Source: Chitinophaga sancti
Lineage (GTDB): Bacteria > Bacteroidota > Bacteroidia > Chitinophagales > Chitinophagaceae
DNA length: 64,000 bases
Assembly (NCBI RefSeq): GCF_034424315.1
Contig: NZ_CP139972.1
Span: 4,588,001 to 4,652,000, forward strand
Direction: 5' to 3'
The position numbers and the translations under genes were made by a program. Positions 1-64,000 of the stretch are shown one piece after another. The notes under the pieces were generated by a model that saw only the letters and a list, made by a program, of their open reading frames with translations, was not told where the DNA came from and did no database searches. Every line of letters begins with the position of its first letter. The stretch's first letter is position 1.

Positions 1-1
1 G

Positions 2-370
2 CATAGGACGAGTGTGATGAAGGTGAAAGAGTTGGTGGTGCATGAGGCGAAGAATTATGCGATCACACAATTGCTGGCGGTGCATGTAGAGGTGGATGAG
101 ATACGTGAGGCGCATGTGGTGAGGATATCAGGGAAAGTGTTGCAGGCAACGCCAAATCATCCGGTGCAGACCTCGGCGGGGAAGAAGCGGATAGGTGAGG
201 TGAGAGATGGGGAGGAGTTGTTGTGTATGGATGAGAAGGGGGAGCGGGTGATGAGTTATGTGGTGGTGAGTAAGACGGAGAAGGCTGGTGGTATGCAGGC
301 GGTGTATAATATTGTTGCGGAGGGAGAGGGAACGTTTATGATGAATGATGTGATGGTTTTGCAGAAGTGA
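2..370 (+). CDS. Hint-domain protein, C-terminal fragment (5' end outside window)
   Basis: The frame is open to the left edge of the window, so this is the 3' end of a longer gene and the GTG/ATG at 14-19 is probably not the start. The visible part has the hallmarks of a Hint (Hedgehog/intein) domain. One is a block-B-like TPNHPVQT followed by a G-rich turn and EVRDGEELLC. The other is a C-terminal strand AVYNIVAEGEGTFMMNDVMV, which matches the block F/G pattern of a strand before a short loop and a final strand. The C-terminus is VLQK and lacks the His-Asn of splicing inteins, so self-splicing is unlikely. Cleavage-only or scaffold Hint domains are common in secreted Bacteroidota proteins and polymorphic toxins. 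Codon use is strongly G-rich (GTG, GAG, GGG), as in the convergent lipoprotein gene. The identity of the rest of the protein cannot be told. Confidence 0.6.
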   Translation, partial: HRTSVMKVKELVVHEAKNYAITQLLAVHVEVDEIREAHVVRISGKVLQATPNHPVQTSAGKKRIGEVRDGEELLCMDEKGERVMSYVVVSKTEKAGGMQAVYNIVAEGEGTFMMNDVMVLQK

Positions 371-385
371 TATTTTTCTTTCTTT

Positions 386-424
386 AAAAATCCCGTGTTT
401 GCAAGGAGCAAATACGGGATTTTT
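386..424. terminator. Bidirectional intrinsic terminator between convergent genes
   Basis: AAAAATCCCGT (386-396) pairs with ACGGGATTTTT (414-424), and TTTGC pairs with GCAAA inside, around an AAGGA loop. There is one G-T wobble. Runs of A and T on both sides let it serve both the Hint gene and the convergent lipoprotein gene. Confidence 0.85.
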
Positions 425-438
425 AAAAATAATAACAT

Positions 439-1188
439 CTATTGTTGTAACATGGTATCCGTGGCTGGTGCCACTTCCTCACTATCTCCCACCGCATTTT
501 CGAATTCTATCCTGCTCGTCTCCGACAAATCCTTCCTCAGCTCCATCTCCTTCGTATTCTTAACAAAATCCCCCTTTTGTATAATACAGATCGCCCCATA
601 CACATTATTCATACTCAACTGCACCCACACCTCTGCCCCTCTATTCCTCAACACATAAGTATTCAACTCAATCCCTCCAAAACCCACTGTAAACCCTCGC
701 TCCTTGTCATAAATCTCCACATCTCCCACTCTCTCCATCTCCGCCTTCGTAGGTATATCCGTACTCACTTTCACACCACCCACACTCTTTATCATCCTGT
801 CAAAACTCTTTTCCACCCTCGAAATACTAAACATCGCCGGCCTACTCTCCTCTCTCACCAACTCCGCCTTAAACGACCTCCCTTCTACCGGCAATAATTT
901 TCCATCTGCAAGAAAGTATTCCTCACCACGATCTTTCAGTTTCACGTTTCTATACTGATAACCCTTAGGCGCAGGAAAGAATGGGAAATTGCCCAGGTCT
1001 ATATTCGTACTGGGAATCTTGTTCATATCAAATGCAGCACGTGCTACAGTAGGATAAGTTTCTGCTGTATCGGCAGTGACCATTGTATCAGTGACAGTGC
1101 TATCTCTATGAACCATAGGCTGTTTGTGCGGTTGGCAGGCAGGGCATAGGTACAATAGAGGGATTAGAGCACAGAGATACCGTTTCAT
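439..1188 (-). CDS. Secreted lipoprotein of unknown function
   Basis: The chosen start is the ATG at 1188, giving an immediate lipoprotein signal peptide with lipobox L-C-P-A-C (Cys18). An in-frame ATG at 1212 only adds hydrophilic residues, and a -7-like CAAATTTA lies 8 nt before 1188. After a short Thr/Asp-rich linker comes a domain of about 150 residues containing FPFFPAPKGY, then VEGRSF, then a stretch with basic and acidic turns. The layout (Y-x-GK-VEG, then a segment like 'RN-E-AG') recalls the N-terminal linker domain of some OmpA-family envelope proteins, but no OmpA peptidoglycan-binding domain is present. The C-terminal tail (SEEVAPATDTMLQQ) is disordered. No catalytic motif is seen. 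It is probably anchored in the outer membrane facing the periplasm. Confidence 0.7.
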   Translation of the reverse strand: MKRYLCALIPLLYLCPACQPHKQPMVHRDSTVTDTMVTADTAETYPTVARAAFDMNKIPSTNIDLGNFPFFPAPKGYQYRNVKLKDRGEEYFLADGKLLPVEGRSFKAELVREESRPAMFSISRVEKSFDRMIKSVGGVKVSTDIPTKAEMERVGDVEIYDKERGFTVGFGGIELNTYVLRNRGAEVWVQLSMNNVYGAICIIQKGDFVKNTKEMELRKDLSETSRIEFENAVGDSEEVAPATDTMLQQ

Positions 1189-1285
1189 AGAATGCATAAA
1201 TTTGGCTGACATTAAACAACAATCATGCTAATTAAAGTTGGATAGCTAGGATAACAAATATAATACGCTCATATTCAATATACAA

Positions 1286-1315
1286 GAGGCCAGCCAAAAA
1301 GATTCGGCTGACCTC
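1286..1315 (-). terminator. Hairpin downstream of the EF-G paralogue
   Basis: GAGGTCAGCC and GGCTGGCCTC, read on the minus strand, form a 10-bp stem that is fully paired with one G-U, about 90 nt after the EF-G stop codon. There is no clean U-tract, so it may be a weak terminator or an mRNA 3' stabiliser. The rest of 1213-1404 holds nothing else I can recognise. Confidence 0.45.
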
Positions 1316-1404
1316 AGGATTATTTAGGATTTACAATTTATGGAATGATGGATGCAGATTGGGGGATGCAGATGGTGGAGGAATTTGATTCACTCAAAAA
1401 ACCA

Positions 1405-3540
1405 CTACACGCCTACGCTCACCGGTGTATGCTCATAACCAGCAAAAGTGATTGAAGCTGTTGCCCTTCCTGCACACAAACTCCTCAATGTCGTCACATA
1501 ACCAAACAACTCTGCCAAAGGCACATCTGCCTTGATTACCTGGGCATTCCCTCTCATCTCCATATGACGGATCATTCCTCTCCTTCTATTCAAATCACCC
1601 GTTACAACACCTGTATATTCTTCAGGCGTTGTGACTTCCACACTCATCACAGGTTCCAACAATCGCGGGTTGGCTTTCGCCGCAGCGGTTCTAAACCCAA
1701 TGATTGCAGCGTGTTCAAAGTCTAAGGCATGAGAATCATTCTCATGGATCTGACCATCCAGCAATCGCACTTTCATAGATTGCATCGGGTACCCGGATAA
1801 TACGCCCGTCTTCATCGCTTCTTCAAAACCTTTTTGCACAGAAGGGATGTATTCTTTTGGAATAGCACCACCTTTTATCTCATTTACAAATTCCAGTCCT
1901 GCCAATCCATCAGTTCCCGGACCCAGCTCAAACTGAATCACGGCGAAACTACCACTACCGCCATTTTGTTTCTTATACACTTCTTTGTGGATCACCGATG
2001 TGGTGAACACCTCTTTGTAAGCGATCTGCGGTTGTCCTTTGCTCACTTCCAACTGATAGTTGTTTGCAATCTTTTCAAGAACTACTTCCAGGTGTAATTC
2101 ACCCATACCTTTCAGGATGGTTTGACCGGAAGCTGGATCTATACTCACTTGCAGCGTTGGATCTTCATCCACCAGTTTTGCCAGCACTTCACCTAAGCGG
2201 TTCGCGTCTTTTGCGAGTTTTGCTTCTATGGCGTAACCGATCATGGGTTCCGGGAAGTCAATGCTTTCTAAAGAAACGGGATGTGCGGGATCAGATAACG
2301 TATCACCTGTACGCACTTCTTTCAATCCTACGACAGCACCAATATCACCTGCACCGATTTCGTCTACGGCTTCGAATTTATCAGACATGATGCGGAGTAA
2401 TCTGCTGATACGGACTTTCTTATTGGTACGGCTATTCCATACCATGTCTCCGGTATGCAGGGCACCTGTGTACACGCGTACCAGGGTCAGTTTGCCGGCA
2501 TAGTCATCGGCCATGATCTTGAAGGCCAGGGCGGTTAGCGGACTATCGTTTAGAGAAACAGGATGGCTTTCATTCTTCGCAGAAGAAGACTCGTTTTCAT
2601 TCTCAACAAGAACAGATTCCTTTTCAACGTTCGTAGATGAAGACTCGTTTCCATTCTCAGCAAAAGCTGGCACACTTTCCGCCTTCAATTTTCCCATCTC
2701 TTCCGGCGAAGGCAAATAACGCACCACCGCATCCAACAAAGGCTGTACACCTTTATTCCTATAAGCAGCTGCTGCCAATACGGGGATCAATACACGATGT
2801 AATGTCGCCTTCCTCAACGCTGCATACAAATCTTCCGCGCTCACAGCAGCCGGATCTTCCGTATACTTTTCGAAGATCTGTTCATCAACCAATGACAACT
2901 CTTCCAGTAAATTCTTTCTCGCCTGCAAGACCGCCTCCTGCAAATGCGCAGGGATCTCCGTCACCACAAACTGCTTTCCATCATCACTATTCCACACATA
3001 TGCCTGCATTGTAATCAAATCAACCACACCAGAGAAATTGTCCTCCGCACCGACCGGTATCTGCACCGGCACCGCATTCGCCTGCAGCATCTCCCTGATC
3101 TCCTGCACTACATGCAGGAAATTCGCTCCCTGCCTGTCCATCTTATTGATCAACACGATTCGGGGCACTTCATACTTATCCGCTTGTCTCCACACCGTTT
3201 CTGATTGTGGCTGCACACCCGACTTCGCGCAGAACACCACTACACCGCCATCCAATACACGCAGCGAACGTTCTACTTCTGCCGTGAAATCAACGTGTCC
3301 GGGGGTATCAATCAGGTTGATCTGATGATCGTTCCAGTAGGTAGTGATCGCAGCAGATGAAATGGTGATACCACGCTTCTCTTCCTGCGGATCGCTGTCC
3401 ATGACAGTGTTTCCTTCATCCACACTACCTAATTTATGTGTCAAACCCGTGTAATACAACATACGTTCTGTGACGGTGGTTTTACCAGCATCGACATGGG
3501 CCATGATTCCTATATTCCTATATTGAGATAAACGTTTCAT
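1405..3540 (-). CDS. fusA: Elongation factor G paralogue (translational GTPase)
   Basis: This 711-aa protein has a complete EF-G architecture: G1 AHVDAGKT (residues 14-21), switch [11 protein letters not shown]3 DTPGH, G4 NKMD, then domains II to V ending in the usual C-terminal region. EF-G drives ribosomal translocation and, with RRF, recycling. It probably is not the housekeeping copy: it stands alone rather than in an rpsL-rpsG-fusA-tuf operon, and switch I reads [15 protein letters not shown] where canonical EF-G has MDWMEQEQERGITI. This is closer to EF-G2/recycling-type paralogues. Residues 295-330, between the G domain and domain II, are an 18-residue sequence repeated twice in tandem (ENGNESSS and ENENESSS frames), an acidic, serine-rich insertion. 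A strong terminator lies in its leader. Family assignment is certain; the paralogue role is inferred. Confidence 0.93.
2550..2658 (-). repeat. 54-bp in-frame tandem duplication within the EF-G gene
   Basis: The segments at 2605-2658 and 2551-2604 match with a 54-bp offset (for example GAAGACTCGTTT at 2639 and at 2585). They encode residues 295-312 and 313-330. The copies have diverged, mostly toward the 3' end. Confidence 0.8.
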
Positions 3541-3552
3541 AAAATAAATGAT

Positions 3553-3590
3553 AAAAAAAAGCGCCTCCCGTTTGGTAACGAGAGGCGCTT
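3553..3590 (-). terminator. Intrinsic terminator in the leader of the EF-G gene
   Basis: On the minus strand, AAGCGCCTCTCG pairs with CGGGAGGCGCTT (one U-G) around an 8-nt loop, followed by eight T residues. The T-tract ends about 10 nt before the EF-G start codon at 3540. So this terminator does not end a visible protein gene. It either attenuates EF-G transcription or ends a noncoding RNA made from the 400 nt upstream. Confidence 0.8.
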
Positions 3591-4002
3591 GCTATGTGCA
3601 AATGCATTCCCTGTTACCGGACTAGCCTGGTAATAATGATTATCAATGTTAAAATTGTCAGGAGCATCATGCTGTTAAATAATTGAAATACAATAAGATT
3701 AAATTTGACTCGCGGGGGAGACAAGGCTTATGTAAAAAAACAATAAATGCAATGTGGGAGTGTGTAGATGATACAACATATCCGGGTGCAAGGCTGCCTC
3801 CCCGTCTTAAATAAAGACAATACAAGTACTGGCAATTACTGCCCTTATTACTGTACGATATGTGTTGTGCGTAAACATAGTGCAAATTTATAAAGAAAAT
3901 CTATTAAAACAAAATTCACATAGATAGGGCCGGGGAAAATGGAAGTCTGGCTTTGCCTGCGGCAATATAAAAACACAAATATTTTGTCGTAATTTACTGG
4001 CT
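3591..4002. other. 412-bp gap with possible structured leader or small RNA
   Basis: No convincing protein gene is present; the short ORFs here lack codon bias. On the minus strand, GGGGAG (complement of 3798-3803) can pair with CTCCCC (complement of 3714-3719). A second inner pairing (ACATA/TATGT) lies between them, giving a two-part rod-like structure of about 100 nt upstream of the terminator at 3553-3590. I cannot match it to a known riboswitch, 6S RNA, SRP RNA or tmRNA. The right end holds the promoter region of the gene starting at 4003. Confidence 0.35.
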
Positions 4003-4305
4003 ATGAGCCAGGATCGGAAATCACCACATATATTAAACACCTCTACGAACTTATTAGGGTTTTGCCTGATTGTACTGACATCGATAAAGGTTGCGGGATT
4101 CAATCACGTCACCATCATTGATGATATTACAGGGGTAGCAGCTCTGCTATTAATGGCTAGTTGTTTGTTGTCGTTTCTTTCCCTCCGCTCTTCAAAACCT
4201 ATGTGGAGTGAAAAACTGGAAACGGTAGCTGATTACATTTTTCTATCAGCATTAATATGCATCAGTATTACCATCATCTTCGTGTCTTTCAATTTGTTGA
4301 AGTGA
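4003..4305 (+). CDS. Small membrane protein of unknown function
   Basis: This 100-aa protein has about three hydrophobic helices: roughly residues 15-33, 43-61 and 76-97. The start MSQDRKSPH is hydrophilic and probably cytoplasmic. There is no cysteine pair, charged motif or catalytic signature. It stands alone between the EF-G leader region and a convergent serpin-like lipoprotein gene. The ATG at 4003 is the only reasonable start, with an A/T-rich upstream region holding TATTTTG at 3980-3986. It resembles the many uncharacterised three-helix inner-membrane proteins of Bacteroidota. No function can be proposed. Confidence 0.6.
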   Translation: MSQDRKSPHILNTSTNLLGFCLIVLTSIKVAGFNHVTIIDDITGVAALLLMASCLLSFLSLRSSKPMWSEKLETVADYIFLSALICISITIIFVSFNLLK

Positions 4306-4345
4306 TGTCCTTATTCACAAGCAGATAAGCAGAATTTTATAAGAT

Positions 4346-5278
4346 CTAATCCCTGTTCGCATCCATGATCTCATCATTCTCCACTTTTAGCATAAAATAA
4401 GGAAATGGTGATTTCTTCTTTTGTAACAGCACCACAAATGGCTTATCAAAAACCAGATTGGGTGGGCGCATGACTTCAACTGAATCCGTAGACACTGCTT
4501 CAATGATTGCAGAATCAACCACTCTCGCCCCCTCCTGATCCAATGTAAAAAGCGTTTTTTGCCGGGCTGTCATTATTTTATAAGGTTTCCCTTTTGCTTT
4601 AAAATCAATCCCTTCCAACTCTTTAAAATGCTCCTCCTCCTGGAATTTCAATACCGGGATCTTCAGGGAAGCATATGCTTTTATATTCGTTCCCTTCCTG
4701 ATAGCCCCCTGGATCTGCTGCAGGATGACATGCAATTGTGCTCCTTTATTGAACCCTTTTGCCAATATAATGTCTGAAGACTTATCCTTCGAATCCAGGC
4801 TCATTACAAAATGATCCTCATCTCTATAATACACCAGGTGCGTTTCTGCAACTATCTCCGGATCATAGTCCACCATCCCAAAGGCCTTCACCGCTTTGCC
4901 ATTAAATGTAAAGGGCTCCTTCAAGGGTTGCATCGGCACATCAAAACCTAATTCCCGCTGAAAATTCACCAGCATGGTAATTTCTGCCCCCTTGATCCGC
5001 ACATCCCGCTTAAATTCTTTCGGCCCCAATATATCCCCGGATACCGGGCTATCATTCATCCACTTCACCGCCTTTGCCTTATTATTGATCGGCGCCCCTA
5101 CCTGTTGCTTCATTTCATTCCACGCCAATGTAAAACTCGCCGCAAATGCTACATTTTTATTAGCATCTATCAGCGTAAGCATATTAGGTACTATCTGTGA
5201 TCTTGAATAATATCTCGTTTTCCTACAGGCGGACATCAGCACCATGGCCGCCAGCAAATAGGGATATAAAGTTTTCAT
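4346..5278 (-). CDS. Serpin-like lipoprotein
   Basis: This 310-aa protein has a lipoprotein signal peptide ending at Cys18 (MSAC). The mature part follows the serpin layout. NVAFAASFTLAWNEM resembles serpin helix A. LKIPVLKFQEEEHFKELEGI matches the conserved 'LPKFKIE--L--LGI' strand. TLDQEGARVVDSAI matches the hinge 'DEEGTEAAAAT'. VFDKPFVVLLQKKKSPFPYF-L matches the C-terminal 'ADRPFLFLI-ILFLGRV'. The middle of the canonical serpin (about 370 aa) is shortened, and the hinge has Arg/Val/Asp where inhibitory serpins have small residues. It is therefore more likely a non-inhibitory or binding protein than a protease inhibitor. The start has a TAACTTAG box 4 nt upstream. The divergent neighbour is a GlxA-type regulator. 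Confidence 0.6.
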   Translation of the reverse strand: MKTLYPYLLAAMVLMSACRKTRYYSRSQIVPNMLTLIDANKNVAFAASFTLAWNEMKQQVGAPINNKAKAVKWMNDSPVSGDILGPKEFKRDVRIKGAEITMLVNFQRELGFDVPMQPLKEPFTFNGKAVKAFGMVDYDPEIVAETHLVYYRDEDHFVMSLDSKDKSSDIILAKGFNKGAQLHVILQQIQGAIRKGTNIKAYASLKIPVLKFQEEEHFKELEGIDFKAKGKPYKIMTARQKTLFTLDQEGARVVDSAIIEAVSTDSVEVMRPPNLVFDKPFVVLLQKKKSPFPYFMLKVENDEIMDANRD

Positions 5279-5282
5279 AACT

Positions 5283-5290
5283 CTAAGTTA
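5283..5290 (-). promoter_or_regulatory. -7 box 4 nt before the serpin-like gene
   Basis: TAACTTAG (minus strand) followed by AGTT and the ATG at 5278. It fits the Bacteroidota -7 box TAnnTTTG apart from position 7, and predicts a leaderless mRNA. No clear -33 TTTG is visible. Confidence 0.5.
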
Positions 5291-5303
5291 TGACAAAAAC
5301 GGC

Positions 5304-5311
5304 TACCTTTA
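5304..5311 (+). promoter_or_regulatory. -7 box that sets the start of the GlxA-type regulator
   Basis: TACCTTTA followed by 5 nt and the ATG at 5317. It lies downstream of the first in-frame ATG (5290), so translation almost certainly begins at 5317. It is back to back with the minus-strand box at 5283-5290. Confidence 0.55.
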
Positions 5312-5316
5312 CCCTA

Positions 5317-6240
5317 ATGCTCAACAGGGTCATATTTTTCATCGCCAGTCAAACGCACATTCTGGATCTCGCGGGGCCAGTACAGGTCTTTTACGAGTCA
5401 GCGGAATATGGGCATCCTTGTGAGATCATCTACCTTTCTGACCAACCTGAAAAAGCCTGTTCTTCCGGGCTCATGATAGGCCAACTCCAACACATCAACG
5501 ATGTTCGCATCCGGCAGGAGGATATTATCTTCATTCCTGGTTTCCAGTTAAAAGCTGACAACCAGGCCCTGAAAAACTGGCTGATAAACATTGCTCATAT
5601 TGGCGCTACCCTTTGCTCGGTATGTACAGGATCTTTTGCACTCGCTGCTGCCGGTGTTCTGAATGGACAGGGCTGCACCACTCACTGGAAATATACCCAA
5701 CGACTACAGGATGAGTACCCTGAAACAAAAGTGTTTACCAACCGGCTCTTTGTAAAAAGTGGGAATATCTACACCAGTGCAGGGATCACCACAGGGATCG
5801 ATCTCGCCCTCTTTATTATTGAAGAACGCCATGGACCTGCTTTTGCGTGGCAACTGGCGGCGGAATTAGTGGTGTATATCAGAAGAGATGGAGATGATTC
5901 ACAGCAAAGCGTTTACCTGCGATACCGCAGGCATATCAATAATCATATTCACCAGGTACAGGATTATATTATTCATCACCTTGACCAGAAATTATCATTG
6001 GATCTGCTGGCAGCCCGGGTGCATACCGGTTCCAGGAACCTCACCAGGATGTTTAAGGCAGCTACCGGGATTACGATTGGACAGTATATTGATCAACTAC
6101 GGGTGGAAAAAGCGGTGAATCTATTGAAAGAGAAGAACAAAGTGACGATTGTAGCGCAGCAATGCGGGTTTAAGAGTGTGGTGCAATTGAGGTCGATGGT
6201 GAAGAAGTATACGGGGGAATTGCCGTCGAAGATGTCCTGA
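5317..6240 (+). CDS. GlxA-type transcriptional regulator (DJ-1/PfpI domain plus AraC HTH)
   Basis: The protein is 307 aa from the ATG at 5317. The earlier in-frame ATG at 5290 overlaps the opposite promoter and precedes this gene's own -7 box. Residues 1 to about 190 form a DJ-1/PfpI-like class I amidotransferase domain that starts with RVIFFIASQTHILDLAGPVQVF and has the nucleophile elbow CSVCTGSF. Residues about 210-307 are the AraC double HTH: SLDLLAARVHTGSRNLTRMFK, then AAQQCGFKSVVQLR. In GlxA regulators the N-terminal domain senses a ligand and is usually not enzymatic. The gene is followed by a secreted DJ-1 homologue at 6309, so the two probably act in one response. Confidence 0.9.
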   Translation: MLNRVIFFIASQTHILDLAGPVQVFYESAEYGHPCEIIYLSDQPEKACSSGLMIGQLQHINDVRIRQEDIIFIPGFQLKADNQALKNWLINIAHIGATLCSVCTGSFALAAAGVLNGQGCTTHWKYTQRLQDEYPETKVFTNRLFVKSGNIYTSAGITTGIDLALFIIEERHGPAFAWQLAAELVVYIRRDGDDSQQSVYLRYRRHINNHIHQVQDYIIHHLDQKLSLDLLAARVHTGSRNLTRMFKAATGITIGQYIDQLRVEKAVNLLKEKNKVTIVAQQCGFKSVVQLRSMVKKYTGELPSKMS

Positions 6241-6308
6241 TACTTTCCATTCTTGTCCTTCTCACTCCCTTTTCCCTCCCCTACCTTTACCCCCATAAAA
6301 ATACCGCC

Positions 6309-7076
6309 ATGATGAAACGGATCATTTCAATCCTTCTTTTTACCCTGCTGACCGCCTTTGCCAGCGCACAAACCTACGTTTGCCCACCCTGCAATGGACC
6401 CAGCTGCGACACTCTTACTTTTACCCAGGCAGGCAAATGCCCACATTGCGGCATGCAACTGATCAAAAAAAACCAGGACATCAAAAAACTGAATGTCTGC
6501 TTCTACCTCTATGATGGCATAGAAGTACTGGATTTTGCCGGTCCACTGGAAGTTTTCTCCTATGCAGGCTGCAACATCTCCATCGTGTCAAAGACCACAG
6601 CCCCGCTCCATGCACAGGGGGTACTGAAAGTACTGCCTACCTATAGCATTGAAAATGCTCCTCCGGCAGACATCTTCGTGACCTTCGGCGGCAATGACGA
6701 GGTAGCATCCAATGACCCCGAAGTGATTAAATGGATTCAATCCAGGATACCGGATACGAAGTATTTTATGTCTGTATGTACAGGTGCCTTCATTCTAGGC
6801 AAGGCAGGCATCCTGGATCATAAAACTGTGACCACTTTCCACAATAGTATTGAAAACCTGCGGAAAGCATTGCCTAATAGCACCGTACTGGCAGACAAAA
6901 GATTTGTGGAGGATGGAAATGTGTTGACGACTGCAGGGATTTCTGCTGGAATTGATGGGGCACTGCACCTTGTTGAAAAACTGAGAGGGCATGATGCCGC
7001 AATGCAGATTGCCAAACAAATGGAATATGATAAATGGGTGCCGGGTGAAGGCCTGGTGGTGAAAACAAAGGATTGA
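6309..7076 (+). CDS. Secreted DJ-1/PfpI protein with heavy-metal-binding finger
   Basis: This 255-aa protein has a signal peptide (residues 1-20, ASA-Q). A short cysteine-rich finger follows, with Cys25, Cys28, Cys33, Cys44 and Cys47 in the frame YVCPPC then AGKCPHCGM. This matches the heavy-metal-binding (YHS/HMBD-like) finger normally found on copper ATPases and efflux proteins. From about residue 55 comes a DJ-1/PfpI domain beginning NVCFYLYDGIEVLDFAGPLEVF, with the nucleophile elbow SVCTGAF and a TTAGISAGIDGAL motif shared with GlxA regulators and isonitrile hydratases. There is no DNA-binding domain. It is probably periplasmic. A metal- or stress-related role is inferred. A TACCTTTA box lies about 20 nt upstream of the start. 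Confidence 0.82.
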   Translation: MMKRIISILLFTLLTAFASAQTYVCPPCNGPSCDTLTFTQAGKCPHCGMQLIKKNQDIKKLNVCFYLYDGIEVLDFAGPLEVFSYAGCNISIVSKTTAPLHAQGVLKVLPTYSIENAPPADIFVTFGGNDEVASNDPEVIKWIQSRIPDTKYFMSVCTGAFILGKAGILDHKTVTTFHNSIENLRKALPNSTVLADKRFVEDGNVLTTAGISAGIDGALHLVEKLRGHDAAMQIAKQMEYDKWVPGEGLVVKTKD

Positions 7077-7100
7077 TCCTGAATAAATAAATTTAAAAGA

Positions 7101-7210
7101 GGAGCTTGTTTTAAAAGTAATCTGGAGGCATTAAACATTTCATAAACACAATTTTTCTGCGCCGGGTATCCGGATTAAATCCGGGTAACTTTACTTTTGA
7201 TACAAGCTCC
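7101..7210. repeat. 110-bp element with 20-bp terminal inverted repeats
   Basis: GGAGCTTGTTTTAAAAGTAA (7101-7120) and the complement of 7191-7210 match at 18 of 20 positions. Inside is a perfect CCGGATT-A-AATCCGG palindrome. It sits between the convergent ends of the genes at 7076 and 7225. It could be a MITE-like insertion or a large bidirectional terminator. Confidence 0.55.
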
Positions 7211-7224
7211 CCTCCTGAAATAGC

Positions 7225-8208
7225 TTATACTGCAATTGCTTCTTTGTTATACTTATTCCGATACTCCACCGGCGACAAGCCCGTTTTCCGCTTAAACACC
7301 GTTCTAAACGCCTTATTATCCGCATATCCCACCTCGCACATCACCTCATTGATATTCTTCCTGCTGGTCTCAAATCCTTTCTTTGCGGCCTCTATTTTGA
7401 CTCTCTGAATATATTCAGATACCGTATTACTCGTCGCTTTCTTAAATCGCCTTTCAAAACTCCGCCTTCCCATGGTACACAGGGCAGCTAACTGATCTAC
7501 CGAAATCCTCTCCTGGAAATTTTGCTCAATGAAATCCTGTGCCCGTTTAATTTCATCATCCTGATGATCCCGCTGCCCGCGGAACATAATAAAGGGTGAC
7601 TGGCTGAACCTGTCAATTTCAATGGCAAAGAATTTCGCACAAAAGATCGCCATTTCCCGGTCGGTATATTTTTCCACCAGGTACAGGAGCAGATTCCAGA
7701 ATGAATTGGCTCCTCCACTGGAATAGATGCCATTCTCATCGGTGATGATCCTGTCAGAGACCATTTCTACATCCGGGAACATTTTCCTGAACAGGGGAAC
7801 TGACTGCCAGTGCGTACTACATTTTTTACCCGCCAGCAAACCCGTAGCTGCCAGCAGAAATGCACCTACGCACAGACTCGAGACTTCAGCACCACGTTCA
7901 TACTGCGCCCTGATCCATGGAAAGAAATCGCTGTTGGCAGCAATGACATTATCCATATCCCCGTTTACTGCAGGAATAATGATCAGGTCAGTATTGAAAT
8001 TATCCTGGATACTCAGGTCCGGGCTTACTTTAGCAAATCCATCATATACCAATGCATCATGGGTCATGCCCACAAACTGGATGGTGAATAAGGGTTCATC
8101 GCCCCGTTCGATGAGGAAACGATTTACATTAAAAAACATTTTGTGTGCGCCTTCAATACAGCCCAGGGACGCGGCACCTCTGGGGATTAATATAGATATG
8201 TGTTTCAT
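7225..8208 (-). CDS. GlxA-type transcriptional regulator (DJ-1/PfpI domain plus AraC HTH)
   Basis: This 327-aa protein has the same two-part design as the regulator at 5317. The N-terminal DJ-1/PfpI domain starts HISILIPRGAASLGCIEGAHKMF and has the elbow SSLCVGAF. The C-terminal AraC domain contains SVDQLAALCTMGRRSFERRFK and EVGYADNKAFRTVFKRKTGLSPVEYR. Both helix-turn-helices are intact. TAACTTAG about 25 nt upstream of the ATG at 8208 is a plausible -7 box. The downstream neighbour is the 110-bp inverted-repeat element. The DJ-1 domain is more like that of Bacteroidota 'helix-turn-helix domain-containing' GlxA proteins than isonitrile hydratase. The target genes are unknown. Confidence 0.9.
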   Translation of the reverse strand: MKHISILIPRGAASLGCIEGAHKMFFNVNRFLIERGDEPLFTIQFVGMTHDALVYDGFAKVSPDLSIQDNFNTDLIIIPAVNGDMDNVIAANSDFFPWIRAQYERGAEVSSLCVGAFLLAATGLLAGKKCSTHWQSVPLFRKMFPDVEMVSDRIITDENGIYSSGGANSFWNLLLYLVEKYTDREMAIFCAKFFAIEIDRFSQSPFIMFRGQRDHQDDEIKRAQDFIEQNFQERISVDQLAALCTMGRRSFERRFKKATSNTVSEYIQRVKIEAAKKGFETSRKNINEVMCEVGYADNKAFRTVFKRKTGLSPVEYRNKYNKEAIAV

Positions 8209-8294
8209 GGTTGTAGGTGGTGTTCTTCCAGCCCTAAGTTAAGGAAAAATGTAAACTGATGGAAAAGCAGGGTATTGTAGCTTATTGTAAATCT

Positions 8295-9371
8295 TCAATT
8301 TAAATATGCAATGATCTCTCTTTGCACCCCCGCTATCTCCATAATCAATTCAGTACCATAAGCAGTGGCTGGTGTCTGATAACCGGCTTTATAATCTTTA
8401 TTCAGGATCTTCTTTGTAATCAGCAATGCGGTCAGTGCTGTCAATGTATACGCCTCCGGCACCACCATATTAGCAGTGAGCGTATCCCCGTTGGCGTTAC
8501 TCACCTGTGCCCAGATCAATGCATTTGTTTTATCGCGGGTGGCCTTATCCGGACCTGGTGATTGCATTTTGACAATGCTATTTGCAATGCCACGTACCAG
8601 TTTAGTTTTCAACAACCAGTTATAAGCAGCCTGTCCTTTCAGGAAGTACCACGCCGCCTTATTGATATTGATATAGGTTGCTATATTCGGGATACCTGTG
8701 GAAACATAAGCAGTACTCAGGTCACCCCATGGCAGGCTCATTGTAAAGATCTTTTTATGCAAGCCCGGGAACTGCACATACATCCCTCTTTTACCAACAG
8801 GTTCTTCCACTAATTTTCCATCAATCCTGGATAAACCCGGCAAGCCTAATTTGAGCACGGTATTAATCGCCGTTCCTCTTGACAAGGCACTGTTCAGTAC
8901 TGCAAATGCGATCTTTAAGGAACGGGCATCCGGCATTTGTTGTTTGAGCCATAATGCCAGGCAATCAGTAGGTACTACATCATAACCGGCGCCAGGCAGG
9001 AGCATAACACCTTTTTCCTTTGCAGCATTATCGTAGGTACGGATCATGTCATAGATGATGGCATCGCCATTCAGATCGAGGTAATGACGGCCTTCAGCAA
9101 TACAGGCTTCTACTAATTGCTTAGCCGTAAAATCATAGGGCCCGGCGGCATTTACCACCACGCTGACCTCCTGTAATGCCTGCTGCATAGCAGGTTGATC
9201 ATCCAATGCAAAAACTTTCACAGGGAGGTTCAACTCAGCACCCAGTTTGTCCAGTGCCTGTTTATTTCTGCCGGCAAGGATAGGTTGCAGGCCGAAGTCT
9301 GCCGCATAGCGGGCTATCAATTCTCCGGTATAGCCGTTTGCTCCATAGAGCAGGAATGTATGATCCAACAT
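8295..9371 (-). CDS. Saccharopine dehydrogenase-family NAD(P)-binding oxidoreductase
   Basis: This 358-aa protein opens with a Rossmann fold (FLLYGANGYTGELIARYA, a GxNGYTG variant of GxGxxG) followed by LAGRNKQALDKL, as in saccharopine dehydrogenase-like and trans-acting enoyl reductase proteins. PGAGYDVVPTDCLA is the second conserved motif of this family. The length fits the short soluble branch. The substrate is unknown; relatives act on lysine precursors or polyketide/lipid intermediates. The gene lies downstream of an AraC regulator and an aldehyde dehydrogenase on the same strand. A 139-nt gap and its own -7 box (TAAATTTC, 4 nt before the ATG) suggest independent leaderless transcription. 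Confidence 0.82.
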   Translation of the reverse strand: MLDHTFLLYGANGYTGELIARYAADFGLQPILAGRNKQALDKLGAELNLPVKVFALDDQPAMQQALQEVSVVVNAAGPYDFTAKQLVEACIAEGRHYLDLNGDAIIYDMIRTYDNAAKEKGVMLLPGAGYDVVPTDCLALWLKQQMPDARSLKIAFAVLNSALSRGTAINTVLKLGLPGLSRIDGKLVEEPVGKRGMYVQFPGLHKKIFTMSLPWGDLSTAYVSTGIPNIATYININKAAWYFLKGQAAYNWLLKTKLVRGIANSIVKMQSPGPDKATRDKTNALIWAQVSNANGDTLTANMVVPEAYTLTALTALLITKKILNKDYKAGYQTPATAYGTELIMEIAGVQREIIAYLN

Positions 9372-9375
9372 GGGA

Positions 9376-9383
9376 GAAATTTA
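9376..9383 (-). promoter_or_regulatory. -7 box 4 nt before the saccharopine dehydrogenase-like gene
   Basis: TAAATTTC on the minus strand, then TCCC, then the ATG at 9371. It predicts a leaderless transcript. Confidence 0.45.
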
Positions 9384-9510
9384 CAAATATTCTTTGTTAT
9401 ACTCTCATATAATCGCCCTGCCATTCTTTTACAGCACGTTTGATCTCTCCAGGAGATAGGTTCTTTTCTTATTGTTTTGTGTTCCCATGAGATAAATGTA
9501 AATAATTTAT

Positions 9511-10308
9511 TCACGCGCTCACCCTGGATGGAGCCACACCATATGCTTTCTTAAACACAAATGAAAAATGCGAGAGATCCTTAAACCCTACTTCCAGGTA
9601 TACATCTGTAGACTTCCAACCCTTTTCTTTTATCAGATAATAAGCATCTTCCAGTCTCTTCTGCTGTAGCCACTTACCCGGTGTGGTATGAAATACCTTT
9701 TCAAAATCTCTTTTAAATGTCGCCAGACTCCTCCCTGTCAGGTACGCAAACCGGCTGATATCCACATTGAATTTATAATGCTCATTCATATAGGCTTCCA
9801 GGTCGATCTTTCCCGGTGCACTAAAATCAAATAACAAATTCTTCAGCTCAGGTTTTAATTGCAATAACAACATGGCTGCTTCCTTCACTTTCATCATCGT
9901 CAATATAGGGCTATGTACACCCTGGCCATCTATATAAGGCTGCAATGAATCCCTGTAGTGCGTCAATAATTTATGCTCCGGTAAATGAAAATTCCTTTCA
10001 CCCTTAAAAATACCATCTGCTTTTACACCTGTTTCCTGGCTTAAGCTATGCAGCAGTTCCTGGTCCATTCTAATACCTACAGTCTTAAAATCGCCGCCAG
10101 TAGCAGGGGGGATCTTGACGAACTTGGCTAACTGGTTCCTGGCAAAGAAGCGGAAATCGCCTGCTTTAAATGCATAATGCTTACCATCCAGAAACACATC
10201 CTGGGTACCGGCAACCACGTACCCCAGTACATGCTCCCCGATGAAATTCTCGCCTTCCCTGCTTACCTGGTGATAACAGGATACCAGTATTCTATCCTTT
10301 TCTAACAT
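9511..10308 (-). CDS. AraC family transcriptional regulator
   Basis: This 265-aa protein has an N-terminal sensory region of about 155 residues with a cupin-like stretch (EHVLGYVVAGTQDVFLDGKHYAFKAGD, split here by its turn). The C-terminal AraC domain contains DISRFAYLTGRSLATFKRDFEKVFHTTPGKWL and DVYLEVGFKDLSHFSFVFKKAYGVAPS. It starts at the ATG at 10308, 50 nt after the aldehyde dehydrogenase stop on the same strand. The two are separated by an imperfect hairpin, so the regulator may be partly cotranscribed with the dehydrogenase. The likely targets are the neighbouring oxidoreductases, which is inference from position only. Confidence 0.88.
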   Translation of the reverse strand: MLEKDRILVSCYHQVSREGENFIGEHVLGYVVAGTQDVFLDGKHYAFKAGDFRFFARNQLAKFVKIPPATGGDFKTVGIRMDQELLHSLSQETGVKADGIFKGERNFHLPEHKLLTHYRDSLQPYIDGQGVHSPILTMMKVKEAAMLLLQLKPELKNLLFDFSAPGKIDLEAYMNEHYKFNVDISRFAYLTGRSLATFKRDFEKVFHTTPGKWLQQKRLEDAYYLIKEKGWKSTDVYLEVGFKDLSHFSFVFKKAYGVAPSRVSA

Positions 10309-10320
10309 ACGCTATCATTA

Positions 10321-10346
10321 AGACCAGCAGGGCTTACACATCCCTG
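10321..10346. terminator. Imperfect hairpin between the aldehyde dehydrogenase and AraC genes
   Basis: CCAGCAGGG and CCCTGCCGG form a 9-bp stem with one mismatch around a 9-nt loop. There is no strong U-tract, so partial termination or RNA processing is as likely as full termination. Confidence 0.4.
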
Positions 10347-10358
10347 CCGGTTTGTATA

Positions 10359-11777
10359 TTATCCTTTGATGATCGTCTTAGGTTCTACGTATTCTTCCAA
10401 TCCAAAGGTACCATATTCCCTGCCGATCCCTGATTGTTTAAACCCACCAAATGGTGCCATGGGATCATGTTGCAAACTATTCACCATTACTCTGCCAGCT
10501 ACTATCTGCTCAGCCACTTTCCAGGCCCGCGCTTCATTTGTACTGCTTACATATGCTGCCAGTCCGTAAGTGGTATCATTCGCCATGGCGATCGCTTCTT
10601 CCTCTGTTTTGTATGTCAATACAGAAATCACAGGTCCAAAGATCTCTTCTCTCGCAATCTTCATATCAGGTGTTACATTAGCAAACACGGTAGGCTTTAC
10701 AAAGTTACCACCCTCTAATCCTTCAGGATGACCAGGACCACCAGCCAATACTTCGGCACCCTGTTCTATGCCTGATTGAATATAACTTTGCACACGTTCA
10801 TATTGTTTTACACTGACCATAGGGCCGATGGCGGTATTGGCATCTGTAGGGTCACCAACTTTTGTAGCTGCTACGGCGTGTTTCAATAATTCCTTCACTT
10901 CATCAAAACGTGTTTCCGGTACTAACAATCTTGTACCTGCGATGCATGCCTGCCCACTATTCATAAAACCTGCGGCAACTGCCATAGGAATGGCGGTGCT
11001 CAGATCGGCATCATCCAGGATAATATTCGGAGACTTGCCACCCAGTTCCAGTGTTACTCTCTTCATAGTATCCACCGCGGCTCTGGCAATGGTCTTGCCG
11101 ACAGCAGTAGATCCGGTAAAGGAGATCTTGGCTACATCCGGATGACGGGTTAGTTCAGCACCCACTACATTTCCCAAACCATTTACAATATTGAAGATGC
11201 CTGCAGGCAATCCCGCTTCATGAAAGGCTTCCAATACTACCTGTGTTTGCAGGGCACTCATTTCACTAGGCTTGATCACTACTGTACAACCTGCGGATAT
11301 CGCAGTGGCTAACTTACCACAAATGTAATTTGCATTTGCATTCCATGGGGTAATGATGCCGACTACTCCCAGGGGTTCCATTCTTACCTGGGAACGACCT
11401 GCTTTGCGTTCAAATTCGAAATCATACAATACTTCCTGTGCATGGAGGAATGCTGCCAGCGCCATTTCGGTACTTGCTTTAGCACGGGATACCGGTGCGC
11501 CATATTCTTCAATAGTTGCAGCGCTGAGGTCATCGATCCTTTTGTGCAGCGCGTCGTGTAGTTTTTGTAAATATTTAATCCGGGTAGTCCGGGAAGATTG
11601 TGAAAAGGTTTTAAACGCTTCCTTTGCGCTGGCAATGGCTAATTGTGCATCGGTTTCGTCACCGAGTCTTACCTGGCCGATGAGTTGGTTGGTAGCCGGA
11701 TTGATCAGGTCAAACATTTCCTGTCCGTGAGGAGTAACAAAGGCTCCGTTGATATAAATTTTATCTATCGTTTTCAT
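10359..11777 (-). CDS. NAD(P)-dependent aldehyde dehydrogenase
   Basis: This 472-aa protein has the full ALDH superfamily length. The catalytic Cys278 lies in NSGQACIAG and the general base Glu244 in TLELGGKSPN. The cofactor-binding motif GSTAVGKTI and the C-terminal PFGGFKQSGIGRE are also present. The reaction is NAD(P)-dependent oxidation of an aldehyde to the acid; the substrate cannot be read from the sequence. The promoter is clear: TACCTTTG on the minus strand at 11797-11804, about 19 nt upstream of the start. The neighbouring AraC gene (9511) and the Crp/Fnr gene (11862) suggest an inducible detoxification function. Confidence 0.92.
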   Translation of the reverse strand: MKTIDKIYINGAFVTPHGQEMFDLINPATNQLIGQVRLGDETDAQLAIASAKEAFKTFSQSSRTTRIKYLQKLHDALHKRIDDLSAATIEEYGAPVSRAKASTEMALAAFLHAQEVLYDFEFERKAGRSQVRMEPLGVVGIITPWNANANYICGKLATAISAGCTVVIKPSEMSALQTQVVLEAFHEAGLPAGIFNIVNGLGNVVGAELTRHPDVAKISFTGSTAVGKTIARAAVDTMKRVTLELGGKSPNIILDDADLSTAIPMAVAAGFMNSGQACIAGTRLLVPETRFDEVKELLKHAVAATKVGDPTDANTAIGPMVSVKQYERVQSYIQSGIEQGAEVLAGGPGHPEGLEGGNFVKPTVFANVTPDMKIAREEIFGPVISVLTYKTEEEAIAMANDTTYGLAAYVSSTNEARAWKVAEQIVAGRVMVNSLQHDPMAPFGGFKQSGIGREYGTFGLEEYVEPKTIIKG

Positions 11778-11796
11778 AATTGATATTTTGATAGAT

Positions 11797-11804
11797 CAAA
11801 GGTA
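11797..11804 (-). promoter_or_regulatory. -7 box of the aldehyde dehydrogenase gene
   Basis: TACCTTTG matches the Bacteroidota -7 box TAnnTTTG exactly, with a leader of about 15 nt to the ATG at 11777. No clear -33 TTTG is visible at the expected distance. Confidence 0.55.
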
Positions 11805-11861
11805 GGACGGGAAGGGGGTATGCTGTTTTGTTCTAAAGCTCAGATTTGTTTGTTATAAGGT

Positions 11862-12416
11862 TCATTCTCCTTTCAGCAACCTGTTCAAACTTCTTACACT
11901 GATGCCCATATACCCTGCGAGGTCTTGTTTTGTAAATTCAATCTGCTGTGCAGCCAGCATTTTCTGTAATTGGGGGAGTAATTCTGCCATGGTATATAAT
12001 TGCTGACGGGCCATCTTCACCGAAGAATTCGCTACCCGTGTAGCCAGCAAGCGCAGTACGAGTGTATTGAAAGCAGGTATGGTTTGTAAAAAGTATTGAA
12101 ATTGGCCAACCCCCATTGCGTATAACACAACAGGGGTCACCGCATCTACGCTGCAGACTGTCTTAGTGCCCCGGATGGCTTCTACCTCTCCCAGCATTTC
12201 TCCTTCTCCCAGGAATTCCAAGATATATTCCTTGCCATTCTCTTCCGTGATCAATGGTTTCACCAGGCCCGATTTAATAATATATACCTGCAGGATCTCC
12301 TGCTCCTGGAATATAAAGCGTTGGCCGGCATCAAATTGCCGGATGGTGATGGCAGCTCCTGCCGCAGGCAGCATATTGTGGATCAGTTGTAATAAGTCAA
12401 GGTTTGTTTGAATCAT
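11862..12416 (-). CDS. Crp/Fnr family transcriptional regulator
   Basis: This 184-aa protein has an N-terminal cyclic-nucleotide-binding beta-roll (about residues 20-115: GQRFIFQEQEILQVYIIKSGLVK, then EFLGEGEMLGEVEAI). The C-terminal winged HTH is short: EFTKQDLAGYMGISVRSLNRLLKGE. The beta-roll lacks the R-x-A cAMP-binding signature, and there are no Fnr-type cysteines, so the ligand is unknown. It is divergent from the epimerase gene at 12487. The shared 70-bp region holds two palindromes (12428-12439 and 12451-12465) that are candidate operators. Confidence 0.85.
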   Translation of the reverse strand: MIQTNLDLLQLIHNMLPAAGAAITIRQFDAGQRFIFQEQEILQVYIIKSGLVKPLITEENGKEYILEFLGEGEMLGEVEAIRGTKTVCSVDAVTPVVLYAMGVGQFQYFLQTIPAFNTLVLRLLATRVANSSVKMARQQLYTMAELLPQLQKMLAAQQIEFTKQDLAGYMGISVRSLNRLLKGE

Positions 12417-12427
12417 GTTGTAAATTG

Positions 12428-12465
12428 GGACAAATGTCCTGCGATTAAGTTTTACCTAAGGTAAA
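12428..12465. promoter_or_regulatory. Two palindromes between divergent Crp/Fnr and epimerase genes
   Basis: GGACA-AA-TGTCC (12428-12439) and TTTACCT-A-AGGTAAA (12451-12465). The second has 7-bp perfect arms. Both overlap the region where promoters of the two divergent genes must lie, so they are plausible regulator-binding sites. Neither has been tested. Confidence 0.45.
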
Positions 12466-12486
12466 TTTACATTCTCAAATGAATTT

Positions 12487-13470
12487 ATGAAAATACTCAT
12501 CACTGGCAGCACCGGACATCTTGGCGAAGCATTGGTAAGAACCCTTGCTCCGCAGGGTCATGACATTGTTTCTATAGATATACAGGCTTCTTCATTCACT
12601 ACGCATACGGGTAGTATTGCCAATCCTGTACTTATACAGGAATGTATGAAAGGTGTGGATATTGTGTTACATACAGCTACGCTACATAAGCCTCATGTTG
12701 GCACGCATTCCCGCCAGGAGTTCATTGATACTAATATCACAGGTACTTTGCAATTGCTGGAAGCGGCGAGTGCCAACAAGGTAAAGGCATTCATCTTCAC
12801 CAGTACGACCAGTGTATTTGGCGATGCCTTGATTCCCCCTCCGGGAGAGCCGGCAGCCTGGATCACAGAAGAAGTAGCACCGCAACCCAAGAACATTTAT
12901 GGGGTTACGAAAACTGCTGCAGAGGATCTTTGCCAGCTTTTTTACCGTAATCAAAAATTACCCGTACTTATTTTGCGTACTTCCCGTTTCTTTCCGGAAC
13001 AGGATGATAATAAAGGGATGCGTGATGCATTTGCAGATGATAATCTTAAAGCACTGGAATACCTGTATCGTCGTGTAGATGTGGAGGATGTGGTGTCTGC
13101 GCATATTGCAGCCATGCATCGTGCACAGGAGATTGGTTTTGGGAAATATATTATTAGTGCAACGACGCCTTTTACAACAGCAGATCTGCCTTTATTAAGA
13201 GCACATGCACCGCAGGTAATACAAGGAATATACCCGGAGGCGGCGGGTATCTTTGCGCAGCATAACTGGCAGTTCCTGCCATATATAGACCGCGTATACG
13301 TGAATGAGAAAGCGCGTAGGGAATTGCATTGGCAACCACAACATGATTTTGGTGCTCTGCTGCAAAAACTAAAACAGGGTCAAAGCATCAAAAGTAAACT
13401 GGCTGATGTGATAGGGGCGAAAGGTTATCACAGCGAGTCTTTTTCCGAGGGGCCTTATCCTGTTCACTAA
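12487..13470 (+). CDS. NAD-dependent epimerase/dehydratase (extended SDR)
   Basis: This 327-aa protein begins MKILITGSTGHLGEALVR, the extended-SDR GxxGxxG motif, and carries the catalytic YGVTK (YxxxK) with FIFTSTTSVFGD as the serine strand. The C-terminal substrate domain is intact. It belongs to the broad NAD(P)-dependent epimerase group; the sugar or other substrate cannot be named. It is divergent from a Crp/Fnr regulator. A very similar arrangement (SDR protein at 36914 divergent from Crp/Fnr at 37881) recurs in this window. Confidence 0.85.
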   Translation: MKILITGSTGHLGEALVRTLAPQGHDIVSIDIQASSFTTHTGSIANPVLIQECMKGVDIVLHTATLHKPHVGTHSRQEFIDTNITGTLQLLEAASANKVKAFIFTSTTSVFGDALIPPPGEPAAWITEEVAPQPKNIYGVTKTAAEDLCQLFYRNQKLPVLILRTSRFFPEQDDNKGMRDAFADDNLKALEYLYRRVDVEDVVSAHIAAMHRAQEIGFGKYIISATTPFTTADLPLLRAHAPQVIQGIYPEAAGIFAQHNWQFLPYIDRVYVNEKARRELHWQPQHDFGALLQKLKQGQSIKSKLADVIGAKGYHSESFSEGPYPVH

Positions 13471-13473
13471 ATA

Positions 13474-13506
13474 AAGAAGCCTGCATTTGTTCAATGCAGG
13501 CTTCTT
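13474..13506. terminator. Bidirectional terminator between convergent epimerase and dehydrogenase genes
   Basis: AAGAAGCCTGCATT pairs perfectly with AATGCAGGCTTCTT (14 bp) around a TGTTC loop. The core AAGAAGCCTGCA is also found in the terminator at 18434-18469. Confidence 0.8.
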
Positions 13507-13529
13507 CATTATTATAAAAATCCTTATTA

Positions 13530-14378
13530 TCATACAACATCTTTGCTGATCACCGTCCAGTCTTTATTTCCAAATCCTTTTGCGATCCACTCATCCATCA
13601 CTTGTGCTACTACAGGTATCACGTTCAGATTCGTACCAGCTTTAGCGGTGCTATCGATAAAGATGCCTGCATCTTTTCTTGCCATATTCAGTTCCCATGA
13701 TGGATCGTCGTAAGGTGCAGACAAGATCCTCTTTAAGCGGGAAGTGACACCCATACCAGGATTCCAGTCTGCCAGCAGGGTCAGGATATCATCTCCATTT
13801 ACACCCAGTGCCTTGCCTACTGACAGCATATCCGTGAGGCCCGCGGTCAGGCATATTAAAAATGAATTACCCACCAGCTTCATCGCAGCGGCTTTCCCGG
13901 TTTCTTCGCCAAAGTTCAGCAGCTTACCCGTCATCGGAGCTAACACGGGCTCCAGTTTATTCACAACAGCCTGATCACCTGATACGAGCATATAGCCAGA
14001 GCTATCGAGTGCATTGCCAGGGCCCATGAACACAGGTGCGTGCAGGTAAGTAAAACCTTTGTCTTTCCATTCTTTAGTACGTGCCACCGCACCTTCTACG
14101 GTAGTGGTAGTATGATCAATGATCACGGTGCCTGGTTTAAATCCCGGTGCAGCGGCGGCCAGTACTTCATTCACAGCTGCGTCATCTTTTACGACTATAT
14201 GTACATAATCAGCACCCTTCACAGCATCTGCCACATTGGTAAAAGCCTTTGCGCCAAAAGCTTCCAGTGCGGTAGCTCTTGAAGTGGTTCTGTTCCATAC
14301 CTGTACCTGCTCTCCTTTGTTAATTAAAGCCTTCGTGAAATTTGATCCTAAAAGGCCCATACCTAAGAATGCTCTCAT
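13530..14378 (-). CDS. NAD(P)-dependent beta-hydroxyacid dehydrogenase family protein
   Basis: This 282-aa protein resembles the 6-phosphogluconate/3-hydroxyisobutyrate dehydrogenase family. It has an N-terminal Rossmann GMGLLGSNF, the WNRT strand, the helix domain, and the catalytic lysine region GKAAAMKLVGNSF. The substrate motif, usually DAPVSGG, reads HAPVFMGPGNA, so it is a divergent member, as is common for imine-reductase-like and glyoxylate-reductase-like proteins. It probably reduces a small carbonyl or imine with NADPH. It starts at the ATG at 14378, with the start of the Rossmann motif only a few residues in. Confidence 0.83.
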   Translation of the reverse strand: MRAFLGMGLLGSNFTKALINKGEQVQVWNRTTSRATALEAFGAKAFTNVADAVKGADYVHIVVKDDAAVNEVLAAAAPGFKPGTVIIDHTTTTVEGAVARTKEWKDKGFTYLHAPVFMGPGNALDSSGYMLVSGDQAVVNKLEPVLAPMTGKLLNFGEETGKAAAMKLVGNSFLICLTAGLTDMLSVGKALGVNGDDILTLLADWNPGMGVTSRLKRILSAPYDDPSWELNMARKDAGIFIDSTAKAGTNLNVIPVVAQVMDEWIAKGFGNKDWTVISKDVV

Positions 14379-14540
14379 AATTTCCGTTATTTTTAATGAA
14401 GTTACGAAATTTCATTTGTTAGACTTGTTGGGTAATGTAGTTGTGTACCAGTTTAAATTTTCCATTTTTAAAAATCACCCAAGCCCCGCCTGCCTAATTA
14501 AATTCAAAAGTTGTAGTTTGATTCCCCTCAATTATATTCC

Positions 14541-14548
14541 TATCTTAG
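14541..14548 (+). promoter_or_regulatory. -7 box of the DUF2809 gene
   Basis: TATCTTAG, then CACTC, then the ATG at 14554 (5 nt). This decides the start: the open frame extends far upstream but only without promoter or signal. Confidence 0.5.
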
Positions 14549-14553
14549 CACTC

Positions 14554-14916
14554 ATGTTAAAGTTTAGTTTAAAGTATTTTTTGCTGGCCCTGGCACTTTT
14601 TATTACAGAGGTATTGATAGCCCTATATGTACACGACTCCTTCATCCGCCCATATGTAGGTGATTATCTCGTTGTTATTTTTATTTATTGCGTGGTGAGA
14701 AGTATTTACCAGGCACCGGTAAAGCCTGTTGCCGCAGGGGTGCTAATCTTTTCTTACCTGATTGAGATGGGGCAATATTTTAACCTGGTGGGGATGCTTG
14801 GGTTACAACATAACAGGGCAGCCAGGATTATTATAGGCACCAGCTTTGCATGGAGTGATATTGTGGCGTATACTTTAGGTATACTGACCGTGTTACTCGT
14901 GGAGAAAAAACGATAG
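14554..14916 (+). CDS. DUF2809 family membrane protein
   Basis: This 120-aa protein has four hydrophobic segments. The pattern LIALYVHDSFIRPYVGDYLVV followed by IYCVVRS and EMGQYFNLVGMLGL is typical of DUF2809, a family of small inner-membrane proteins of unknown function. The open frame could begin at 14236, but that region is antisense to the dehydrogenase gene and the -7 box ends at 14548, so the ATG at 14554 is chosen. It is followed within a few bases by a decayed gene (14922-15136). Confidence 0.78.
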   Translation: MLKFSLKYFLLALALFITEVLIALYVHDSFIRPYVGDYLVVIFIYCVVRSIYQAPVKPVAAGVLIFSYLIEMGQYFNLVGMLGLQHNRAARIIIGTSFAWSDIVAYTLGILTVLLVEKKR

Positions 14917-14921
14917 TATAC

Positions 14922-15136
14922 ACGAAATTCTATTTTTGTTTGCTGACGGCATGGATGATACCATTGCTAACCCATGCCCAGTCTAATGTGGGATCTGCGA
15001 TAGCCTGCGCGTAGCACCATTAAGACCGGAGGCAATGACGGTGTTGGCTACTATTAAAAATGATACGAGTTCACTGGTGCAAAAAGCGGAGGCATATTAT
15101 AAAACTGATTACGGACTTGCGCCTTATATTCCTTAA
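14922..15136 (+). pseudogene. Frameshifted small secreted protein with lost start codon
   Basis: The frame starting at ACG 14922 reads T-K-F-Y-F-C-L-L-T-A-W-M-I-P-L-L-T-H-A-Q. If the ACG were ATG this would be a textbook signal peptide ending at AQ. The frame hits TAG about 25 codons in. A second frame, from GAT AGC CTG CGC GTA, then reads about 44 residues (VAPLRPEAMTVLATIKND and KTDYGLAPYIP) to TAA at 15134. So there is a start-codon mutation plus at least one indel near 15000. The ancestral protein was about 70 aa; its function is unknown. Sequencing error could explain the frameshift but not the ACG. Confidence 0.6.
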
Positions 15137-15159
15137 TTTTGGGTATATTTTTTATACCA

Positions 15160-18100
15160 ATGAAGATAACCCATACCTTACTCCTGCTGTTTTTAACCTT
15201 CTCAGCAAAGTCACAGCAACTATTCTGGCGTATTACTGGCCCACATACGCCACACCCATCATACTTATTAGGTACTACCTATAGCACCGGGCCGGCTGCT
15301 TTTAATTTTAACGATTCGGTATTGATTGCTTTACAGCAAGCGCAGGGCTTTGCAATGGAGGTGGATTATGACTCGCTCTTTGAGGGGATAAGACGGGCAA
15401 AGTATGAAGGAGAAGAGGAGGAAGGGAATCCAATACGTGCTTACCTTAGTAAAGAAGAATACGACTTTGCCGATAAGCTGGTATATGAAAAGAATCACCA
15501 GCATATCGAAGATTTTCATTCTAAACACCTGGCGGTTATTGCTTCCCGGATCACGGGTGAAAATCTGCTGCCATTGGTAGGTGATGAATATCCGCAATTC
15601 TGGCTTTCTCTGCAAGCGGATAAACTAGGTAAAACTACCTATCATTTGGAGAAAGTGAAGAACCAGCTGGACTTACTTTTTCCTAAAACGGTCACGCCTG
15701 GATTTAAAAAGGAGTTCCTCATTAAAATAGGATATCTGAAGACGGATGGTTCTGCTCCGGATCTGCACCTGGAAAGTCGTGATGAAGAGATGGCTGTAAA
15801 CTTCGCAAAGCATTTCGAAACTGAATCTGTATTCGCAGCAGTAGATAGTGTGCATATTTCAGGTTTGGTAAAACAATTGCGTCAGCAGGGATATACGGTG
15901 ACTGCCGTGAATGCACCTACGACAGCAATTGCAAAGCAGGAACGTGAGAAATTGGATAAGATGACATGGTTTACACTGAATAAGAAAGAAGAGGGATTTA
16001 GTGTGGAACTGCCTTTTTATCCTAAACAGGTTAAATCTGATGGACGGACTAACGAGCGATATTATATTGGCGGTGATAATTCAAGTGGAGGTATAGTTGC
16101 CATCCAGGATATCATGGACCAGCGCCTTTCACAGGATACGATATTTAAAAACAACCTTGCCAATTACACCCGGAAATTTAAAGGGGTCGCTATTGCAACT
16201 ACACCCATTACTTTCAAAGGGCATACTGGTATAGCAGCTTCAGCCGGGGCAAAAGAAGGAATATGGGCACTTCGCATGTTCATTGTAAATAACAGGCTTT
16301 TTTCATTCATGTATGGAGGAAAAGACACCAGCAGTCGTGACCGGTTCTTTAACTCAGTAATGTTTTACGATTATACACCACAGGTAGTATATGATACTTT
16401 TGCTATTACTAAGGCCGGTTTATCAGTGGTAATGCCCAGCAACAGGTTTGCATATCGGGAAGCAACTTATACAGATACTTACAAGGCTGTAGACAATGAA
16501 CATCATATTTCCTATTACCTGAACACGTATCTTCCTCCAGCTGGCGGACAAAATGATGATGGACGATTTGAGCTGTTATATCCACCTAAGAGTGTTATTG
16601 AAAACTGCCAGAAGACTGATTCCATTAACTATCTAAGAAATGGTTTAGCTGCGTACACAGTAAAATACAAACATGCCGATGGATTGATTTCCCGTAAAGA
16701 TGTGATAAAAAGAGGCTCTGCAGTCTTTACATTGATTAGTACTTATCATCCTAACAGTACTGATAGTAGCTATGCAAAGCGCTTCTTTAATAGTTTTCAG
16801 TTGGCACCATTTCAAAAAAAAGCATCCTGGCAAACATTTACTGACAATGACAGCAGTTTTACCGTGAAGACGCCGGTAAAATTGAGATATAATTCTATGG
16901 TAAATGGCTGGGAAAATCTTGTGCCGGATAAAAGAATGATATATGCAGCATGGGATACCGCTACACAATCCAGGTACAGGATCTCAGTTATGTCATTTGA
17001 AAAATACGAACAGAAAGGGCCGGCATATACTTCAGAAAACTTCATCACCCCGGATTCCAATCAGGTTGTCATCAATACCAAATCATATAAAGGTATCGTT
17101 CCTGCCTGGGAAGTAGAATTACAGGATAAAGATCATCATACAAGAGAATATAGAAAAGCATTCATCTCCGGTCAAACGGCTTATATCATTCAGGCATTCC
17201 TGCCGGAAGAGCTGGCGAAATCAGGTGATGGACAACAATTCCTCAGTTCCTTTAGGCTATTAAAGCGCGAAGGTGCTACGCTGCAGGATAATAAACTGGC
17301 TATACTGATACAGGATCTGAAAAGCAAAGATGAGGAAGTTGCTGAGAAGGCGAACGAACGCTTTGCTTACTATCATGCAAATGCAGATGAAATACCAATT
17401 GTATTAAATGGTATACGTGATACGGCAATTAGTGAAGCAATGAAAGTTGATATCTTCCGTGCATTGGATGAGGTACCTAAAAATAATGTAGTTCATGAAG
17501 CAGAGCTACTGTTTTCCACATTAACAGACAATGATGCCAAACTGAAACTACTGAATCTATTGAGTGGATTACCTGTAGATTCTGCCATAAGGGTGTTCAT
17601 CCGTTTAGCTGCAAAGACAGATATTACAAGTGAAGCATTCAGTAATGACCTGCCATTTAATGATAGTCTTTACTACAGGTATATGCCTGCTATTATTGAC
17701 ACAGCAATTCAACATCCTGCATTTCTAAATGCCTTTATCAATTTCTCATGGAATGATTCTATCTGGTTACAGCCTAAATATGGGTTAAAAAAACTGGTGC
17801 CGGTGTTGATAAAGAAATTCTATAGTGAAGCTGATAAATTTTACGCTGGTGAGATAGATGATTATTTCCACTCCCTGAGCAGCACAGCTTATATATTGGC
17901 GGCACCAGGTATGCCGGATGATGTGGTGAGAGGTTTTCAAAGGATGGTGACAGATAGTTTCCTGCAAATGCAGTGCACAGCCATTCTGGGGCTTATTAAC
18001 CAGGGGATTACAGTGGATACAGCTATTATTGGAAAGGTATTACGTAATATAAAATTTGGGCATGAATTGATCAATAACCTGGAGCGGGATCATCAGATTG

Positions 18101-18408
18101 ATGTAATCAAGCCATTACTTACACAGGATATAGTGGCCAGAACCAGCATTGCTGAGAACAAGTTCCTGTGGTTTGAAAACCTTGTGGGGATTGAATTCTT
18201 GTATAGTGTACCTGTGAAGGATGAAGTGCTGTTGCTTTATTGCAGGTACAAAGGTCAGCGTTCAAAAACCTATTTTCTATGTGGGCCGTTTTCCAAAGAT
18301 GCGACTAAACCGGTTCCTTTGCATCCAAGGATAGTACAGGAAATTGGGGATAAATACCCTGATAAAAAAGAAGTAACAGAGAAAGCTTTAGAGCTGTATA
18401 ATAAATAA
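15160..18408 (+). CDS. Large secreted protein: degenerate TraB/GumN domain, three repeated modules, helical repeat tail
   Basis: The start is the ATG at 15160, which gives a signal peptide (MKITHTLLLLFLTFSAKS); an alternative start at 15139 would disrupt it. The protein has 1082 aa. Residues 20 to about 280 are TraB/GumN-like: FWRITGPHTPHPSYLLGTTYSTG corresponds to the 'YLLGTIH' block, with Tyr41 in place of the metal-binding His. The second GxxH motif appears as DSVH, so the metalloprotease/Tiki-type site looks dead. Residues about 285-710 hold three copies of a 130-170-aa module, each ending in a motif like RFFNSV, RFFNSF or QFLSSF. Residues about 720-1082 are helical, HEAT-like. It is probably periplasmic or cell-surface. 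The role is unknown. Confidence 0.7.
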   Translation: MKITHTLLLLFLTFSAKSQQLFWRITGPHTPHPSYLLGTTYSTGPAAFNFNDSVLIALQQAQGFAMEVDYDSLFEGIRRAKYEGEEEEGNPIRAYLSKEEYDFADKLVYEKNHQHIEDFHSKHLAVIASRITGENLLPLVGDEYPQFWLSLQADKLGKTTYHLEKVKNQLDLLFPKTVTPGFKKEFLIKIGYLKTDGSAPDLHLESRDEEMAVNFAKHFETESVFAAVDSVHISGLVKQLRQQGYTVTAVNAPTTAIAKQEREKLDKMTWFTLNKKEEGFSVELPFYPKQVKSDGRTNERYYIGGDNSSGGIVAIQDIMDQRLSQDTIFKNNLANYTRKFKGVAIATTPITFKGHTGIAASAGAKEGIWALRMFIVNNRLFSFMYGGKDTSSRDRFFNSVMFYDYTPQVVYDTFAITKAGLSVVMPSNRFAYREATYTDTYKAVDNEHHISYYLNTYLPPAGGQNDDGRFELLYPPKSVIENCQKTDSINYLRNGLAAYTVKYKHADGLISRKDVIKRGSAVFTLISTYHPNSTDSSYAKRFFNSFQLAPFQKKASWQTFTDNDSSFTVKTPVKLRYNSMVNGWENLVPDKRMIYAAWDTATQSRYRISVMSFEKYEQKGPAYTSENFITPDSNQVVINTKSYKGIVPAWEVELQDKDHHTREYRKAFISGQTAYIIQAFLPEELAKSGDGQQFLSSFRLLKREGATLQDNKLAILIQDLKSKDEEVAEKANERFAYYHANADEIPIVLNGIRDTAISEAMKVDIFRALDEVPKNNVVHEAELLFSTLTDNDAKLKLLNLLSGLPVDSAIRVFIRLAAKTDITSEAFSNDLPFNDSLYYRYMPAIIDTAIQHPAFLNAFINFSWNDSIWLQPKYGLKKLVPVLIKKFYSEADKFYAGEIDDYFHSLSSTAYILAAPGMPDDVVRGFQRMVTDSFLQMQCTAILGLINQGITVDTAIIGKVLRNIKFGHELINNLERDHQIDVIKPLLTQDIVARTSIAENKFLWFENLVGIEFLYSVPVKDEVLLLYCRYKGQRSKTYFLCGPFSKDATKPVPLHPRIVQEIGDKYPDKKEVTEKALELYNK

Positions 18409-18433
18409 ATAAGAAAGAAACATCCAGTTGATA

Positions 18434-18469
18434 AAGAAGCCTGCAGGTGATAATGCCTGCAGGCTTCTT
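18434..18469 (+). terminator. Intrinsic terminator after the TraB-like gene
   Basis: AAGAAGCCTGCAGG pairs with CCTGCAGGCTTCTT (14 bp) around an 8-nt loop, followed by C and eight T residues. Confidence 0.85.
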
Positions 18470-18539
18470 CCTTTTTTTTCAGTCAGAAATAATATCTTTA
18501 ATTATCTATAACCATCAATTTCGCCAAAATCTGATCTAC

Positions 18540-20555
18540 ATGAGAAAATTGTTTTTACTACCCATTGTTCTGGCTTTTTTTGTTGCCTGCCAGAACCGGG
18601 TCAATGAAAAGCCCTTTATTGCTATTGAAGGGATTGACTCGACCATCAAGCCAGGAGATGATTTCTATAATTATGTAAATCTAAAATGGTACGATACTGC
18701 GCAGATACCACCCAGTCAATCCGGTGTAGGTGCGTATCGGTTTATGAACTATCAGCAACGATTGAAGTTGCAGGGGATACTTGATAGTGTATCAAAAAGT
18801 AGTAATCCTGCTGGAAGTCTGGAGCAAAAGATCGGAGATTTCTATGCATCAGGAATGGATACGAATACGATCAATCAGCGGGGTTTTGAGCCACTGAAAG
18901 CGGGTTTGTCAAAGATAAATGCGATTGGCAGTGTTTCGGAGATGCTTGTTTTTATAGCAGAACAAACCAAATTGTCCAACTCATCTCTGATTGAATTTCA
19001 GGTTTCAGCGGATCAGGATAATAGTAGTATGAATATAGGGCATCTTTACCAGACTGGTATTGGTATGCCTGATAGGGATTATTATTTTAAAACGGATACT
19101 GCAACCCTTGCTATACAACAGGCGTATAAAAAATGTATTACTGAGTTGTTTACATTGACTGGAACTGAGGCGGCTTTAGCGGAGAAAAATGCATTACTTG
19201 TTTATAATATTCAAAAGCAATTGGCGACGGCGCATAAGACGAATATTGAATTGCGGGATATCAAAAACAATTTCCATAAAATAGCGCTGACGGATTTAAA
19301 TAAGCAGCAACCTAATATAGGATGGGCGAGTTATTTTCAACACCTGGGTGCTTCTTTCGATTCACTGGATGTAGCACAGCCGGGGTATTATGAAAAACTG
19401 AATACCTTGCTCAAAACGGTTCCGCTGGAGGATTGGAAATTATACCTGAGCATAAATTACATTAGCAGTTATGCAGATTACCTGAGCAAACCTTTCGTAG
19501 ATGTAGCTTTTGCATACAACAAAGCCCTTACCGGGCAGGCGGTGCAAAAAACTCGTGGTGAGAGTATGTCTGGTGTGGTAGATACTTATCTTGGTATGGC
19601 ATTAGGGCAGTTATACACAAAGCTCTATTTTCCGGAGTCAGCGAAAACCCGTATGCTGGAATTGGTGAATAACCTGCAGAAAGCGTTTTCTAACCGCGTA
19701 GATCATCTTGACTGGATGAGCGATAGCACGAAGCAAAAAGCTAAAGAGAAATTATTTGCGATCACTAAAAAGATCGGGTATCCTGATAAGTGGAGGGATT
19801 ATAAAAATGTGAGCATCGTGAAGGGTAAGTATTTTGAGAATGTAGTATCTGCGGCGGCGAACAATTTCCAATACAATCTCGGCAAACTTGGAAAGCCGGT
19901 GGATAAAACAGAGTGGTTCACTACACCTTCCACTGTAACGGCTTATAACAATCCGTATGCAAATGAGATTGTATTCCCTGCCGGCATTTTACAGCCGCCA
20001 TATTTTGATAATAATGCAGATGATGCACTGAACTATGGTGGTATCGGTATGGTAATAGGACATGAGATGACGCATACATTTGATGACCAGGGCGCACAGT
20101 TTGATAAAAATGGTAATGTAAAAAGCTGGTGGACAGCGGAAGACTATGCAAAGTTCAAAGCTAAAACACAACAGGTGGTTGATCTTTACAGCCAGTTCAC
20201 CGTATTGGATAGCATGCATGTAAAAGGGGCACTTACAGTAGGGGAGAATACAGCGGATCTCAGCGGAATTGCTGTAGCGTATGATGCTTTTAAAATGACG
20301 AAGCAGGGGCAGGATACGACGAAGATTGGTGGCTTTACACCTGATCAGCGGTTCTTCTTTTCAATAGCCAGGATCTGGCGGGTAAAGATGAAGGATGAGT
20401 ATATGAGGTATTGGGTGAATAATGATCCGCATTCACCGCCTATGTGGAGAGTGAATGGGCCATTGATGAACATAGCAGCTTTTTATACGGCGTTTCATGT
20501 GCAGCCGGGGGATAAGATGTATTTGGAGGAAGGGAAGCGGATAAAGATCTGGTAA
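18540..20555 (+). CDS. pepO: M13 family metallopeptidase (PepO/neprilysin-like) lipoprotein
   Basis: The chosen start is the ATG at 18540, giving a lipoprotein signal peptide with lipobox VAC (Cys19). The open frame from 18447 would run through the upstream terminator. The 671-aa protein carries the zinc motif HEMTH (residues 508-512), the third zinc ligand motif ENTAD (569-573), the substrate-binding NNPYANEIVFPAG ('NAYY' equivalent) and a C-terminal W. The length matches PepO endopeptidases. It cleaves small peptides, probably at the periplasmic face or cell surface. TATCTTTA at 18493-18500 is a possible -7 box with a 40-nt leader. Confidence 0.93.
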   Translation: MRKLFLLPIVLAFFVACQNRVNEKPFIAIEGIDSTIKPGDDFYNYVNLKWYDTAQIPPSQSGVGAYRFMNYQQRLKLQGILDSVSKSSNPAGSLEQKIGDFYASGMDTNTINQRGFEPLKAGLSKINAIGSVSEMLVFIAEQTKLSNSSLIEFQVSADQDNSSMNIGHLYQTGIGMPDRDYYFKTDTATLAIQQAYKKCITELFTLTGTEAALAEKNALLVYNIQKQLATAHKTNIELRDIKNNFHKIALTDLNKQQPNIGWASYFQHLGASFDSLDVAQPGYYEKLNTLLKTVPLEDWKLYLSINYISSYADYLSKPFVDVAFAYNKALTGQAVQKTRGESMSGVVDTYLGMALGQLYTKLYFPESAKTRMLELVNNLQKAFSNRVDHLDWMSDSTKQKAKEKLFAITKKIGYPDKWRDYKNVSIVKGKYFENVVSAAANNFQYNLGKLGKPVDKTEWFTTPSTVTAYNNPYANEIVFPAGILQPPYFDNNADDALNYGGIGMVIGHEMTHTFDDQGAQFDKNGNVKSWWTAEDYAKFKAKTQQVVDLYSQFTVLDSMHVKGALTVGENTADLSGIAVAYDAFKMTKQGQDTTKIGGFTPDQRFFFSIARIWRVKMKDEYMRYWVNNDPHSPPMWRVNGPLMNIAAFYTAFHVQPGDKMYLEEGKRIKIW

Positions 20556-20601
20556 ATAGCCAGGATCACTTTTTCATACCTGGCAATTCATAGATCATAA
20601 A

Positions 20602-20636
20602 AAAAGCGCTTTTGCCATTACAGCAAAAGCGCTTTT
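20602..20636. terminator. Bidirectional terminator between M13 peptidase and chitinase genes
   Basis: AAAAGCGCTTTTGC pairs with GCAAAAGCGCTTTT (14 bp) around CATTACA, serving two convergent genes. Confidence 0.85.
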
Positions 20637-20654
20637 AGGTTTTGTCAATTACGA

Positions 20655-22832
20655 TTACATCCGTATCAGTTTCACACTTTCTTTACGCGTACCCACAGCG
20701 TTAGCAATCTTCACTATCCAGGTACCTACCGGCACCTTACTAATATCCACACTAATCATTTGCGCACCTTTTGCACCTGCTGTATACACCTTTCTCACCA
20801 CCGGTCCGTTTCCATCCACACTCCACAATTCCAGCACCAGCTGTTCACCAGCTTTCGCCCCTACTTTCACCTGCAAGGTGCCACCCGTAGCCGGGTTAGG
20901 ATACACTGCCACAGGCACCGCATCGTTCGTTGCTGCAGCTGTAGCCGCCAGCGCCGCTACTTTTGCACTGCTGCTACAAGCACCCAGTGGCTGCCACCAA
21001 TAATCTGCTGTACCCGGTGTAACATTATACAATCCATTTGCCAGTGATACATACAGGTTACCATTATAGACGACCTTATCACCTGCATTGTACACAGCAG
21101 GATAAGGCTGATAAGTAGCCACACCCGCGCAATTACCACCATTGTTGGAAGAACCTGACACTGTAATGCTCACAGCACTACTTGTAGTAGAGGCACCACC
21201 GTTATCCGTTGCTTTTGCGGTCAGGGAATAAGTTCCTGCAGCTACGCTTGTCCAGCTATAGGTATAAGGAGAAGAAGTAGCAGTACCCAATAAGGTAGCG
21301 CCGTTATAGAATTCAACTTTTGTAATAGAACCATCGGAATCCGCAGCTGTAGCAGTCATACTCACGGATGCAGGAGCTGTATAAGCAGCCCCACCTGCTG
21401 GTGAAGAAATGCTTACGGTAGGTGCCTTATTAGTACCTGTTGAAGAACCACAATCACTTACATAAGCCCATACCTGGCCATCACCTGTATGCGTATCGGG
21501 TTGTTCATTCTGTGTCCACCATTTAGCTGTATACAATTTATTGTTATACACCACCTGTGCACCACCCAGGTAAACACCTGCTGCCGTCCAGGTAGCTACA
21601 CCCGCGCAATTGCCGGTATTGCTGCCACCACCTACTACGATGGTCACTGTTGAACTGGTGGTTGTTGCACCTTTGTTATCAGTCGCTTTTGCAGTCAGGG
21701 AATAAGTACCTGCTGCTACGCCTGCCCAGCTATAAGTATAAGGAGTAGCCGTTGCTGTACCTAACAAGGTAGCGCCATTGTAGAATTCAACTTTTGCCAC
21801 ACTACCATCTGCATCTGCTGCGGTAGCTGTAATGGAGATAGTTGCACCTGCGGTAAATGTTGCATTGTTTGCCGGAGAAGAAATGCTCACGGTTGGTGAC
21901 TGGTTACCGCTACCTCCAGTTTTTACAACTACTTCATCATGAATAGCTGACAGCAGTGAATAAGTACCTGTTGCATCCTGGGTCAGTTCCCAGATCATGA
22001 TACCACTACCCTGGTCATAAGCCAGGTCTACTTTACTCTTCATGGTAGTAATACCATTATACCCCACACCATTATATGTATCTGCATAAGGGCTGGCACC
22101 TCTTGCGATCAGCGCAGCATAGCTTTCCCATGAAGGACGGCCATAGAAAGGCACACCTAATACACATTTGGATGCAGGCAGGCCTTTGCCTTTCCAGTAA
22201 GATATAGATTGAGAAGCATAGGTATAGGTAGAGTGATCATAATTATTATAATCATACGCCATCAGGTTCAGAAAATCTACCTGTGAAAATACGCTGCTCA
22301 GTACACCATCGCCACCTGTACCTACTACAGCGGCAGTGAGTAATTTACCCTGTGCATGCAAAGAAGTGGCAAGGGCTGTCATGAGGGATACATAGTTGTT
22401 CGCAGACGTTCCTGCATCCGGATACTCCCAGTCAATGTCCACGCCATCCAGGTTGTACTGGCTCACGAAGTTCATCATGTTCGTAACGAAGTTAGAACGG
22501 TAAGTACTGTTGCCCGCCAGTGATTCAAAACCACTGTCATCACCATTGTTCCAGCCGCCGACAGAGATGAGTACCTTTACATTATTGGCATGTGCCAGTG
22601 ATACAAGGCTCTGCAATTTAGAAGCACCATCAATGGCTTGTAATCCACCTGTAGCCGTAGGCAGGAGGAATGCATAGTTGATGTGAGTGAGTTTGCTGTA
22701 CTGAACAGCATTCACATCGCCTTGCCAGGAAGGCATGTAGCCGATTACTCTAAACTGTGCCTGGGATAAAAATGAGGCGATAAGTAACAGACAGGATAGT
22801 ATTCCTGCTCTTATCATTTGTTTTGTTTTCAT
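20655..22832 (-). CDS. GH18 chitinase with two Ig-like domains, two CBM5/12 modules and T9SS sorting domain
   Basis: This 725-aa protein has a signal peptide ending ASFLSQAQ (1-26). A GH18 catalytic domain (about 27-320) follows with DGVDIDWEYP, giving the DxxDxDxE motif with catalytic Glu136, and SVGGW as the second GH18 block. Next come two nearly identical Ig-like modules (PTVSISSPANNATF and PTVSISSPAGGAAY, about 340-430 and 500-585), each followed by a CBM5/12-type chitin-binding segment (CAGVATWTAAGVYLGG and CAGVATYQPYPAVYNAG). The C-terminal Por/T9SS sorting domain starts VAVYPNPATGGTLQV. It degrades chitin outside the cell. The paired Ig/CBM units arose by internal duplication that is still visible in the DNA (21160-21400 against 21640-21900). 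Confidence 0.95.
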   Translation of the reverse strand: MKTKQMIRAGILSCLLLIASFLSQAQFRVIGYMPSWQGDVNAVQYSKLTHINYAFLLPTATGGLQAIDGASKLQSLVSLAHANNVKVLISVGGWNNGDDSGFESLAGNSTYRSNFVTNMMNFVSQYNLDGVDIDWEYPDAGTSANNYVSLMTALATSLHAQGKLLTAAVVGTGGDGVLSSVFSQVDFLNLMAYDYNNYDHSTYTYASQSISYWKGKGLPASKCVLGVPFYGRPSWESYAALIARGASPYADTYNGVGYNGITTMKSKVDLAYDQGSGIMIWELTQDATGTYSLLSAIHDEVVVKTGGSGNQSPTVSISSPANNATFTAGATISITATAADADGSVAKVEFYNGATLLGTATATPYTYSWAGVAAGTYSLTAKATDNKGATTTSSTVTIVVGGGSNTGNCAGVATWTAAGVYLGGAQVVYNNKLYTAKWWTQNEQPDTHTGDGQVWAYVSDCGSSTGTNKAPTVSISSPAGGAAYTAPASVSMTATAADSDGSITKVEFYNGATLLGTATSSPYTYSWTSVAAGTYSLTAKATDNGGASTTSSAVSITVSGSSNNGGNCAGVATYQPYPAVYNAGDKVVYNGNLYVSLANGLYNVTPGTADYWWQPLGACSSSAKVAALAATAAATNDAVPVAVYPNPATGGTLQVKVGAKAGEQLVLELWSVDGNGPVVRKVYTAGAKGAQMISVDISKVPVGTWIVKIANAVGTRKESVKLIRM

Positions 22833-22911
22833 TCATTTGGTTTTTTAAGGAATGGTTATTAAGAGTTTGCTCAGTAGTCGTGCGGGAAGGGCAACAGTAC
22901 TATATTTGGGG

Positions 22912-22945
22912 TAAAAAAAATGCTTCCACCTAATGGCAGAAGCAT
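22912..22945 (-). terminator. Intrinsic terminator of the phosphatase-ACT gene
   Basis: On the minus strand, ATGCTTC pairs with GAAGCAT, extended by CC/GG around ATTA, followed by eight T residues. It lies 26 nt after the stop of the gene at 22971. Confidence 0.8.
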
Positions 22946-22970
22946 CTTATATAAAAGCAATTTTCTTTGA

Positions 22971-24242
22971 TTAATACAGGTATCTGAACTTTATCGTTCC
23001 TTCTATTTCTTTCAATCCTTTTAGTACCTGCTTGTCATATTCCGCAGTTACATCCGTGATCACATAACCGATCTGGTTGTTCGTCATCAGGAACTGGCTG
23101 ATGATATTAATACCTCTCTCTGCAAATACCTGGTTCACTTTCGCAATCATACCAGGTGCATTGCGATGAATACCAATCAGGCGATGTGCATTCTCCACTT
23201 CCGGCAATTGCAGGTATGGGAAATTACTGCTCTTGAAAGTATCTCCGTTGTTGATAAATTTCGCTACTCTTTTTGCGACAGACAATGGCTTCTTCAGGTT
23301 ATCAAATACAACGACACCGCGGATGGTGCAGGCATCATAATCGATCATGTCCTTACCATTGCCCAGGTAACCAATTACTTTCAGCTTAGGGGCCTGTTCC
23401 AGCAATGCGACATCCACTTTGGTGCCTGCTGCCAGTAAAAGAATACCTGCATCAGCAATTGCCTCCGGGGAGGTCTCTATGGCAAAACCATCTTTCTTCA
23501 GGAAGTGAACCGCCTCCTGATCTGCTTCACCCAGTACCACACAGGTAATCCTGTTCTTAGGATAGGAGAGCGCACTCGGTAAGTTATTCACATACAGGAA
23601 TTCATCAAAACTCGGTGTCACATGGTCTGCTTTCTCTGCAACTGCCTTTCTCTTAATATTCTCTGTAAATGCAAAGAACTTCTTGATCATGCCAAACTCC
23701 TTCAGCTGGAAGTCAGAATGCCCGTCGCCAATACCATAGATATCGCCGGCTAATTGCATGTCCTTCAGGAGTTTTACCTTACCACCTTCGTCAGAAAGGG
23801 GGTTGGTTTCGTCAAAACCGATGATTTTACCATCAGCATCGAACACAAAAGTATTAGCGTATATATTCTCTTTTTTGATATGATAAGGGAGCACTACCGG
23901 GGTGATGAACTCCTTGAAGCCACCGGATACGATCAATACATCGTCTGCATGGTGTTTGAAGAACTTTTTGTTCCTGGAGAAAGAGACGGAAACCTGTTTT
24001 TTCAGGTGTTTGATCAGCAATGCCAGATGCTCTCTGCTGGCTTCCAGGAGCTTTACCCTGCCGGAAAGGCTTTCCCTGAATGAGAGTTTCCCTTCCATGG
24101 CCAGGTTAGTCAGATCTTCAATCTTTTTGTAGATAGCCTCCCGATCCGGGTGGTCCTGTAATGAAATGCGCGCCAGCTCATCCAATGCTTCGACCTGCGT
24201 AAAAGTGCTGTCGAAATCGATAATATAATAGTTTTTATTCAC
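22971..24242 (-). CDS. SerB-like HAD phosphatase fused to a phosphoglycerate-dehydrogenase remnant with ACT domain
   Basis: The start is GTG at 24242: the first HAD motif (DFDST, Asp9/Asp11) begins at residue 9 and an in-frame stop lies two codons upstream. Residues 1 to about 205 are a HAD-IB phosphatase (DFDSTFT, VSGGF, GIGDGHSDFQ), as in phosphoserine phosphatase. Residues about 230-325 match the substrate-binding part of D-3-phosphoglycerate dehydrogenase (LKVIGYLGNGKDMIDYDACT then VVVFDN). The Rossmann/catalytic domain of about 190 aa that should follow is absent. The sequence passes straight to SSNFPYLQLPEVENAHRLIGIHRNAPG and an ACT domain ending IEGTIKFRYLY, as in E. coli SerA. It is thus probably a serine-responsive phosphatase, not a dehydrogenase. 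The role is inferred. Confidence 0.85.
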   Translation of the reverse strand: MNKNYYIIDFDSTFTQVEALDELARISLQDHPDREAIYKKIEDLTNLAMEGKLSFRESLSGRVKLLEASREHLALLIKHLKKQVSVSFSRNKKFFKHHADDVLIVSGGFKEFITPVVLPYHIKKENIYANTFVFDADGKIIGFDETNPLSDEGGKVKLLKDMQLAGDIYGIGDGHSDFQLKEFGMIKKFFAFTENIKRKAVAEKADHVTPSFDEFLYVNNLPSALSYPKNRITCVVLGEADQEAVHFLKKDGFAIETSPEAIADAGILLLAAGTKVDVALLEQAPKLKVIGYLGNGKDMIDYDACTIRGVVVFDNLKKPLSVAKRVAKFINNGDTFKSSNFPYLQLPEVENAHRLIGIHRNAPGMIAKVNQVFAERGINIISQFLMTNNQIGYVITDVTAEYDKQVLKGLKEIEGTIKFRYLY

Positions 24243-24258
24243 AGATCAATTGGTTTAA

Positions 24259-24283
24259 AAGCTACGCTCAGTGGGGGTAGCTT
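24259..24283 (-). promoter_or_regulatory. 7-bp inverted repeat upstream of the GTG start
   Basis: AAGCTAC (24259-24265) and GTAGCTT (24277-24283), perfect arms around 11 nt, 17 nt before the GTG start. It may be an operator or leader hairpin of the phosphatase-ACT gene. Confidence 0.35.
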
Positions 24284-24348
24284 CCCAAAACAGGCAATAA
24301 AACTACAAATGAAAGTGGAATTTTTTAAGGGAAATTATAAAAGGGCAC

Positions 24349-24389
24349 AAAAAAGCGGGCCTTCACTTTCGTTGAAAGCCCGCTTTTTT
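24349..24389. terminator. Terminator of the ArsR-SRPBCC operon
   Basis: AAAAAAGCGGGC pairs with GCCCGCTTTTTT, with an inner TTCA/TGAA stem. The A/T tails make it work on either strand; on the minus strand it follows the SRPBCC gene stop by about 15 nt. Confidence 0.8.
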
Positions 24390-24405
24390 AATTAAAAATA
24401 TTTGC

Positions 24406-24828
24406 TTAGGCTAAATACTCCTTCAGGGAGATGGTCATGAGGTGCGTCCAGCCACGGCTGAAGCTGTCTGCAGCGAAGTCCGGATGCCTGGGGAAACTAT
24501 CCAAACCTTCGTGCGTTAACTTTAATTTTGTCTTATCACCTTCGTCAAACAGTTCGAAAGTTACGGTGGAATAACCTTCATAATCCTTGTATTGCCAACT
24601 ATATTGTAATTTCTGCAGGGGTACTGCAATGGTTACTTCGCAGAGATGAATGTATTGTTCTCCTTTATGGCCCTGGCCGGGAAAACTAAATTTGAATCCG
24701 CGTTCTGCTTTAAAATCATCGAGGTTAAAATACCATTGTTTCATCTTCTCCTTGTCAGTAAGGGCCTGCCATACTTTTTCCACAGGCGCATTGAAAGTTT
24801 CTTCAATTACAATTACCTGGTTGCTCAT
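24406..24828 (-). CDS. SRPBCC/AHSA1-like protein
   Basis: This 140-aa protein has the START/AHSA1 fold pattern: it opens VIVIEETFNAPVEKVWQALTDKEKMKQWYF, with LKLTHEGLDSFP and SRGWTHLMTISLKEYL at the end. Proteins of this family bind hydrophobic ligands in a helix-grip cavity. The start codon overlaps the stop of the upstream ArsR gene by 4 bp (ATGA), so the two are translationally coupled. ArsR-AHSA1 pairs are common in Bacteroidota and Firmicutes and are thought to be auto-regulated stress modules. Confidence 0.87.
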   Translation of the reverse strand: MSNQVIVIEETFNAPVEKVWQALTDKEKMKQWYFNLDDFKAERGFKFSFPGQGHKGEQYIHLCEVTIAVPLQKLQYSWQYKDYEGYSTVTFELFDEGDKTKLKLTHEGLDSFPRHPDFAADSFSRGWTHLMTISLKEYLA

Positions 24829-25163
24829 TTCTTTTTGGATTTACGGGGTGATGAATTGTCTTCAAGAAAGTTTTTCAGTGCCTGTATTTTAGTTTTCCAG
24901 AATGATTCATACTGAGTGATCCATTCCTGTACTTCCTGTAATTTCTCCAGCCTGGCTGCGCAGTATCTTTCCCTGCCTTGTTGCCGGATCTCGATAAGAC
25001 CGCATTCTACCAGGATCTTTATGTGCAGGGAAATAGCTTGTCTGCTCACATCAAAATTCTCTGCAATGGCGTTGAGATGACGGGGTTCGTGGGCAATCAG
25101 GTGAATGATTTCCCGCCGGGTAGGGTCCGCTATCGCCTGGAATACATCTCTTCTGGCTTCCAT
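24825..25163 (-). CDS. ArsR family transcriptional regulator
   Basis: From the ATG at 25163 the protein has 112 aa and opens MEARRDVFQAIADPTRREIIHLIA, the standard ArsR start. The longer frame to 25199 would run through the promoter. The HTH is RHLNAIAENFDVSRQAISLHIKILVECGLI. No CxC metal-binding motif is present, so it is of the metal-independent type that pairs with AHSA1 proteins. Promoter and operator are visible directly upstream (25170-25216), which points to autoregulation. Confidence 0.9.
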   Translation of the reverse strand: MEARRDVFQAIADPTRREIIHLIAHEPRHLNAIAENFDVSRQAISLHIKILVECGLIEIRQQGRERYCAARLEKLQEVQEWITQYESFWKTKIQALKNFLEDNSSPRKSKKK

Positions 25164-25169
25164 AAATAA

Positions 25170-25216
25170 GCAAGCATTTGCTTGCAAATATATGCGCAAG
25201 GATTTACTTGCACAAA
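25170..25216 (-). promoter_or_regulatory. ArsR gene promoter with overlapping palindromic operator
   Basis: On the minus strand, TTTG (25213-25216), 20 bp, then TATATTTG (25185-25192) is a full Bacteroidota -33/-7 promoter. Directly downstream, overlapping the last base of the -7 box, is the palindrome GCAAGC-ATTT-GCTTGC (25170-25185). It covers the expected transcription start, as an autorepressor site would. Confidence 0.65.
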
Positions 25217-25242
25217 TTATTAAAAAGGGTTTGTATTAAAAA

Positions 25243-25279
25243 ATCCCCCGGCAGTTGTTGTAAGCAACTACCGGGGGAT
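25243..25279 (-). terminator. Terminator downstream of the beta-helix lipoprotein gene
   Basis: ATCCCCCGG pairs with CCGGGGGAT and AGTTG with CAACT inside, followed on the minus strand by a six-T tract. It ends the gene at 25323. Confidence 0.8.
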
Positions 25280-25322
25280 GCTGGAAGTGGCATGCGGCCG
25301 CCTTCATTAAAATGATATCTTA

Positions 25323-26867
25323 CTATTTAGTCAATCCACCCACCATTGTGATCCGGCTGCTCACCTTAAACGAGGTATCGGCTATCCTGCCATCACTGAT
25401 ATATAAGCCTGTTTTATACAAGCCGCCTAAATTACCATAAGTAGCGACCACCGTATCACTGCCTACATTACCATACACACTTCCTCCTCTAAACAAATCA
25501 CATTGCGCATCTGTCACCACTTTTGAGGAAGCATATAACACGGTGTAAAAAAATTCATCCGGCTGGAAAGTCATGATTTCTTTTCCATTATTAATACGGC
25601 CTACATGCATCACCTTTGATGAACCACCTAGCACCAGGGCATTGACAGTAGATGAATTTGCATCGGGTACACTGGTTGTTTTACCAGCACCCAATACATT
25701 GCCACCTGTGATCTTAAATGTTCCTGAAGGACAATCAATGCCTGAGGCGATGCTGGTGTAAGAATACGCAATCAAAGCACCTCCGGTAATCGTCAGATTG
25801 CCATCGGTATGCAAACCATAATATCCTTTGCAACCTACATAACCACCATTGATGTAAATATTCTTCTTCGCACTCACACCAGGATTATCAGCTGTTGCGC
25901 TGCTATAAATTACATATGCATCTACATTTCCTTTATTAACCGTCAGATCACCTGCACTCTGCAGCCCCTTACCCAAAGTAGACCTGATATAAATACTACC
26001 GCCATTAATATTGATATAAGGATCAGTACCTTCCACTGCAAGTGTAGTCAATCCTAATTTGCGGATATCCACTTCCAGGCTGCCACCATTTACAATGGCT
26101 GCACCACCTTCTACCACAATCCCATTTGCACTGTTGCCCACTTTTGCATACCCACCATCTGCAATAAAATTAGCCGTATGAATGCCATCACCCACAGCAT
26201 CTGCATATAGCTTACCGGAACGAAGGCGCACCCGCTGATCAGAACAGATAGCATGTTGATATAGACCAGATACACTTAGCACACCATCTCCGCTAAAGAT
26301 CACTGGCCCCTCAGCAAAGAGTGTTCCTTTCTGATCTTCGTTACTGGCGGCATAAACAGCACCGTCTTTCAATGTACTGGTTGTGCCGGCACCCAATACA
26401 ATGAAGGCACGCTTAGTAGATTGCAGGTTCAATGCAGGACCATCGCTATTCGTAATGGTCACACTATTGAGGTTTACCTTATAATCGTTATTACTATAAA
26501 TCTTTACGGAACCATCCGTAGTAGTACCTGACAATTCATATTGCACACCGGCTACAGAAGATGTAATGGTTATGTCGCCCAGGTTTTGTGTGATAATGAC
26601 ACCTTTGCCATCGAGCGGATTATTGATCGTCACAGAACTACCGAAGTTAATAGTCACCGTGCTGGTAAACGTAGTATTGTCTACCAGGTCAGCGGCATCA
26701 GCACCAGTGGCTGCAGATCCTTCCGGGGTACCGGAAGTAAAAACACTATCCACCATTGAATAGTTGTTATCAGGCGGTACTTCCGCGGATGATTTCTTAC
26801 AACTGGTAGACAAAGTAAGCGTTGCACCCAACAGGGTTATGCAAAAGGGTAAATAGGATAATTTCAT
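25323..26867 (-). CDS. Cthe_2159-type carbohydrate-binding lipoprotein
   Basis: This 514-aa protein has a lipoprotein signal peptide (lipobox STSC). The mature protein is a repetitive right-handed beta-helix with short polar turns (VKIYSNNDYKVNLNSVTI, then GPALNLQSTKRAFIVLGAGT, then DGIHTANFIADGGYAKV). This matches the Cthe_2159 family, whose founding member is a calcium-containing helix that binds cellulose-like and pectic polymers. It is probably a surface-exposed glycan-binding protein. The gene follows the beta-helix gene at 26913 by 45 bp on the same strand, so the two may form a carbohydrate-related operon. Confidence 0.8.
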   Translation of the reverse strand: MKLSYLPFCITLLGATLTLSTSCKKSSAEVPPDNNYSMVDSVFTSGTPEGSAATGADAADLVDNTTFTSTVTINFGSSVTINNPLDGKGVIITQNLGDITITSSVAGVQYELSGTTTDGSVKIYSNNDYKVNLNSVTITNSDGPALNLQSTKRAFIVLGAGTTSTLKDGAVYAASNEDQKGTLFAEGPVIFSGDGVLSVSGLYQHAICSDQRVRLRSGKLYADAVGDGIHTANFIADGGYAKVGNSANGIVVEGGAAIVNGGSLEVDIRKLGLTTLAVEGTDPYININGGSIYIRSTLGKGLQSAGDLTVNKGNVDAYVIYSSATADNPGVSAKKNIYINGGYVGCKGYYGLHTDGNLTITGGALIAYSYTSIASGIDCPSGTFKITGGNVLGAGKTTSVPDANSSTVNALVLGGSSKVMHVGRINNGKEIMTFQPDEFFYTVLYASSKVVTDAQCDLFRGGSVYGNVGSDTVVATYGNLGGLYKTGLYISDGRIADTSFKVSSRITMVGGLTK

Positions 26868-26912
26868 AGGAATAAATAATTCACGTATGTAAAAATAATT
26901 AAATTTATCACA

Positions 26913-29084
26913 TTACCTCACCTGGTAGGCCTCTGCTTTCAAAGCTTTGTGAATATCCATCGTACCGAATTGATTGTCATGTATAAATAAATTGCTGATT
27001 ACCCGGCCCACCCCGTAAATGGCTAGTCCATTCTTTGCCCCGCTCACCTTATTGCCTTCTATAATCGCATCCTGTACATCATTGATCTCGCCACCGGGAG
27101 ATACCCGGATATAGCTTTTTCCACTCAGCACATTCCCTCTCACCAATGAACCAATATTCAGCCCGGTATAACCAGAACCAATAATATTGATCTGTTGTTC
27201 GCCCCGGAATCGATCTTTCTGATCTAACTGTGGCGTATAAGTGCCATCGCTCAATTCACAGTTTACAATATCAATATACCAGTTAGGCTGTCTGCCATAA
27301 TTCAAATAGGAACCTTTACCTACAATGCCTGCACTGCGTTGCATTTTCAATCCTGCAATCACACAGTTCTGCGCAGAGCCATAGAATTGATAAGCCCCTG
27401 CATCGGTAGCCGAGTTATTTACAAAGTAGAGATGATCACGGATAGTGGTGATACTAATTTCAGAACCGGTATCTGGTGGCACCAAAAATGGCTCATCCAG
27501 TTCGATCCTATCCATGGTATGTTTCACAATTCTCCTGAACTGACCGGCGCCTTTGCCATCGATGATGAAGAGGCCACCACCAATCCATTTGTTGGCCGCC
27601 CACTGAAAGGTCTTGCCATCAGCAGCAAGGGTAATACTATTCCCACTCACACTGCCTACCTTGCCGAAATAGCCGCCACTGCCACCATCCAGGGTCATCA
27701 CTTCCCTGTCATTGATATAATTGAATGGCGTGATATTCCTGGCTTCGTACAGGTCATAACTTTCATTGACAGTGGCACCATATCCATAACCGTTAGTCTG
27801 CTTATGACAATCTTCGAAGATGAGGCCCTGGGGATGGATCTTCATATAGGTCTTTAGACTGCCCCCTGTTTTTTCAAAACGGCAACGCTGGATAAATCCG
27901 CTGACACCAATAAAGGAGAACATGCCGGCTGATTTAAACACACAATCTCTTAGTCTGATACCAGGCCCTTTTAGCTGGATACCGGTTTTGTTCCATTTAC
28001 TATCCAGCTCGGAAACTGCGTTGCCAATATCCTGTAGCACAGTAAGCCGTTCCAGGATCACATGACCATTACCGCTATTCATGATAATGCCGAGTGCACG
28101 GCCTGCCTGGATACTGAGGTCTGTAATACCAAAGTGATCGCTGCCACTGAAAAGGGTTTGTGCACTGACAGGTTTAAAATTTAATACCGTTCCTTTTTGT
28201 CCTTTTATCATCACGCCCGTTGGGATGTTGAATCCATCTGATAAGACATAGTTCCCAGCGGGGATGTTTACAATACCACCATCGCCTGCAGCACTCAAAG
28301 TCCTCTTAAAAGCTTCGGTATCATCCTGCGATCCATCGCCTTTTGCGCCGTATGTTTTTACATTGTACACCTGGGTTTTCCACAGTTCCTTATTCACAAT
28401 ATTGATGGAGAGGGGTGCACTCCAGGCAGTTTTGCCACCTGATCCATTGTGGTAAAACAATTGATATTTGCCTTGCTGAATGGTAGTGGGGATGCTTACT
28501 TTCACAGAATAATCATCATACACGCTATCTACTTTTACGGGAATGGTTTTACCTGCATTTATTAGCATCACCTGGCCCTTGCCACCTTTGCGAAACAGGT
28601 TCTTTCCCTGAATGCGGAGTACATCGCCCGCAGCGGCAGCATTATAGCCATCATCGCTGATCACCCAATTCACAATCGGTACATTGACATAGAAACCGGA
28701 GACGGAGCCTTTATTATCTGTCATGCGGACACAATACACGCCTTGTTGAAATGCAGCTGGAATAATGACCTTGACAGATTGTTCGTTTTGCTGTATTTTA
28801 TCCACAGCCATCATTCTTTCGCCGGCACTGATTTTACTGCTCTTAGGGTCGGGCAGGTGATCGGCTGCGGGCAATGAAACGTAGCTGGGAGTGGTATTAT
28901 CGACTCGTTCATCTGCAAGTCTGCCGACTTCGATCTTTGCAACCTGGTCCATGTATTCCCCTCTTATTAACACTGTTTGTCCGGGTGCAGTAGCGGCAGT
29001 GGTAACCTGGAAAAGTTGTGGTGTGTGCTGAGCAAATACTGGTAATGAAAAGATAATGGTGGCTAGAAAAAAGAGACGTTGCAT
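26913..29084 (-). CDS. Secreted right-handed beta-helix protein, pectate-lyase-superfamily type
   Basis: The start is the ATG at 29084, giving signal peptide MQRLFFLATIIFSLPVFAQ; the frame open to 29153 is not used. The 723-aa protein has two N-terminal IPT/TIG-like regions (about 25-240). A beta-helix domain then begins with VKTYGAKGDGSQDDTEAFKR, the signature entry motif of Pectate_lyase_3/glycosyl hydrolase family 28-like helices. Downstream coils include GNYVLSDGFNIPTGVMIKG and GNGHVILERLTVL. Catalytic residues cannot be identified with confidence. It probably acts outside the cell on a polysaccharide. A -7-like AATCTTTA lies 5 nt before the start. Confidence 0.75.
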   Translation of the reverse strand: MQRLFFLATIIFSLPVFAQHTPQLFQVTTAATAPGQTVLIRGEYMDQVAKIEVGRLADERVDNTTPSYVSLPAADHLPDPKSSKISAGERMMAVDKIQQNEQSVKVIIPAAFQQGVYCVRMTDNKGSVSGFYVNVPIVNWVISDDGYNAAAAGDVLRIQGKNLFRKGGKGQVMLINAGKTIPVKVDSVYDDYSVKVSIPTTIQQGKYQLFYHNGSGGKTAWSAPLSINIVNKELWKTQVYNVKTYGAKGDGSQDDTEAFKRTLSAAGDGGIVNIPAGNYVLSDGFNIPTGVMIKGQKGTVLNFKPVSAQTLFSGSDHFGITDLSIQAGRALGIIMNSGNGHVILERLTVLQDIGNAVSELDSKWNKTGIQLKGPGIRLRDCVFKSAGMFSFIGVSGFIQRCRFEKTGGSLKTYMKIHPQGLIFEDCHKQTNGYGYGATVNESYDLYEARNITPFNYINDREVMTLDGGSGGYFGKVGSVSGNSITLAADGKTFQWAANKWIGGGLFIIDGKGAGQFRRIVKHTMDRIELDEPFLVPPDTGSEISITTIRDHLYFVNNSATDAGAYQFYGSAQNCVIAGLKMQRSAGIVGKGSYLNYGRQPNWYIDIVNCELSDGTYTPQLDQKDRFRGEQQINIIGSGYTGLNIGSLVRGNVLSGKSYIRVSPGGEINDVQDAIIEGNKVSGAKNGLAIYGVGRVISNLFIHDNQFGTMDIHKALKAEAYQVR

Positions 29085-29177
29085 AGTGGTAAAGATTATT
29101 ACTGGTTTCAGTAAACCCGGTCCTATACTATATATGCGCAGAAACTGTGCCACCTGTGCTTACAACAATGAGATTTG

Positions 29178-29185
29178 CTACCTTT
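29178..29185 (+). promoter_or_regulatory. -7 box of the LOG gene
   Basis: TACCTTTG, a perfect TAnnTTTG box, 22 nt before the ATG at 29208. It overlaps the apparent upstream TTG start of the open frame and so excludes it. Confidence 0.55.
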
Positions 29186-29207
29186 GCATATCAAACCCAT
29201 CCAAACA

Positions 29208-29789
29208 ATGAAAAGTATAACTGTCTTTTGTGGCTCCAGCAATGGTACTGACAATGTATTTATGGAACAAGCCTTTCAGCTTGGTAAGACCCTTGGAGAA
29301 AATAAAATCGGACTTGTATATGGGGGTGCAAAAGTAGGCTTGATGGGAGCAGTAGCAGATGGTGCGCTGTCAGCAGGAGGAACAGTAATTGGAGTGATCC
29401 CTGATTTTTTAAAATCAAAGGAAATAGCCCATACAGGTTTGACAGAACTCCTGATTGTAGATAGCATGCATACCAGGAAAATGCGGATGAATGAACTGTG
29501 TGAGGGGGTGATAACATTACCGGGGGGCTATGGAACGATGGAAGAGTTTTTTGAAATGCTGACCTGGGCACAGTTGGGCCTGCATAAGAAACCGATTGGC
29601 ATACTGAATATAAACGGGTATTACGATGCAATGATCACCCTGGTGGAGACGATGGTGGAGAAAGGTTTTTTGAAGGAGGTCAACCGGGATATGCTCTTGA
29701 TAAGTGATGATATTGATACCTTGTTGGAGAAGATGAGGAACTATGTGCCGCCGGTAGTAGGAAAATGGATTAACAAAGAAGAAGTATAA
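29208..29789 (+). CDS. LOG family protein (nucleotide 5'-monophosphate phosphoribohydrolase)
   Basis: From the ATG at 29208 the protein has 193 aa: MKSITVFCGSSNGTD, then GLVYGGAKVGLMGAVADG, and the diagnostic LPGGYGTMEEFFE. These are the nucleotide-binding and PGGxGTxxE motifs of the LOG/TIGR00730 Rossmann family, which hydrolyse cytokinin riboside monophosphate or other nucleoside monophosphates. In bacteria the physiological substrate is often unclear. It stands alone, convergent with the S24/S26-like gene. Confidence 0.9.
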   Translation: MKSITVFCGSSNGTDNVFMEQAFQLGKTLGENKIGLVYGGAKVGLMGAVADGALSAGGTVIGVIPDFLKSKEIAHTGLTELLIVDSMHTRKMRMNELCEGVITLPGGYGTMEEFFEMLTWAQLGLHKKPIGILNINGYYDAMITLVETMVEKGFLKEVNRDMLLISDDIDTLLEKMRNYVPPVVGKWINKEEV

Positions 29790-29812
29790 TGCTGATGGTA
29801 CCAGGTGATTGA

Positions 29813-30136
29813 TCACTCATTGCGATAAATCACCCGGTGCTGGTATTCTCCCTGCACAACTTTTCCGTAGACAATCCTGGTCCATCCATTCTCATGCCCG
29901 TGGTTATTTGCAATCAGGTAACCTTTGTGCGCATCTATCTTAATCACTTTGTGCGCATCAATATACCGGCCTTTCACCTTACAGAACACGATATCCCCAA
30001 TCTTATACACATCTGCTTTTACAAAGGTCAGGTTACTGCCACTCTTCAAAATGGGGAGCATCGAGCTGCCAAATGCTTTCATCTTTCCGGTTCCATGCTG
30101 GAGCAACTCACTCTTTAATCGTTCAAATTTGTTCAT
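29813..30136 (-). CDS. S24/S26 peptidase-like protein
   Basis: The start is the ATG at 30136 (MNKFERLKSELLQ); the extension to 30166 lacks coding character. The 107-aa protein consists mostly of the S24/S26 serine-protease fold: MKAFGSSMLPILKSG carries the GxSMxP nucleophile motif and GDIVFCKVKGRYIDAHKVIKI resembles the 'GDiVvvr---vkRvi' strand. The lysine of the dyad may be K72 of AHKV, or may be absent. There is no HTH and no membrane anchor, so it is neither a LexA repressor nor a standard signal peptidase. It may be an orphan phage-repressor protease domain. Confidence 0.65.
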   Translation of the reverse strand: MNKFERLKSELLQHGTGKMKAFGSSMLPILKSGSNLTFVKADVYKIGDIVFCKVKGRYIDAHKVIKIDAHKGYLIANNHGHENGWTRIVYGKVVQGEYQHRVIYRNE

Positions 30137-30170
30137 ATTTCTAAATTTTGATGCCCAAATGTCCATTTCG

Positions 30171-30193
30171 ACTGCGCAGCTTTTTTGCGCAGT
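30171..30193. promoter_or_regulatory. 8-bp inverted repeat between divergent genes
   Basis: ACTGCGCA (30171-30178) and TGCGCAGT (30186-30193), perfect arms around GCTTTTT, midway between the S24/S26-like gene and the gene at 30238. It is a candidate operator; no T-tract supports termination. Confidence 0.4.
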
Positions 30194-30237
30194 ATTATAA
30201 TTATTTATATATTTAGCATAGTAAAATCCCTATACCT

Positions 30238-30780
30238 ATGAACGCCAGCATTGTTATTGACGATGAAATCGCCCATCTAAGCGGGTTGATGTTCACTGCC
30301 CCTGATCAATTCTTTGAGCAAACTAAAAAGTTCGCAGCACAGCTTACATCAAACGATCTTCCCCTGCTGCGCAGCCGTTTTCATGCGGGTTTGCCCATTC
30401 CGGAAAATGTAGACAAGGCATCCCTTGGGCTTTCAGGCTGGCTATCAGCTTGCCAGTACACCATTTTTGAGCTCATCTATCACATTGGGATCGCTGCGGT
30501 TCCTATGCTGAAAGAGGTGGCCTATGGTGAATATGATTGGACCCAGGCCAGTGCGCTTGAAATATTGACAAGGTTCTATATGGATGGGAAATTGCCAGTT
30601 GAGATCATTGACGAGATTGATTCTAATCTTGCTAAAATGCGATATGAATCACACTTGTACTATGCGCAAGCTTTGATAGCTTTGAGGCGGAAAGACCGGC
30701 GTTATGAAACGCAGGTTATTCAGCGGATCAAAAACGAAGATCTGCATGAAGCCATCAAAGAAATTATGGATGTAAAATGA
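30238..30780 (+). CDS. Hypothetical helical-repeat protein
   Basis: This 180-aa all-helical, soluble protein has repeats reminiscent of HEAT or immunity-type folds: SWLSACQYTIFELIYHIG, then PMLKEVAYGEYDWTQASALEILTRFYMDG. I do not recognise a family. Its stop codon overlaps the start of the next gene by ATGA (30777-30780), so the two are coupled and probably work together. Similar pairs of a soluble helical protein and a membrane protein occur as toxin-immunity or sensory units, but nothing here proves that. Confidence 0.6.
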   Translation: MNASIVIDDEIAHLSGLMFTAPDQFFEQTKKFAAQLTSNDLPLLRSRFHAGLPIPENVDKASLGLSGWLSACQYTIFELIYHIGIAAVPMLKEVAYGEYDWTQASALEILTRFYMDGKLPVEIIDEIDSNLAKMRYESHLYYAQALIALRRKDRRYETQVIQRIKNEDLHEAIKEIMDVK

Positions 30781-31328
30781 CATATGAGCGGCCATTAAAT
30801 GAACAGGAAGCTGCCTATTTTAAAGGCAAAATAAGACACAGGAACTGGTGCAGAATAGCTATCTGGCCACTACTGGGTGCTTTGATAGGTTTGATGACAC
30901 AAGCCTGGCAGGGTATCATCTTCTTCCTGGCCATGGGTACCTGGCTCACGTTCTTTATCAATTTCCATTATCGTGAAATCTGGAGTTTCCTGCAGAAAAA
31001 CCGGATTACGGTGCTGCCGATACGGGCCACCAAATACCTGAAAGCGAAAGAAGACCTGGGTGATGGAGAATTGTATTTTTTTCAGTTGACAGACGATACG
31101 ATTATCCAGGTGAACATCCATGGAGAGATAGAACCAACGGATGATTTTGAAATCATTACGGGCTATGGCATGCATGACCAGGTTATTTATCAAAGGTTTA
31201 TTCACATTGGCGATCCCATTCCTCTTGTAGCAGATGTACATGATTCATTGACTAATATACCTATTGAATTTACGGAACACCATGCTTATAGTATGGCTCA
31301 TGGAAAAATTGAAGATCTTCTCGTGTAA
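30777..31328 (+). CDS. Hypothetical membrane protein coupled to the upstream gene
   Basis: This 183-aa protein has two hydrophobic helices at about residues 21-58 (ISIWPLLGALIGLMTQ-like, then GIIFFLAMGTWLTFFINF). A soluble C-terminal domain of about 120 residues, rich in beta structure, follows (LYFFQLTDDTIIQVNIHGEIEP, then IHIGDPIPLVADVHDSL). The N-terminus is cytoplasmic by the positive-inside rule. Translational coupling to the preceding gene is clear from the ATGA overlap. No family is recognised. Confidence 0.65.
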   Translation: MTYERPLNEQEAAYFKGKIRHRNWCRIAIWPLLGALIGLMTQAWQGIIFFLAMGTWLTFFINFHYREIWSFLQKNRITVLPIRATKYLKAKEDLGDGELYFFQLTDDTIIQVNIHGEIEPTDDFEIITGYGMHDQVIYQRFIHIGDPIPLVADVHDSLTNIPIEFTEHHAYSMAHGKIEDLLV

Positions 31329-31415
31329 ATCTACTTTTCCAACATAACCATTCAACTACTTAAACATTTTCCCTCCCCATACTCCCGTTCTTTGCCCTAA
31401 CAAAAACTTCATCTC

Positions 31416-31763
31416 ATGATTCCATCAGTTGAAACGATGATAGCGCAATATGTGAGTACCTGGAATGCCTCGGACCTCGATGCGTACAAAGCCGGCTTTG
31501 CCTCCTGCTGGGCACCGGAAGCCATTTATACCGATCCCGGCCATGCCATGGTGCAAGGCGTAGCAGCGCTTGCAGACCTGGCGCTATTTTCCTGGAACAA
31601 ATTTCCTGGCAGACAATTCCACATTATCAAACGCCCTGTATTTCACCATAACAGCGGCCGTTATTACTGGAAAGTAGCCCTCCCCGAAGGCCCAAGGGAA
31701 GGACTCGACTACTTCGAATTCAATGACCAGTTCCAGATCACCCGCCTTGTCAGCTTTTTTTAA
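31416..31763 (+). CDS. SnoaL/NTF2-like protein
   Basis: This 115-aa protein has the alpha+beta-cone fold signature: ETMIAQYVSTWNASDLDAYKAGF and a C-terminal YFEFNDQFQITRLVSFF strand. NTF2-like proteins include isomerases, polyketide cyclases and ligand-binding proteins; catalytic residues are not evident. It is followed 24 bp later by a Crp/Fnr regulator on the same strand and probably forms an operon with it. Confidence 0.75.
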   Translation: MIPSVETMIAQYVSTWNASDLDAYKAGFASCWAPEAIYTDPGHAMVQGVAALADLALFSWNKFPGRQFHIIKRPVFHHNSGRYYWKVALPEGPREGLDYFEFNDQFQITRLVSFF

Positions 31764-31786
31764 TATCTTTTTGCTTAAAAGAAAAC

Positions 31787-32359
31787 ATGTACCAGCGGCT
31801 CCTCGCCAATTTTGCCATGCACATCTCTATGGATCAACCTGAGACAGATCTTGTATTGGCAAAACTCCAGACCCGGCAGGTAAAGAAAAACGCCTACCTC
31901 CTGCGTGAGGGAGACATCTGCCGGCAGATCTATTTTGTCAATGAAGGATGTTTGCGATTATTTCATACAGATAGCAAAGGCGAAGATCACAATGTATTAT
32001 TCTGCCCGGAAAACTGGTGGATCAATGATATGGCTAGTTTTTCCGGGCAACAACCTGCCTTTTATAATATAGGCGCCTTGGAAGATAGTGAGGTATTCTT
32101 TTTCTCTTATGATGAACTGGAAGCGCTTTATCTCACAGTGCCTAAACTGGAACGCTTTTTCCGCATCCTGATCCAGAATGGATTTTATATGTATCAACGG
32201 CGGGTGACGGCCAATTTATCTTTGACAGCAGAAGAACGATACGCCCGGTTTAGCCGGCAATATCCAGGTTTGGAGCAAAGAATTACACAGAAACAAATTG
32301 CTGCATACCTGGGTATTACGCCTGCATTTCTAAGTATGATCAGGGGCAGGAAATCATAA
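31787..32359 (+). CDS. Crp/Fnr family transcriptional regulator
   Basis: This 190-aa protein has an N-terminal cyclic-nucleotide-binding-like domain (about residues 25-125: KKNAYLLREGDICRQIYFVNEG, then NVLFCPENWWINDMASF). The C-terminal HTH is ITQKQIAAYLGITPAFLSMIRGRKS. The ligand-binding motif is degenerate, as usual for this Bacteroidota subfamily. TATCTTTT 23 nt upstream of the start may act as a -7 box. The 3' end overlaps the convergent methyltransferase gene by 6 bp. Confidence 0.85.
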   Translation: MYQRLLANFAMHISMDQPETDLVLAKLQTRQVKKNAYLLREGDICRQIYFVNEGCLRLFHTDSKGEDHNVLFCPENWWINDMASFSGQQPAFYNIGALEDSEVFFFSYDELEALYLTVPKLERFFRILIQNGFYMYQRRVTANLSLTAEERYARFSRQYPGLEQRITQKQIAAYLGITPAFLSMIRGRKS

Positions 32360-32968
32360 TTTCTGACACTTAACCAGGAAGAAAGGGTAATTCTCTGTCA
32401 CCTCGCTTACCTCGAACAGCCCTGCATTGCCGAACTCCGCCTGAATAGACGCCCTGTCATAAAAATACATATTCACACCACCGAACATTTCGTAACGGTC
32501 CTTACTGAGCAGGGTGCCTGTTCCATAAGTAGGGGCGGCTTTCGATATAACGGTGAACACCATATAGCCCCCTGTATGCAGCTGTGCATAACAATCCCTG
32601 ATCAGTTTCTGCCGTTCAGGAGCATCCAGCAAATGAATGAGTGCATAACAAAAGATCCCCTCATATTTTTCATAATCAAATGGCATGTCGGTTACAGAAC
32701 CATGATAGATCATCATCTCATTTCCATAATGTTTCCGGGCCATTTTAATGGCAGTTTGAGAGATTTCAATCCCTGTTACTTTCATCCCGTTCTCTCTTAG
32801 CACCTGCGCATTCCGGCCATAGCCAAACCCTGGTACAAGCACGTTCCTCACACCATGCCGCAGGAAGAAGTCCTTTGTTAAGATAGCTGATTTGGCAGGC
32901 TCAAAGCCCCACATCTCCTGCTTTTCGGTAAAACTCTTTTCCCAGAATTCCGGGGTTTCATTTGTCAT
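32354..32968 (-). CDS. Class I SAM-dependent methyltransferase
   Basis: This 204-aa protein has the seven-strand methyltransferase fold: NVLVPGFGYGRNAQVLRENGMKVTGIEIS is motif I with the acidic residue of motif II, and FVFTVIS is the later strand. The aromatic N-terminus (TPEFWEKSFTEKQEMWGFEPAK) is typical of Bacteroidota thiopurine/small-molecule methyltransferases. The substrate is unknown. The gene overlaps the 3' end of the Crp/Fnr gene and is divergent from the YcxB-like gene at 33001. Confidence 0.85.
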   Translation of the reverse strand: MTNETPEFWEKSFTEKQEMWGFEPAKSAILTKDFFLRHGVRNVLVPGFGYGRNAQVLRENGMKVTGIEISQTAIKMARKHYGNEMMIYHGSVTDMPFDYEKYEGIFCYALIHLLDAPERQKLIRDCYAQLHTGGYMVFTVISKAAPTYGTGTLLSKDRYEMFGGVNMYFYDRASIQAEFGNAGLFEVSEVTENYPFFLVKCQKL

Positions 32969-33000
32969 AATTGGCTACCTTTATTGAAATAATTCTAATA

Positions 33001-33468
33001 ATGTCTTTTACGCATACGTCAAAAATATCTCCTGCACACTATATAAAATTCCTCTACGGTCAATATTATAAAAAGCCTGCCATCATTCTCATACATCTCA
33101 TTGCGTTATACTTTCTTTCCCGCATTATTCAGGGTACTGCCAGTATTCCCTCATTCGAGTTTTACTATGTCATTTTCAGCATTGTCTTCCCTAACTTAAT
33201 GATCTTTCTGAACCTGAAGAAACCGGGTGTTAAAAAGTATGTGTATGCACCTATGCAATATACATTTTCAGATGAGACGATACTGATTCAGGGAGTGGAT
33301 TTCAAAACGGAGTTGAAATGGTCTGCCATCCGGAAGGTGACGGTGATGAAACACCTGCTTTTTTTGAAGACATCCAGAACGAATGGTACTTTGTTTGATA
33401 AAAGTTTGCTGACACCGGAAGAGATGGAATTTATCAGGGAGCGGGTACAAAATACTATTTCCCAATGA
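33001..33468 (+). CDS. YcxB-like membrane protein
   Basis: The chosen start is the ATG at 33001 (MSFTHTSKIS), because the TTG at 32971 is followed by the promoter-like TACCTTTA. The 155-aa protein has two hydrophobic helices (about 33-50 and 60-80). A C-terminal YcxB-type domain follows: YTFSDETILIQGVDFKTELKWSAIRKVTVMKH, then KSLLTPEEMEFIRERV. YcxB domains are of unknown function but commonly end in the 'LKW-I-KV' pattern seen here. The 3' end overlaps the convergent HxlR gene by 14 bp. Confidence 0.78.
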   Translation: MSFTHTSKISPAHYIKFLYGQYYKKPAIILIHLIALYFLSRIIQGTASIPSFEFYYVIFSIVFPNLMIFLNLKKPGVKKYVYAPMQYTFSDETILIQGVDFKTELKWSAIRKVTVMKHLLFLKTSRTNGTLFDKSLLTPEEMEFIRERVQNTISQ

Positions 33469-33817
33469 CTTCTTTTCTGTGTGCTAATCCCAGTTCTACC
33501 AGGTTCGATATCACCTCCCGCATTGACCGTCCATAGGCAGTCAGTTCGTACTCCACTGTGACATCATCCATACTGCGATGTACAATATGATGTTCTTCCA
33601 GATCTTTCAGCACTGATGATAATACCTTGGCAGAAACCCCACCTGGTATTTCGGTCTGTAAATCCTTAAAACGGCGTTTGTCATATTGCAGTAGCAGGAG
33701 GATCACTTCCATTTTCCATTTGCCATTGAGCAGGTCCAGGATGTCTTTTGCGACTCCCAGTTTCTGGTTGCAGTCCTTGTCGGAACTGAGCATTGCCTGT
33801 ATTGGACACCCTTTCAT
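33455..33817 (-). CDS. HxlR family transcriptional regulator
   Basis: This 120-aa protein is a compact winged HTH. CNQKLGVAKDILDLLNGKWKMEVI is the opening of the HxlR domain, LQTEIPGGVSAKVLSSVLKDLEEH the recognition part, and YELTAYGRSMREVISNLVELGLAH the wing. Cys19 sits at the position where redox-sensing HxlR proteins (HypR, QorR types) carry a reactive cysteine, so sensing of oxidants or aldehydes is possible. The -7 box TATTTTTA lies exactly 4 nt before the ATG at 33817. Confidence 0.88.
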   Translation of the reverse strand: MKGCPIQAMLSSDKDCNQKLGVAKDILDLLNGKWKMEVILLLLQYDKRRFKDLQTEIPGGVSAKVLSSVLKDLEEHHIVHRSMDDVTVEYELTAYGRSMREVISNLVELGLAHRKEVIGK

Positions 33818-33821
33818 GCTA

Positions 33822-33829
33822 TAAAAATA
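33822..33829 (-). promoter_or_regulatory. -7 box 4 nt before the HxlR gene
   Basis: TATTTTTA, then TAGC, then the ATG at 33817, giving a predicted leaderless mRNA. Confidence 0.45.
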
Positions 33830-33965
33830 AATCTTTTATCTTATGCAGGGTACATATTTACCAGGCGGGTTCAAAGAAAGGGGTGAGGATTCATCGATTT
33901 AATCAGCGGTTGATTCAATAAAGAGATTATAAAGCAGGAAGTTCTATATCTTAAAAAGCCATCAC

Positions 33966-34802
33966 CTATTCTACGCTTCTATAAACCAGCGTCTCCCTAT
34001 ACACCACCGGCGACACCTCCGCATTATTCTTAAAAAACCTACTGAAATAAAACTCATCACTAAATCCCAGCTCAAACGCAATGCGCTTCACCGGCTTCAC
34101 CGTCATATACAATTCCCGCTTTGCCTCCGTCATGATCCGCTCCGCAATCAACCCACCCAAAGTTCTGTTGAAATGCGTTTTACTCAATTTATTCAATGCC
34201 TTCGGGGTAATATTTAACAAGCCGGCATAGTATCCCGGGCTATGCTCTTTTCTATAATCCCGCTCTATCGCATCTTTCAATGACTGCAAAATGAAGGGCT
34301 CATTACCCACAGGTACCAGCCCTTCCTGCCTTTCTACTTTCATCCTGGATGCATTGATCAGAAAGATCTTTAAGAACGCCATTACCACCTCATACTGTGC
34401 CAATGCAGGCCTTGACAGCTCCGCTTCGATCTGTTTAACAATATTCAACAAAGCGCTCATTTCTGAAGCCGTTAATTGCATTAAAGGCGGCGCATAGATA
34501 TTATTAAATAATACCCCATTGCAAGCTACTTCTTCTTCATGTTTATAAATACAAAAGAAATCAGGATGGAAATTGATCAAAATCCCCTCCACCGCTCCTT
34601 TCACCTGGAAGGGTTGATACAAGCCCAGGGCCAGCAGGGCATTCTCCTGAAAAGTATATTCAAACAGTTGTCCACTCCCTTTTGTCACCAACAGGATGTT
34701 ATAATAATTATAACCTTTCTGCTCCTGCAATGACGTCACTTCATCAAAGCGCGACACCCTGAAAGCCATATGGCCTGTTTGCGAACTAACTAATGTATAC
34801 AT
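33966..34802 (-). CDS. AraC family transcriptional regulator
   Basis: This 278-aa protein has an N-terminal domain of about 160 residues with a cupin-like GSGQLFEYTFQENALLALGLYQPF. The C-terminal AraC domain contains YYAGLLNITPKALNKLSKTHFNRTLGGLIAERI and VKRIAFELGFSDEFYFSRFFKNNAEVSPVVYR. It lies 9 bp after the DUF1348 gene on the same strand. Its -7 box (TAACTTTA) overlaps the stop codon of that gene and is followed by exactly 4 nt before the ATG, so it has an internal leaderless promoter in addition to possible operon read-through. Confidence 0.88.
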   Translation of the reverse strand: MYTLVSSQTGHMAFRVSRFDEVTSLQEQKGYNYYNILLVTKGSGQLFEYTFQENALLALGLYQPFQVKGAVEGILINFHPDFFCIYKHEEEVACNGVLFNNIYAPPLMQLTASEMSALLNIVKQIEAELSRPALAQYEVVMAFLKIFLINASRMKVERQEGLVPVGNEPFILQSLKDAIERDYRKEHSPGYYAGLLNITPKALNKLSKTHFNRTLGGLIAERIMTEAKRELYMTVKPVKRIAFELGFSDEFYFSRFFKNNAEVSPVVYRETLVYRSVE

Positions 34803-34806
34803 CCAA

Positions 34807-34814
34807 TAAAGTTA
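34807..34814 (-). promoter_or_regulatory. -7 box overlapping the DUF1348 gene stop codon
   Basis: TAACTTTA on the minus strand begins with the TAA stop of the upstream gene; TTGG and the ATG at 34802 follow. Confidence 0.5.
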
Positions 34815-35207
34815 GAAAAGTTTTCGCTCCGAAGCTGCAATCGCCAGGTCATTAATACAGGCAAAGCGTCTTTGCATCAAACCGCTCTCATCAAATTCCC
34901 AGTTCTCATTACCATAACTGCGATACCATTGGCCTTGCGCATCATGCCATTCATATTCAAACCGCACTGCAATCCGGTTGTCCATAAATGCCCATAGTTC
35001 TTTTTTCAATTTGTAGTCCAGTTCCCGCTCCCATTTACGCTGTAAAAAAGTCTTTACTGCTGCGCGGCCATTGATAAATTCATGCCGGTTGCGCCATTCA
35101 GTATCTACTGTATAAGCCAGGCAAACTTTTTCAGGATCTTTTGTATTCCAGGCGTCTTCGGCTTTCTGTACCTTTTGTAAAGCTGTCTCTAATGTAAAGT
35201 GCATCAT
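34812..35207 (-). CDS. DUF1348 (NTF2-like/SnoaL fold) protein
   Basis: This 131-aa protein shows nearly the full DUF1348 pattern. It reads [81 protein letters not shown], and ends with [15 protein letters not shown]. The family is thought to adopt the NTF2-like fold, with a conserved R-S-Y-G-N-E motif lining a pocket; the reaction is unknown. It forms a two-gene operon with the AraC gene downstream. Two 13-bp direct repeats at a 21-bp period lie upstream. Confidence 0.85.
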
Positions 35208-35244
35208 TTTTTTTTATTGCAAAATTGCATTTTTGCAGCATGTA

Positions 35245-35278
35245 AGTACATGGACAAATGGATGGAGTACATGGACAA
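35245..35278. repeat. Two 13-bp direct repeats, 21-bp period: candidate AraC-type operator
   Basis: AGTACATGGACAA occurs at 35245-35257 and 35266-35278. The 21-bp period is two helical turns, the spacing expected for two AraC-family monomer sites on one DNA face. It lies between the divergent DUF1348/AraC operon and the AraC gene at 35436. Confidence 0.6.
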
Positions 35279-35420
35279 TTCAGCCTTAACACCTTTAAGC
35301 TTTCACCGGCACCTTAAGATTGGCCCCAGGAGGAGGCATACGTACGCATGATTAGCTGCACTGGAGGTGCAAAAAGAACTGGTGGATTCCGCCAGTATAT
35401 AAGGTAGGGGAAAATTCACC

Positions 35421-35428
35421 TATCTTTA
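35421..35428 (+). promoter_or_regulatory. -7 box of the AraC gene at 35436
   Basis: TATCTTTA followed by 7 nt and the ATG at 35436. The mRNA leader is very short or absent. Confidence 0.45.
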
Positions 35429-35435
35429 CGCCATC

Positions 35436-36197
35436 ATGCAACACATTCCCATCAGGACAAATCCAGGCTTCAGCATCCGCGATATTAAGGGTATGGACAT
35501 GGTTCAATCCCTTCACCGGCATGATTTCTACTATTTACTCATCTTACAGAAAGGCGCAGGCACCCATAGTATTGACTTTACAGATTATACAATCAGGGAT
35601 CATTCCATTTTTCTGCTTCGCCCCGGCCAGGTGCACCTCATTCACCTACATCCCGGCAGCACGGGTTACCTGATTCAATTTCATCAAAGCTTCGATCCCA
35701 GCCCCCTATTGCGCAACGCTGCCCAGCAAAATCATTATCAACTTGAAAATTCAGCTATTTGGTGCACACAAATCCTCGAAGAATTTACCCGTCAAAATGA
35801 CAAATACGAAGAAGTAATCAAATCATTGCTGCACATATTATTCATCCAGCTCATCCGCACACAACAAACACCTGCTACTAACGACCAACTACAAACGCTG
35901 CAGGACCTGATTGCCACTAACATCCATCAATATAAACAAGTCTCCGACTACGCAGCATTATTACATCTATCTTCCTACCAACTCAACGCGATTACAAAAT
36001 CTGCCCTCGGCAAAACCTGCTCCACACTCATCAATGATCACATCATCCTCGAAGCAAAACGCCAACTCCTCGCCACCACTAATTTAGTCAATGAAATCGC
36101 CTGGCACTTAGGCTATGAAGACGTTTCCTACTTTATCCGCTTCTTCAAAAAACACAGCGGTTATTCTCCCGAAGCCTTCCGGCAAAAGTTTAAATAA
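35436..36197 (+). CDS. AraC family transcriptional regulator with cupin N-domain
   Basis: This 253-aa protein has an N-terminal cupin-like beta-barrel (about residues 10-105: MVQSLHRHDFYYLLILQKGAGTH, then LRPGQVHLIHLHPGSTGYLIQF). The C-terminal AraC domain contains VSDYAALLHLSSYQLNAITKSALGKTCSTLI and NEIAWHLGYEDVSYFIRFFKKHSGYSPEAFR. The N-terminal histidines (H28, H29) follow the cupin metal-site pattern. It is divergent from the DUF1348 operon across the 13-bp direct repeats, which may be its own site or that of the other AraC protein. Confidence 0.88.
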   Translation: MQHIPIRTNPGFSIRDIKGMDMVQSLHRHDFYYLLILQKGAGTHSIDFTDYTIRDHSIFLLRPGQVHLIHLHPGSTGYLIQFHQSFDPSPLLRNAAQQNHYQLENSAIWCTQILEEFTRQNDKYEEVIKSLLHILFIQLIRTQQTPATNDQLQTLQDLIATNIHQYKQVSDYAALLHLSSYQLNAITKSALGKTCSTLINDHIILEAKRQLLATTNLVNEIAWHLGYEDVSYFIRFFKKHSGYSPEAFRQKFK

Positions 36198-36223
36198 GTC
36201 CTGTTCAATTTCATTTTTGTCCT

Positions 36224-36254
36224 ATCAGCGGCTTTCTGCTGATCACTAACTTTG
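36224..36254 (+). promoter_or_regulatory. Promoter of the methyltransferase gene with upstream inverted repeat
   Basis: TAACTTTG (36247-36254), ATAC, then the ATG at 36259: a perfect TAnnTTTG box with a 4-nt gap. ATCAGC (36224-36229) and GCTGAT (36238-36243) form an inverted repeat just upstream. Confidence 0.5.
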
Positions 36255-36258
36255 ATAC

Positions 36259-36882
36259 ATGACAAACGAACAATACAAAACCAGGTGGGATGAGCGCTAC
36301 CGCGAAACCGATTTCGCTTACGGCAAAACACCGAATCTCTTCTTCAAAACACACTTAGATCAATTAGACAAAGGCTGCATCCTCATGCCTGCAGATGGCG
36401 AAGGCAGAAATGGGGTATACGCCGCTGTTACCGGCTGGCAGGTGACATCTACCGACCTTAGTCCGGAAGGAAAAATCAAGGCATTGCAATTAGCAGCAGA
36501 ATTCCACACGACGCTCACTTACGTCACGGGGGATCTCGAAACACTGCAATTCGAACCCGCATCTTTTGATGCCATTGGTTTGATCTATGCACATTTTCTT
36601 CCTGAAAAGAAATCTATTTTACACAGGCAATTAGATACCTATTTAAAACCAGGTGGTACCATTATTTTCGAAGCATTCAGTAAGAATCACAAAGCCAATG
36701 CACAGGTAGGCGGCCCTACAGAAATAGCATGGCTCTTTTCTGAGGATGAGATCAGGGAGGATTTTAGCAACTACGACATCCTGTTATTAAAAGAGGAAGT
36801 AGTTGGCCTGGAAGAAGGTAAATATCACATGGGGCAGGGAACTGTACTGAGATTTATAGGCAAAAAGAAGCCAGCCTTGTAA
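36259..36882 (+). CDS. Class I SAM-dependent methyltransferase
   Basis: This 207-aa protein has the GCILMPADGEGRNGVYAA motif I with the G-E-G-R-N core of TehB/thiopurine-type methyltransferases. WQVTSTDLSPEGKIKALQLA is motif II and IGLIYAHFLP motif IV. Members methylate tellurite, thiopurines or other small molecules; the substrate is unknown. The leaderless promoter at 36247 fixes the start at the ATG at 36259. It is convergent with the SDR gene at 36914. Confidence 0.87.
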   Translation: MTNEQYKTRWDERYRETDFAYGKTPNLFFKTHLDQLDKGCILMPADGEGRNGVYAAVTGWQVTSTDLSPEGKIKALQLAAEFHTTLTYVTGDLETLQFEPASFDAIGLIYAHFLPEKKSILHRQLDTYLKPGGTIIFEAFSKNHKANAQVGGPTEIAWLFSEDEIREDFSNYDILLLKEEVVGLEEGKYHMGQGTVLRFIGKKKPAL

Positions 36883-36913
36883 AAGGCGGCTTCAAGCGTT
36901 TATAACACTATTC

Positions 36914-37795
36914 CTATTTAAAATAATTCAACTCCATATCCCGGATCAATCCCATCTCTTTTGGCTGCCATCCCAGTTTTTCCTTTGTCAATTTACCTGA
37001 ACTCGGCTGATCCATTGACCACATCATTCCAAAGAATCCCATAGCGGCAGCTGCCTCTTCCGCACTAATACTCTTTAAAGGAATATTCAGCTGCTTCGCC
37101 ATCACACCCGCCAGCTCCTTCGTAGTGATGCCTTCCTCTGCTACCGCATGATAAATAGCCCCCGGAGTAGATTGCTCTACTGCCAGCACAAACAACCTTG
37201 CTGCATCATCACGATGTACTGCCGGCCACCGGCTCTGCCCTTCACCAATATAGAATGCTCCACCACCCTTTTTGGCCGCATTGATCACAATAGGAATAAA
37301 ACCCTGGTCACCATCCCCATGTACAGTAGGTGTCAATCTTACCAGGGAAGCATTTCCACCACCTGCCACTACCGCAGCCACCGCCTCTTCTGTAGCAACA
37401 CGGGGCAATACATCTGCATTCACCAATGGCTGATCACGCTCTGTCGTTACAGTTCCCCTTGCTATCAGGGCAGTTCCTGAGGCAACTACGATCGGGCCTT
37501 TCACCACTTCTCCCAAAGCCTCAATCACCTTTCTATCCAGCTCACATGATTTCTTAAAATTGGCAAAGTCATGGATAAACCCTGTATGTATCACAGCATC
37601 TGCCTTTGCAGCACCACTTTTAATGCTTTCCAGGTCTTCCAGTTCACCTCTATGTACCTCTACACCTGCTGCTACCAGTTTTTGCGCAGCGGCCTCCGTA
37701 CGTGCCAAACCTATGGGATGATGTCCTGCCTTCAATAGTTCCTTGACAATGGCTGAGCCAATAAAGCCCGTAGCACCGGTCATAAATACGCGCAT
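36914..37795 (-). CDS. Atypical SDR/NAD(P)-binding oxidoreductase
   Basis: This 293-aa protein opens MRVFMTGATGFIGSAIVKELLKAGH with the GxxGxxG motif; VVASGTALIARG lies where the catalytic serine strand should be. There is no clear YxxxK, so it belongs with the atypical SDR group (NmrA/dTDP-6-deoxy-L-mannose-like). Catalysis is uncertain. It is divergent from a Crp/Fnr regulator at 37881, the second such pair in the window. Confidence 0.8.
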   Translation of the reverse strand: MRVFMTGATGFIGSAIVKELLKAGHHPIGLARTEAAAQKLVAAGVEVHRGELEDLESIKSGAAKADAVIHTGFIHDFANFKKSCELDRKVIEALGEVVKGPIVVASGTALIARGTVTTERDQPLVNADVLPRVATEEAVAAVVAGGGNASLVRLTPTVHGDGDQGFIPIVINAAKKGGGAFYIGEGQSRWPAVHRDDAARLFVLAVEQSTPGAIYHAVAEEGITTKELAGVMAKQLNIPLKSISAEEAAAAMGFFGMMWSMDQPSSGKLTKEKLGWQPKEMGLIRDMELNYFK

Positions 37796-37819
37796 AAAGT
37801 TTTGATTTTATACTACAAA

Positions 37820-37861
37820 TTTGACACAGGAAGGGGTTTCAAAACAAGGTCATTTGACACA
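37820..37861. repeat. 9-bp direct repeats between divergent SDR and Crp/Fnr genes
   Basis: TTTGACACA occurs at 37820-37828 and 37853-37861 (33-bp period, about three helical turns). It is a candidate site for the Crp/Fnr protein. The repeats lie where an upstream start would place codons 1-15, supporting the ATG at 37881. Confidence 0.45.
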
Positions 37862-37880
37862 ATTTTATTACTTTCAGGGT

Positions 37881-38465
37881 ATGTTTGATCGTCTGGAAGC
37901 AATATTAACCGCTCAGCATTCCCTTAGCACTGAAGAGTTGCAGGAGATCTATTCGCGGGCACTGGTCAGGAAAGTACGCAGGAAACAATTACTGCTGCAG
38001 GAAGGGGAAGTCTGTATGTATAAGATGTTCGTAGCCGAAGGCTTGCTGAAGACATATTATATTAAAGATAACGGTTCAGAGCATATCATGCGTTTTTCCC
38101 CGGAAGGGAATTGGTGTGCAGATGCCAGGAGTATGGCGGATCAAACGGCGTCTAAATTGAATATAGAAGTGATGGAGGATAGTGTTGTTTTGTTATGGAC
38201 GCATGAGGTGCTGAGCGACCTGGTGAAAAAAATACCAGGTTTACAGGAGTATACGAATTACCTGATCAGTCAGAGTTTGTATTCCAGTTATGAAAGGATC
38301 CTGAGTAATATTAGTGCGACTTCAGAAGAGAAATACCAGGAGTTTGTGAATAAGTATCCTGACTTAATTAATAGGGTGCCTTTACATATGATTGCTTCTT
38401 ATTTAGGGGTATCGAGGGAGACGCTGAGCAGGATCAGGCATGCGCGGGTAAAGCTGTCTCATTGA
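37881..38465 (+). CDS. Crp/Fnr family transcriptional regulator
   Basis: From the ATG at 37881 the protein has 194 aa; the TTG at 37821 would put direct repeats inside the coding region. The cyclic-nucleotide-binding domain is at about residues 20-120 (RRKQLLLQEGEVCMYKMFVAEGLLK, then IMRFSPEGNWCADARSM). The C-terminal HTH is VPLHMIASYLGVSRETLSRIRHARVK. The signature is shared with the Crp/Fnr proteins at 11862 and 31787. It probably regulates the divergent SDR gene. Confidence 0.85.
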   Translation: MFDRLEAILTAQHSLSTEELQEIYSRALVRKVRRKQLLLQEGEVCMYKMFVAEGLLKTYYIKDNGSEHIMRFSPEGNWCADARSMADQTASKLNIEVMEDSVVLLWTHEVLSDLVKKIPGLQEYTNYLISQSLYSSYERILSNISATSEEKYQEFVNKYPDLINRVPLHMIASYLGVSRETLSRIRHARVKLSH

Positions 38466-38524
38466 TCTAAGCTGGACTATCTCCATTATCCCAAATGGAC
38501 TACCCAAATCATCCGGTCATCTAT

Positions 38525-38532
38525 TACATTTG
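38525..38532 (+). promoter_or_regulatory. -7 box 4 nt before the GNAT gene
   Basis: TACATTTG, a perfect TAnnTTTG box, then CCCC and the ATG at 38537. It settles the start in favour of 38537 over 38495. Confidence 0.5.
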
Positions 38533-38536
38533 CCCC

Positions 38537-39067
38537 ATGACATTTAATATCCAACCCACCTTAGAAAACGATCAGATCCTCCTTGCTCCTTTGCAGGCAA
38601 GTGATTACGATGCTTTATATGCCGTAGCTTCGGACCCCGCTATCTGGGCACAACATCCACAAAACGACCGCTGGAAAGAAGAGGTATTCCGGGAGTTTTT
38701 CGATGCCGCTCTCAGAAGCCATGGTGCTTTTAAAATCATAGACAAAGTGACTGGTGAAATTGCTGGCAGCACCCGGTATTATGAATATGATGCAGGTAAA
38801 AACACCATTCACATCGGCTATACTTTCTATGCTACTAAATATTGGGGAACCGGGTTTAACAAAGCGGTAAAGAAGCTAATGCTGGAGTATATCTTTCAAT
38901 ATGTAGATGCCGTAGGTTTCCATGTAGGTGTGAATAATATCCGTTCACAGATTGCTGTAAGCCGCTTAGGTGCTGTTAAAGTAGCGCAGGTAGACATGGC
39001 CTATGCTTATGGACCGAACAGGCAGAACTTCGTATATAACTTGTCTAAAAATGATTATTTGCATTGA
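38537..39067 (+). CDS. GNAT family N-acetyltransferase
   Basis: From the ATG at 38537 (MTFNIQPTLEND) the protein has 176 aa. The GNAT core is visible: LLAPLQASDYDALYAVASDP, GEIAGSTRYYEY, and the acetyl-CoA loop region IHIGYTFYATKYWGTGFNKAVKKLML, with NNIRSQIAVSRLGAVKV near the end. It is close to RimJ/RimL-type transferases that modify protein N-termini or small amines. The target is unknown. It is convergent with a frameshifted gene at 39073. Confidence 0.87.
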   Translation: MTFNIQPTLENDQILLAPLQASDYDALYAVASDPAIWAQHPQNDRWKEEVFREFFDAALRSHGAFKIIDKVTGEIAGSTRYYEYDAGKNTIHIGYTFYATKYWGTGFNKAVKKLMLEYIFQYVDAVGFHVGVNNIRSQIAVSRLGAVKVAQVDMAYAYGPNRQNFVYNLSKNDYLH

Positions 39068-39072
39068 CAGGG

Positions 39073-39369
39073 TCAGTCATCTTTATAGAATTTGGCTTCC
39101 AACACTTCACCAATGACAATTTTGAATCCATAAGATCTCCCAGGTATTCATAGGTAAATATTTCACCTCCATTTTTAAACACCTTCGGCGACTTCCCCGC
39201 TATAGGAATCACCAGTTTGCCGGCTTTTACTTTAAACTGTCCAGGCGTACTCAGGTATTTAGTACCTTTGCAATGAGTATATTGCGCGGCAGGGATTTCG
39301 GTATAGTTATAGGTGATCTTTTGTGGAAGTGGCCCCCTGCAAAAGCAGCAGTACAAACAATAATTTCAT
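39073..39369 (-). pseudogene. Small secreted protein disrupted by two compensating frameshifts
   Basis: From the ATG at 39369 the first frame encodes a signal peptide, M-K-L-L-F-V-L-L-L-L-Q-G, and then stops. Near 39333-39337 a run of five G residues, one too many, shifts reading into a frame encoding TYNYTEIPAAQYTHC, GQFKVKAGKLVIPIAGKSPK and IFTYEYLG. Near 39140 a missing base shifts back to the first frame, giving SYGFKIVIGEVLEAKFYKDD and TGA at 39073. Removing one G and adding one base would restore about 98 residues. It is either a real pseudogene or sequencing error in G runs; the function is unknown. Confidence 0.65.
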
Positions 39370-39404
39370 AGTAATAAATATAGCGTTTTTTATTTCAAAG
39401 GTGC

Positions 39405-39923
39405 ATGACGAACGAAATCCAGCTAGCATTCTACAAGCAGATAAGCACCTACCTTCAACAATTAAAGGTAGATGAAAACATCGTGGACGACATCCGGCAG
39501 GACATCTTCCTGAAAGCCCATGATGCTATTGACACGCTCAAAGATCACAAGAAAATTGTTTCCTGGCTAAAAGTCATCACTTACAATGCCGTCGTAGATC
39601 ATTACAGGAAATCTAAACGCACAGTACCTGTCATCGATACAAATGATTTTAAGAACGAAGGCAATGAACACCTGATCAAATGCATTGGATTGCTGATTAA
39701 AACGCTTCCTGAAGAACAAAAACATGTGATGGAGGCCATCGAAGTAAATGGTATCTCCCAGGTGGAATATGCCCAACAACACCATCTCCCACTCAGCACA
39801 GTGAAATCACGCGTACAGAGAGCCAGGAAGAAAATAAAGGAGACGGTGATGAGTAGCTGTTTTTTGAGAACAGATAAATTCGGTAATGTGACCGATTATA
39901 ATCCTCCGAAAGAAATTCTTTAA
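39405..39923 (+). CDS. SigZ-type ECF RNA polymerase sigma factor
   Basis: This 172-aa protein has region 2 (ENIVDDIRQDIFLKAHDAIDTL, then VVDHYRKSKR), region 4 (QVEYAQQHHLPLSTVKSRVQRARKKIKE) and the SigZ C-terminal tail SSCFLRTDKFGNVTDY. The first tail cysteine of SigZ is replaced by Ser and one Cys remains. No anti-sigma gene follows, so control may be by expression or by an unlinked factor. The gene is divergent from the frameshifted gene at 39369. Confidence 0.88.
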   Translation: MTNEIQLAFYKQISTYLQQLKVDENIVDDIRQDIFLKAHDAIDTLKDHKKIVSWLKVITYNAVVDHYRKSKRTVPVIDTNDFKNEGNEHLIKCIGLLIKTLPEEQKHVMEAIEVNGISQVEYAQQHHLPLSTVKSRVQRARKKIKETVMSSCFLRTDKFGNVTDYNPPKEIL

Positions 39924-39969
39924 TCCCTGCGTCTTTTTTCCCGGCACCCCGTCTATCTCTATAAAAATA

Positions 39970-40923
39970 ATGAGAAAGATGCTAATCAGTGCTTTATTAC
40001 TTTTAATTGCCGCTATAGCGGTCCTGTTCCTCTACACTTACAGATGGAACATCATCCATCCAAACAAGTCTCACAGTTTTCACATCGATGGCTATGAACG
40101 CAGCTTCATTTATCATGTACCGAAACACATCCACCCGAATCCCAAACTAGTCATCGTCTACCATGGCTCGAAACTCAAATCCTTCATGATGCAAATTTTG
40201 ACCGGCCATGAATTCGATCTGCTAGCCGATAAAAATCAGGATGCTATTATCGTATATCCACAGGGGTATATGGGTAACTGGAATGATGGCAGAAAGTCAT
40301 CACCTTTCCCTGCCAAGCAATTAAACATAGATGATGTTACCTTCACGAAACAGCTCATCAACTACTTCGAAGAACAATATCACATCAACACAAGCCAGGT
40401 CTACGCCGTGGGTTTCTCTAACGGGGGGCAAATGGCATTCAGGCTGGCAGCCTCCCAACCTGGTTTATTTGCAGCCTATGCCACAATAGGGTCTACACTG
40501 CCAGCTCCGGAAAACAATCTCTTTGCAGGTCATCATCAGCAAGCCGTGTCCATCATCCTCATCAATGGTCAGCAGGATGGCATCGTTCCCTACAATGGCG
40601 GGGAAATTACCCTGGATGGTAAAAGCTATGGCATGGCAGAAAGCGCCCCCGTTACAGCAGCTTATTGGCGGGATGCCGCTGGTGCTACGGAGATCTCCAC
40701 TGTACAATTCGGGCACACCGCCACGCAAACAAATTACTACAACAAAGACAATCAAAAGAAAGTGAGTTTTGTCACTATCAAAGACGGCGGTCATAATATA
40801 CCCAACAGGAATTTCCGCATTTACATTCCACTTCTCGGGTACATTAATAAAGATGTAGATGCACCGCTTGTGATATGGGATTTCTTCTTCAAAGATCCCA
40901 TATATTTGTCTCATGGAAAATAA
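39970..40923 (+). CDS. PHB depolymerase/feruloyl-esterase-like alpha/beta hydrolase
   Basis: This 317-aa protein has an N-terminal hydrophobic anchor or signal segment (residues 4-24). The CE1-like hydrolase domain has the nucleophile elbow GFSNGG, an oxyanion motif VYHGSK, the acid residue in INGQQDGIVPY and the catalytic histidine in KDGGHNIP. Members hydrolyse polyhydroxybutyrate, feruloyl or acetyl esters; the substrate is open. It heads a tight four-gene run (40913, 41531 and 42005 follow with 11-bp overlap, 3-bp and 6-bp gaps), although the second gene also has its own promoter. Confidence 0.85.
   Translation: MRKMLISALLLLIAAIAVLFLYTYRWNIIHPNKSHSFHIDGYERSFIYHVPKHIHPNPKLVIVYHGSKLKSFMMQILTGHEFDLLADKNQDAIIVYPQGYMGNWNDGRKSSPFPAKQLNIDDVTFTKQLINYFEEQYHINTSQVYAVGFSNGGQMAFRLAASQPGLFAAYATIGSTLPAPENNLFAGHHQQAVSIILINGQQDGIVPYNGGEITLDGKSYGMAESAPVTAAYWRDAAGATEISTVQFGHTATQTNYYNKDNQKKVSFVTIKDGGHNIPNRNFRIYIPLLGYINKDVDAPLVIWDFFFKDPIYLSHGK
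40901..40908 (+). promoter_or_regulatory. Internal -7 box inside the esterase gene
   Basis: TATATTTG, a perfect TAnnTTTG box within the last codons of the esterase gene, then TCTC and the ATG at 40913. It would drive the methyltransferase-CYTH-HAD genes without the esterase. Confidence 0.55.
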
Positions 40924-41527
40924 ATCCGCACACTGGGAGCATGTATATGAAACCAAGGGGCCGGCAGAGGTAAGCTGGACCCAGGATATACCGCAAACTT
41001 CGCTGGACTATATTAAAGAATGCCAGCTATCCAAGGATGCTAACATCATTGATATAGGTGGTGGAGATAGCAAACTGGTCGATTTCCTGCTGGAAGAAGG
41101 CTATAGGAATATTACTGTACTTGATATATCAAAGGCGGCGCTTGAAAAAGCACAACAACGGCTGGGCGCAAAAGCAGCCCTTGTCAAATGGATCGTGCAG
41201 GATATTACCACATTTTCTCCTGAAATGACTTACGATTGCTGGCATGACAGGGCAGCCTTTCACTTTATGACAACGCCTGAACAGATCCGGCAATACCTGT
41301 CCGTTGCTGCGGCCCACGTAAAGAAAAATGGATATGCCATTATCGGTACCTTTTCAGAGCAGGGTCCGGAAAAATGTAGTGGGCTACCAGTTACCCGTTA
41401 TTCAGAAAATGCGTTGACCGATACCTTACAACTACATTTTGAAAAGATAAAGTGTATAACAGAAAATCATACTACGCCGTTCAACACGACGCAAAACTTT
41501 TTATTCTGTTCATTTAGGAAAAAGTAA
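40913..41527 (+). CDS. Class I SAM-dependent methyltransferase
   Basis: This 204-aa protein opens KSAHWEHVYETKGPAEVSWTQ, with motif I NIIDIGGGDSKLVDFLLEEGY and motif II ITVLDISKAALEKAQQRLG. WHDRAAFHF and AIIGTFSEQGPEKCSGLPVTRYS complete the Bacteroidota small-molecule methyltransferase pattern; the E-K-C-S-G-L segment is characteristic. The 11-bp overlap with the esterase stop and a private leaderless promoter suggest dual control. The substrate is unknown. Confidence 0.88.
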   Translation: MENKSAHWEHVYETKGPAEVSWTQDIPQTSLDYIKECQLSKDANIIDIGGGDSKLVDFLLEEGYRNITVLDISKAALEKAQQRLGAKAALVKWIVQDITTFSPEMTYDCWHDRAAFHFMTTPEQIRQYLSVAAAHVKKNGYAIIGTFSEQGPEKCSGLPVTRYSENALTDTLQLHFEKIKCITENHTTPFNTTQNFLFCSFRKK

Positions 41528-41530
41528 ATT

Positions 41531-41998
41531 ATGCCAAAAGAGATAGAACGGAAATTCCTGCTCGATCTTGCCCGCTGGCAAGCGGTTGAAAAGCCAGCCG
41601 GCGAACATTTCCGGCAAGGATACTTAGTCACCGACCCGCAGAAAACAATTCGTGTCAGGCTAACAGATACTTGCGGCTACCTTACGATCAAAGGGATTTC
41701 TACCGGTGCTACCAGGCTGGAATACGAATATGAAATTCCCACAGCAGAAGCAAAAGAGCTCTTGGATAATTTCGCCATTGCCGAGCTTTCAAAAATCAGG
41801 TACAAAATCACCTATCAGCATAAAATATGGGAAGTAGATGAATTCCTGGGAGCCAATAAAGGACTGTTCGTTGCTGAGATTGAATTACAAAGTGAGGATG
41901 AACAATTTGATCTGCCAACATGGGTGACGAAAGAAGTAACCGGTGAAGAGAAATACTATAATTCAAATTTAACCACACATCCTTATCAAAACTGGTAA
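41531..41998 (+). CDS. CYTH-domain protein (triphosphate tunnel metalloenzyme)
   Basis: This 155-aa protein opens PKEIERKFLLDLARW with the ExExK motif of CYTH/TTM enzymes, followed by GYLVTDPQKTIRVRLTDTCGYLTIKG and the late acidic strand FVAEIELQSEDEQF. These enzymes bind triphosphates in a beta-barrel tunnel and act as tripolyphosphatases or thiamine-triphosphatases; in a few cases they are adenylate cyclases. This single-domain form is closest to bacterial inorganic tripolyphosphatases. It is cotranscribed with its neighbours. Confidence 0.9.
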   Translation: MPKEIERKFLLDLARWQAVEKPAGEHFRQGYLVTDPQKTIRVRLTDTCGYLTIKGISTGATRLEYEYEIPTAEAKELLDNFAIAELSKIRYKITYQHKIWEVDEFLGANKGLFVAEIELQSEDEQFDLPTWVTKEVTGEEKYYNSNLTTHPYQNW

Positions 41999-42004
41999 GC
42001 CAAC

Positions 42005-42442
42005 ATGATCATCTCATTTGACCTCGATGATACCCTGATACCTGGTACTAAACAATTCGCAACTTTGGAACGTAGTTTTCTACAAAAGCTATGGAAGGTA
42101 GAAAAGCTGCGCATGGGTACGATTGAATTGATGAAAGCCTGCCAGGCAAAAGGGCATAAAGTATATGTATACACAACTTCGTATCGCCCTCCACGCAGAA
42201 TCTGGTGGATGTTTTATTTGTACGGGATCAAACTGGATAAAGTGATTAACCAGCAGGTGCATAACCAGTTTGTGCGCATGCCCACAAAACCATCCAAATA
42301 TCCCCCGGCTTTTAATATTGATCTGCATATTGATGATTCGAAAGGAGTGGAGATGGAAGGGCAGCAATATAATTTCAAAACGATTATAGTGAGGGAAGAT
42401 AATCCTAACTGGGCAGAAGAGATCCTGGCAGCAATAGGATAG
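42005..42442 (+). CDS. HAD-like phosphatase-type protein
   Basis: This 145-aa protein begins IISFDLDDTLIPGTKQFA, the HAD motif I (DLDDT). DLHIDDSKGVEMEGQQYNF may serve as motif IV, and VYVYTTS as motif II. The core is short and the cap is missing. Its position after the CYTH gene suggests a small phosphate-handling operon; the actual substrate is unknown. The fold call is reliable, the enzyme call less so. Confidence 0.72.
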   Translation: MIISFDLDDTLIPGTKQFATLERSFLQKLWKVEKLRMGTIELMKACQAKGHKVYVYTTSYRPPRRIWWMFYLYGIKLDKVINQQVHNQFVRMPTKPSKYPPAFNIDLHIDDSKGVEMEGQQYNFKTIIVREDNPNWAEEILAAIG

Positions 42443-42478
42443 GCATCCTATTAGCTATTAAAATTCATAGCATTCGCG

Positions 42479-42515
42479 AAACCGGGCCATCATTCATGGA
42501 ATGAGCCCGGTTTTT
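42479..42515 (+). terminator. Terminator of the esterase-to-HAD operon
   Basis: AAACCGGGC pairs with GCCCGGTTT, with CATTC/GAATG inside, followed by five T residues. Confidence 0.85.
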
Positions 42516-42544
42516 GATAGATATCTCACTTAAATTCCAGTAAT

Positions 42545-43795
42545 ATGATCAGACCTATTCAACTTTGTGCGACTGTAATAGCATTAACCCTTGCGTCGTG
42601 TAGCTCGCCATCCGGCGATCATATCAATCCTCCAGGCGATAGCACGTCTACAGGTACTGACAGCCTGCTCGCTCCCGTGGAAACCAAAGCACCCAATTCC
42701 GATTACAAACCCGCCTTCAAAGGCCAGACCCGCATAGGTGGTGTGAAAACAAAAACACCCTATGAATTCAAAGTCCTTAGTACCGGGCTCGAGAATCCAT
42801 GGGGTATCACACAATTACCCGACGGCCGCCTCCTCATCACAGAGAAAAAAGGAGATCTTCGCATCGCCACCACCAGTGGAGAACTGAGTGCACCCATCAC
42901 CGGCCTGCCAACTGTCAATTCAGATGGCCAGGGTGGTCTCTTAGGTATTCGCGTAGATCCTGATTTCAGCAAAAACAGGATGGTATACTGGGTATTTTCT
43001 GACCCATTGCCAGATGGTAACCTGACTGCTGTAGCCAGGGGGAAACTCTCCGCTAATGAGAAGACCATAGAAGGCGCTACGGTTATTTATAAAGCCACCC
43101 CTGCTTACAAAGGTACTCTCCATTATGGTGGAAGAATCGTGTTTGATAAAAATGGGAATCTCTTTATCAGCACCGGTGAGCGCTCTGACCTTCAGACAAG
43201 ACCACAGGCTCAACAACTGAATTCAGCACTGGGCAAGGTATTACACATCACGAAAGACGGCCAGCCGGTGGAAGGCAATCCATTCTTTGGCCAGGCAGAT
43301 AAACGACCTGAAATATGGAGCTATGGACATAGAAATGTGCAGGGCCTTGCTTTCCATCCTGAAACCGGCGACCTGTGGGAGACTGAATTTGGCCCAAGAG
43401 GCGGTGATGAAGTGAATCGTATTGTAGCCGGGAAAAACTTTGGCTGGGCAACCATTACTTATGGTATTGAATACTCAGGTGAAAAAGTGGGTGATGGTAT
43501 TCAGCAGAAAGATGGTATGGAACAGCCTGTATATTATTATGATCCGGTGATCAGTCCAAGTGGTATTACATTCTATTCCGGTACTGCGATTCCTGAGTGG
43601 AAGAATAACCTGTTTATTGGTTCATTGAGTGGCATGCACATAGCACGCCTGGTGATCAAGGATAATAAAGTGGTGGGAGAAGAGAGACTGCTGGCGGAAG
43701 AGCAGCAGCGATTCAGAGATATTACAGAAGGGAAGGATGGTGCTTTGTATGCGATCACTGATGCAGGGAGATTGTATAGTATACATAAGAAATAA
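42545..43795 (+). CDS. PQQ-dependent sugar dehydrogenase-like lipoprotein
   Basis: This 416-aa protein has a lipoprotein signal (lipobox LASC, Cys19). The mature domain is a six-bladed propeller of the GSDH/YliI type: GLENPWGITQLPDGRLLITEKKGDL, GQGGLLGIRVDPDFSKNRMVYWVF, HYGGRIVFDKNGNLFISTGERSD, YGHRNVQGLAFHP and ETEFGPRGGDEVNRI. The catalytic histidine and calcium-site signatures of soluble glucose dehydrogenase are recognisable. It probably oxidises aldose sugars in the periplasm if PQQ is available. No PQQ synthesis genes are in the window. Confidence 0.9.
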   Translation: MIRPIQLCATVIALTLASCSSPSGDHINPPGDSTSTGTDSLLAPVETKAPNSDYKPAFKGQTRIGGVKTKTPYEFKVLSTGLENPWGITQLPDGRLLITEKKGDLRIATTSGELSAPITGLPTVNSDGQGGLLGIRVDPDFSKNRMVYWVFSDPLPDGNLTAVARGKLSANEKTIEGATVIYKATPAYKGTLHYGGRIVFDKNGNLFISTGERSDLQTRPQAQQLNSALGKVLHITKDGQPVEGNPFFGQADKRPEIWSYGHRNVQGLAFHPETGDLWETEFGPRGGDEVNRIVAGKNFGWATITYGIEYSGEKVGDGIQQKDGMEQPVYYYDPVISPSGITFYSGTAIPEWKNNLFIGSLSGMHIARLVIKDNKVVGEERLLAEEQQRFRDITEGKDGALYAITDAGRLYSIHKK

Positions 43796-43890
43796 TTATG
43801 GCGATCGGTTTTTTGCTAAAATGAAACAGGCGCATTCGGGGATAAAGAAGCTGCTGCCTTTCTAAAAATGAACCATTTTCATTCCTGCTA

Positions 43891-43922
43891 ATGATTTGAT
43901 TTTTATAAATGATTTGATTTTT
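43891..43922. repeat. Two 14-bp direct repeats, 18-bp period, upstream of the SDR gene
   Basis: ATGATTTGATTTTT at 43891-43904 and 43909-43922, in an A/T-rich stretch just upstream of the -7 box TAACTTTG (43970-43977). It is a possible regulator-binding region. Confidence 0.4.
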
Positions 43923-43995
43923 GCAAAAAACCGATTGATTCCTTTAAACATCACCCGCTAATACGCTGTTAACTTTGCTGTATAAATTTAAAATA

Positions 43996-44754
43996 ATGGC
44001 AAACAAAATAGCACTCATCACCGGCGGCAGCCGCGGCATAGGCCGCGACTCAGCGCTACAACTAGCCGGTAAAGGATTAGACATCATCATCACTTATAAT
44101 ACCCGTGCAACAGATGCCCAGGCAGTCGTTGCACAAATCGAAGGCACCGGACGTAAAGCTGCTGCTTTACAACTCAATACCGGTGTGATCAGCAGTTTTG
44201 ACGACTTCACTGCGCAACTGCAAAATACCTTAAGTACCCACTTCGGCACAGATCATTTCGACTACTTAGTCAACAACGCTGGTCAGGGTGGATACAGCGC
44301 CATCACCGAAGTAAACGAAGCCTTCTTCGACGACCTGCTGAACGTGCATTTCAAAGGGGTGTATTTCTTAACACAAAAACTCATCCCCTTCCTGAATGAG
44401 GGTGGTGGCATTGTGAATATTTCATCCGGGCTCACCCGCGTATCATTCCCAGGTTCATCTGTTTACGCTTCTCTCAAGACTGCAGTTGAAACCTTCACCC
44501 GCTACCTGGCAAAAGAACTCGGCAGCAAAGGGATCAGGGCAAATGTGGTAGCTCCCGGCGCTACCATGACAGATTTCGGCGGTGCACATTTAAGAGGCAA
44601 TGCCGATTTACAAAAGAATGTAAGCAGCATTACTGCACTAGGCAGAGTAGGCACAGCAGAAGACATCGGTGGCGCTGTCGCCTTCCTTTGTACGGACGAT
44701 GCCCGCTGGGTGAATGGACAAAGAATAGAAGTATCCGGAGGGATGTTTGTATAA
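43996..44754 (+). CDS. Short-chain dehydrogenase/reductase
   Basis: The start is the ATG at 43996 (MANKIALITGGSRGIG), because the in-frame TTG at 43975 overlaps the -7 box TAACTTTG (43970-43977). The 252-aa protein is a classical SDR: GGSRGIG cofactor motif, NNAGQGG strand, catalytic Ser and YASLK (YxxxK), and a C-terminal GAVAFLCTDDARWVNGQRIEVSGGMFV. NADP(H)-dependent oxidation or reduction of a carbonyl; the substrate is open. It lies upstream of an AraC gene across a 98-bp inverted-repeat element. Confidence 0.92.
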   Translation: MANKIALITGGSRGIGRDSALQLAGKGLDIIITYNTRATDAQAVVAQIEGTGRKAAALQLNTGVISSFDDFTAQLQNTLSTHFGTDHFDYLVNNAGQGGYSAITEVNEAFFDDLLNVHFKGVYFLTQKLIPFLNEGGGIVNISSGLTRVSFPGSSVYASLKTAVETFTRYLAKELGSKGIRANVVAPGATMTDFGGAHLRGNADLQKNVSSITALGRVGTAEDIGGAVAFLCTDDARWVNGQRIEVSGGMFV

Positions 44755-44761
44755 ATATGAG

Positions 44762-44859
44762 GGGTTGACTAAAATTGGCCCCCCCTCTCGGGTGGGTGAT
44801 GGAGACGAGATGGCTTTTACGCAATTCTAAGCGCCTTCATTTTACTTTTTAGTCAACCC
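44762..44859. mobile_element. 98-bp element with 13-bp perfect terminal inverted repeats
   Basis: GGGTTGACTAAAA (44762-44774) and TTTTAGTCAACCC (44847-44859) are perfect terminal repeats around a 72-bp interior with a C7 run and inner CTCTCG/CGAG complementarity. There is no ORF. The layout and terminal sequence are those of a MITE or an insertion-sequence remnant. A target duplication is not evident. Its right end abuts the -7 box of the AraC gene at 44878. Confidence 0.45.
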
Positions 44860-44865
44860 ATTAAG

Positions 44866-44873
44866 TATCTTTA
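44866..44873 (+). promoter_or_regulatory. -7 box 4 nt before the AraC gene at 44878
   Basis: TATCTTTA, TAGT, then the ATG at 44878. The region where -33 should lie is inside the 98-bp inverted-repeat element. Confidence 0.5.
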
Positions 44874-44877
44874 TAGT

Positions 44878-45786
44878 ATGCTGACCAATACCTCGCTCGA
44901 AGACTTTTACAAACGTAATGCAGCCTCCTACCCCCCAGGCATTACTAAGGATACAGGGCATTTCAATGTCTTTGATCCGCAAACCCTCTTTGACAAAAAA
45001 ACAGGTACCCGCATCATGCCCTATAGCCGCAGAGCTTATTATAAGATCAGCTGGCTGAATGGGAAAAGCCGCGCAGAGTATGCGGATAAAGTTATAGAGG
45101 TAGAAAAAAACGCTTTACTCTTTGCTACGCCCAAAATCCCTTATCACTGGATCCCGGCTGACAGCAATCAATTTGGTTTATTCTGCATCTTCACGGCCGA
45201 TTTTCTTATGCCGAGGAAGTCAGGCGTCGTGCTTGAAGAATTACCATTATTCCAGCCAGGTCATGTGCCTTTATTTCATTTGAGTGATGAAGAAGCAACT
45301 GAAGTAGCTTATATTTTTAAAAAGATGCAGAAGGAACTGGCTTCCGACTATAGATTCAAATTTGACCTGCTGCGTAACCTGGTCATGGAGTTGATCCACT
45401 ATGGGCAAAAACTACAACCGCTTACAGCATTGAATACAACACACAATGCATCTCAACGGATCTCTATGTTATTCTTAGAATTACTGGAAAGGCAATTCCC
45501 GCTTGAATCCCCGGAACAAAGGTTAAGTCTGCGCACCCCGAAGGAATACGCAGACCGCCTGGCAGTTCATGTTAACCACCTGAATAAAGTATTAAAGGAA
45601 TCTACCGGCCACACAACTTCTGAGCTCATTAGCAAACGACTGGTAGAAGAAGCGAAAATTTTGCTGAAGCAAACTACCTGGAGTGTAGCAGACATTGCTT
45701 ATGCTTTAGGTTTTGATGAAGTCTCTCACTTTTCTAATTATTTCAAAAAACAAACAGCAGCGGCGCCACTTAGTTTCAGGATATAA
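44878..45786 (+). CDS. AraC family transcriptional regulator
   Basis: This 302-aa protein has an N-terminal cupin-like sensory half (about 1-150: RRAYYKISWLNGKSRAEYADKVIEVEKNALLFATPKIPYHW) and a C-terminal AraC domain (YADRLAVHVNHLNKVLKESTGHTTSELI, then VADIAYALGFDEVSHFSNYFKKQTAAAPLSFR). It probably controls the SDR gene upstream, the nearest enzyme. Predicted leaderless mRNA. Confidence 0.88.
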   Translation: MLTNTSLEDFYKRNAASYPPGITKDTGHFNVFDPQTLFDKKTGTRIMPYSRRAYYKISWLNGKSRAEYADKVIEVEKNALLFATPKIPYHWIPADSNQFGLFCIFTADFLMPRKSGVVLEELPLFQPGHVPLFHLSDEEATEVAYIFKKMQKELASDYRFKFDLLRNLVMELIHYGQKLQPLTALNTTHNASQRISMLFLELLERQFPLESPEQRLSLRTPKEYADRLAVHVNHLNKVLKESTGHTTSELISKRLVEEAKILLKQTTWSVADIAYALGFDEVSHFSNYFKKQTAAAPLSFRI

Positions 45787-45802
45787 TTCTCAAAACAAAA
45801 GG

Positions 45803-45885
45803 CTTCAAACACCGGCCTTCAATCACTTGTCTTCAATCACTGCCCTCAATCACCGGACATCAATCACCTGTCTTCAATTACCTCA
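45803..45885. repeat. 14-bp minisatellite, six copies
   Basis: Units are CTTCAAACACCGGC, CTTCAATCACTTGT, CTTCAATCACTGCC, CTCAATCACCGGAC, ATCAATCACCTGT (13 bp) and CTTCAATTACCTCA. It lies in the gap between convergent genes, so it is non-coding. Copy number may vary between strains. Confidence 0.8.
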
Positions 45886-45896
45886 AATTCCTGCGC

Positions 45897-48800
45897 TCAT
45901 GACATCAATTCCCCCAACTCTTCTCCAACCAACAGTTTCAATTTCCTAATTTTCGCTACCGCCTTTTCAAATCCTTTTTCATCCCCTGCTTTATGCATTA
46001 ACAAAGCCTGAGTTTCATAAAAAGGATTCAACACACTCTTATCTTCAATCGCAGCAATCGTCTTCATACATGCCTTGCTATGTTTCAGTCCCTCCACAAC
46101 ATTTCCCTCTTCATAACAACGATAAGCCAGGTTATTATGCGCCGCCCGCAAGGCAGCCCGGATTGGATTATGCGCTTCTAAATACTCCCACAAAGTCACC
46201 TTACCCAATTCCGCAATCATCCGCTCACATACTGCCAATGACGCTGATTGTTGGCCAGCCTCGTACAATGCATATCTCTGGTGATCCCACACATAGGCCC
46301 ACAAACGCATCTCATCGCTCTGCGCATCAGTTAGCATTTTCTCTATCTCCTGCAACAAACTAATTGCAGCTTCGTATTGTTTATCCTGCACCAACAATGA
46401 TGCTTCCATCATCTGCTTATCAAATGTAGCCTGGTTAAACTCATACACACCCGGCACCTCCGGCAGCTGAAACGCTGCATAAGGATACTTTATCCACTCC
46501 TGGTCATCCAGTTCAGCAGCCTTCGCAATCTCCTGTGATTGTTTCCACAACTCCTTCGCGCTATTCGTATCTCCCTGCAAGTGAGCTGCCCATCCTATAT
46601 AATACACCGCCTCGTGCCTGTATTCATCCTGTACCTTTTCCAACTTCTTTAGCGCCTGCTCATACTCCCCATTTAAAATTAAACCAAGGCCCCAGTTCAC
46701 CCATATAAAACCCTTATCTACCCTATTCGCAAATCGCTTGTCCACCATCTCAAAAGTCGCCGCATAATGCTGATGAGGTACATATATACTCATAGCAGGT
46801 TCCCTCGCTACCACCGCTGCACAAAACTCCGGATCACGTAATTCAAGCGGTACATACTTAAAATTATCTGCACTTCCTGCTACAGCATAAGAACAGATCT
46901 TCAAGCTACGCATGCCCAACGGCACAGCATCTAACTCATCATAATCTCCAGCACTAAATACCTTTTCACAAAGCGCCGGTGTTAAAAATTCTTTTGGCAC
47001 ATAAGGAAAATCACATGTATTCTTTTTTAAAGCTGCCTCCACTATAGCAGGAGTAATGTATCGTGCATCTACGTTATACAGACGTTCATCTGCTTTCAGC
47101 GCTTTGATGATAAAAGCTTCATCCCAGAAACAAGCCCATACATTGTCGAATGTAGTATAGTCAAATTCCTTCCTGGCTAAATATTCATTGGTAATATCTT
47201 TTCGCGCCTCCCAGGCAGCAGGCACTTCGGCCAGGTATTTTTTATAGTACGCATAACTATGCTTATTGATCTGCCGCACATCTACCTGGTCGATTGTATT
47301 TTCCAGGATGTGTTTCGCCATATCCATCACATCACTGCTTGCACCATATTTCCAGCGATCCCTGTTATTCCGGTCTACTATAAACGGCCATTCCCGCTCC
47401 TGGCCATACTTTGCAACTGCATATTCATACACTTCCTTACTCACCAGTTTTGCCGGAATATTATTGATCACCTGGATGCCCAGATCTATTGCCTGGATGA
47501 TATATTCGTAGGTATAATACTTCTTAGGAAAGTCCTTACAATGCACATCACTCAGATTACCACCAGCAATCAGCGCAATATTCATGCGCTCATCCTTAAA
47601 TGCATCCGGCACATACCGATAGTTGTATTGATTGAACACAACCTGGTTGAAACAAAGCTCATACGTCTTCTTATCATCCGGCAGGAATTCCAGGTCCACT
47701 CCATCCCGGTGTCTCGCAAACACTTCATCATTCAAAAACTCCGCAGGTATATCCTGGTAACGAAGTGGCGACTCCCTGTCTACTGCCTGTAAAATAATCT
47801 CCTGTGTAATCAATGCAGGACTCACCAATGACACGATATGACCCGGTTCATTTTCATTCTCCAATACCTTGGACAACATCTCACTCGTACGGAACTCCTC
47901 CGGCACATGCAGGAAAGTATCAAATGATGCCGGTTTATTATAAAAATATGCCTGCCAATACGCCTGGTCTTTTACCACCTTTGATGGTCCTTCTGCATCC
48001 CAGTTCACCTGCACATTATCCCCATAAAAATAATGCAGGTTCGTATGCTCCTCATATGGCTTCGCCTGTTTATTATAATAACTTGCCGTATCATAATGCT
48101 CAATCGCCGTCTTCTTATCACCCTGCAAATAATACACTAATCCCAGCAACCAGTAATTTGAAAATACAGACCTGATCTCCACAGACTTCTCCAGCACCCT
48201 CTTCGCTTCATCCAGTTTTCCTTTCAGGATCAACGCCTCTCCTAATACCCGCAGGGGAAAATAATCCGTATCCCGCGCCTGCTTAGCAATCGCAATCGCT
48301 TCATCATAATTTCCTAATCGTACGGCACACAAGGCCGCCCGTCCAATACAACCATAATCATAACGTAGTTTATCAGGCGATAAAGGAATCCCCTGTTTAA
48401 AATACACAAGCGCCTGTGCATATGCCTTTGCAGCAAATAACACTTCACCAGCCTTGTAATAAGCTAAATAATATCCCGGTGCTGCAGCAATCGCTGCTTT
48501 ATAACCATGATATGCCTCCGATGCTTCTCCGCGGCCAACCGCGTACATGGCATCCTCTGTCAACCTGATCCCTTCCTCCGTCACACCATCCTTCCACACA
48601 GGTTGATTATCCCTCAGTGCATGATATAAATCACTCGTATCCAGGCCCAGCATATCATCGTTTGCTGACTCCACTACATAGCAGTACTCAGACCTAAACG
48701 CCAACGCGTAATTATGCCAGGCAAGGAACGTGTTTTTTGTTTTATAGAAATTCAGTGAATCCTGGTTGTACAATGCAGTAATAACAGTATCAGGGCTAAA

Positions 48801-50033
48801 CTCAAAACAATCTAAATCATAAAACCAGGAAACAAAATGCGGCGCGTTTATCTTTCTGAATGGCATCGTATGCACCACTTCATCATCCTGCCCCCAGGCT
48901 ATCGCTAAATAACGAACGGTTTCAGTACCTCCCGTATGCTGCAATGCTGACAGGTTCAGGTAAGCAGTCGTTACATTGCCCATTACATAATAAGAGATAC
49001 CCAGTCTTCCGGCTACGGTCAGGTTACCAGTTACCACCAATAAACCACCCACGCTATCCAGGTCTTTATTCACCTGTAAATCACCTTCATGCACAAAGAT
49101 GTCCCCATAGTCATCAAAGTATTCTTCTTCTGAATCATAGCCGTGATTGCCATCCCAGTTATCAAATAACTGGTCCACATCCAGGAGCTCCAATACCTCG
49201 GTATAAGACATCTCTTTAAAATCATATTCATCTTCCGGTGAATCACCTGATTCTGAATCAGTAGCTTCCTCCTCCGCCAATTCCTCAGCAGCATCCACCC
49301 TTCGCTCCGTCACCTTAAAATTTGCCACCGCTTTCGCTTCCATCACCGGCTCCAGCAAACGCATAAACTCCTCCTCACTATAATGCTGAAATTCCTTCTC
49401 AAAATGAATCTGGTAAACCCCTACGCAATTATTCACCATCACCCACTTTTCCTTTCCATTAATAATCATTCCCAACACCATTGTAGCCTGCGATAAAAAA
49501 TCAAGCTCCTCATCCAGCGCCGCAAAATGACACCCGTAAATTTGACAATAAAAAGAAAGGAATCCATACAGGTTATTCGCATTCTGACCATTCTGATCAA
49601 ATGCATACAGGACACAAACAAAATCATCTTTATCAAAAAAGAAAGATCCTTTTTCGCGCCAGTAGGCCTGGAACGCCTCATCCAGCGGGAATCCCACTAC
49701 TTCCGCCATCTCGCTGATGTTCTCAGCAGATACCGGTGTGATCTCTACCTTGTCGGGAAACTGCGCTTCCAGCATCCGGGCCAGCGCTATCGGATCATTG
49801 TACAACTCTTTGGGAGGCAGGTCTTCAACAAGCGGGGTATAACCTTTCTTTGTTTTTTCTGCTATCAGCTTTTCTGCTGCTTTCATACATTCCTCTACGG
49901 TAGGAAATAACTTCGTCTGCATTTGTCCCTGCGTACCATATTTTCCAAATGTTACGGTCAGACTTGTAAGGTTAAATTCAATGTCCCAGAATTTGTGTGA
50001 ACTATTGTCCTGATAAATGAATTTCTTCTTCAT
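45897..50033 (-). CDS. Giant WGR-SUKH-TPR protein
   Basis: This 1378-aa protein has no signal peptide, so it is cytoplasmic. Residues 1 to about 70 are a WGR domain (FWDIEFNLTSLTVTFGKYGTQGQ, then AEKLIAEKTKKGY; the W-G-R core reads G-K-Y-G). Residues about 85-225 resemble a SUKH/SMI1-KNR4 domain (ENISEMAEVVGFPLDEAFQAYWREKG). An acidic linker follows. Residues about 290-350 look like bactofilin-type beta-helix strands (GGLLVVTGNLTVAGRLG). TPR repeats fill about 480-680. Residues about 690-1160 are short helical repeats ('ipAeFl-d-vf--'), recalling DUF4116-type repeats. TPR returns at about 1190-1370. WGR domains act in DNA-end or nucleic-acid recognition and in conflict systems; SUKH domains are found in immunity proteins. 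The specific function is unknown. Confidence 0.8.
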   Translation of the reverse strand: MKKKFIYQDNSSHKFWDIEFNLTSLTVTFGKYGTQGQMQTKLFPTVEECMKAAEKLIAEKTKKGYTPLVEDLPPKELYNDPIALARMLEAQFPDKVEITPVSAENISEMAEVVGFPLDEAFQAYWREKGSFFFDKDDFVCVLYAFDQNGQNANNLYGFLSFYCQIYGCHFAALDEELDFLSQATMVLGMIINGKEKWVMVNNCVGVYQIHFEKEFQHYSEEEFMRLLEPVMEAKAVANFKVTERRVDAAEELAEEEATDSESGDSPEDEYDFKEMSYTEVLELLDVDQLFDNWDGNHGYDSEEEYFDDYGDIFVHEGDLQVNKDLDSVGGLLVVTGNLTVAGRLGISYYVMGNVTTAYLNLSALQHTGGTETVRYLAIAWGQDDEVVHTMPFRKINAPHFVSWFYDLDCFEFSPDTVITALYNQDSLNFYKTKNTFLAWHNYALAFRSEYCYVVESANDDMLGLDTSDLYHALRDNQPVWKDGVTEEGIRLTEDAMYAVGRGEASEAYHGYKAAIAAAPGYYLAYYKAGEVLFAAKAYAQALVYFKQGIPLSPDKLRYDYGCIGRAALCAVRLGNYDEAIAIAKQARDTDYFPLRVLGEALILKGKLDEAKRVLEKSVEIRSVFSNYWLLGLVYYLQGDKKTAIEHYDTASYYNKQAKPYEEHTNLHYFYGDNVQVNWDAEGPSKVVKDQAYWQAYFYNKPASFDTFLHVPEEFRTSEMLSKVLENENEPGHIVSLVSPALITQEIILQAVDRESPLRYQDIPAEFLNDEVFARHRDGVDLEFLPDDKKTYELCFNQVVFNQYNYRYVPDAFKDERMNIALIAGGNLSDVHCKDFPKKYYTYEYIIQAIDLGIQVINNIPAKLVSKEVYEYAVAKYGQEREWPFIVDRNNRDRWKYGASSDVMDMAKHILENTIDQVDVRQINKHSYAYYKKYLAEVPAAWEARKDITNEYLARKEFDYTTFDNVWACFWDEAFIIKALKADERLYNVDARYITPAIVEAALKKNTCDFPYVPKEFLTPALCEKVFSAGDYDELDAVPLGMRSLKICSYAVAGSADNFKYVPLELRDPEFCAAVVAREPAMSIYVPHQHYAATFEMVDKRFANRVDKGFIWVNWGLGLILNGEYEQALKKLEKVQDEYRHEAVYYIGWAAHLQGDTNSAKELWKQSQEIAKAAELDDQEWIKYPYAAFQLPEVPGVYEFNQATFDKQMMEASLLVQDKQYEAAISLLQEIEKMLTDAQSDEMRLWAYVWDHQRYALYEAGQQSASLAVCERMIAELGKVTLWEYLEAHNPIRAALRAAHNNLAYRCYEEGNVVEGLKHSKACMKTIAAIEDKSVLNPFYETQALLMHKAGDEKGFEKAVAKIRKLKLLVGEELGELMS

Positions 50034-50111
50034 GTAGTAATGGGGGCTTAGGTTTTACGGCGCCAAATTATATAAATAATTTTAATAACCTATGCCCCCA
50101 TTCTACAATGA

Positions 50112-52691
50112 TTAAATTTTATATCTCAGCCCTCCATAAAACATCCGTCCAATCACCGGCCCCCATACCATACCTGCATCAAAACCAGCACCAAATGGCT
50201 GGCCCGCATTGATCACCGGGTCTTTCTGATAGAAATTTGTGAGGTTCTCTGCCCCAACATAAATATCCAGTTTCTTCATAAATGTCTTGCTCACCTGGGC
50301 ATTCATCGTTACATAACCTTTTGAAAAGGCTTCCGGACTTACAGCAGTCACGGGTATACGCTTAGGACCATTGTAATTCACGGTGTAATCAAATTTCCAG
50401 GTCTTTACCCCATAGGCCAGGTTCGCAAACACACGATGCTTAGCTGTCAGCGGTCTTTGTTTCAGCACACCACTATAAGTCGTCTTCACATCAAAATAAC
50501 GGTAAGCCACTCTTACATCCAGCTTGGGTAAAGGCTCCGCAGAAATCTCCGCCTGCATACTATTGGAATAAGACTTCCCATCCAGGTTATAGAACTTCAC
50601 TGCTGCCGGGTTTTCCAGGTCTACCACCACCTGGTCATTGAAATCATTCCTGAAATAATCCACACTCACCATCGCATCTCTACCGAATAATGTCAGCTTT
50701 TGATCTACACTAATCCCTTTATTCCAGGCTACTTCAGGATTTAAACCATATGCCTTCCCGTCGGAAGTACCCAGGATGCTAATGTTCCTCGCACTTGCCA
50801 TCACACTCATATTCTCTGCCAGGATATTCGCTGTCCGCTGACCTCTGCCCGCACTCACACGTATAGTAGTTCCCTGCACCGGCTCATACCGCACATGGAT
50901 ACGCGGAGTGAGGAAAAAACCAAACAGGCTATTATTATCTGCACGCAAACCAGCGACTACATTGAAATGCTGCACAGGTGAATAAGTGTATTCAAAGAAA
51001 GCGCCCGGTACCACTTCCGTTCTTTTATACTTCAGTGCATTCAGAGACTCATTATAATCATCATTCAAAAAGCTGAGCCCTGTTCTGAACTTATGGGTAG
51101 TGCTCCCAATGATAGACTGGTAGATCAGGTTCGCATACACGCTCTTCTGATCACCATCGTACTTCGTCACCCCAAAGAAGGAATTTTGGGTATGACTAAT
51201 ACCGGCTAACTGCAAACCGATGCTTTTATAAGGCTTGCTGGGAAAGGTATAACCGATCTTAGCAAAGGCCTCGTAACGATCTGTATTAATACCCAGTCCA
51301 TACAGGGAAGAACCGGATTTATAATCGATCTGTCCGCCCTTTTTTTCATCCTTCAGCACCTTCACCCCAAAGATGGTCATGAACCCTTTTCCATTATCAT
51401 ACTTCCACCTGTTCACCGCACTGAACAAATTCCCGGTAGGTACATCTCTAAAACCGTCTTTGGTAAAATCCACTTTCTTGTTCGCCAGGAAGTCATCGTG
51501 CAACAACAAACCTACGGACCATTTTGAATTGATCTTCTGGGCCAGGTTCAGATTCACATCCGTCTTGCCAAAATCATTTACATATACATTAGCATATAAT
51601 TGTTCACTGTTCTCAGGTTTCTTTAATTCCACATTGATTTGTCCGGCAATGCTTTCATAACCGTTTGCTACAGAACCAATTCCTTTTGTCAGTTGAATAC
51701 TTTCTACCCATGGACCTGCTATTGAATTCAAGCCCAATGGTGTAGCCAGTCCTCTTGGCCCAGGCAGGTTTTCCACTGTTAACTGGGTATAATTGCCACT
51801 CAGACCTAATAACTGGATCTGTTTAGATCCAGTTATCGCATCATTATAAGATACATCCACAGATGGATTGGTTTCAAAGCTCTCACTCAGGTTACAACAA
51901 GCTGCTTTCAACAATTCCTTGCTGGTGATCACCTCAGTTCTGGCAGTAGCCAGGGAGGAGATCTGCGTAGTTTTCACCCTTGAGTTCACGGTAAATTCCT
52001 TTAACTGCTGCTCATTCACGCGGTAATGACAACATTCAGGTAATGCATTGTAGGCCTTTGCGCTGGCTTTTTTGTCTTCTACATCGTGCCCTACTTTCAG
52101 GATACGTTCTTTGACAGTATTTAAATTTGTCTGTTTAGCATCGTATTCCAGTTGCAGGATCTTCGTTGCCACATCCCAATGCGCCATGCTTACACCAGTG
52201 CCTTTGGCAGCGGTTTCGATCCTTTGCTGACATTGTTCGCAGGCACCGGCTACAGGAATGGAGGCAGGATGCTGAACAGCGGCTGCAAGCTGTGGGGCGG
52301 TGTTGCTAACGGAAGAATTAGCAGGTGTATTACTTGAAATACCACCTGCTGCATGCTGCTCTTCAGCCACACTCACCCTATACTTACAACATCCCGGCAG
52401 CGCATTATACGCCTTATCAGCCGCCTTCTTTCCATCCACATCATGCCCCACCTTCAAAATCCGCTCTTCAATCTTATCCAGGTTCGTTTGCGTAGAATCA
52501 AATTCCAGGTGCAGGGTTTTACTCTCCACATCCCAATGCGCCATGCTCACACCCTTGCCCTTTGCGGCGGTTTCAATTCTTCGCTGACATTGATCGCATT
52601 CACCAGATACAGGTACAGAAACGTGTTTTTGAGCGGATACTATAGTAGAAAAGCATAATAGGGAACCTATTAGCATAATAAGCTTATACAT
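50112..52691 (-). CDS. TonB-dependent receptor with two N-terminal HMA domains (copper-type)
   Basis: This 859-aa protein has a signal peptide (1-20) and two heavy-metal-associated domains with C32-D-Q-C35 and C151-E-Q-C154, 119 residues apart. The plug domain has SLATARTEVITSKELLKAACCNLSESFETNPSVDVSYNDAITGSKQIQLLGL and the beta-barrel ends YGGLRYKI. The two HMA segments are similar at DNA level too. The extracytoplasmic HMA/CxxC pair suggests binding of copper or another soft metal before or during uptake, or export assistance. The HYC_CC_PP gene lies 59 bp upstream on the same strand; with it this forms a copper operon. Confidence 0.92.
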   Translation of the reverse strand: MYKLIMLIGSLLCFSTIVSAQKHVSVPVSGECDQCQRRIETAAKGKGVSMAHWDVESKTLHLEFDSTQTNLDKIEERILKVGHDVDGKKAADKAYNALPGCCKYRVSVAEEQHAAGGISSNTPANSSVSNTAPQLAAAVQHPASIPVAGACEQCQQRIETAAKGTGVSMAHWDVATKILQLEYDAKQTNLNTVKERILKVGHDVEDKKASAKAYNALPECCHYRVNEQQLKEFTVNSRVKTTQISSLATARTEVITSKELLKAACCNLSESFETNPSVDVSYNDAITGSKQIQLLGLSGNYTQLTVENLPGPRGLATPLGLNSIAGPWVESIQLTKGIGSVANGYESIAGQINVELKKPENSEQLYANVYVNDFGKTDVNLNLAQKINSKWSVGLLLHDDFLANKKVDFTKDGFRDVPTGNLFSAVNRWKYDNGKGFMTIFGVKVLKDEKKGGQIDYKSGSSLYGLGINTDRYEAFAKIGYTFPSKPYKSIGLQLAGISHTQNSFFGVTKYDGDQKSVYANLIYQSIIGSTTHKFRTGLSFLNDDYNESLNALKYKRTEVVPGAFFEYTYSPVQHFNVVAGLRADNNSLFGFFLTPRIHVRYEPVQGTTIRVSAGRGQRTANILAENMSVMASARNISILGTSDGKAYGLNPEVAWNKGISVDQKLTLFGRDAMVSVDYFRNDFNDQVVVDLENPAAVKFYNLDGKSYSNSMQAEISAEPLPKLDVRVAYRYFDVKTTYSGVLKQRPLTAKHRVFANLAYGVKTWKFDYTVNYNGPKRIPVTAVSPEAFSKGYVTMNAQVSKTFMKKLDIYVGAENLTNFYQKDPVINAGQPFGAGFDAGMVWGPVIGRMFYGGLRYKI

Positions 52692-52697
52692 AAAATT

Positions 52698-52771
52698 AAC
52701 TGTATTCGTAATAAATTAAAATGAGGATAATAGAGGAGACGATAGGGTTATCAAACTCTATAAATACAGTT
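52698..52771 (-). promoter_or_regulatory. 9-bp inverted repeat between the HYC_CC_PP and receptor genes
   Basis: AACTGTATT (52698-52706) and AATACAGTT (52763-52771). In the mRNA these arms would pair across the intercistronic gap close to the receptor's ATG, which could modulate its translation. Confidence 0.35.
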
Positions 52772-53137
52772 CAGGATATATATGGGGGTACTATTATATA
52801 GTGGTGGCCCGTTTCCATAATTAAAATGGAAAGGCTGATCCAATACGGGTTCAATATGCCAGTTATTCAACTGCAGGTTCGCCAGCGTAAAGAAGAATGT
52901 AGCCGGGATATTCACATCAGTAGCAGAGAAATGGCTATCCTCCACTTTCAGGGTTTTAAAGGCGGTCTCGCAACAACCTTTATGCTGCTTATCCATGTCA
53001 CAATGGTGTTCTGCAGCACTCGCCAGTCCAAGGGAGACTTCCTTCAGTTTGCCACAACAATAAAACTGCTTTACACCCAGACCTACAAGGGTCAGGGAGT
53101 AAAGCAGTAATAAACATATTGCGGTTACCCTTTTCAT
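52751..53137 (-). CDS. HYC_CC_PP family protein (copper-associated)
   Basis: This 128-aa protein has a hydrophobic signal/anchor (1-20), then KQFYCCGKLKE (the FYC motif), CDMDKQHKGCCETAFKTLKVEDSH (CC motif) and GPPLYNSTPIYILNCIYRV (PP motif) at the end. The spacing of cysteines and histidines fits the family name HYC_CC_PP, found beside copper receptors and efflux genes in Bacteroidota. The molecular function is unknown, presumably metal binding in the periplasm. TACCTTTG, 6 nt before the ATG at 53137, is the -7 box of the pair. Confidence 0.85.
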   Translation of the reverse strand: MKRVTAICLLLLYSLTLVGLGVKQFYCCGKLKEVSLGLASAAEHHCDMDKQHKGCCETAFKTLKVEDSHFSATDVNIPATFFFTLANLQLNNWHIEPVLDQPFHFNYGNGPPLYNSTPIYILNCIYRV

Positions 53138-53143
53138 GTACTA

Positions 53144-53151
53144 CAAAGGTA
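53144..53151 (-). promoter_or_regulatory. -7 box of the copper operon
   Basis: TACCTTTG, then TAGTAC, then the ATG at 53137. Confidence 0.5.
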
Positions 53152-53256
53152 CAACTCCGGGTGTATATAATTTCAGATAAAATGTATATTATTTCAACAG
53201 GCCTTCTTTCTACTTTTCAGGAAATCTGGCCACACCGCATTATAAGTTATGCAAAA

Positions 53257-56200
53257 TCAGAACGTTAACTGTTGGATAATCGTCGGATCCTGGATCTCCT
53301 TATCCCTTGCCAGCAACAATACCTTAGACATTACTTCGGCTGATTTCGGATCATCATCTGCAAATGGCAGGAACAATCGTCCACGCTGCTGGGAATGCAC
53401 CGGCAAAATAGACAGGTATCTTCCCGGCATCATGTGCACGATCGCACTACCCAGGTGTACACTGTAATCTCCGTATTGCCCCTTGATCTTCGCATGGTTG
53501 CCCACTACACTCACATTATCCAGTTTAAACAATCTCGCCGTTTCTTTCAGTAATACCGCCCGCATTTCGATCGTTGAATGACTTGCCTCCGGATCTACCC
53601 CACCCACATGTGCTACACTCACTACCAGGTCAATATCACGCATCACCTCACTGAAAATGCGCGGGTTAATATCTTTGAAAGCGACATTCTTATAAGTCTT
53701 CAGGTCATGGAAGATCACCTGTTCCAGCACCGGGCTCTCCACTTCCGCAGGTGAGAACCAGTTTGCCTCCGCATACATTTTCACCACAAAACCTTCCTGG
53801 TGGAAAGCTTTCTGCAAGCCTTCCTCATGGTCTACTTTCCAGCCCCTGGATTTCAGTAATGCCACTGTCTTTGCAGGCTGCACCTGGTGTCCTGCATAGC
53901 GGCGGGAAATGGATTGCTCTTCCAGTTCCTCTGCCAATGGGGTATACAGTTCGCGGAAGATCTGTTTGAAAGGCTGCTGTAACTGGTGTTCAAAGCAATA
54001 ATGCTGGTAATCACTCCAGGTAGCATTGGCATATAAATCAGCGCAGTGTGCGATACGGATCTTATCATCCGCCGCTATTTTCGTGATCTTCTTTGCAGCA
54101 GATACCAATGTATTATGTTGCCAGAAACCATCCCCCTTATCCGTTACAAATACCAGTTTTTCCAGGTGCTTCGCAATCACAGGATGTGTGAATAGGTTAG
54201 CCAGTTCTTCCGCTTCAAAAGCATCGCCGCGTACCATCGCTTCTTCCAGTGATTTGCGGGAACGGCGGAACTGCTCTTTCAGTGTTTTCTTAAACTCATT
54301 TAGTTCCAGCACCTTCTTATCTTTCTTATACTTAGCAGGGATAGCGGCTAATTTTTTATCTCCTTTAAAAGCCACCACATCTGCTTCACCATCTGCTTCG
54401 ATGATGAGCCCTATCAATACATCATCATATTGAACCTGTGTTTCCTTAGATAAAATATTCTGCACCTGTTTGGTTTCCATCGCCCAGCTCAGGCGCATCG
54501 GATCTGCATATCCTGCATTGCGTGCCAGGTTCTCCATTGCAATACGAATGGCTATTCCTTCGCTGGTTTGCTTTTGTGCACCAAACTGCCTGCTTTCTTT
54601 CTTGAATTGCTGGAGGTATTCATATCTGCCCAGGATATCCTTTTGCGGATTCGCCTTACTCAATGGGATCAGGCCATACATACGCAGGTAATCCTGGTCC
54701 CTTTTCTCTTTCACTTTTTGCGTCACCTCTTTGATCTTCAGATCACCGGTGATCACATCGGCATACAAACGGGCCCTGCGATGTCCATTCCCGTCACTGA
54801 TATATTTAGCAGCGTTGTATACTTTCTGCCAGCGCTCTTTCCCTATTTCTTTATATGCCTGCTGGAACCAGCCTTTATCTACAGCACCATCTTTAAAGTC
54901 CTGCAGATCGATAGCTGTATATAAGGCTACCGCACTTTCAAAATCTGCGTTCCTGGCAGAATAGGCATCAGATTTCGTATGCACATGCAACCACCAGATA
55001 GCTGTATCCAGGCCTTTCCAGTTCAGGTAACCACTGACCAGTTTTTGCCATTGCGGGGCATACACTGCTGCCTCTATCAATCGTTCTTCTTTTACACCAA
55101 TCGCCTGCATCGCAGCATCAAATTGCGCCTGCGTATCGGTAGTTACAGGATAACATCTCTTCAGTAAAGAAGAGAATAACTGTTGTTTACTCTTATGATC
55201 AGCAGTATAAATATATCCTTTGTGCAGGGAGTCCTTACCAAGGCCAGCCAGTATCTGTGCAAAACGATGCGTGCCTTCCAGTCTTTCAATCTCCGCAACA
55301 AAAGATGATACCGGGGTAGCAGAGTCACCACGTTTTAGTTCGATATCCAGGAAATGTTCTCTTACCCGGAGATACATACCCTCCAGGAACGGATACCGGG
55401 TAAAGTAATCGCGCTGTACGGTGTTCCTGCGGGATGTGGATAAGTCGCGGATCACGCTGCGTGAAATAATCCCCCTGTACATTTCGCTTTCAGAAATAAT
55501 GCCCAGGCTAAATGCTTTACAGAACAGGTCCAGTGGTGGTATAGATACCGGGATATTTTCTTTCAGTCCGCTAAACTGGCGCCAGTGATATAATTGCCAT
55601 ACAGCGCCCACTAAATGATCCGGGAGCTGTGATACATACATCTTTTGCAGGAACCAGTTCAGGCTCTGCTCGGACTGCCAGCCATAATTATAACGCCCTT
55701 TAGTAAGACGATCTTCAGGAATATTAGCAAACAAACGGCTGTTTGCGCCAATCAGGTATTCGAACATTTCAGTATAAGGGAAGATCAAACGCAAAGCACT
55801 GATGGCATTCGTGATCAAATGTAATTTCCCCGTACGCACTTCTTTGGTGATATCTGTCGGCAGGTAATCGTTCATCTTTGGAATGTACTCAAATACAAAG
55901 GGGTCTGCCTGGTTAAATCCATAATGATAGTGCTGTAGCAAAGCAATACCATCTAACAGGAACAGGTCTCTTGCATGTAAGCCGGATGCTTCAAACCATT
56001 GTTTCCATACATCAGGTAATGGGTAGGCAGCGTACTGCTCTGCAGGTGTGATCCCTTCGGGCAACCTATAATATTTACTACGAAAAGTGTTTCCCAGCAA
56101 CATCTTGTACTTTGCGCCGTCATAAGTCTCCACTTCGTATTCGTGGTCCTCGTTAGCAAGGAATAGGTCAATCAGTTTTTTGATCTCCTGCTGAATGTGA

Positions 56201-58263
56201 GTGACGGATTGCGTGAAACCAAATGGTTGTATCGCAATACATTTACTATAGTAATCCTGCTCATCAACTACGGGTTTGACTGGCTCCTGTATCTGTGCAG
56301 GATCATACAAACCATATCCATTCTCTTCATTATATACAATAGTCCCATTTTCACTTGTCAGCTCCTTTAAAAGAATCTCTTCCTTCGTAGAAATATTCTT
56401 TCTGTCTTTGAACGCATCCAGCAATGGCTGGATTTCAGTGTTGAGACGATCGCTTTGTTTACACTGGCGGGCTATATCCAGGCCAGCCAGGCGTTGTTCC
56501 GCATCGCCCTGCAGGAGCGCAGTCACGGCCTGTAACAGGAGTGCATCCGACTGGTTTACCAGGATAGCGATACTTCTGCCTCTCATACTGCTACTCTTGC
56601 GTTTGAGCAGTTCGATCAGCACATTATTTTCTTCTTCATTCAATTGTAAAGTATCCAGCACATTGAAAGCTGATTTTTGCAGGAACTCGCCTTTTTCCTT
56701 CAGCATGCGCATGGAAAATGTGCGCTGGAATTCAGTAATGGGGTTCCTGGGTTTGGAATAATCCCAATAGTATTCGGCATATCCCGGCAGCATTAACCTT
56801 GCCAGGGTCTCCTTTACATCCAGGGCCATCTCTTCATAATAAGAGAGCACAATATCCAGTCGTTCCTGGTTTTCTAACACCAGGGAGAGCATGGCAGAGA
56901 GTACATTGCTCCTGCTATAGGAAACATTCAGCCAGGAAAAAGCAATACCGTTGTAACTTTTCTCTTTCACTTCAGTGCGTTGCAGCAACTGGTGCAGTTT
57001 ATCAAACAGGCCAGGGTAGTAGGTATCATAGTACTTCGCATTATAGTACATCCGCTGGATCAGCATGGTTACCGTCAGGCCGTTTACAGCCAGGCTTTCA
57101 TCTTCCAGTCCAGCCATGATCACCGGCAGATCCAGCTGAAAATGACCGGCTTCGATGGCAAACTTCACCGCAATCAACCGTTTCTCTTCATTTTTCACCT
57201 GCATTAGTTCCTGCAGGTAAGGCAATGTCTGCTCTACATCATACACGCCCTGAGCCCAGAGGGCCATATATACATCTGCGTTATTCTTACTTTTAATGCC
57301 TTCGGGGATCTGTGTGGTATCAAACATGTAAGTACATGCCTTGTTCAGGAAAGCATTGATAGCAGATTCTTTTTCCGCTTCCCAGCTTACACCGGCCCAT
57401 ACATCAATGGCGCGGATCACAGCGGCAAAACGTGCCAGTTTATTATCCGTGATCACCTTCAGCATATGCCTGAAAGCGCCGATGGTGCTGGTATCAATCG
57501 ATTCAACAATGCTTTGTCTCAGGCCTTCCTGCCGCTGTGCAGCAATTAATAGTTTCTCAACCAGTTGCCAGCAGTCCTCCCGTTCACTCATCAGGAGGGC
57601 TTTAATAATATTGTGGGTTACCTTCCCGGTCTCCTCTTTGTTGTACACAATGTCTTCCAGCAATTTATACACTTCCTCATTCCCATCATCCAGTGCAGCG
57701 GCCCATATATAATACAGGCAGTAGGAAGATTGCTGATGATCCCAGATGATCTGTTCCCGGATCGTAGTATCGTAGGCGATATGTGAATATTGCACATTAT
57801 ATTCCTTGTGAAAAACCTGGAAGACGGTATTCAACAGGAAATTCAGCTGATTGGGCAGGTACAATTCCTTCTTGCCCGGTGAGCGGAAAGAACGGCGGTA
57901 ATAGCCTTTCTGATAAGTGAGGCGGGGGAATTTCTTCCATGCGATCCGTACATACACTGCTTTTTCATCCCCATAAATATAGCGGAGCAGGTTATACATT
58001 TCGGGATCATCCCATTCATTATCAGGCAGTAATTTCAACATCCCCTCATAGCGTTTACTACCGAATTTAATTTCGTCAGTATAATCATTGTGGTTCACTT
58101 TATAGTCCTCTAATTGTCCCAATAAAACAAGGGCTACTTCAGCGTTGCGTGGTGTAAGCAGGTCGTGTGTGGCTTCGCCTTTGTACACGGACAGCAAAGT
58201 GTTGATCAGGGTTTTCTCAAAATCAGGGATAATCCTCGTGGCGAGGAATTCTTTTGCATTCAT
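53257..58263 (-). CDS. Giant DUF4132/DUF5724-type protein (MolR-like)
   Basis: This 1668-aa protein has no signal peptide. The first 1000 residues are helical HEAT-like (opening EFLATRIIPDFEKTLINTLL), consistent with DUF5724. The later part (about 1250-1560) carries the DUF4132 pattern: RIALAADDKIRIAHCADLYANATW, SISRRYAGHQVQPAKTVALLKSRGWKVDHEEG and YAEANWFSPAEVESPVL. The C-terminal 120 residues (DIDLVVSVAHVGGVDPEASHSTIEMR and GSAIVHMMPGRYLSILPVHSQQ) match the DUF7737-type ending. E. coli MolR/YehI relatives lie with MoxR/vWA genes and take part in NTP-dependent conflict-type systems; those partners are absent here. The 141-aa gene upstream is 24 bp away and surely cotranscribed. Confidence 0.78.
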   Translation of the reverse strand: MNAKEFLATRIIPDFEKTLINTLLSVYKGEATHDLLTPRNAEVALVLLGQLEDYKVNHNDYTDEIKFGSKRYEGMLKLLPDNEWDDPEMYNLLRYIYGDEKAVYVRIAWKKFPRLTYQKGYYRRSFRSPGKKELYLPNQLNFLLNTVFQVFHKEYNVQYSHIAYDTTIREQIIWDHQQSSYCLYYIWAAALDDGNEEVYKLLEDIVYNKEETGKVTHNIIKALLMSEREDCWQLVEKLLIAAQRQEGLRQSIVESIDTSTIGAFRHMLKVITDNKLARFAAVIRAIDVWAGVSWEAEKESAINAFLNKACTYMFDTTQIPEGIKSKNNADVYMALWAQGVYDVEQTLPYLQELMQVKNEEKRLIAVKFAIEAGHFQLDLPVIMAGLEDESLAVNGLTVTMLIQRMYYNAKYYDTYYPGLFDKLHQLLQRTEVKEKSYNGIAFSWLNVSYSRSNVLSAMLSLVLENQERLDIVLSYYEEMALDVKETLARLMLPGYAEYYWDYSKPRNPITEFQRTFSMRMLKEKGEFLQKSAFNVLDTLQLNEEENNVLIELLKRKSSSMRGRSIAILVNQSDALLLQAVTALLQGDAEQRLAGLDIARQCKQSDRLNTEIQPLLDAFKDRKNISTKEEILLKELTSENGTIVYNEENGYGLYDPAQIQEPVKPVVDEQDYYSKCIAIQPFGFTQSVTHIQQEIKKLIDLFLANEDHEYEVETYDGAKYKMLLGNTFRSKYYRLPEGITPAEQYAAYPLPDVWKQWFEASGLHARDLFLLDGIALLQHYHYGFNQADPFVFEYIPKMNDYLPTDITKEVRTGKLHLITNAISALRLIFPYTEMFEYLIGANSRLFANIPEDRLTKGRYNYGWQSEQSLNWFLQKMYVSQLPDHLVGAVWQLYHWRQFSGLKENIPVSIPPLDLFCKAFSLGIISESEMYRGIISRSVIRDLSTSRRNTVQRDYFTRYPFLEGMYLRVREHFLDIELKRGDSATPVSSFVAEIERLEGTHRFAQILAGLGKDSLHKGYIYTADHKSKQQLFSSLLKRCYPVTTDTQAQFDAAMQAIGVKEERLIEAAVYAPQWQKLVSGYLNWKGLDTAIWWLHVHTKSDAYSARNADFESAVALYTAIDLQDFKDGAVDKGWFQQAYKEIGKERWQKVYNAAKYISDGNGHRRARLYADVITGDLKIKEVTQKVKEKRDQDYLRMYGLIPLSKANPQKDILGRYEYLQQFKKESRQFGAQKQTSEGIAIRIAMENLARNAGYADPMRLSWAMETKQVQNILSKETQVQYDDVLIGLIIEADGEADVVAFKGDKKLAAIPAKYKKDKKVLELNEFKKTLKEQFRRSRKSLEEAMVRGDAFEAEELANLFTHPVIAKHLEKLVFVTDKGDGFWQHNTLVSAAKKITKIAADDKIRIAHCADLYANATWSDYQHYCFEHQLQQPFKQIFRELYTPLAEELEEQSISRRYAGHQVQPAKTVALLKSRGWKVDHEEGLQKAFHQEGFVVKMYAEANWFSPAEVESPVLEQVIFHDLKTYKNVAFKDINPRIFSEVMRDIDLVVSVAHVGGVDPEASHSTIEMRAVLLKETARLFKLDNVSVVGNHAKIKGQYGDYSVHLGSAIVHMMPGRYLSILPVHSQQRGRLFLPFADDDPKSAEVMSKVLLLARDKEIQDPTIIQQLTF

Positions 58264-58287
58264 CTTAAAAATGGTTTAAAGGTCCGG

Positions 58288-58713
58288 CTACCAAATGCTG
58301 CCGGCAAGAAATGTTAATCGAATAAAGGTGATAATTGTATCAGGGTTAAGGTCGAAATGATCACTTAAATGTTTCAGTTCTTCCTCGTTGGCAAATATGG
58401 CATACATACCATCTTCAAAAGCAAGTAGTGCTGTTTCCTGTGCTTTGGTCAGATCCGCCTTTTCTTCATTGTAAATGCTACCAAAACCGATCTTCCCATT
58501 AGCGGCTTGTCCCTCCATTTGATCAGTAGTCAGGTATTGGAGCGCATTGGCTCCCGGCTTTTTAGCATTGTAAGCAGCTACCTGTTGTTTGACTACAGCA
58601 GTGATCAGGTCCTTCACAGTAGGATTGGGGCCAATGTCATCCAGCTCTATTTTTTGTTTATCAAGAATGGCATGCTTCCGTCCCGCTTGTTTAATGTTGA
58701 TTATAACGAACAT
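58288..58713 (-). CDS. Small partner protein of the DUF4132-type giant
   Basis: This 141-aa protein is encoded immediately upstream (24 bp) of the 1668-aa gene. It opens FVIINIKQAGRKHAILDKQKIELDD, an N-terminal beta-rich segment, possibly beta-grasp. A helical C-terminal half follows (ALLAFEDGMYAIFANEEELKHLSDHF). I do not recognise a named family. The position strongly suggests a small dedicated subunit or regulator. A -7-like AAACTTTA lies just upstream of the ATG at 58713. Confidence 0.7.
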   Translation of the reverse strand: MFVIINIKQAGRKHAILDKQKIELDDIGPNPTVKDLITAVVKQQVAAYNAKKPGANALQYLTTDQMEGQAANGKIGFGSIYNEEKADLTKAQETALLAFEDGMYAIFANEEELKHLSDHFDLNPDTIITFIRLTFLAGSIW

Positions 58714-58860
58714 TAGGGTTAAAGTTTAAACAATACGGCGGCAATATATAAAAATTTTTTTATAACTCTGGTCATTTTTGTCATTCTTTGTTATGCTAAA
58801 ATGGCTGTTTTTTGTTCTGGCATAAAAGATGATAATTATCATAATAAAAAGGGATTAAAC

Positions 58861-59355
58861 ATGGCTAATCAAACTGCAATACTTGCTGGTGGATGTTTTT
58901 GGGGGGTAGAGGAACTCATCCGTGAGCTGCCGGGCGTGATCAATACACATGTGGGTTATACGGGTGGCGATGTGAAGAATGCGACTTACAGGAATCACGG
59001 AACGCATGCGGAGGGGATAAAGATTGAGTTTAATGATGAGGTGATTTCGTATCGTACATTATTGGAGTTCTTTTTTCAGATTCATAATCCGACTACGAAG
59101 AATCGCCAGGGCAATGATATAGGTACCTCATACCGTTCAGCTATCTTTTACCTGGATGCGGCGCAGCAGGAAACAGCGAAGGAATTAATAAAAGAGTTGG
59201 ATGCGGCGAAGATTTATCATAGTCCAATTGTGACAGAGGTAGTACCGGCAGGTGATTTCTGGGATGCGGAAGAAGAGCACCAGGATTATTTACAGAAACA
59301 TCCGAATGGGTATACTTGCCATTATATCAGGCCGGAATGGGAGTTGAAGAAATAG
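58861..59355 (+). CDS. msrA: Peptide-methionine (S)-S-oxide reductase MsrA
   Basis: From the ATG at 58861 ([15 protein letters not shown]) the protein has 164 aa; the upstream ATG at 58801 precedes an A/T-rich leader. The active-site GCFWG contains Cys12. [26 protein letters not shown] and [29 protein letters not shown] are the remaining MsrA blocks, and Cys near [11 protein letters not shown] may be the resolving residue. It reduces oxidised methionine in proteins, with thioredoxin as likely electron source. Confidence 0.95.
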
Positions 59356-59390
59356 AGAGGTTTAAGTATTCTTATAGAAATGATTTATTC

Positions 59391-59422
59391 ATCCCTGCCA
59401 GCGAAAACTGGCAGGGATTTTT
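59391..59422 (+). terminator. Terminator of msrA
   Basis: ATCCCTGCCA pairs with TGGCAGGGAT (10 bp) around GCGAAAAC, followed by five T residues. Confidence 0.85.
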
Positions 59423-59571
59423 GTTTTTTATCGCCTGCGTTTCTACTTACTTTTTCCTTGAAATTGTGCTGCTTATCCAACTAGCTCAACATTCCATGAA
59501 AGCAATTCATCTTCTGCTGGCTACCACAGTACTACATATCAGCACCTTTAAAGAAAAGAAGGCAGAATCAG

Positions 59572-59799
59572 TTATTCAGAAGGCTTTGCTCCCGGGAGGC
59601 GACACCTATAGCTATTTAAACCCACTTTTGAATTAGGAGTAAGCTCCCCTGCCGGGTGTCTGTATGGATTTTTCAATGATGACAGGACCCACTTTCTCCG
59701 TTGGGCATATTCTTCCGGAGTGGAAGGCCAGTGTCCATGTGTTCCATCCTTCTTGGCTTGCGCTATCGCTTCTTCTAAAAAGTTAAAATATTGTGCCAT
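59572..59799 (-). CDS. Small hypothetical protein
   Basis: This 75-aa protein opens MAQYFNFLEEAIAQAKKDGTHGHW, followed by PSTPEEYAQRRKWVLSSL. This first part has coding character. The last 20 residues look like random tail, so the protein may have lost its original C-terminus. It starts 7 bp after the frameshifted gene at 59807 and was probably in an operon with it. The G-T-H-G-H-W motif does not match any family I know. Confidence 0.45.
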   Translation of the reverse strand: MAQYFNFLEEAIAQAKKDGTHGHWPSTPEEYAQRRKWVLSSLKNPYRHPAGELTPNSKVGLNSYRCRLPGAKPSE

Positions 59800-59806
59800 G
59801 TTAAAA

Positions 59807-60122
59807 TCAATTTAAGTTGTTATTGAATGTTTTGAATGTATCAAATGTTGCTGGCGTATAGTACAGGTCTCCAATTTCATCAACAGGATAATAGTATCTA
59901 TGCTGATACAAAGCCGCGATCAGCGACTTAGAATACCTTATCCACGTAAGGCCACTCAATCAAAAACCATATCGACTTTTTCAAGCGATCAATATGTGCT
60001 TTTAAATGATCATTATATAAATCTTTTGCGAACTCCAATGACACGTGAAATATTTTCTGTAACAATGGAATTATCACACCCCGTATCTCAGGATTGGAAC
60101 AAATAATGGTTCTACTATTCAT
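59807..60122 (-). pseudogene. Frameshifted gene upstream of the small hypothetical gene
   Basis: The frame from the ATG at 60122 reads VIIPLLQKIFHVSLEFAKDL and IDRLKKSIWFLIEWPYVDK, then stops. The frame shifted by one base at about 59938 continues with coding character (SKSLIAALYQHRYYYPVDE, then IGDLYYTPATFDTFKTFNN) to TGA at 59807. Deleting one A from the TAAGG run would restore about 104 residues. The original start may be further upstream, but the frame closes at 60132. Either a true pseudogene or a sequencing error; the function is unknown. Confidence 0.6.
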
Positions 60123-60326
60123 AGAAAAGCTGGTCTAAAAAAACAAACAATGATATTTTAATATGCGCGTTGTGTATATAAAGTTAAACACTTTCTCTCC
60201 TGATAAAAAAATAAATTTTCCCTTTTTCTAAACTTCACATAACTGCCCCCATCGTTTTAATTCCTCTATTAACGGAATGATCACAAAAGCTCATCTTTCT
60301 TAAAAAAGAAGCCGCGATCACCTTCT

Positions 60327-61007
60327 TCACACAATCAACTTATACCCCGCACCCCTGATACTCATCAGCTGCACACCTGGTTCATTCTTCAACATCTTCC
60401 GCAAGTGCGACATAAAAACATCCATACTACGTGCATTATAATACGTGTCATCTCCCCAGATCTTCAGCAGCGGCACCTGCCTTGGCACCAGGGTATTTTT
60501 GTTTTGTAATAACAGTTCTAATAAAGCCGCCTCTTTATAAGACAAGGTATACCTCGTTACCGATGTGACCAGTTCCTGCGACACCGGGTCCAGTTTACAA
60601 CCACCAAACGTATACACGGACCCGGTATCCTGCTGCTTTGCCCCAAACCGGCTCAGTAAAGACTCCATCCTGATCAGCAATTCACCCATATTAAATGGCT
60701 TGCGCAAATAATCATTTCCGCCACTCTTAAAGCCTTTAATCACATCCTCCGGCAAAGATTTCGCACTCAGAAATATAATCGGTACGCCTGTATCCAGTTT
60801 CCTGATATCCTCCGCCAGGGTATACCCATCCTTTAATGGCATCATCACATCCAATACACAAATATCCGGCGGCGTTTTTTGAAACATCTCCAAAGCCTGA
60901 CGACCATCCGTTGCCAACACGACCTCATATCCACTCTGCCCCAAACCATCACTGATGATCTGCGCCAGCGTTAACTCATCTTCCGCATATAAAACTTTAT
61001 ACTTCAT
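60327..61007 (-). CDS. OmpR/PhoB family response regulator
   Basis: The start is the ATG at 61007 (MKYKVLYAEDE); the TTG at 61013 is not needed. The 226-aa protein has a receiver domain with the acidic pair Glu9/Asp10, phospho-acceptor Asp53 in DICVLDVMMP, Ser/Thr in IIFLSAKS and Lys in YLRKPF. The C-terminal OmpR-type winged HTH is YKEAALLELLLQNKNTLVPRQVPLLKIWGD, then SHLRKMLKNEPGVQLMSIRGAGYKLIV. Its partner kinase is the gene upstream at 61389. Candidate DNA sites are the TTTAACC triplet at 62893-62919. Confidence 0.93.
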   Translation of the reverse strand: MKYKVLYAEDELTLAQIISDGLGQSGYEVVLATDGRQALEMFQKTPPDICVLDVMMPLKDGYTLAEDIRKLDTGVPIIFLSAKSLPEDVIKGFKSGGNDYLRKPFNMGELLIRMESLLSRFGAKQQDTGSVYTFGGCKLDPVSQELVTSVTRYTLSYKEAALLELLLQNKNTLVPRQVPLLKIWGDDTYYNARSMDVFMSHLRKMLKNEPGVQLMSIRGAGYKLIV

Positions 61008-61430
61008 TATCAATAGGTAGTTCTAAAATAATAACTTAATCTTTTCAAACATTTTCACACTTCATCCCAAACCGGCATTTCTACAATAATCACTTAATCC
61101 TCTCACAAATTTTCACACTTCATCTTAAACAGGCATTTCTACTATAATCATCTCATCCTCAGCCTTCATTATAAACAGGCAATTCTACAATAACCATCTC
61201 ATCCCCACACTTCATCCCAAACCGGCATTTCTACAATAACCACTTCCTCCTCAGCCTTCATTATAAACAGGCAATTCTATTATAATCATCTCATCCTCAG
61301 CCTTCATTATAAACAGGCAATTCTACAATAACCATCTCATCCCCACACTTCATCCCAAACCGGCATTTCTACAATAACCACTTCCTCCTCAGCCTTCATT
61401 ATAAACAGGCAATTCTATTATAAACTCACT
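61002..61430. repeat. 46-bp minisatellite between histidine kinase and response regulator genes
   Basis: Tandem units beginning CTTCAT at 61002, 61060, 61118, 61164, 61210, 61256, 61302, 61348 and 61394: two units of 58 bp, then six of exactly 46 bp, then the final unit inside the kinase gene. Units at 61164-61301 (138 bp) are repeated nearly exactly at 61302-61430. Read on the minus strand each unit encodes a version of the kinase C-terminus, I-V-E-L/M-P-V-Y/W-N/D-E-G followed by a stop. The array is thus a tandem duplication of the kinase-gene end. Confidence 0.9.
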
Positions 61431-62843
61431 CCCTTTCCCCAACTCACTCTGCACCCGAATCTTTCCACCATGCTTCTCCACTATCTGCTTCACATAATTC
61501 AACCCCAGCCCAGAGCCTTTCACATTATGCACATCCACATTATCCTGCACCCGAAAAAACCTTTCAAAAATCCTTGCCTGGTAAATCTTTGCAATCCCCG
61601 GCCCATTATCCTTCACACTAATCACAATATGCTCTGCCGTACAATAACAACTTACATCCACCTGCACAGTATTTCCTCCATACTTCAGCGCATTATCTAT
61701 CAGATTATAAAACACATTTGTCAGATGCACCGGATCTCCATCCAGGAAACAAGGCTCCTCCGAAGGATGGTAATGGATCCCCGCTGACTGATGCTGTAAC
61801 TGCATTGACCTCACCACCTGCTCCAATCCCTGCTGCACATCATACAATTCTGACCTTAACCTCGTCTGACCACTATCCACTTCATCCAGGTTCAATACCT
61901 TTTCTATCATCATATGCAAGCGGTGCAATTCCGTTTTACTGATATTGATATACTGCAACAACTTTTCCGGATCATTCGTCAGCTGGTACCGCGTAATCGC
62001 ATCCAGCGCAGCTTCCATCACAGCCACCGGCGTTTTTAACTCATGCGTCATATTGCTCGTAAATGCAATCCTCGCCTGAGCATATACCTGCTGATGCTTC
62101 ATTAACCTAAACACAAAATAAAAAGCTGCCCCGGTTAATAACAACATAAAAAATGAAGACAACAAAAAATACCGCATCCTATAAAACACAAACTCCCGCA
62201 ACGAAGGTACCACCAACTGAAAGTTATTATACAAGCGGATATTATAACTAAACTGCTCACTATGATAATCCGCTTCACGCACCTCCGCCGCCGTATGATT
62301 ATTCCGGATCGCCCCCGTTTCCCAATCATACTTCATAATAAAGAAATGCACCTTTATCTGGCTCTTCAGCAGCTCCTGTTCTACCAGGCTATCCAACCGG
62401 TTATACTCCACAGCATCCATATCCAGCTGCTGCTGCATCGTTTCATCTTCGCCAAAGATTCGTTCTACCTTATGCTTTTTCCGCTCATATTTCTTGTTAG
62501 GGATCCTGATACTAATATCCACAATAGAGCTATCGTCCTTTACATTCGATTCAAAACGGCTCGTTACCTTATGCCCTCTCATCCTGCTATACGCCTCCTT
62601 AAACTGAATCCACTCCGGCGACTGAAAGAAATCCAGGAAATTCTTATTCTCCTCGTTCCCCGGCAGCATACTCAGGTAATTACTACTACTCACCACACGC
62701 GCCACCACCTCATCCAGGTCACGCTTTACCTGCACCTGCTGCGAACTATATAACTGTCGCAGCCACACTACCTGCAACAACACGCTGACGATCATGGCCA
62801 CTACCACTAAAGGATATGCATATTTTTTAGAAAACCATTTCAT
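61389..62843 (-). CDS. Sensor histidine kinase
   Basis: This 484-aa protein has an N-terminal membrane helix (about residues 10-30), a periplasmic sensor of about 190 residues and a second membrane helix (about 228-250). The HisKA domain has His267 in SNMTHELKTP. The HATPase domain has the N box NVFYNLIDNALKYGG, G1 DNGPGI and G2 GSGLGLNYVKQIVEKHGGKI. Its C-terminus IIELPVYNEG is the source of the downstream minisatellite. The ATG at 62843 is 4 nt after CATCTTTG. It is divergent from a TonB-type receptor gene. Confidence 0.93.
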   Translation of the reverse strand: MKWFSKKYAYPLVVVAMIVSVLLQVVWLRQLYSSQQVQVKRDLDEVVARVVSSSNYLSMLPGNEENKNFLDFFQSPEWIQFKEAYSRMRGHKVTSRFESNVKDDSSIVDISIRIPNKKYERKKHKVERIFGEDETMQQQLDMDAVEYNRLDSLVEQELLKSQIKVHFFIMKYDWETGAIRNNHTAAEVREADYHSEQFSYNIRLYNNFQLVVPSLREFVFYRMRYFLLSSFFMLLLTGAAFYFVFRLMKHQQVYAQARIAFTSNMTHELKTPVAVMEAALDAITRYQLTNDPEKLLQYINISKTELHRLHMMIEKVLNLDEVDSGQTRLRSELYDVQQGLEQVVRSMQLQHQSAGIHYHPSEEPCFLDGDPVHLTNVFYNLIDNALKYGGNTVQVDVSCYCTAEHIVISVKDNGPGIAKIYQARIFERFFRVQDNVDVHNVKGSGLGLNYVKQIVEKHGGKIRVQSELGKGSEFIIELPVYNEG

Positions 62844-62847
62844 GCTA

Positions 62848-62855
62848 CAAAGATG
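62848..62855 (-). promoter_or_regulatory. -7 box 4 nt before the kinase gene
   Basis: CATCTTTG, then TAGC, then the ATG at 62843. TTG lies about 17 bp further upstream as a possible -33 element. Confidence 0.45.
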
Positions 62856-62892
62856 GGTAGTTTTTTATTGTACAAGTGCCCCGAAAATACGA

Positions 62893-62919
62893 TTTAACCT
62901 TATTTAACCTAGTTTAACC
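62893..62919. promoter_or_regulatory. Three TTTAACC heptamers with exact 10-bp period
   Basis: TTTAACC at 62893-62899, 62903-62909 and 62913-62919. The 10-bp direct-repeat spacing is typical of OmpR/PhoB-type response-regulator sites. The third copy lies 21 bp upstream of the -7 box of the receptor gene, at the -33 position. Confidence 0.65.
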
Positions 62920-62940
62920 GGCCTTAATATCACATGGAAG

Positions 62941-62948
62941 TATGTTTG
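62941..62948 (+). promoter_or_regulatory. -7 box 4 nt before the receptor gene
   Basis: TATGTTTG, a perfect TAnnTTTG box, then CTTT and the ATG at 62953. It predicts a leaderless mRNA. Confidence 0.6.
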
Positions 62949-62952
62949 CTTT

Positions 62953-64000
62953 ATGAAAACGATCCACATACTCCTCCTGACATTACTGCCTCTTTTTGCA
63001 GCCGCACAGTCCAACATTACCGGCACTGTTACCGATGCCGAAGGTCATTTGCTCGATGGCGTAACTATTACCCTTAGCCAGCAAAATAAATATATCGCCA
63101 CCGCCATTACCGACCTTGGCCATTTTACCCTCAAAGGCCTGGCCAAAGGGAACTATACCCTCGCCGCCATGTCCATGGGCTATCAATCCTATACCCAAAC
63201 GCTTTCAGTACCCACTGATTCCATCACCATTCTACTGCAACCTGATCATAAACAATTACAAGGCATCACCGTTTCCGCTGCCAAACCAGTGATCGAGCGC
63301 AAAACCGACCGCATTGTCTTCAATGTTGAAAACAGCATCATTGCCAACGGCGGCACCTCCTGGGATGCCCTGAGCAAGGCCCCCGGTGTGACTGTAAACG
63401 CTGATAACTCCATCTCCGCCTACCGCAAAGGCGTGGAAGTATATATGGATGGTAAACCCCTCCACCTCTCCGGCGATGACCTGGTGAGCTACCTGCAGGG
63501 CCTGCCTTCCTCCACGATCACCCGGATCGAAGTGCTCACCAATCCACCCGCCAGTTTCGAAGCACAAGGTGGCTCCGTGATCAACATTGTCACTAAGAAA
63601 GTAAAGAAACAAGGCCTCAACGTAGCACTGAATGCTAACTACATCCAGGGCATCTACGGCTCCTACAATGGTAGCGCTACCTTCAACTACCGACAGGGTA
63701 AAGTGAACATCTACGGCAACTATGGCTATGGCCATAAACACACCTATATGGATAATAAAACCGACATCAATTTCGGTGACTCCTACTGGAGAACCAATGA
63801 TCATAATATACAGACCTCCAACACGCATAACTATCGCCTGGGCCTGGACTACCAGTTGACCGACAACCAGATCCTCGGTGTACTCGTTACCGGTAATAAC
63901 CGCGCTGGCCAAAGTGATGGCGACATCCCTACCCATATCTACAGTGCTGATAAATCTACGATCGACTCTACCTTACAAACCAATTCTACCGATAAAAAAG
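62953..64000 (+). CDS. TonB-dependent outer-membrane beta-barrel protein, N-terminal part (runs off window)
   Basis: The reading frame from the ATG at 62953 is open to the end of the window (349 codons visible). It begins with signal peptide MKTIHILLLTLLPLFAAAQ, then a carboxypeptidase-regulatory-like domain (ITGTVTDAEGHLLDGVTITL, then GYQSYTQTLSV). A plug domain follows (ITVSAAKPVIERKTDRIVFN, then ASWDALSKAPGVTVN-like and ITRIEVLTNPPASFEAQGGS) and the first barrel strands of the OMP_b-brl_3 type. It is expressed from a promoter with three TTTAACC sites, divergent from the kinase, so it is a probable target of the two-component system. The 3' end is not visible. Confidence 0.9.
   Translation, partial: MKTIHILLLTLLPLFAAAQSNITGTVTDAEGHLLDGVTITLSQQNKYIATAITDLGHFTLKGLAKGNYTLAAMSMGYQSYTQTLSVPTDSITILLQPDHKQLQGITVSAAKPVIERKTDRIVFNVENSIIANGGTSWDALSKAPGVTVNADNSISAYRKGVEVYMDGKPLHLSGDDLVSYLQGLPSSTITRIEVLTNPPASFEAQGGSVINIVTKKVKKQGLNVALNANYIQGIYGSYNGSATFNYRQGKVNIYGNYGYGHKHTYMDNKTDINFGDSYWRTNDHNIQTSNTHNYRLGLDYQLTDNQILGVLVTGNNRAGQSDGDIPTHIYSADKSTIDSTLQTNSTDKK

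Follow-up and report, generated by a model that had tools for sequence, protein, structure and literature searches.

A minisatellite built from copies of a kinase-regulator gene junction in Chitinophaga, and two further junction arrays in the same genome

MIRUs (mycobacterial interspersed repetitive units) are repeats that occur at many loci of one genome. Those at mycobacterial senX3-regX3 are the nearest precedent for the array described here: they too are repeats of tens of base pairs between the genes of a histidine kinase and a response regulator. According to the available portions of two papers, their make-up at senX3-regX3 varies by strain, with three 77-bp units or with two 77-bp units and one 53-bp unit (PMC4213456), MIRU ORFs are coupled to their neighbours (PMC12548453, PMC4213456), and MIRUs appear to be mobile, inserting at start codons (PMC12548453). 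The Chitinophaga unit differs in being a copy of the local gene junction, not found elsewhere in the genome, with a single ancestral copy in relatives. Because the unit is not found elsewhere in the genome, we do not count the array as a MIRU member.

Bacterial VNTRs and minisatellites share with this array the head-to-tail units, the higher-order block and the recent duplication; here, in contrast, the unit spans one gene's stop and the following gene's start, and two more such arrays are present in the same genome. The ancestral overlaps of 4 and 11 bp have the layout for which termination-reinitiation coupling is discussed in the portions consulted of PMC6728339 and PMC12548453, whereas in the Chitinophaga array the overlap is repeated as a chain rather than single. 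A literature search for arrays grown from gene junctions returned the MIRU line alone, a result that does not prove absence in print. We class the feature as a new variety of minisatellite, one whose source is the stop/start junction itself.

Anatomy of the locus and the array

The window, meaning the whole stretch of DNA analysed, is 64 kb of a single-contig 8.42-Mb genome of the genus Chitinophaga. Within it a HisKA and HATPase_c kinase adjoins a regulator with receiver and Trans_reg_C domains (Pfam), the composition of an OmpR-type two-component system. The distance from the kinase stop to the regulator ATG is 381 nt, filled by a tandem array. The features are as follows:

61389..62843, minus strand: sensor histidine kinase (HK), 484 aa, HisKA and HATPase_c (ORF call; Pfam PF00512, PF02518; orthologs 85-87% in relatives G014 and G031)
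60327..61007, minus strand: OmpR-type response regulator (RR), 226 aa from the ATG at 61007 (ORF call; Pfam PF00072 and PF00486; orthologs 92-95%)
60996..61423, minus strand: junction minisatellite, nine copies of the HK 3' end plus RR start (46, 46, 46, 46, 46, 46, 58 and 58 bp, then a terminal 36-bp core)
61286..61423, minus strand: higher-order block 1, made up of three 46-bp units (supported by the 143-bp run that recurs 138 bp away)
61148..61285, minus strand: higher-order block 2, identical to block 1 (143-bp identical run)
61032..61147, minus strand: two 58-bp units (Tandem Repeats Finder and copy-by-copy reading)
60996..61031, minus strand: terminal copy, the original RR start, holding ATGAAGTATAA at 61007-60997, with tail LELPIDNEV-stop, 31/36 identical to the G031 junction

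Tandem Repeats Finder (TRF) reports the array in three rows, scoring 584, 390 and 190: a 46-bp unit x6.5 at 61118-61417, a 138-bp unit x2.2 at 61118-61423 with 97% matches, and a 58-bp unit x2.2 at 61021-61150. Copy-by-copy reading finds nine copies, starting on the minus strand at 61423, 61377, 61331, 61285, 61239, 61193, 61147, 61089 and 61031; the last codons and stop of HK are part of copy 1. The array between HK and RR that the original prediction described from the sequence is thus real by program and by reading. Its unit length of 46 bp holds for six units and fails for two, which are 58 bp long and differ in sequence from each other and from all other units.

Read in gene sense, all nine copies share the core TTATnnTAGAA...ATGAAG. 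The ATGAAG is retained in every copy, with a kinase-frame stop at or near each. When the 36-bp cores are compared with the single junction of G031, 24-31 of the 36 positions match, against 18-22 for the best of 2000 mononucleotide shuffles per copy. The units thus align by program to the HK 3' end. An IVELPVYNEG-stop end had been proposed for each unit; the kinase frame reads ELPVYNEG-stop in four of the nine copies, and in the others EMPVWDEV (three copies, two of them with the stop 6 nt later), EMPV-stop (one copy) and ELPIDNEV-stop (the terminal copy, where the predicted LELPIDNEV-stop at the RR start was confirmed).

The two higher-order blocks had been placed at 61164-61301 and 61302-61430 and called nearly identical over 138 bp. 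A recent block is indeed present, with slightly different borders, and the repeat is closer than supposed: a stretch of 143 bp recurs perfectly 138 bp away (61423-61281 and 61285-61143). This identity indicates that the three-unit block was copied last and that the last step of the expansion was recent, as had been claimed.

No array DNA was found elsewhere in the genome (one place at E<=0.001). A 30-base pattern of the VYNEG-type unit, allowing up to three mismatches, occurs at four places in the genome, all within the array, and an exact 22-base piece of the array had no matches in viral contigs. A dispersed element is thereby unsupported, the unit having been found only in the array. Nor is a special RNA structure supported: the minimum free energy (MFE) of the 450-nt stretch is -72.3, against a mean of -76.9 (s.d. 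4.4) for 60 shuffles, and the folding of the RR start region (MFE -5.5) is similar to that of its counterparts in the four close relatives (-4.8 to -5.9).

The other side of the kinase gene faces a divergent spacer, beyond which a gene with a CarboxypepD_reg domain begins at 62953. This spacer carries three direct TTTAACC repeats 10 bp apart (62893-62919) that are kept in 4/4 close relatives; they are a possible binding site of this RR.

The single junction in relatives and the origin of the array

Orthologs of RR (E<=1e-80) were found in 10 of 79 genomes of the genus, its own included, and in all nine relatives HK and RR overlap at a single junction. The overlap is 11 bp, exactly ATGAAGTATAA, in four of them (G014, G031, G081 and G086), and 4 bp in the other five (G007, G008, G075, G079 and G095). 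The four with the 11-bp overlap have regulators 92-95% identical to RR, kinases ending IIELPVYNEV-stop, and one copy each of the junction sequence that forms the unit of the array. In a second genus the regulator is found at E<=1e-88 in 10 of 148 genomes, and all ten pairs overlap by 11 bp (ATGAAATATAA). Among 395 genomes sampled from the phylum, the same threshold gives two with the regulator, its own included, and among 298 sampled from the order its own alone.

When the array DNA was searched against the 79 genus genomes, the only matches below E=1e-5 outside its own genome were the four 11-bp junctions, each once; weaker matches (57/79 genomes at E<=1) are short and at other places. An array with an unrelated kinase end was found in no relative among these genomes. 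Two of the four close relatives have 61-bp-unit arrays some kilobases from the HK/RR pair, G086 (L085 570-1007, x7.2) and G081 (L084 10851-11067, x3.5).

Kinase ends were also surveyed among 120 listed homologs, out of 296 found among 8000 scored candidates. Of these 120, 73 end in Glu-Val or Glu-Ile, the residues forced by an 11-bp overlap with a regulator starting MKY, and 91 of the 120 listed regulators start MKY. Because 19/19 orthologous pairs overlap at a single junction and the listed kinase ends are mostly Glu-Val or Glu-Ile, the array of this genome is the derived state. That it arose by duplication of the overlapping HK-RR junction is, on this comparison of sequences, almost certain.

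Several parts of the original prediction bear on this history. The 11-bp ancestral overlap that it deduced was found in 4/4 close relatives, and the overlap without the array that it proposed to look for in related genomes supports the junction origin. Its estimate of about eight duplications agrees with the nine copies counted, and its shift of the kinase stop by about 390 bp comes to 392 bp, the stop having gone from a place 11 bp within RR to one 381 nt ahead of the RR start.

The ancestral pair thus had an 11-bp overlap between kinase stop and regulator start (ATGAAGTATAA), a state still present in the closest relatives. Through slippage or unequal crossing-over, local tandem duplication then produced about eight further copies of this junction in 58- and 46-bp units, with copying of the three-unit block as the latest step.

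The end of the kinase itself is less simple. HK ends Glu-Gly, which is the sequence of the unit, whereas the four close relatives end Glu-Val. Among the matches listed, three of the seven closest kinase homologs also end Glu-Gly: P0001 (90%), P0003 (85%) and P0006 (84%). The regulators presumably on the P0001 and P0003 contigs begin MKYK, which is incompatible with the 11-bp overlap, so these junctions have changed too, and a 4-bp overlap explains Glu-Gly as well as an array does. On a 19-row kinase tree, two changes are required to account for the four Glu-Gly rows; their ends may share one origin.

Mini-ORFs and the in-frame rule at three junctions

Counting from the A of the regulator ATG, the kinase stop of the ancestral overlap starts 8 nt further on. 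Both unit lengths (46 and 58) equal 1 modulo 3, so that the ATG in copy n shares its frame with the kinase-type stop site in copy n+1. The 46-bp part holds six mini-ORFs, which are 14-20 codons long and all begin MK. Each of the first five extends into the following copy as far as its kinase-type end, successive overlaps being 11 or 17 bp; two of these five stop 6 nt past the usual site, the usual stop being lost. Through the 58-bp units the chain is broken: the ORFs end after 6 codons and leave a gap of 24 nt once and of 15 nt once. The mini-ORFs are these:

61337..61399, minus strand: mini-ORF 1, 20 aa, sharing 11 bp with the kinase end
61297..61353, minus strand: mini-ORF 2, 18 aa, sharing 17 bp with mini-ORF 1
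61251..61307, minus strand: mini-ORF 3, 18 aa, sharing 11 bp with mini-ORF 2
61199..61261, minus strand: mini-ORF 4, 20 aa, sharing 11 bp with mini-ORF 3
61159..61215, minus strand: mini-ORF 5, 18 aa, sharing 17 bp with mini-ORF 4
61125..61169, minus strand: mini-ORF 6, 14 aa, sharing 11 bp with mini-ORF 5 and stopping 1 nt before the next ATG
61103..61123, minus strand: mini-ORF 7, 6 aa, cut short by an early stop within a 58-bp unit; 24 nt to the next ATG
61045..61065, minus strand: mini-ORF 8, 6 aa, likewise cut short within a 58-bp unit

ATG-to-stop spacings through the six 46-bp units range from -17 to +1 nt. Counting any ATG, a path leads from the HK stop to the RR ATG with a largest hop of 24 nt. 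When the 381-nt spacer was dinucleotide-shuffled 2000 times, 24% of the shuffles gave a chain whose bottleneck was at most 24 nt, and 2-3% of 647 other window positions per strand chain as well; since so many shuffles do equally well, composition alone suffices for the chain. Set against MIRU ORFs, then, the 46-bp units overlap by 11-17 bp instead of 4, the succession is broken in the 58-bp units, and it is no better than in shuffles. The mini-ORF chain is real in the sequence, yet it is no proof of selection.

Arrays at other junctions were sought in 2.464 Mb (29%) of the genome, made up of evenly spaced pieces and then the neighbours of some of them, with a period of at least 15 and a TRF score of at least 50. 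Tandem arrays are dense in this sample, which holds 102 merged arrays, or about one per 24 kb. About half (52) lie inside open frames of more than 450 nt, 14 lie over the 3' end of an open frame, 30 lie elsewhere, and 6 were flagged at co-directional junctions. Of the flagged arrays, the one at 2608210 was dropped on finding that its unit has the downstream start and not the upstream stop, and those at 4413145 and 4606414 (19 bp x2.1, low scores, automatic flag) were left out. Inside the window, a 14-bp array (CTTCAATCACCTGC x5.9) at 45803-45883 lies between two convergent open frames.

Two further stop-plus-start arrays are present in the 2.464 Mb. The first, at 3402659-3403105 (L126 2659-3105, G000:C1 3402659-3403105), has a 151-bp unit x3.0 between a molybdopterin-binding dehydrogenase subunit (MoCoBD) and an XdhC-type gene (Pfam). 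It encodes two 61-aa ORFs of the same sequence, each the XdhC start fused to the dehydrogenase end, which are chained with 35-bp overlaps into the XdhC gene. At this locus 4/4 close relatives have a single XdhC start and a single overlapping junction. The second, at 4204254-4204327, has a 38-bp unit x1.9 between a TonB receptor and an HmuY-like lipoprotein gene; in G014, G081 and G086 this junction is present once, with the stop 5 nt before the ATG. At the same junction G031 (C. silvisoli) has a 24-bp unit x13.7 (L236 2180-2505), which sits before the HmuY-like gene and consists of its start region without the upstream stop. The second 1.2 Mb of this 2.464-Mb sample brought no further stop-plus-start array, and among 30 HK loci (of 93 HATPase_c matches in this genome) an array at a co-directional junction was found only at the HK/RR locus studied.

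The rule that each copied ATG shares its frame with the stop of the following copy was drawn from the HK/RR array beforehand. It then held at both new arrays, the 151-bp and the 38-bp one (2/2, chance 1/9); the 38-bp array has another in-frame stop 6 nt earlier. The C. silvisoli 24-bp array breaks the rule, though the upstream stop is missing from its unit. The rule rests on three arrays of one genome, two of them being tests.

Coupling, rival readings and meaning

Translational coupling of HK and RR in the relatives is assumed from the overlap. In the array, ribosomes ending the kinase would reinitiate along the chain of mini-ORFs and reach the regulator with a loss at each step. The chain would thus relay coupling and not cut HK from RR, and the array would weaken and retune the regulator:kinase ratio by copy number, rather than merely separate the two genes, as the original prediction had it without considering a relay. 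Shine-Dalgarno sites play only a small part in Bacteroidetes, and this makes a dependence on reinitiation plausible. Such sites are seemingly not used for reinitiation in Bacteroidetes either, by the part of PMC6728339 available to us.

How well ribosomes would pass can be judged from studies summarised in the accessible part of a review (PMC12548453). In one E. coli study coupling was unchanged from -4 to +25 nt, weakened as overlaps grew beyond -4 and was no longer seen at -25 nt; in another study coupling was present, gradually declining, from +50 to +350 nt. By analogy, gaps of 1 to 24 nt would be favourable to a relay, the 11- and 17-bp overlaps less so and the 35-bp overlaps least; thus the 11- and 17-bp overlaps here and the 35 bp at the XdhC junction may pass ribosomes poorly. 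Coupling at +50 to +350 nt also means that a plain 381-nt spacer need not uncouple the pair fully.

A junction minisatellite with a reinitiation chain that tunes RR output is, as a whole, our best explanation, to which we give about an even chance. That HK-to-RR coupling is weakened and relayed we suggest only tentatively, as something rather doubtful.

A neutral minisatellite is a serious rival, which we rate somewhat short of even: slippage would have struck one junction of a slippage-prone genome, RR would be initiated on its own, and copy number would be without selectable effect. The wealth of arrays in the genome, a mini-ORF chain no better than that of shuffles and the early stops in the 58-bp units all suit neutrality. 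It sits less well with the in-frame rule, which is kept by all the stop-plus-start unit lengths of this genome (46, 58, 151 and 38), and with the state of HK and RR, both still open and close to their relatives, so that the pair is probably in use.

A promoter within the array, giving kinase-independent transcription of RR, is very unlikely. A promoter of the kind scanned for has a TTG box 16-23 nt before TAnnTTTG; with one mismatch allowed, the array holds no such pair, against an average of 1.5 in 500 mononucleotide shuffles, and has seven lone -7-like matches, one of them at 61030 near RR. The idea comes from senX3-regX3, whose intergenic MIRUs are said, in the portion seen of PMC4213456, to drive senX3-independent regX3 expression. 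We give next to no weight to an assembly artefact: a single genome of the species was examined, but the units differ from each other in an ordered way, the genome is one contig, and, as indirect support, the kinase homologs P0001, P0003 and P0006 also end EG and not EV, an ending that a 4-bp overlap would allow too.

Two smaller effects were considered and set aside. G, not A, stands at -3 in 3/9 copies, of which we make little, an A-to-G change at -3 costing about 10% in E. coli according to the part of PMC6847099 consulted. The linkers were compared with further RR codons as possible copies of them (five linkers by two targets in three genomes, 30 tests); one, linker 46c against the RR 5' end, was suggestive (p 0.026, 0.041 and 0.003 in the three genomes) and the others were not, and no such origin is claimed.

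Returning to the junction minisatellite, an overlap binds the sequences of two genes, and duplication of the junction opens the overlap without breaking either gene. This route applies to the overlap present in all 19 orthologous pairs examined. Operon junctions in these bacteria may more generally expand as 'ribosome relays', in which tandem copies survive if the start stays in frame with the next stop and coupling is adjustable by copy number, a generalisation that we think unlikely as it stands; if the relay reading is true, each unit is a new small gene, the start of one protein fused to the end of another. Material within the lineage is at hand at the TonB-receptor/HmuY-like junction, with one copy in three relatives, two (38-bp) in this genome and about 14 (24-bp) in C. 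silvisoli. If copy number sets the regulator:kinase ratio, slippage would be a fast, reversible dial on a signalling pair.
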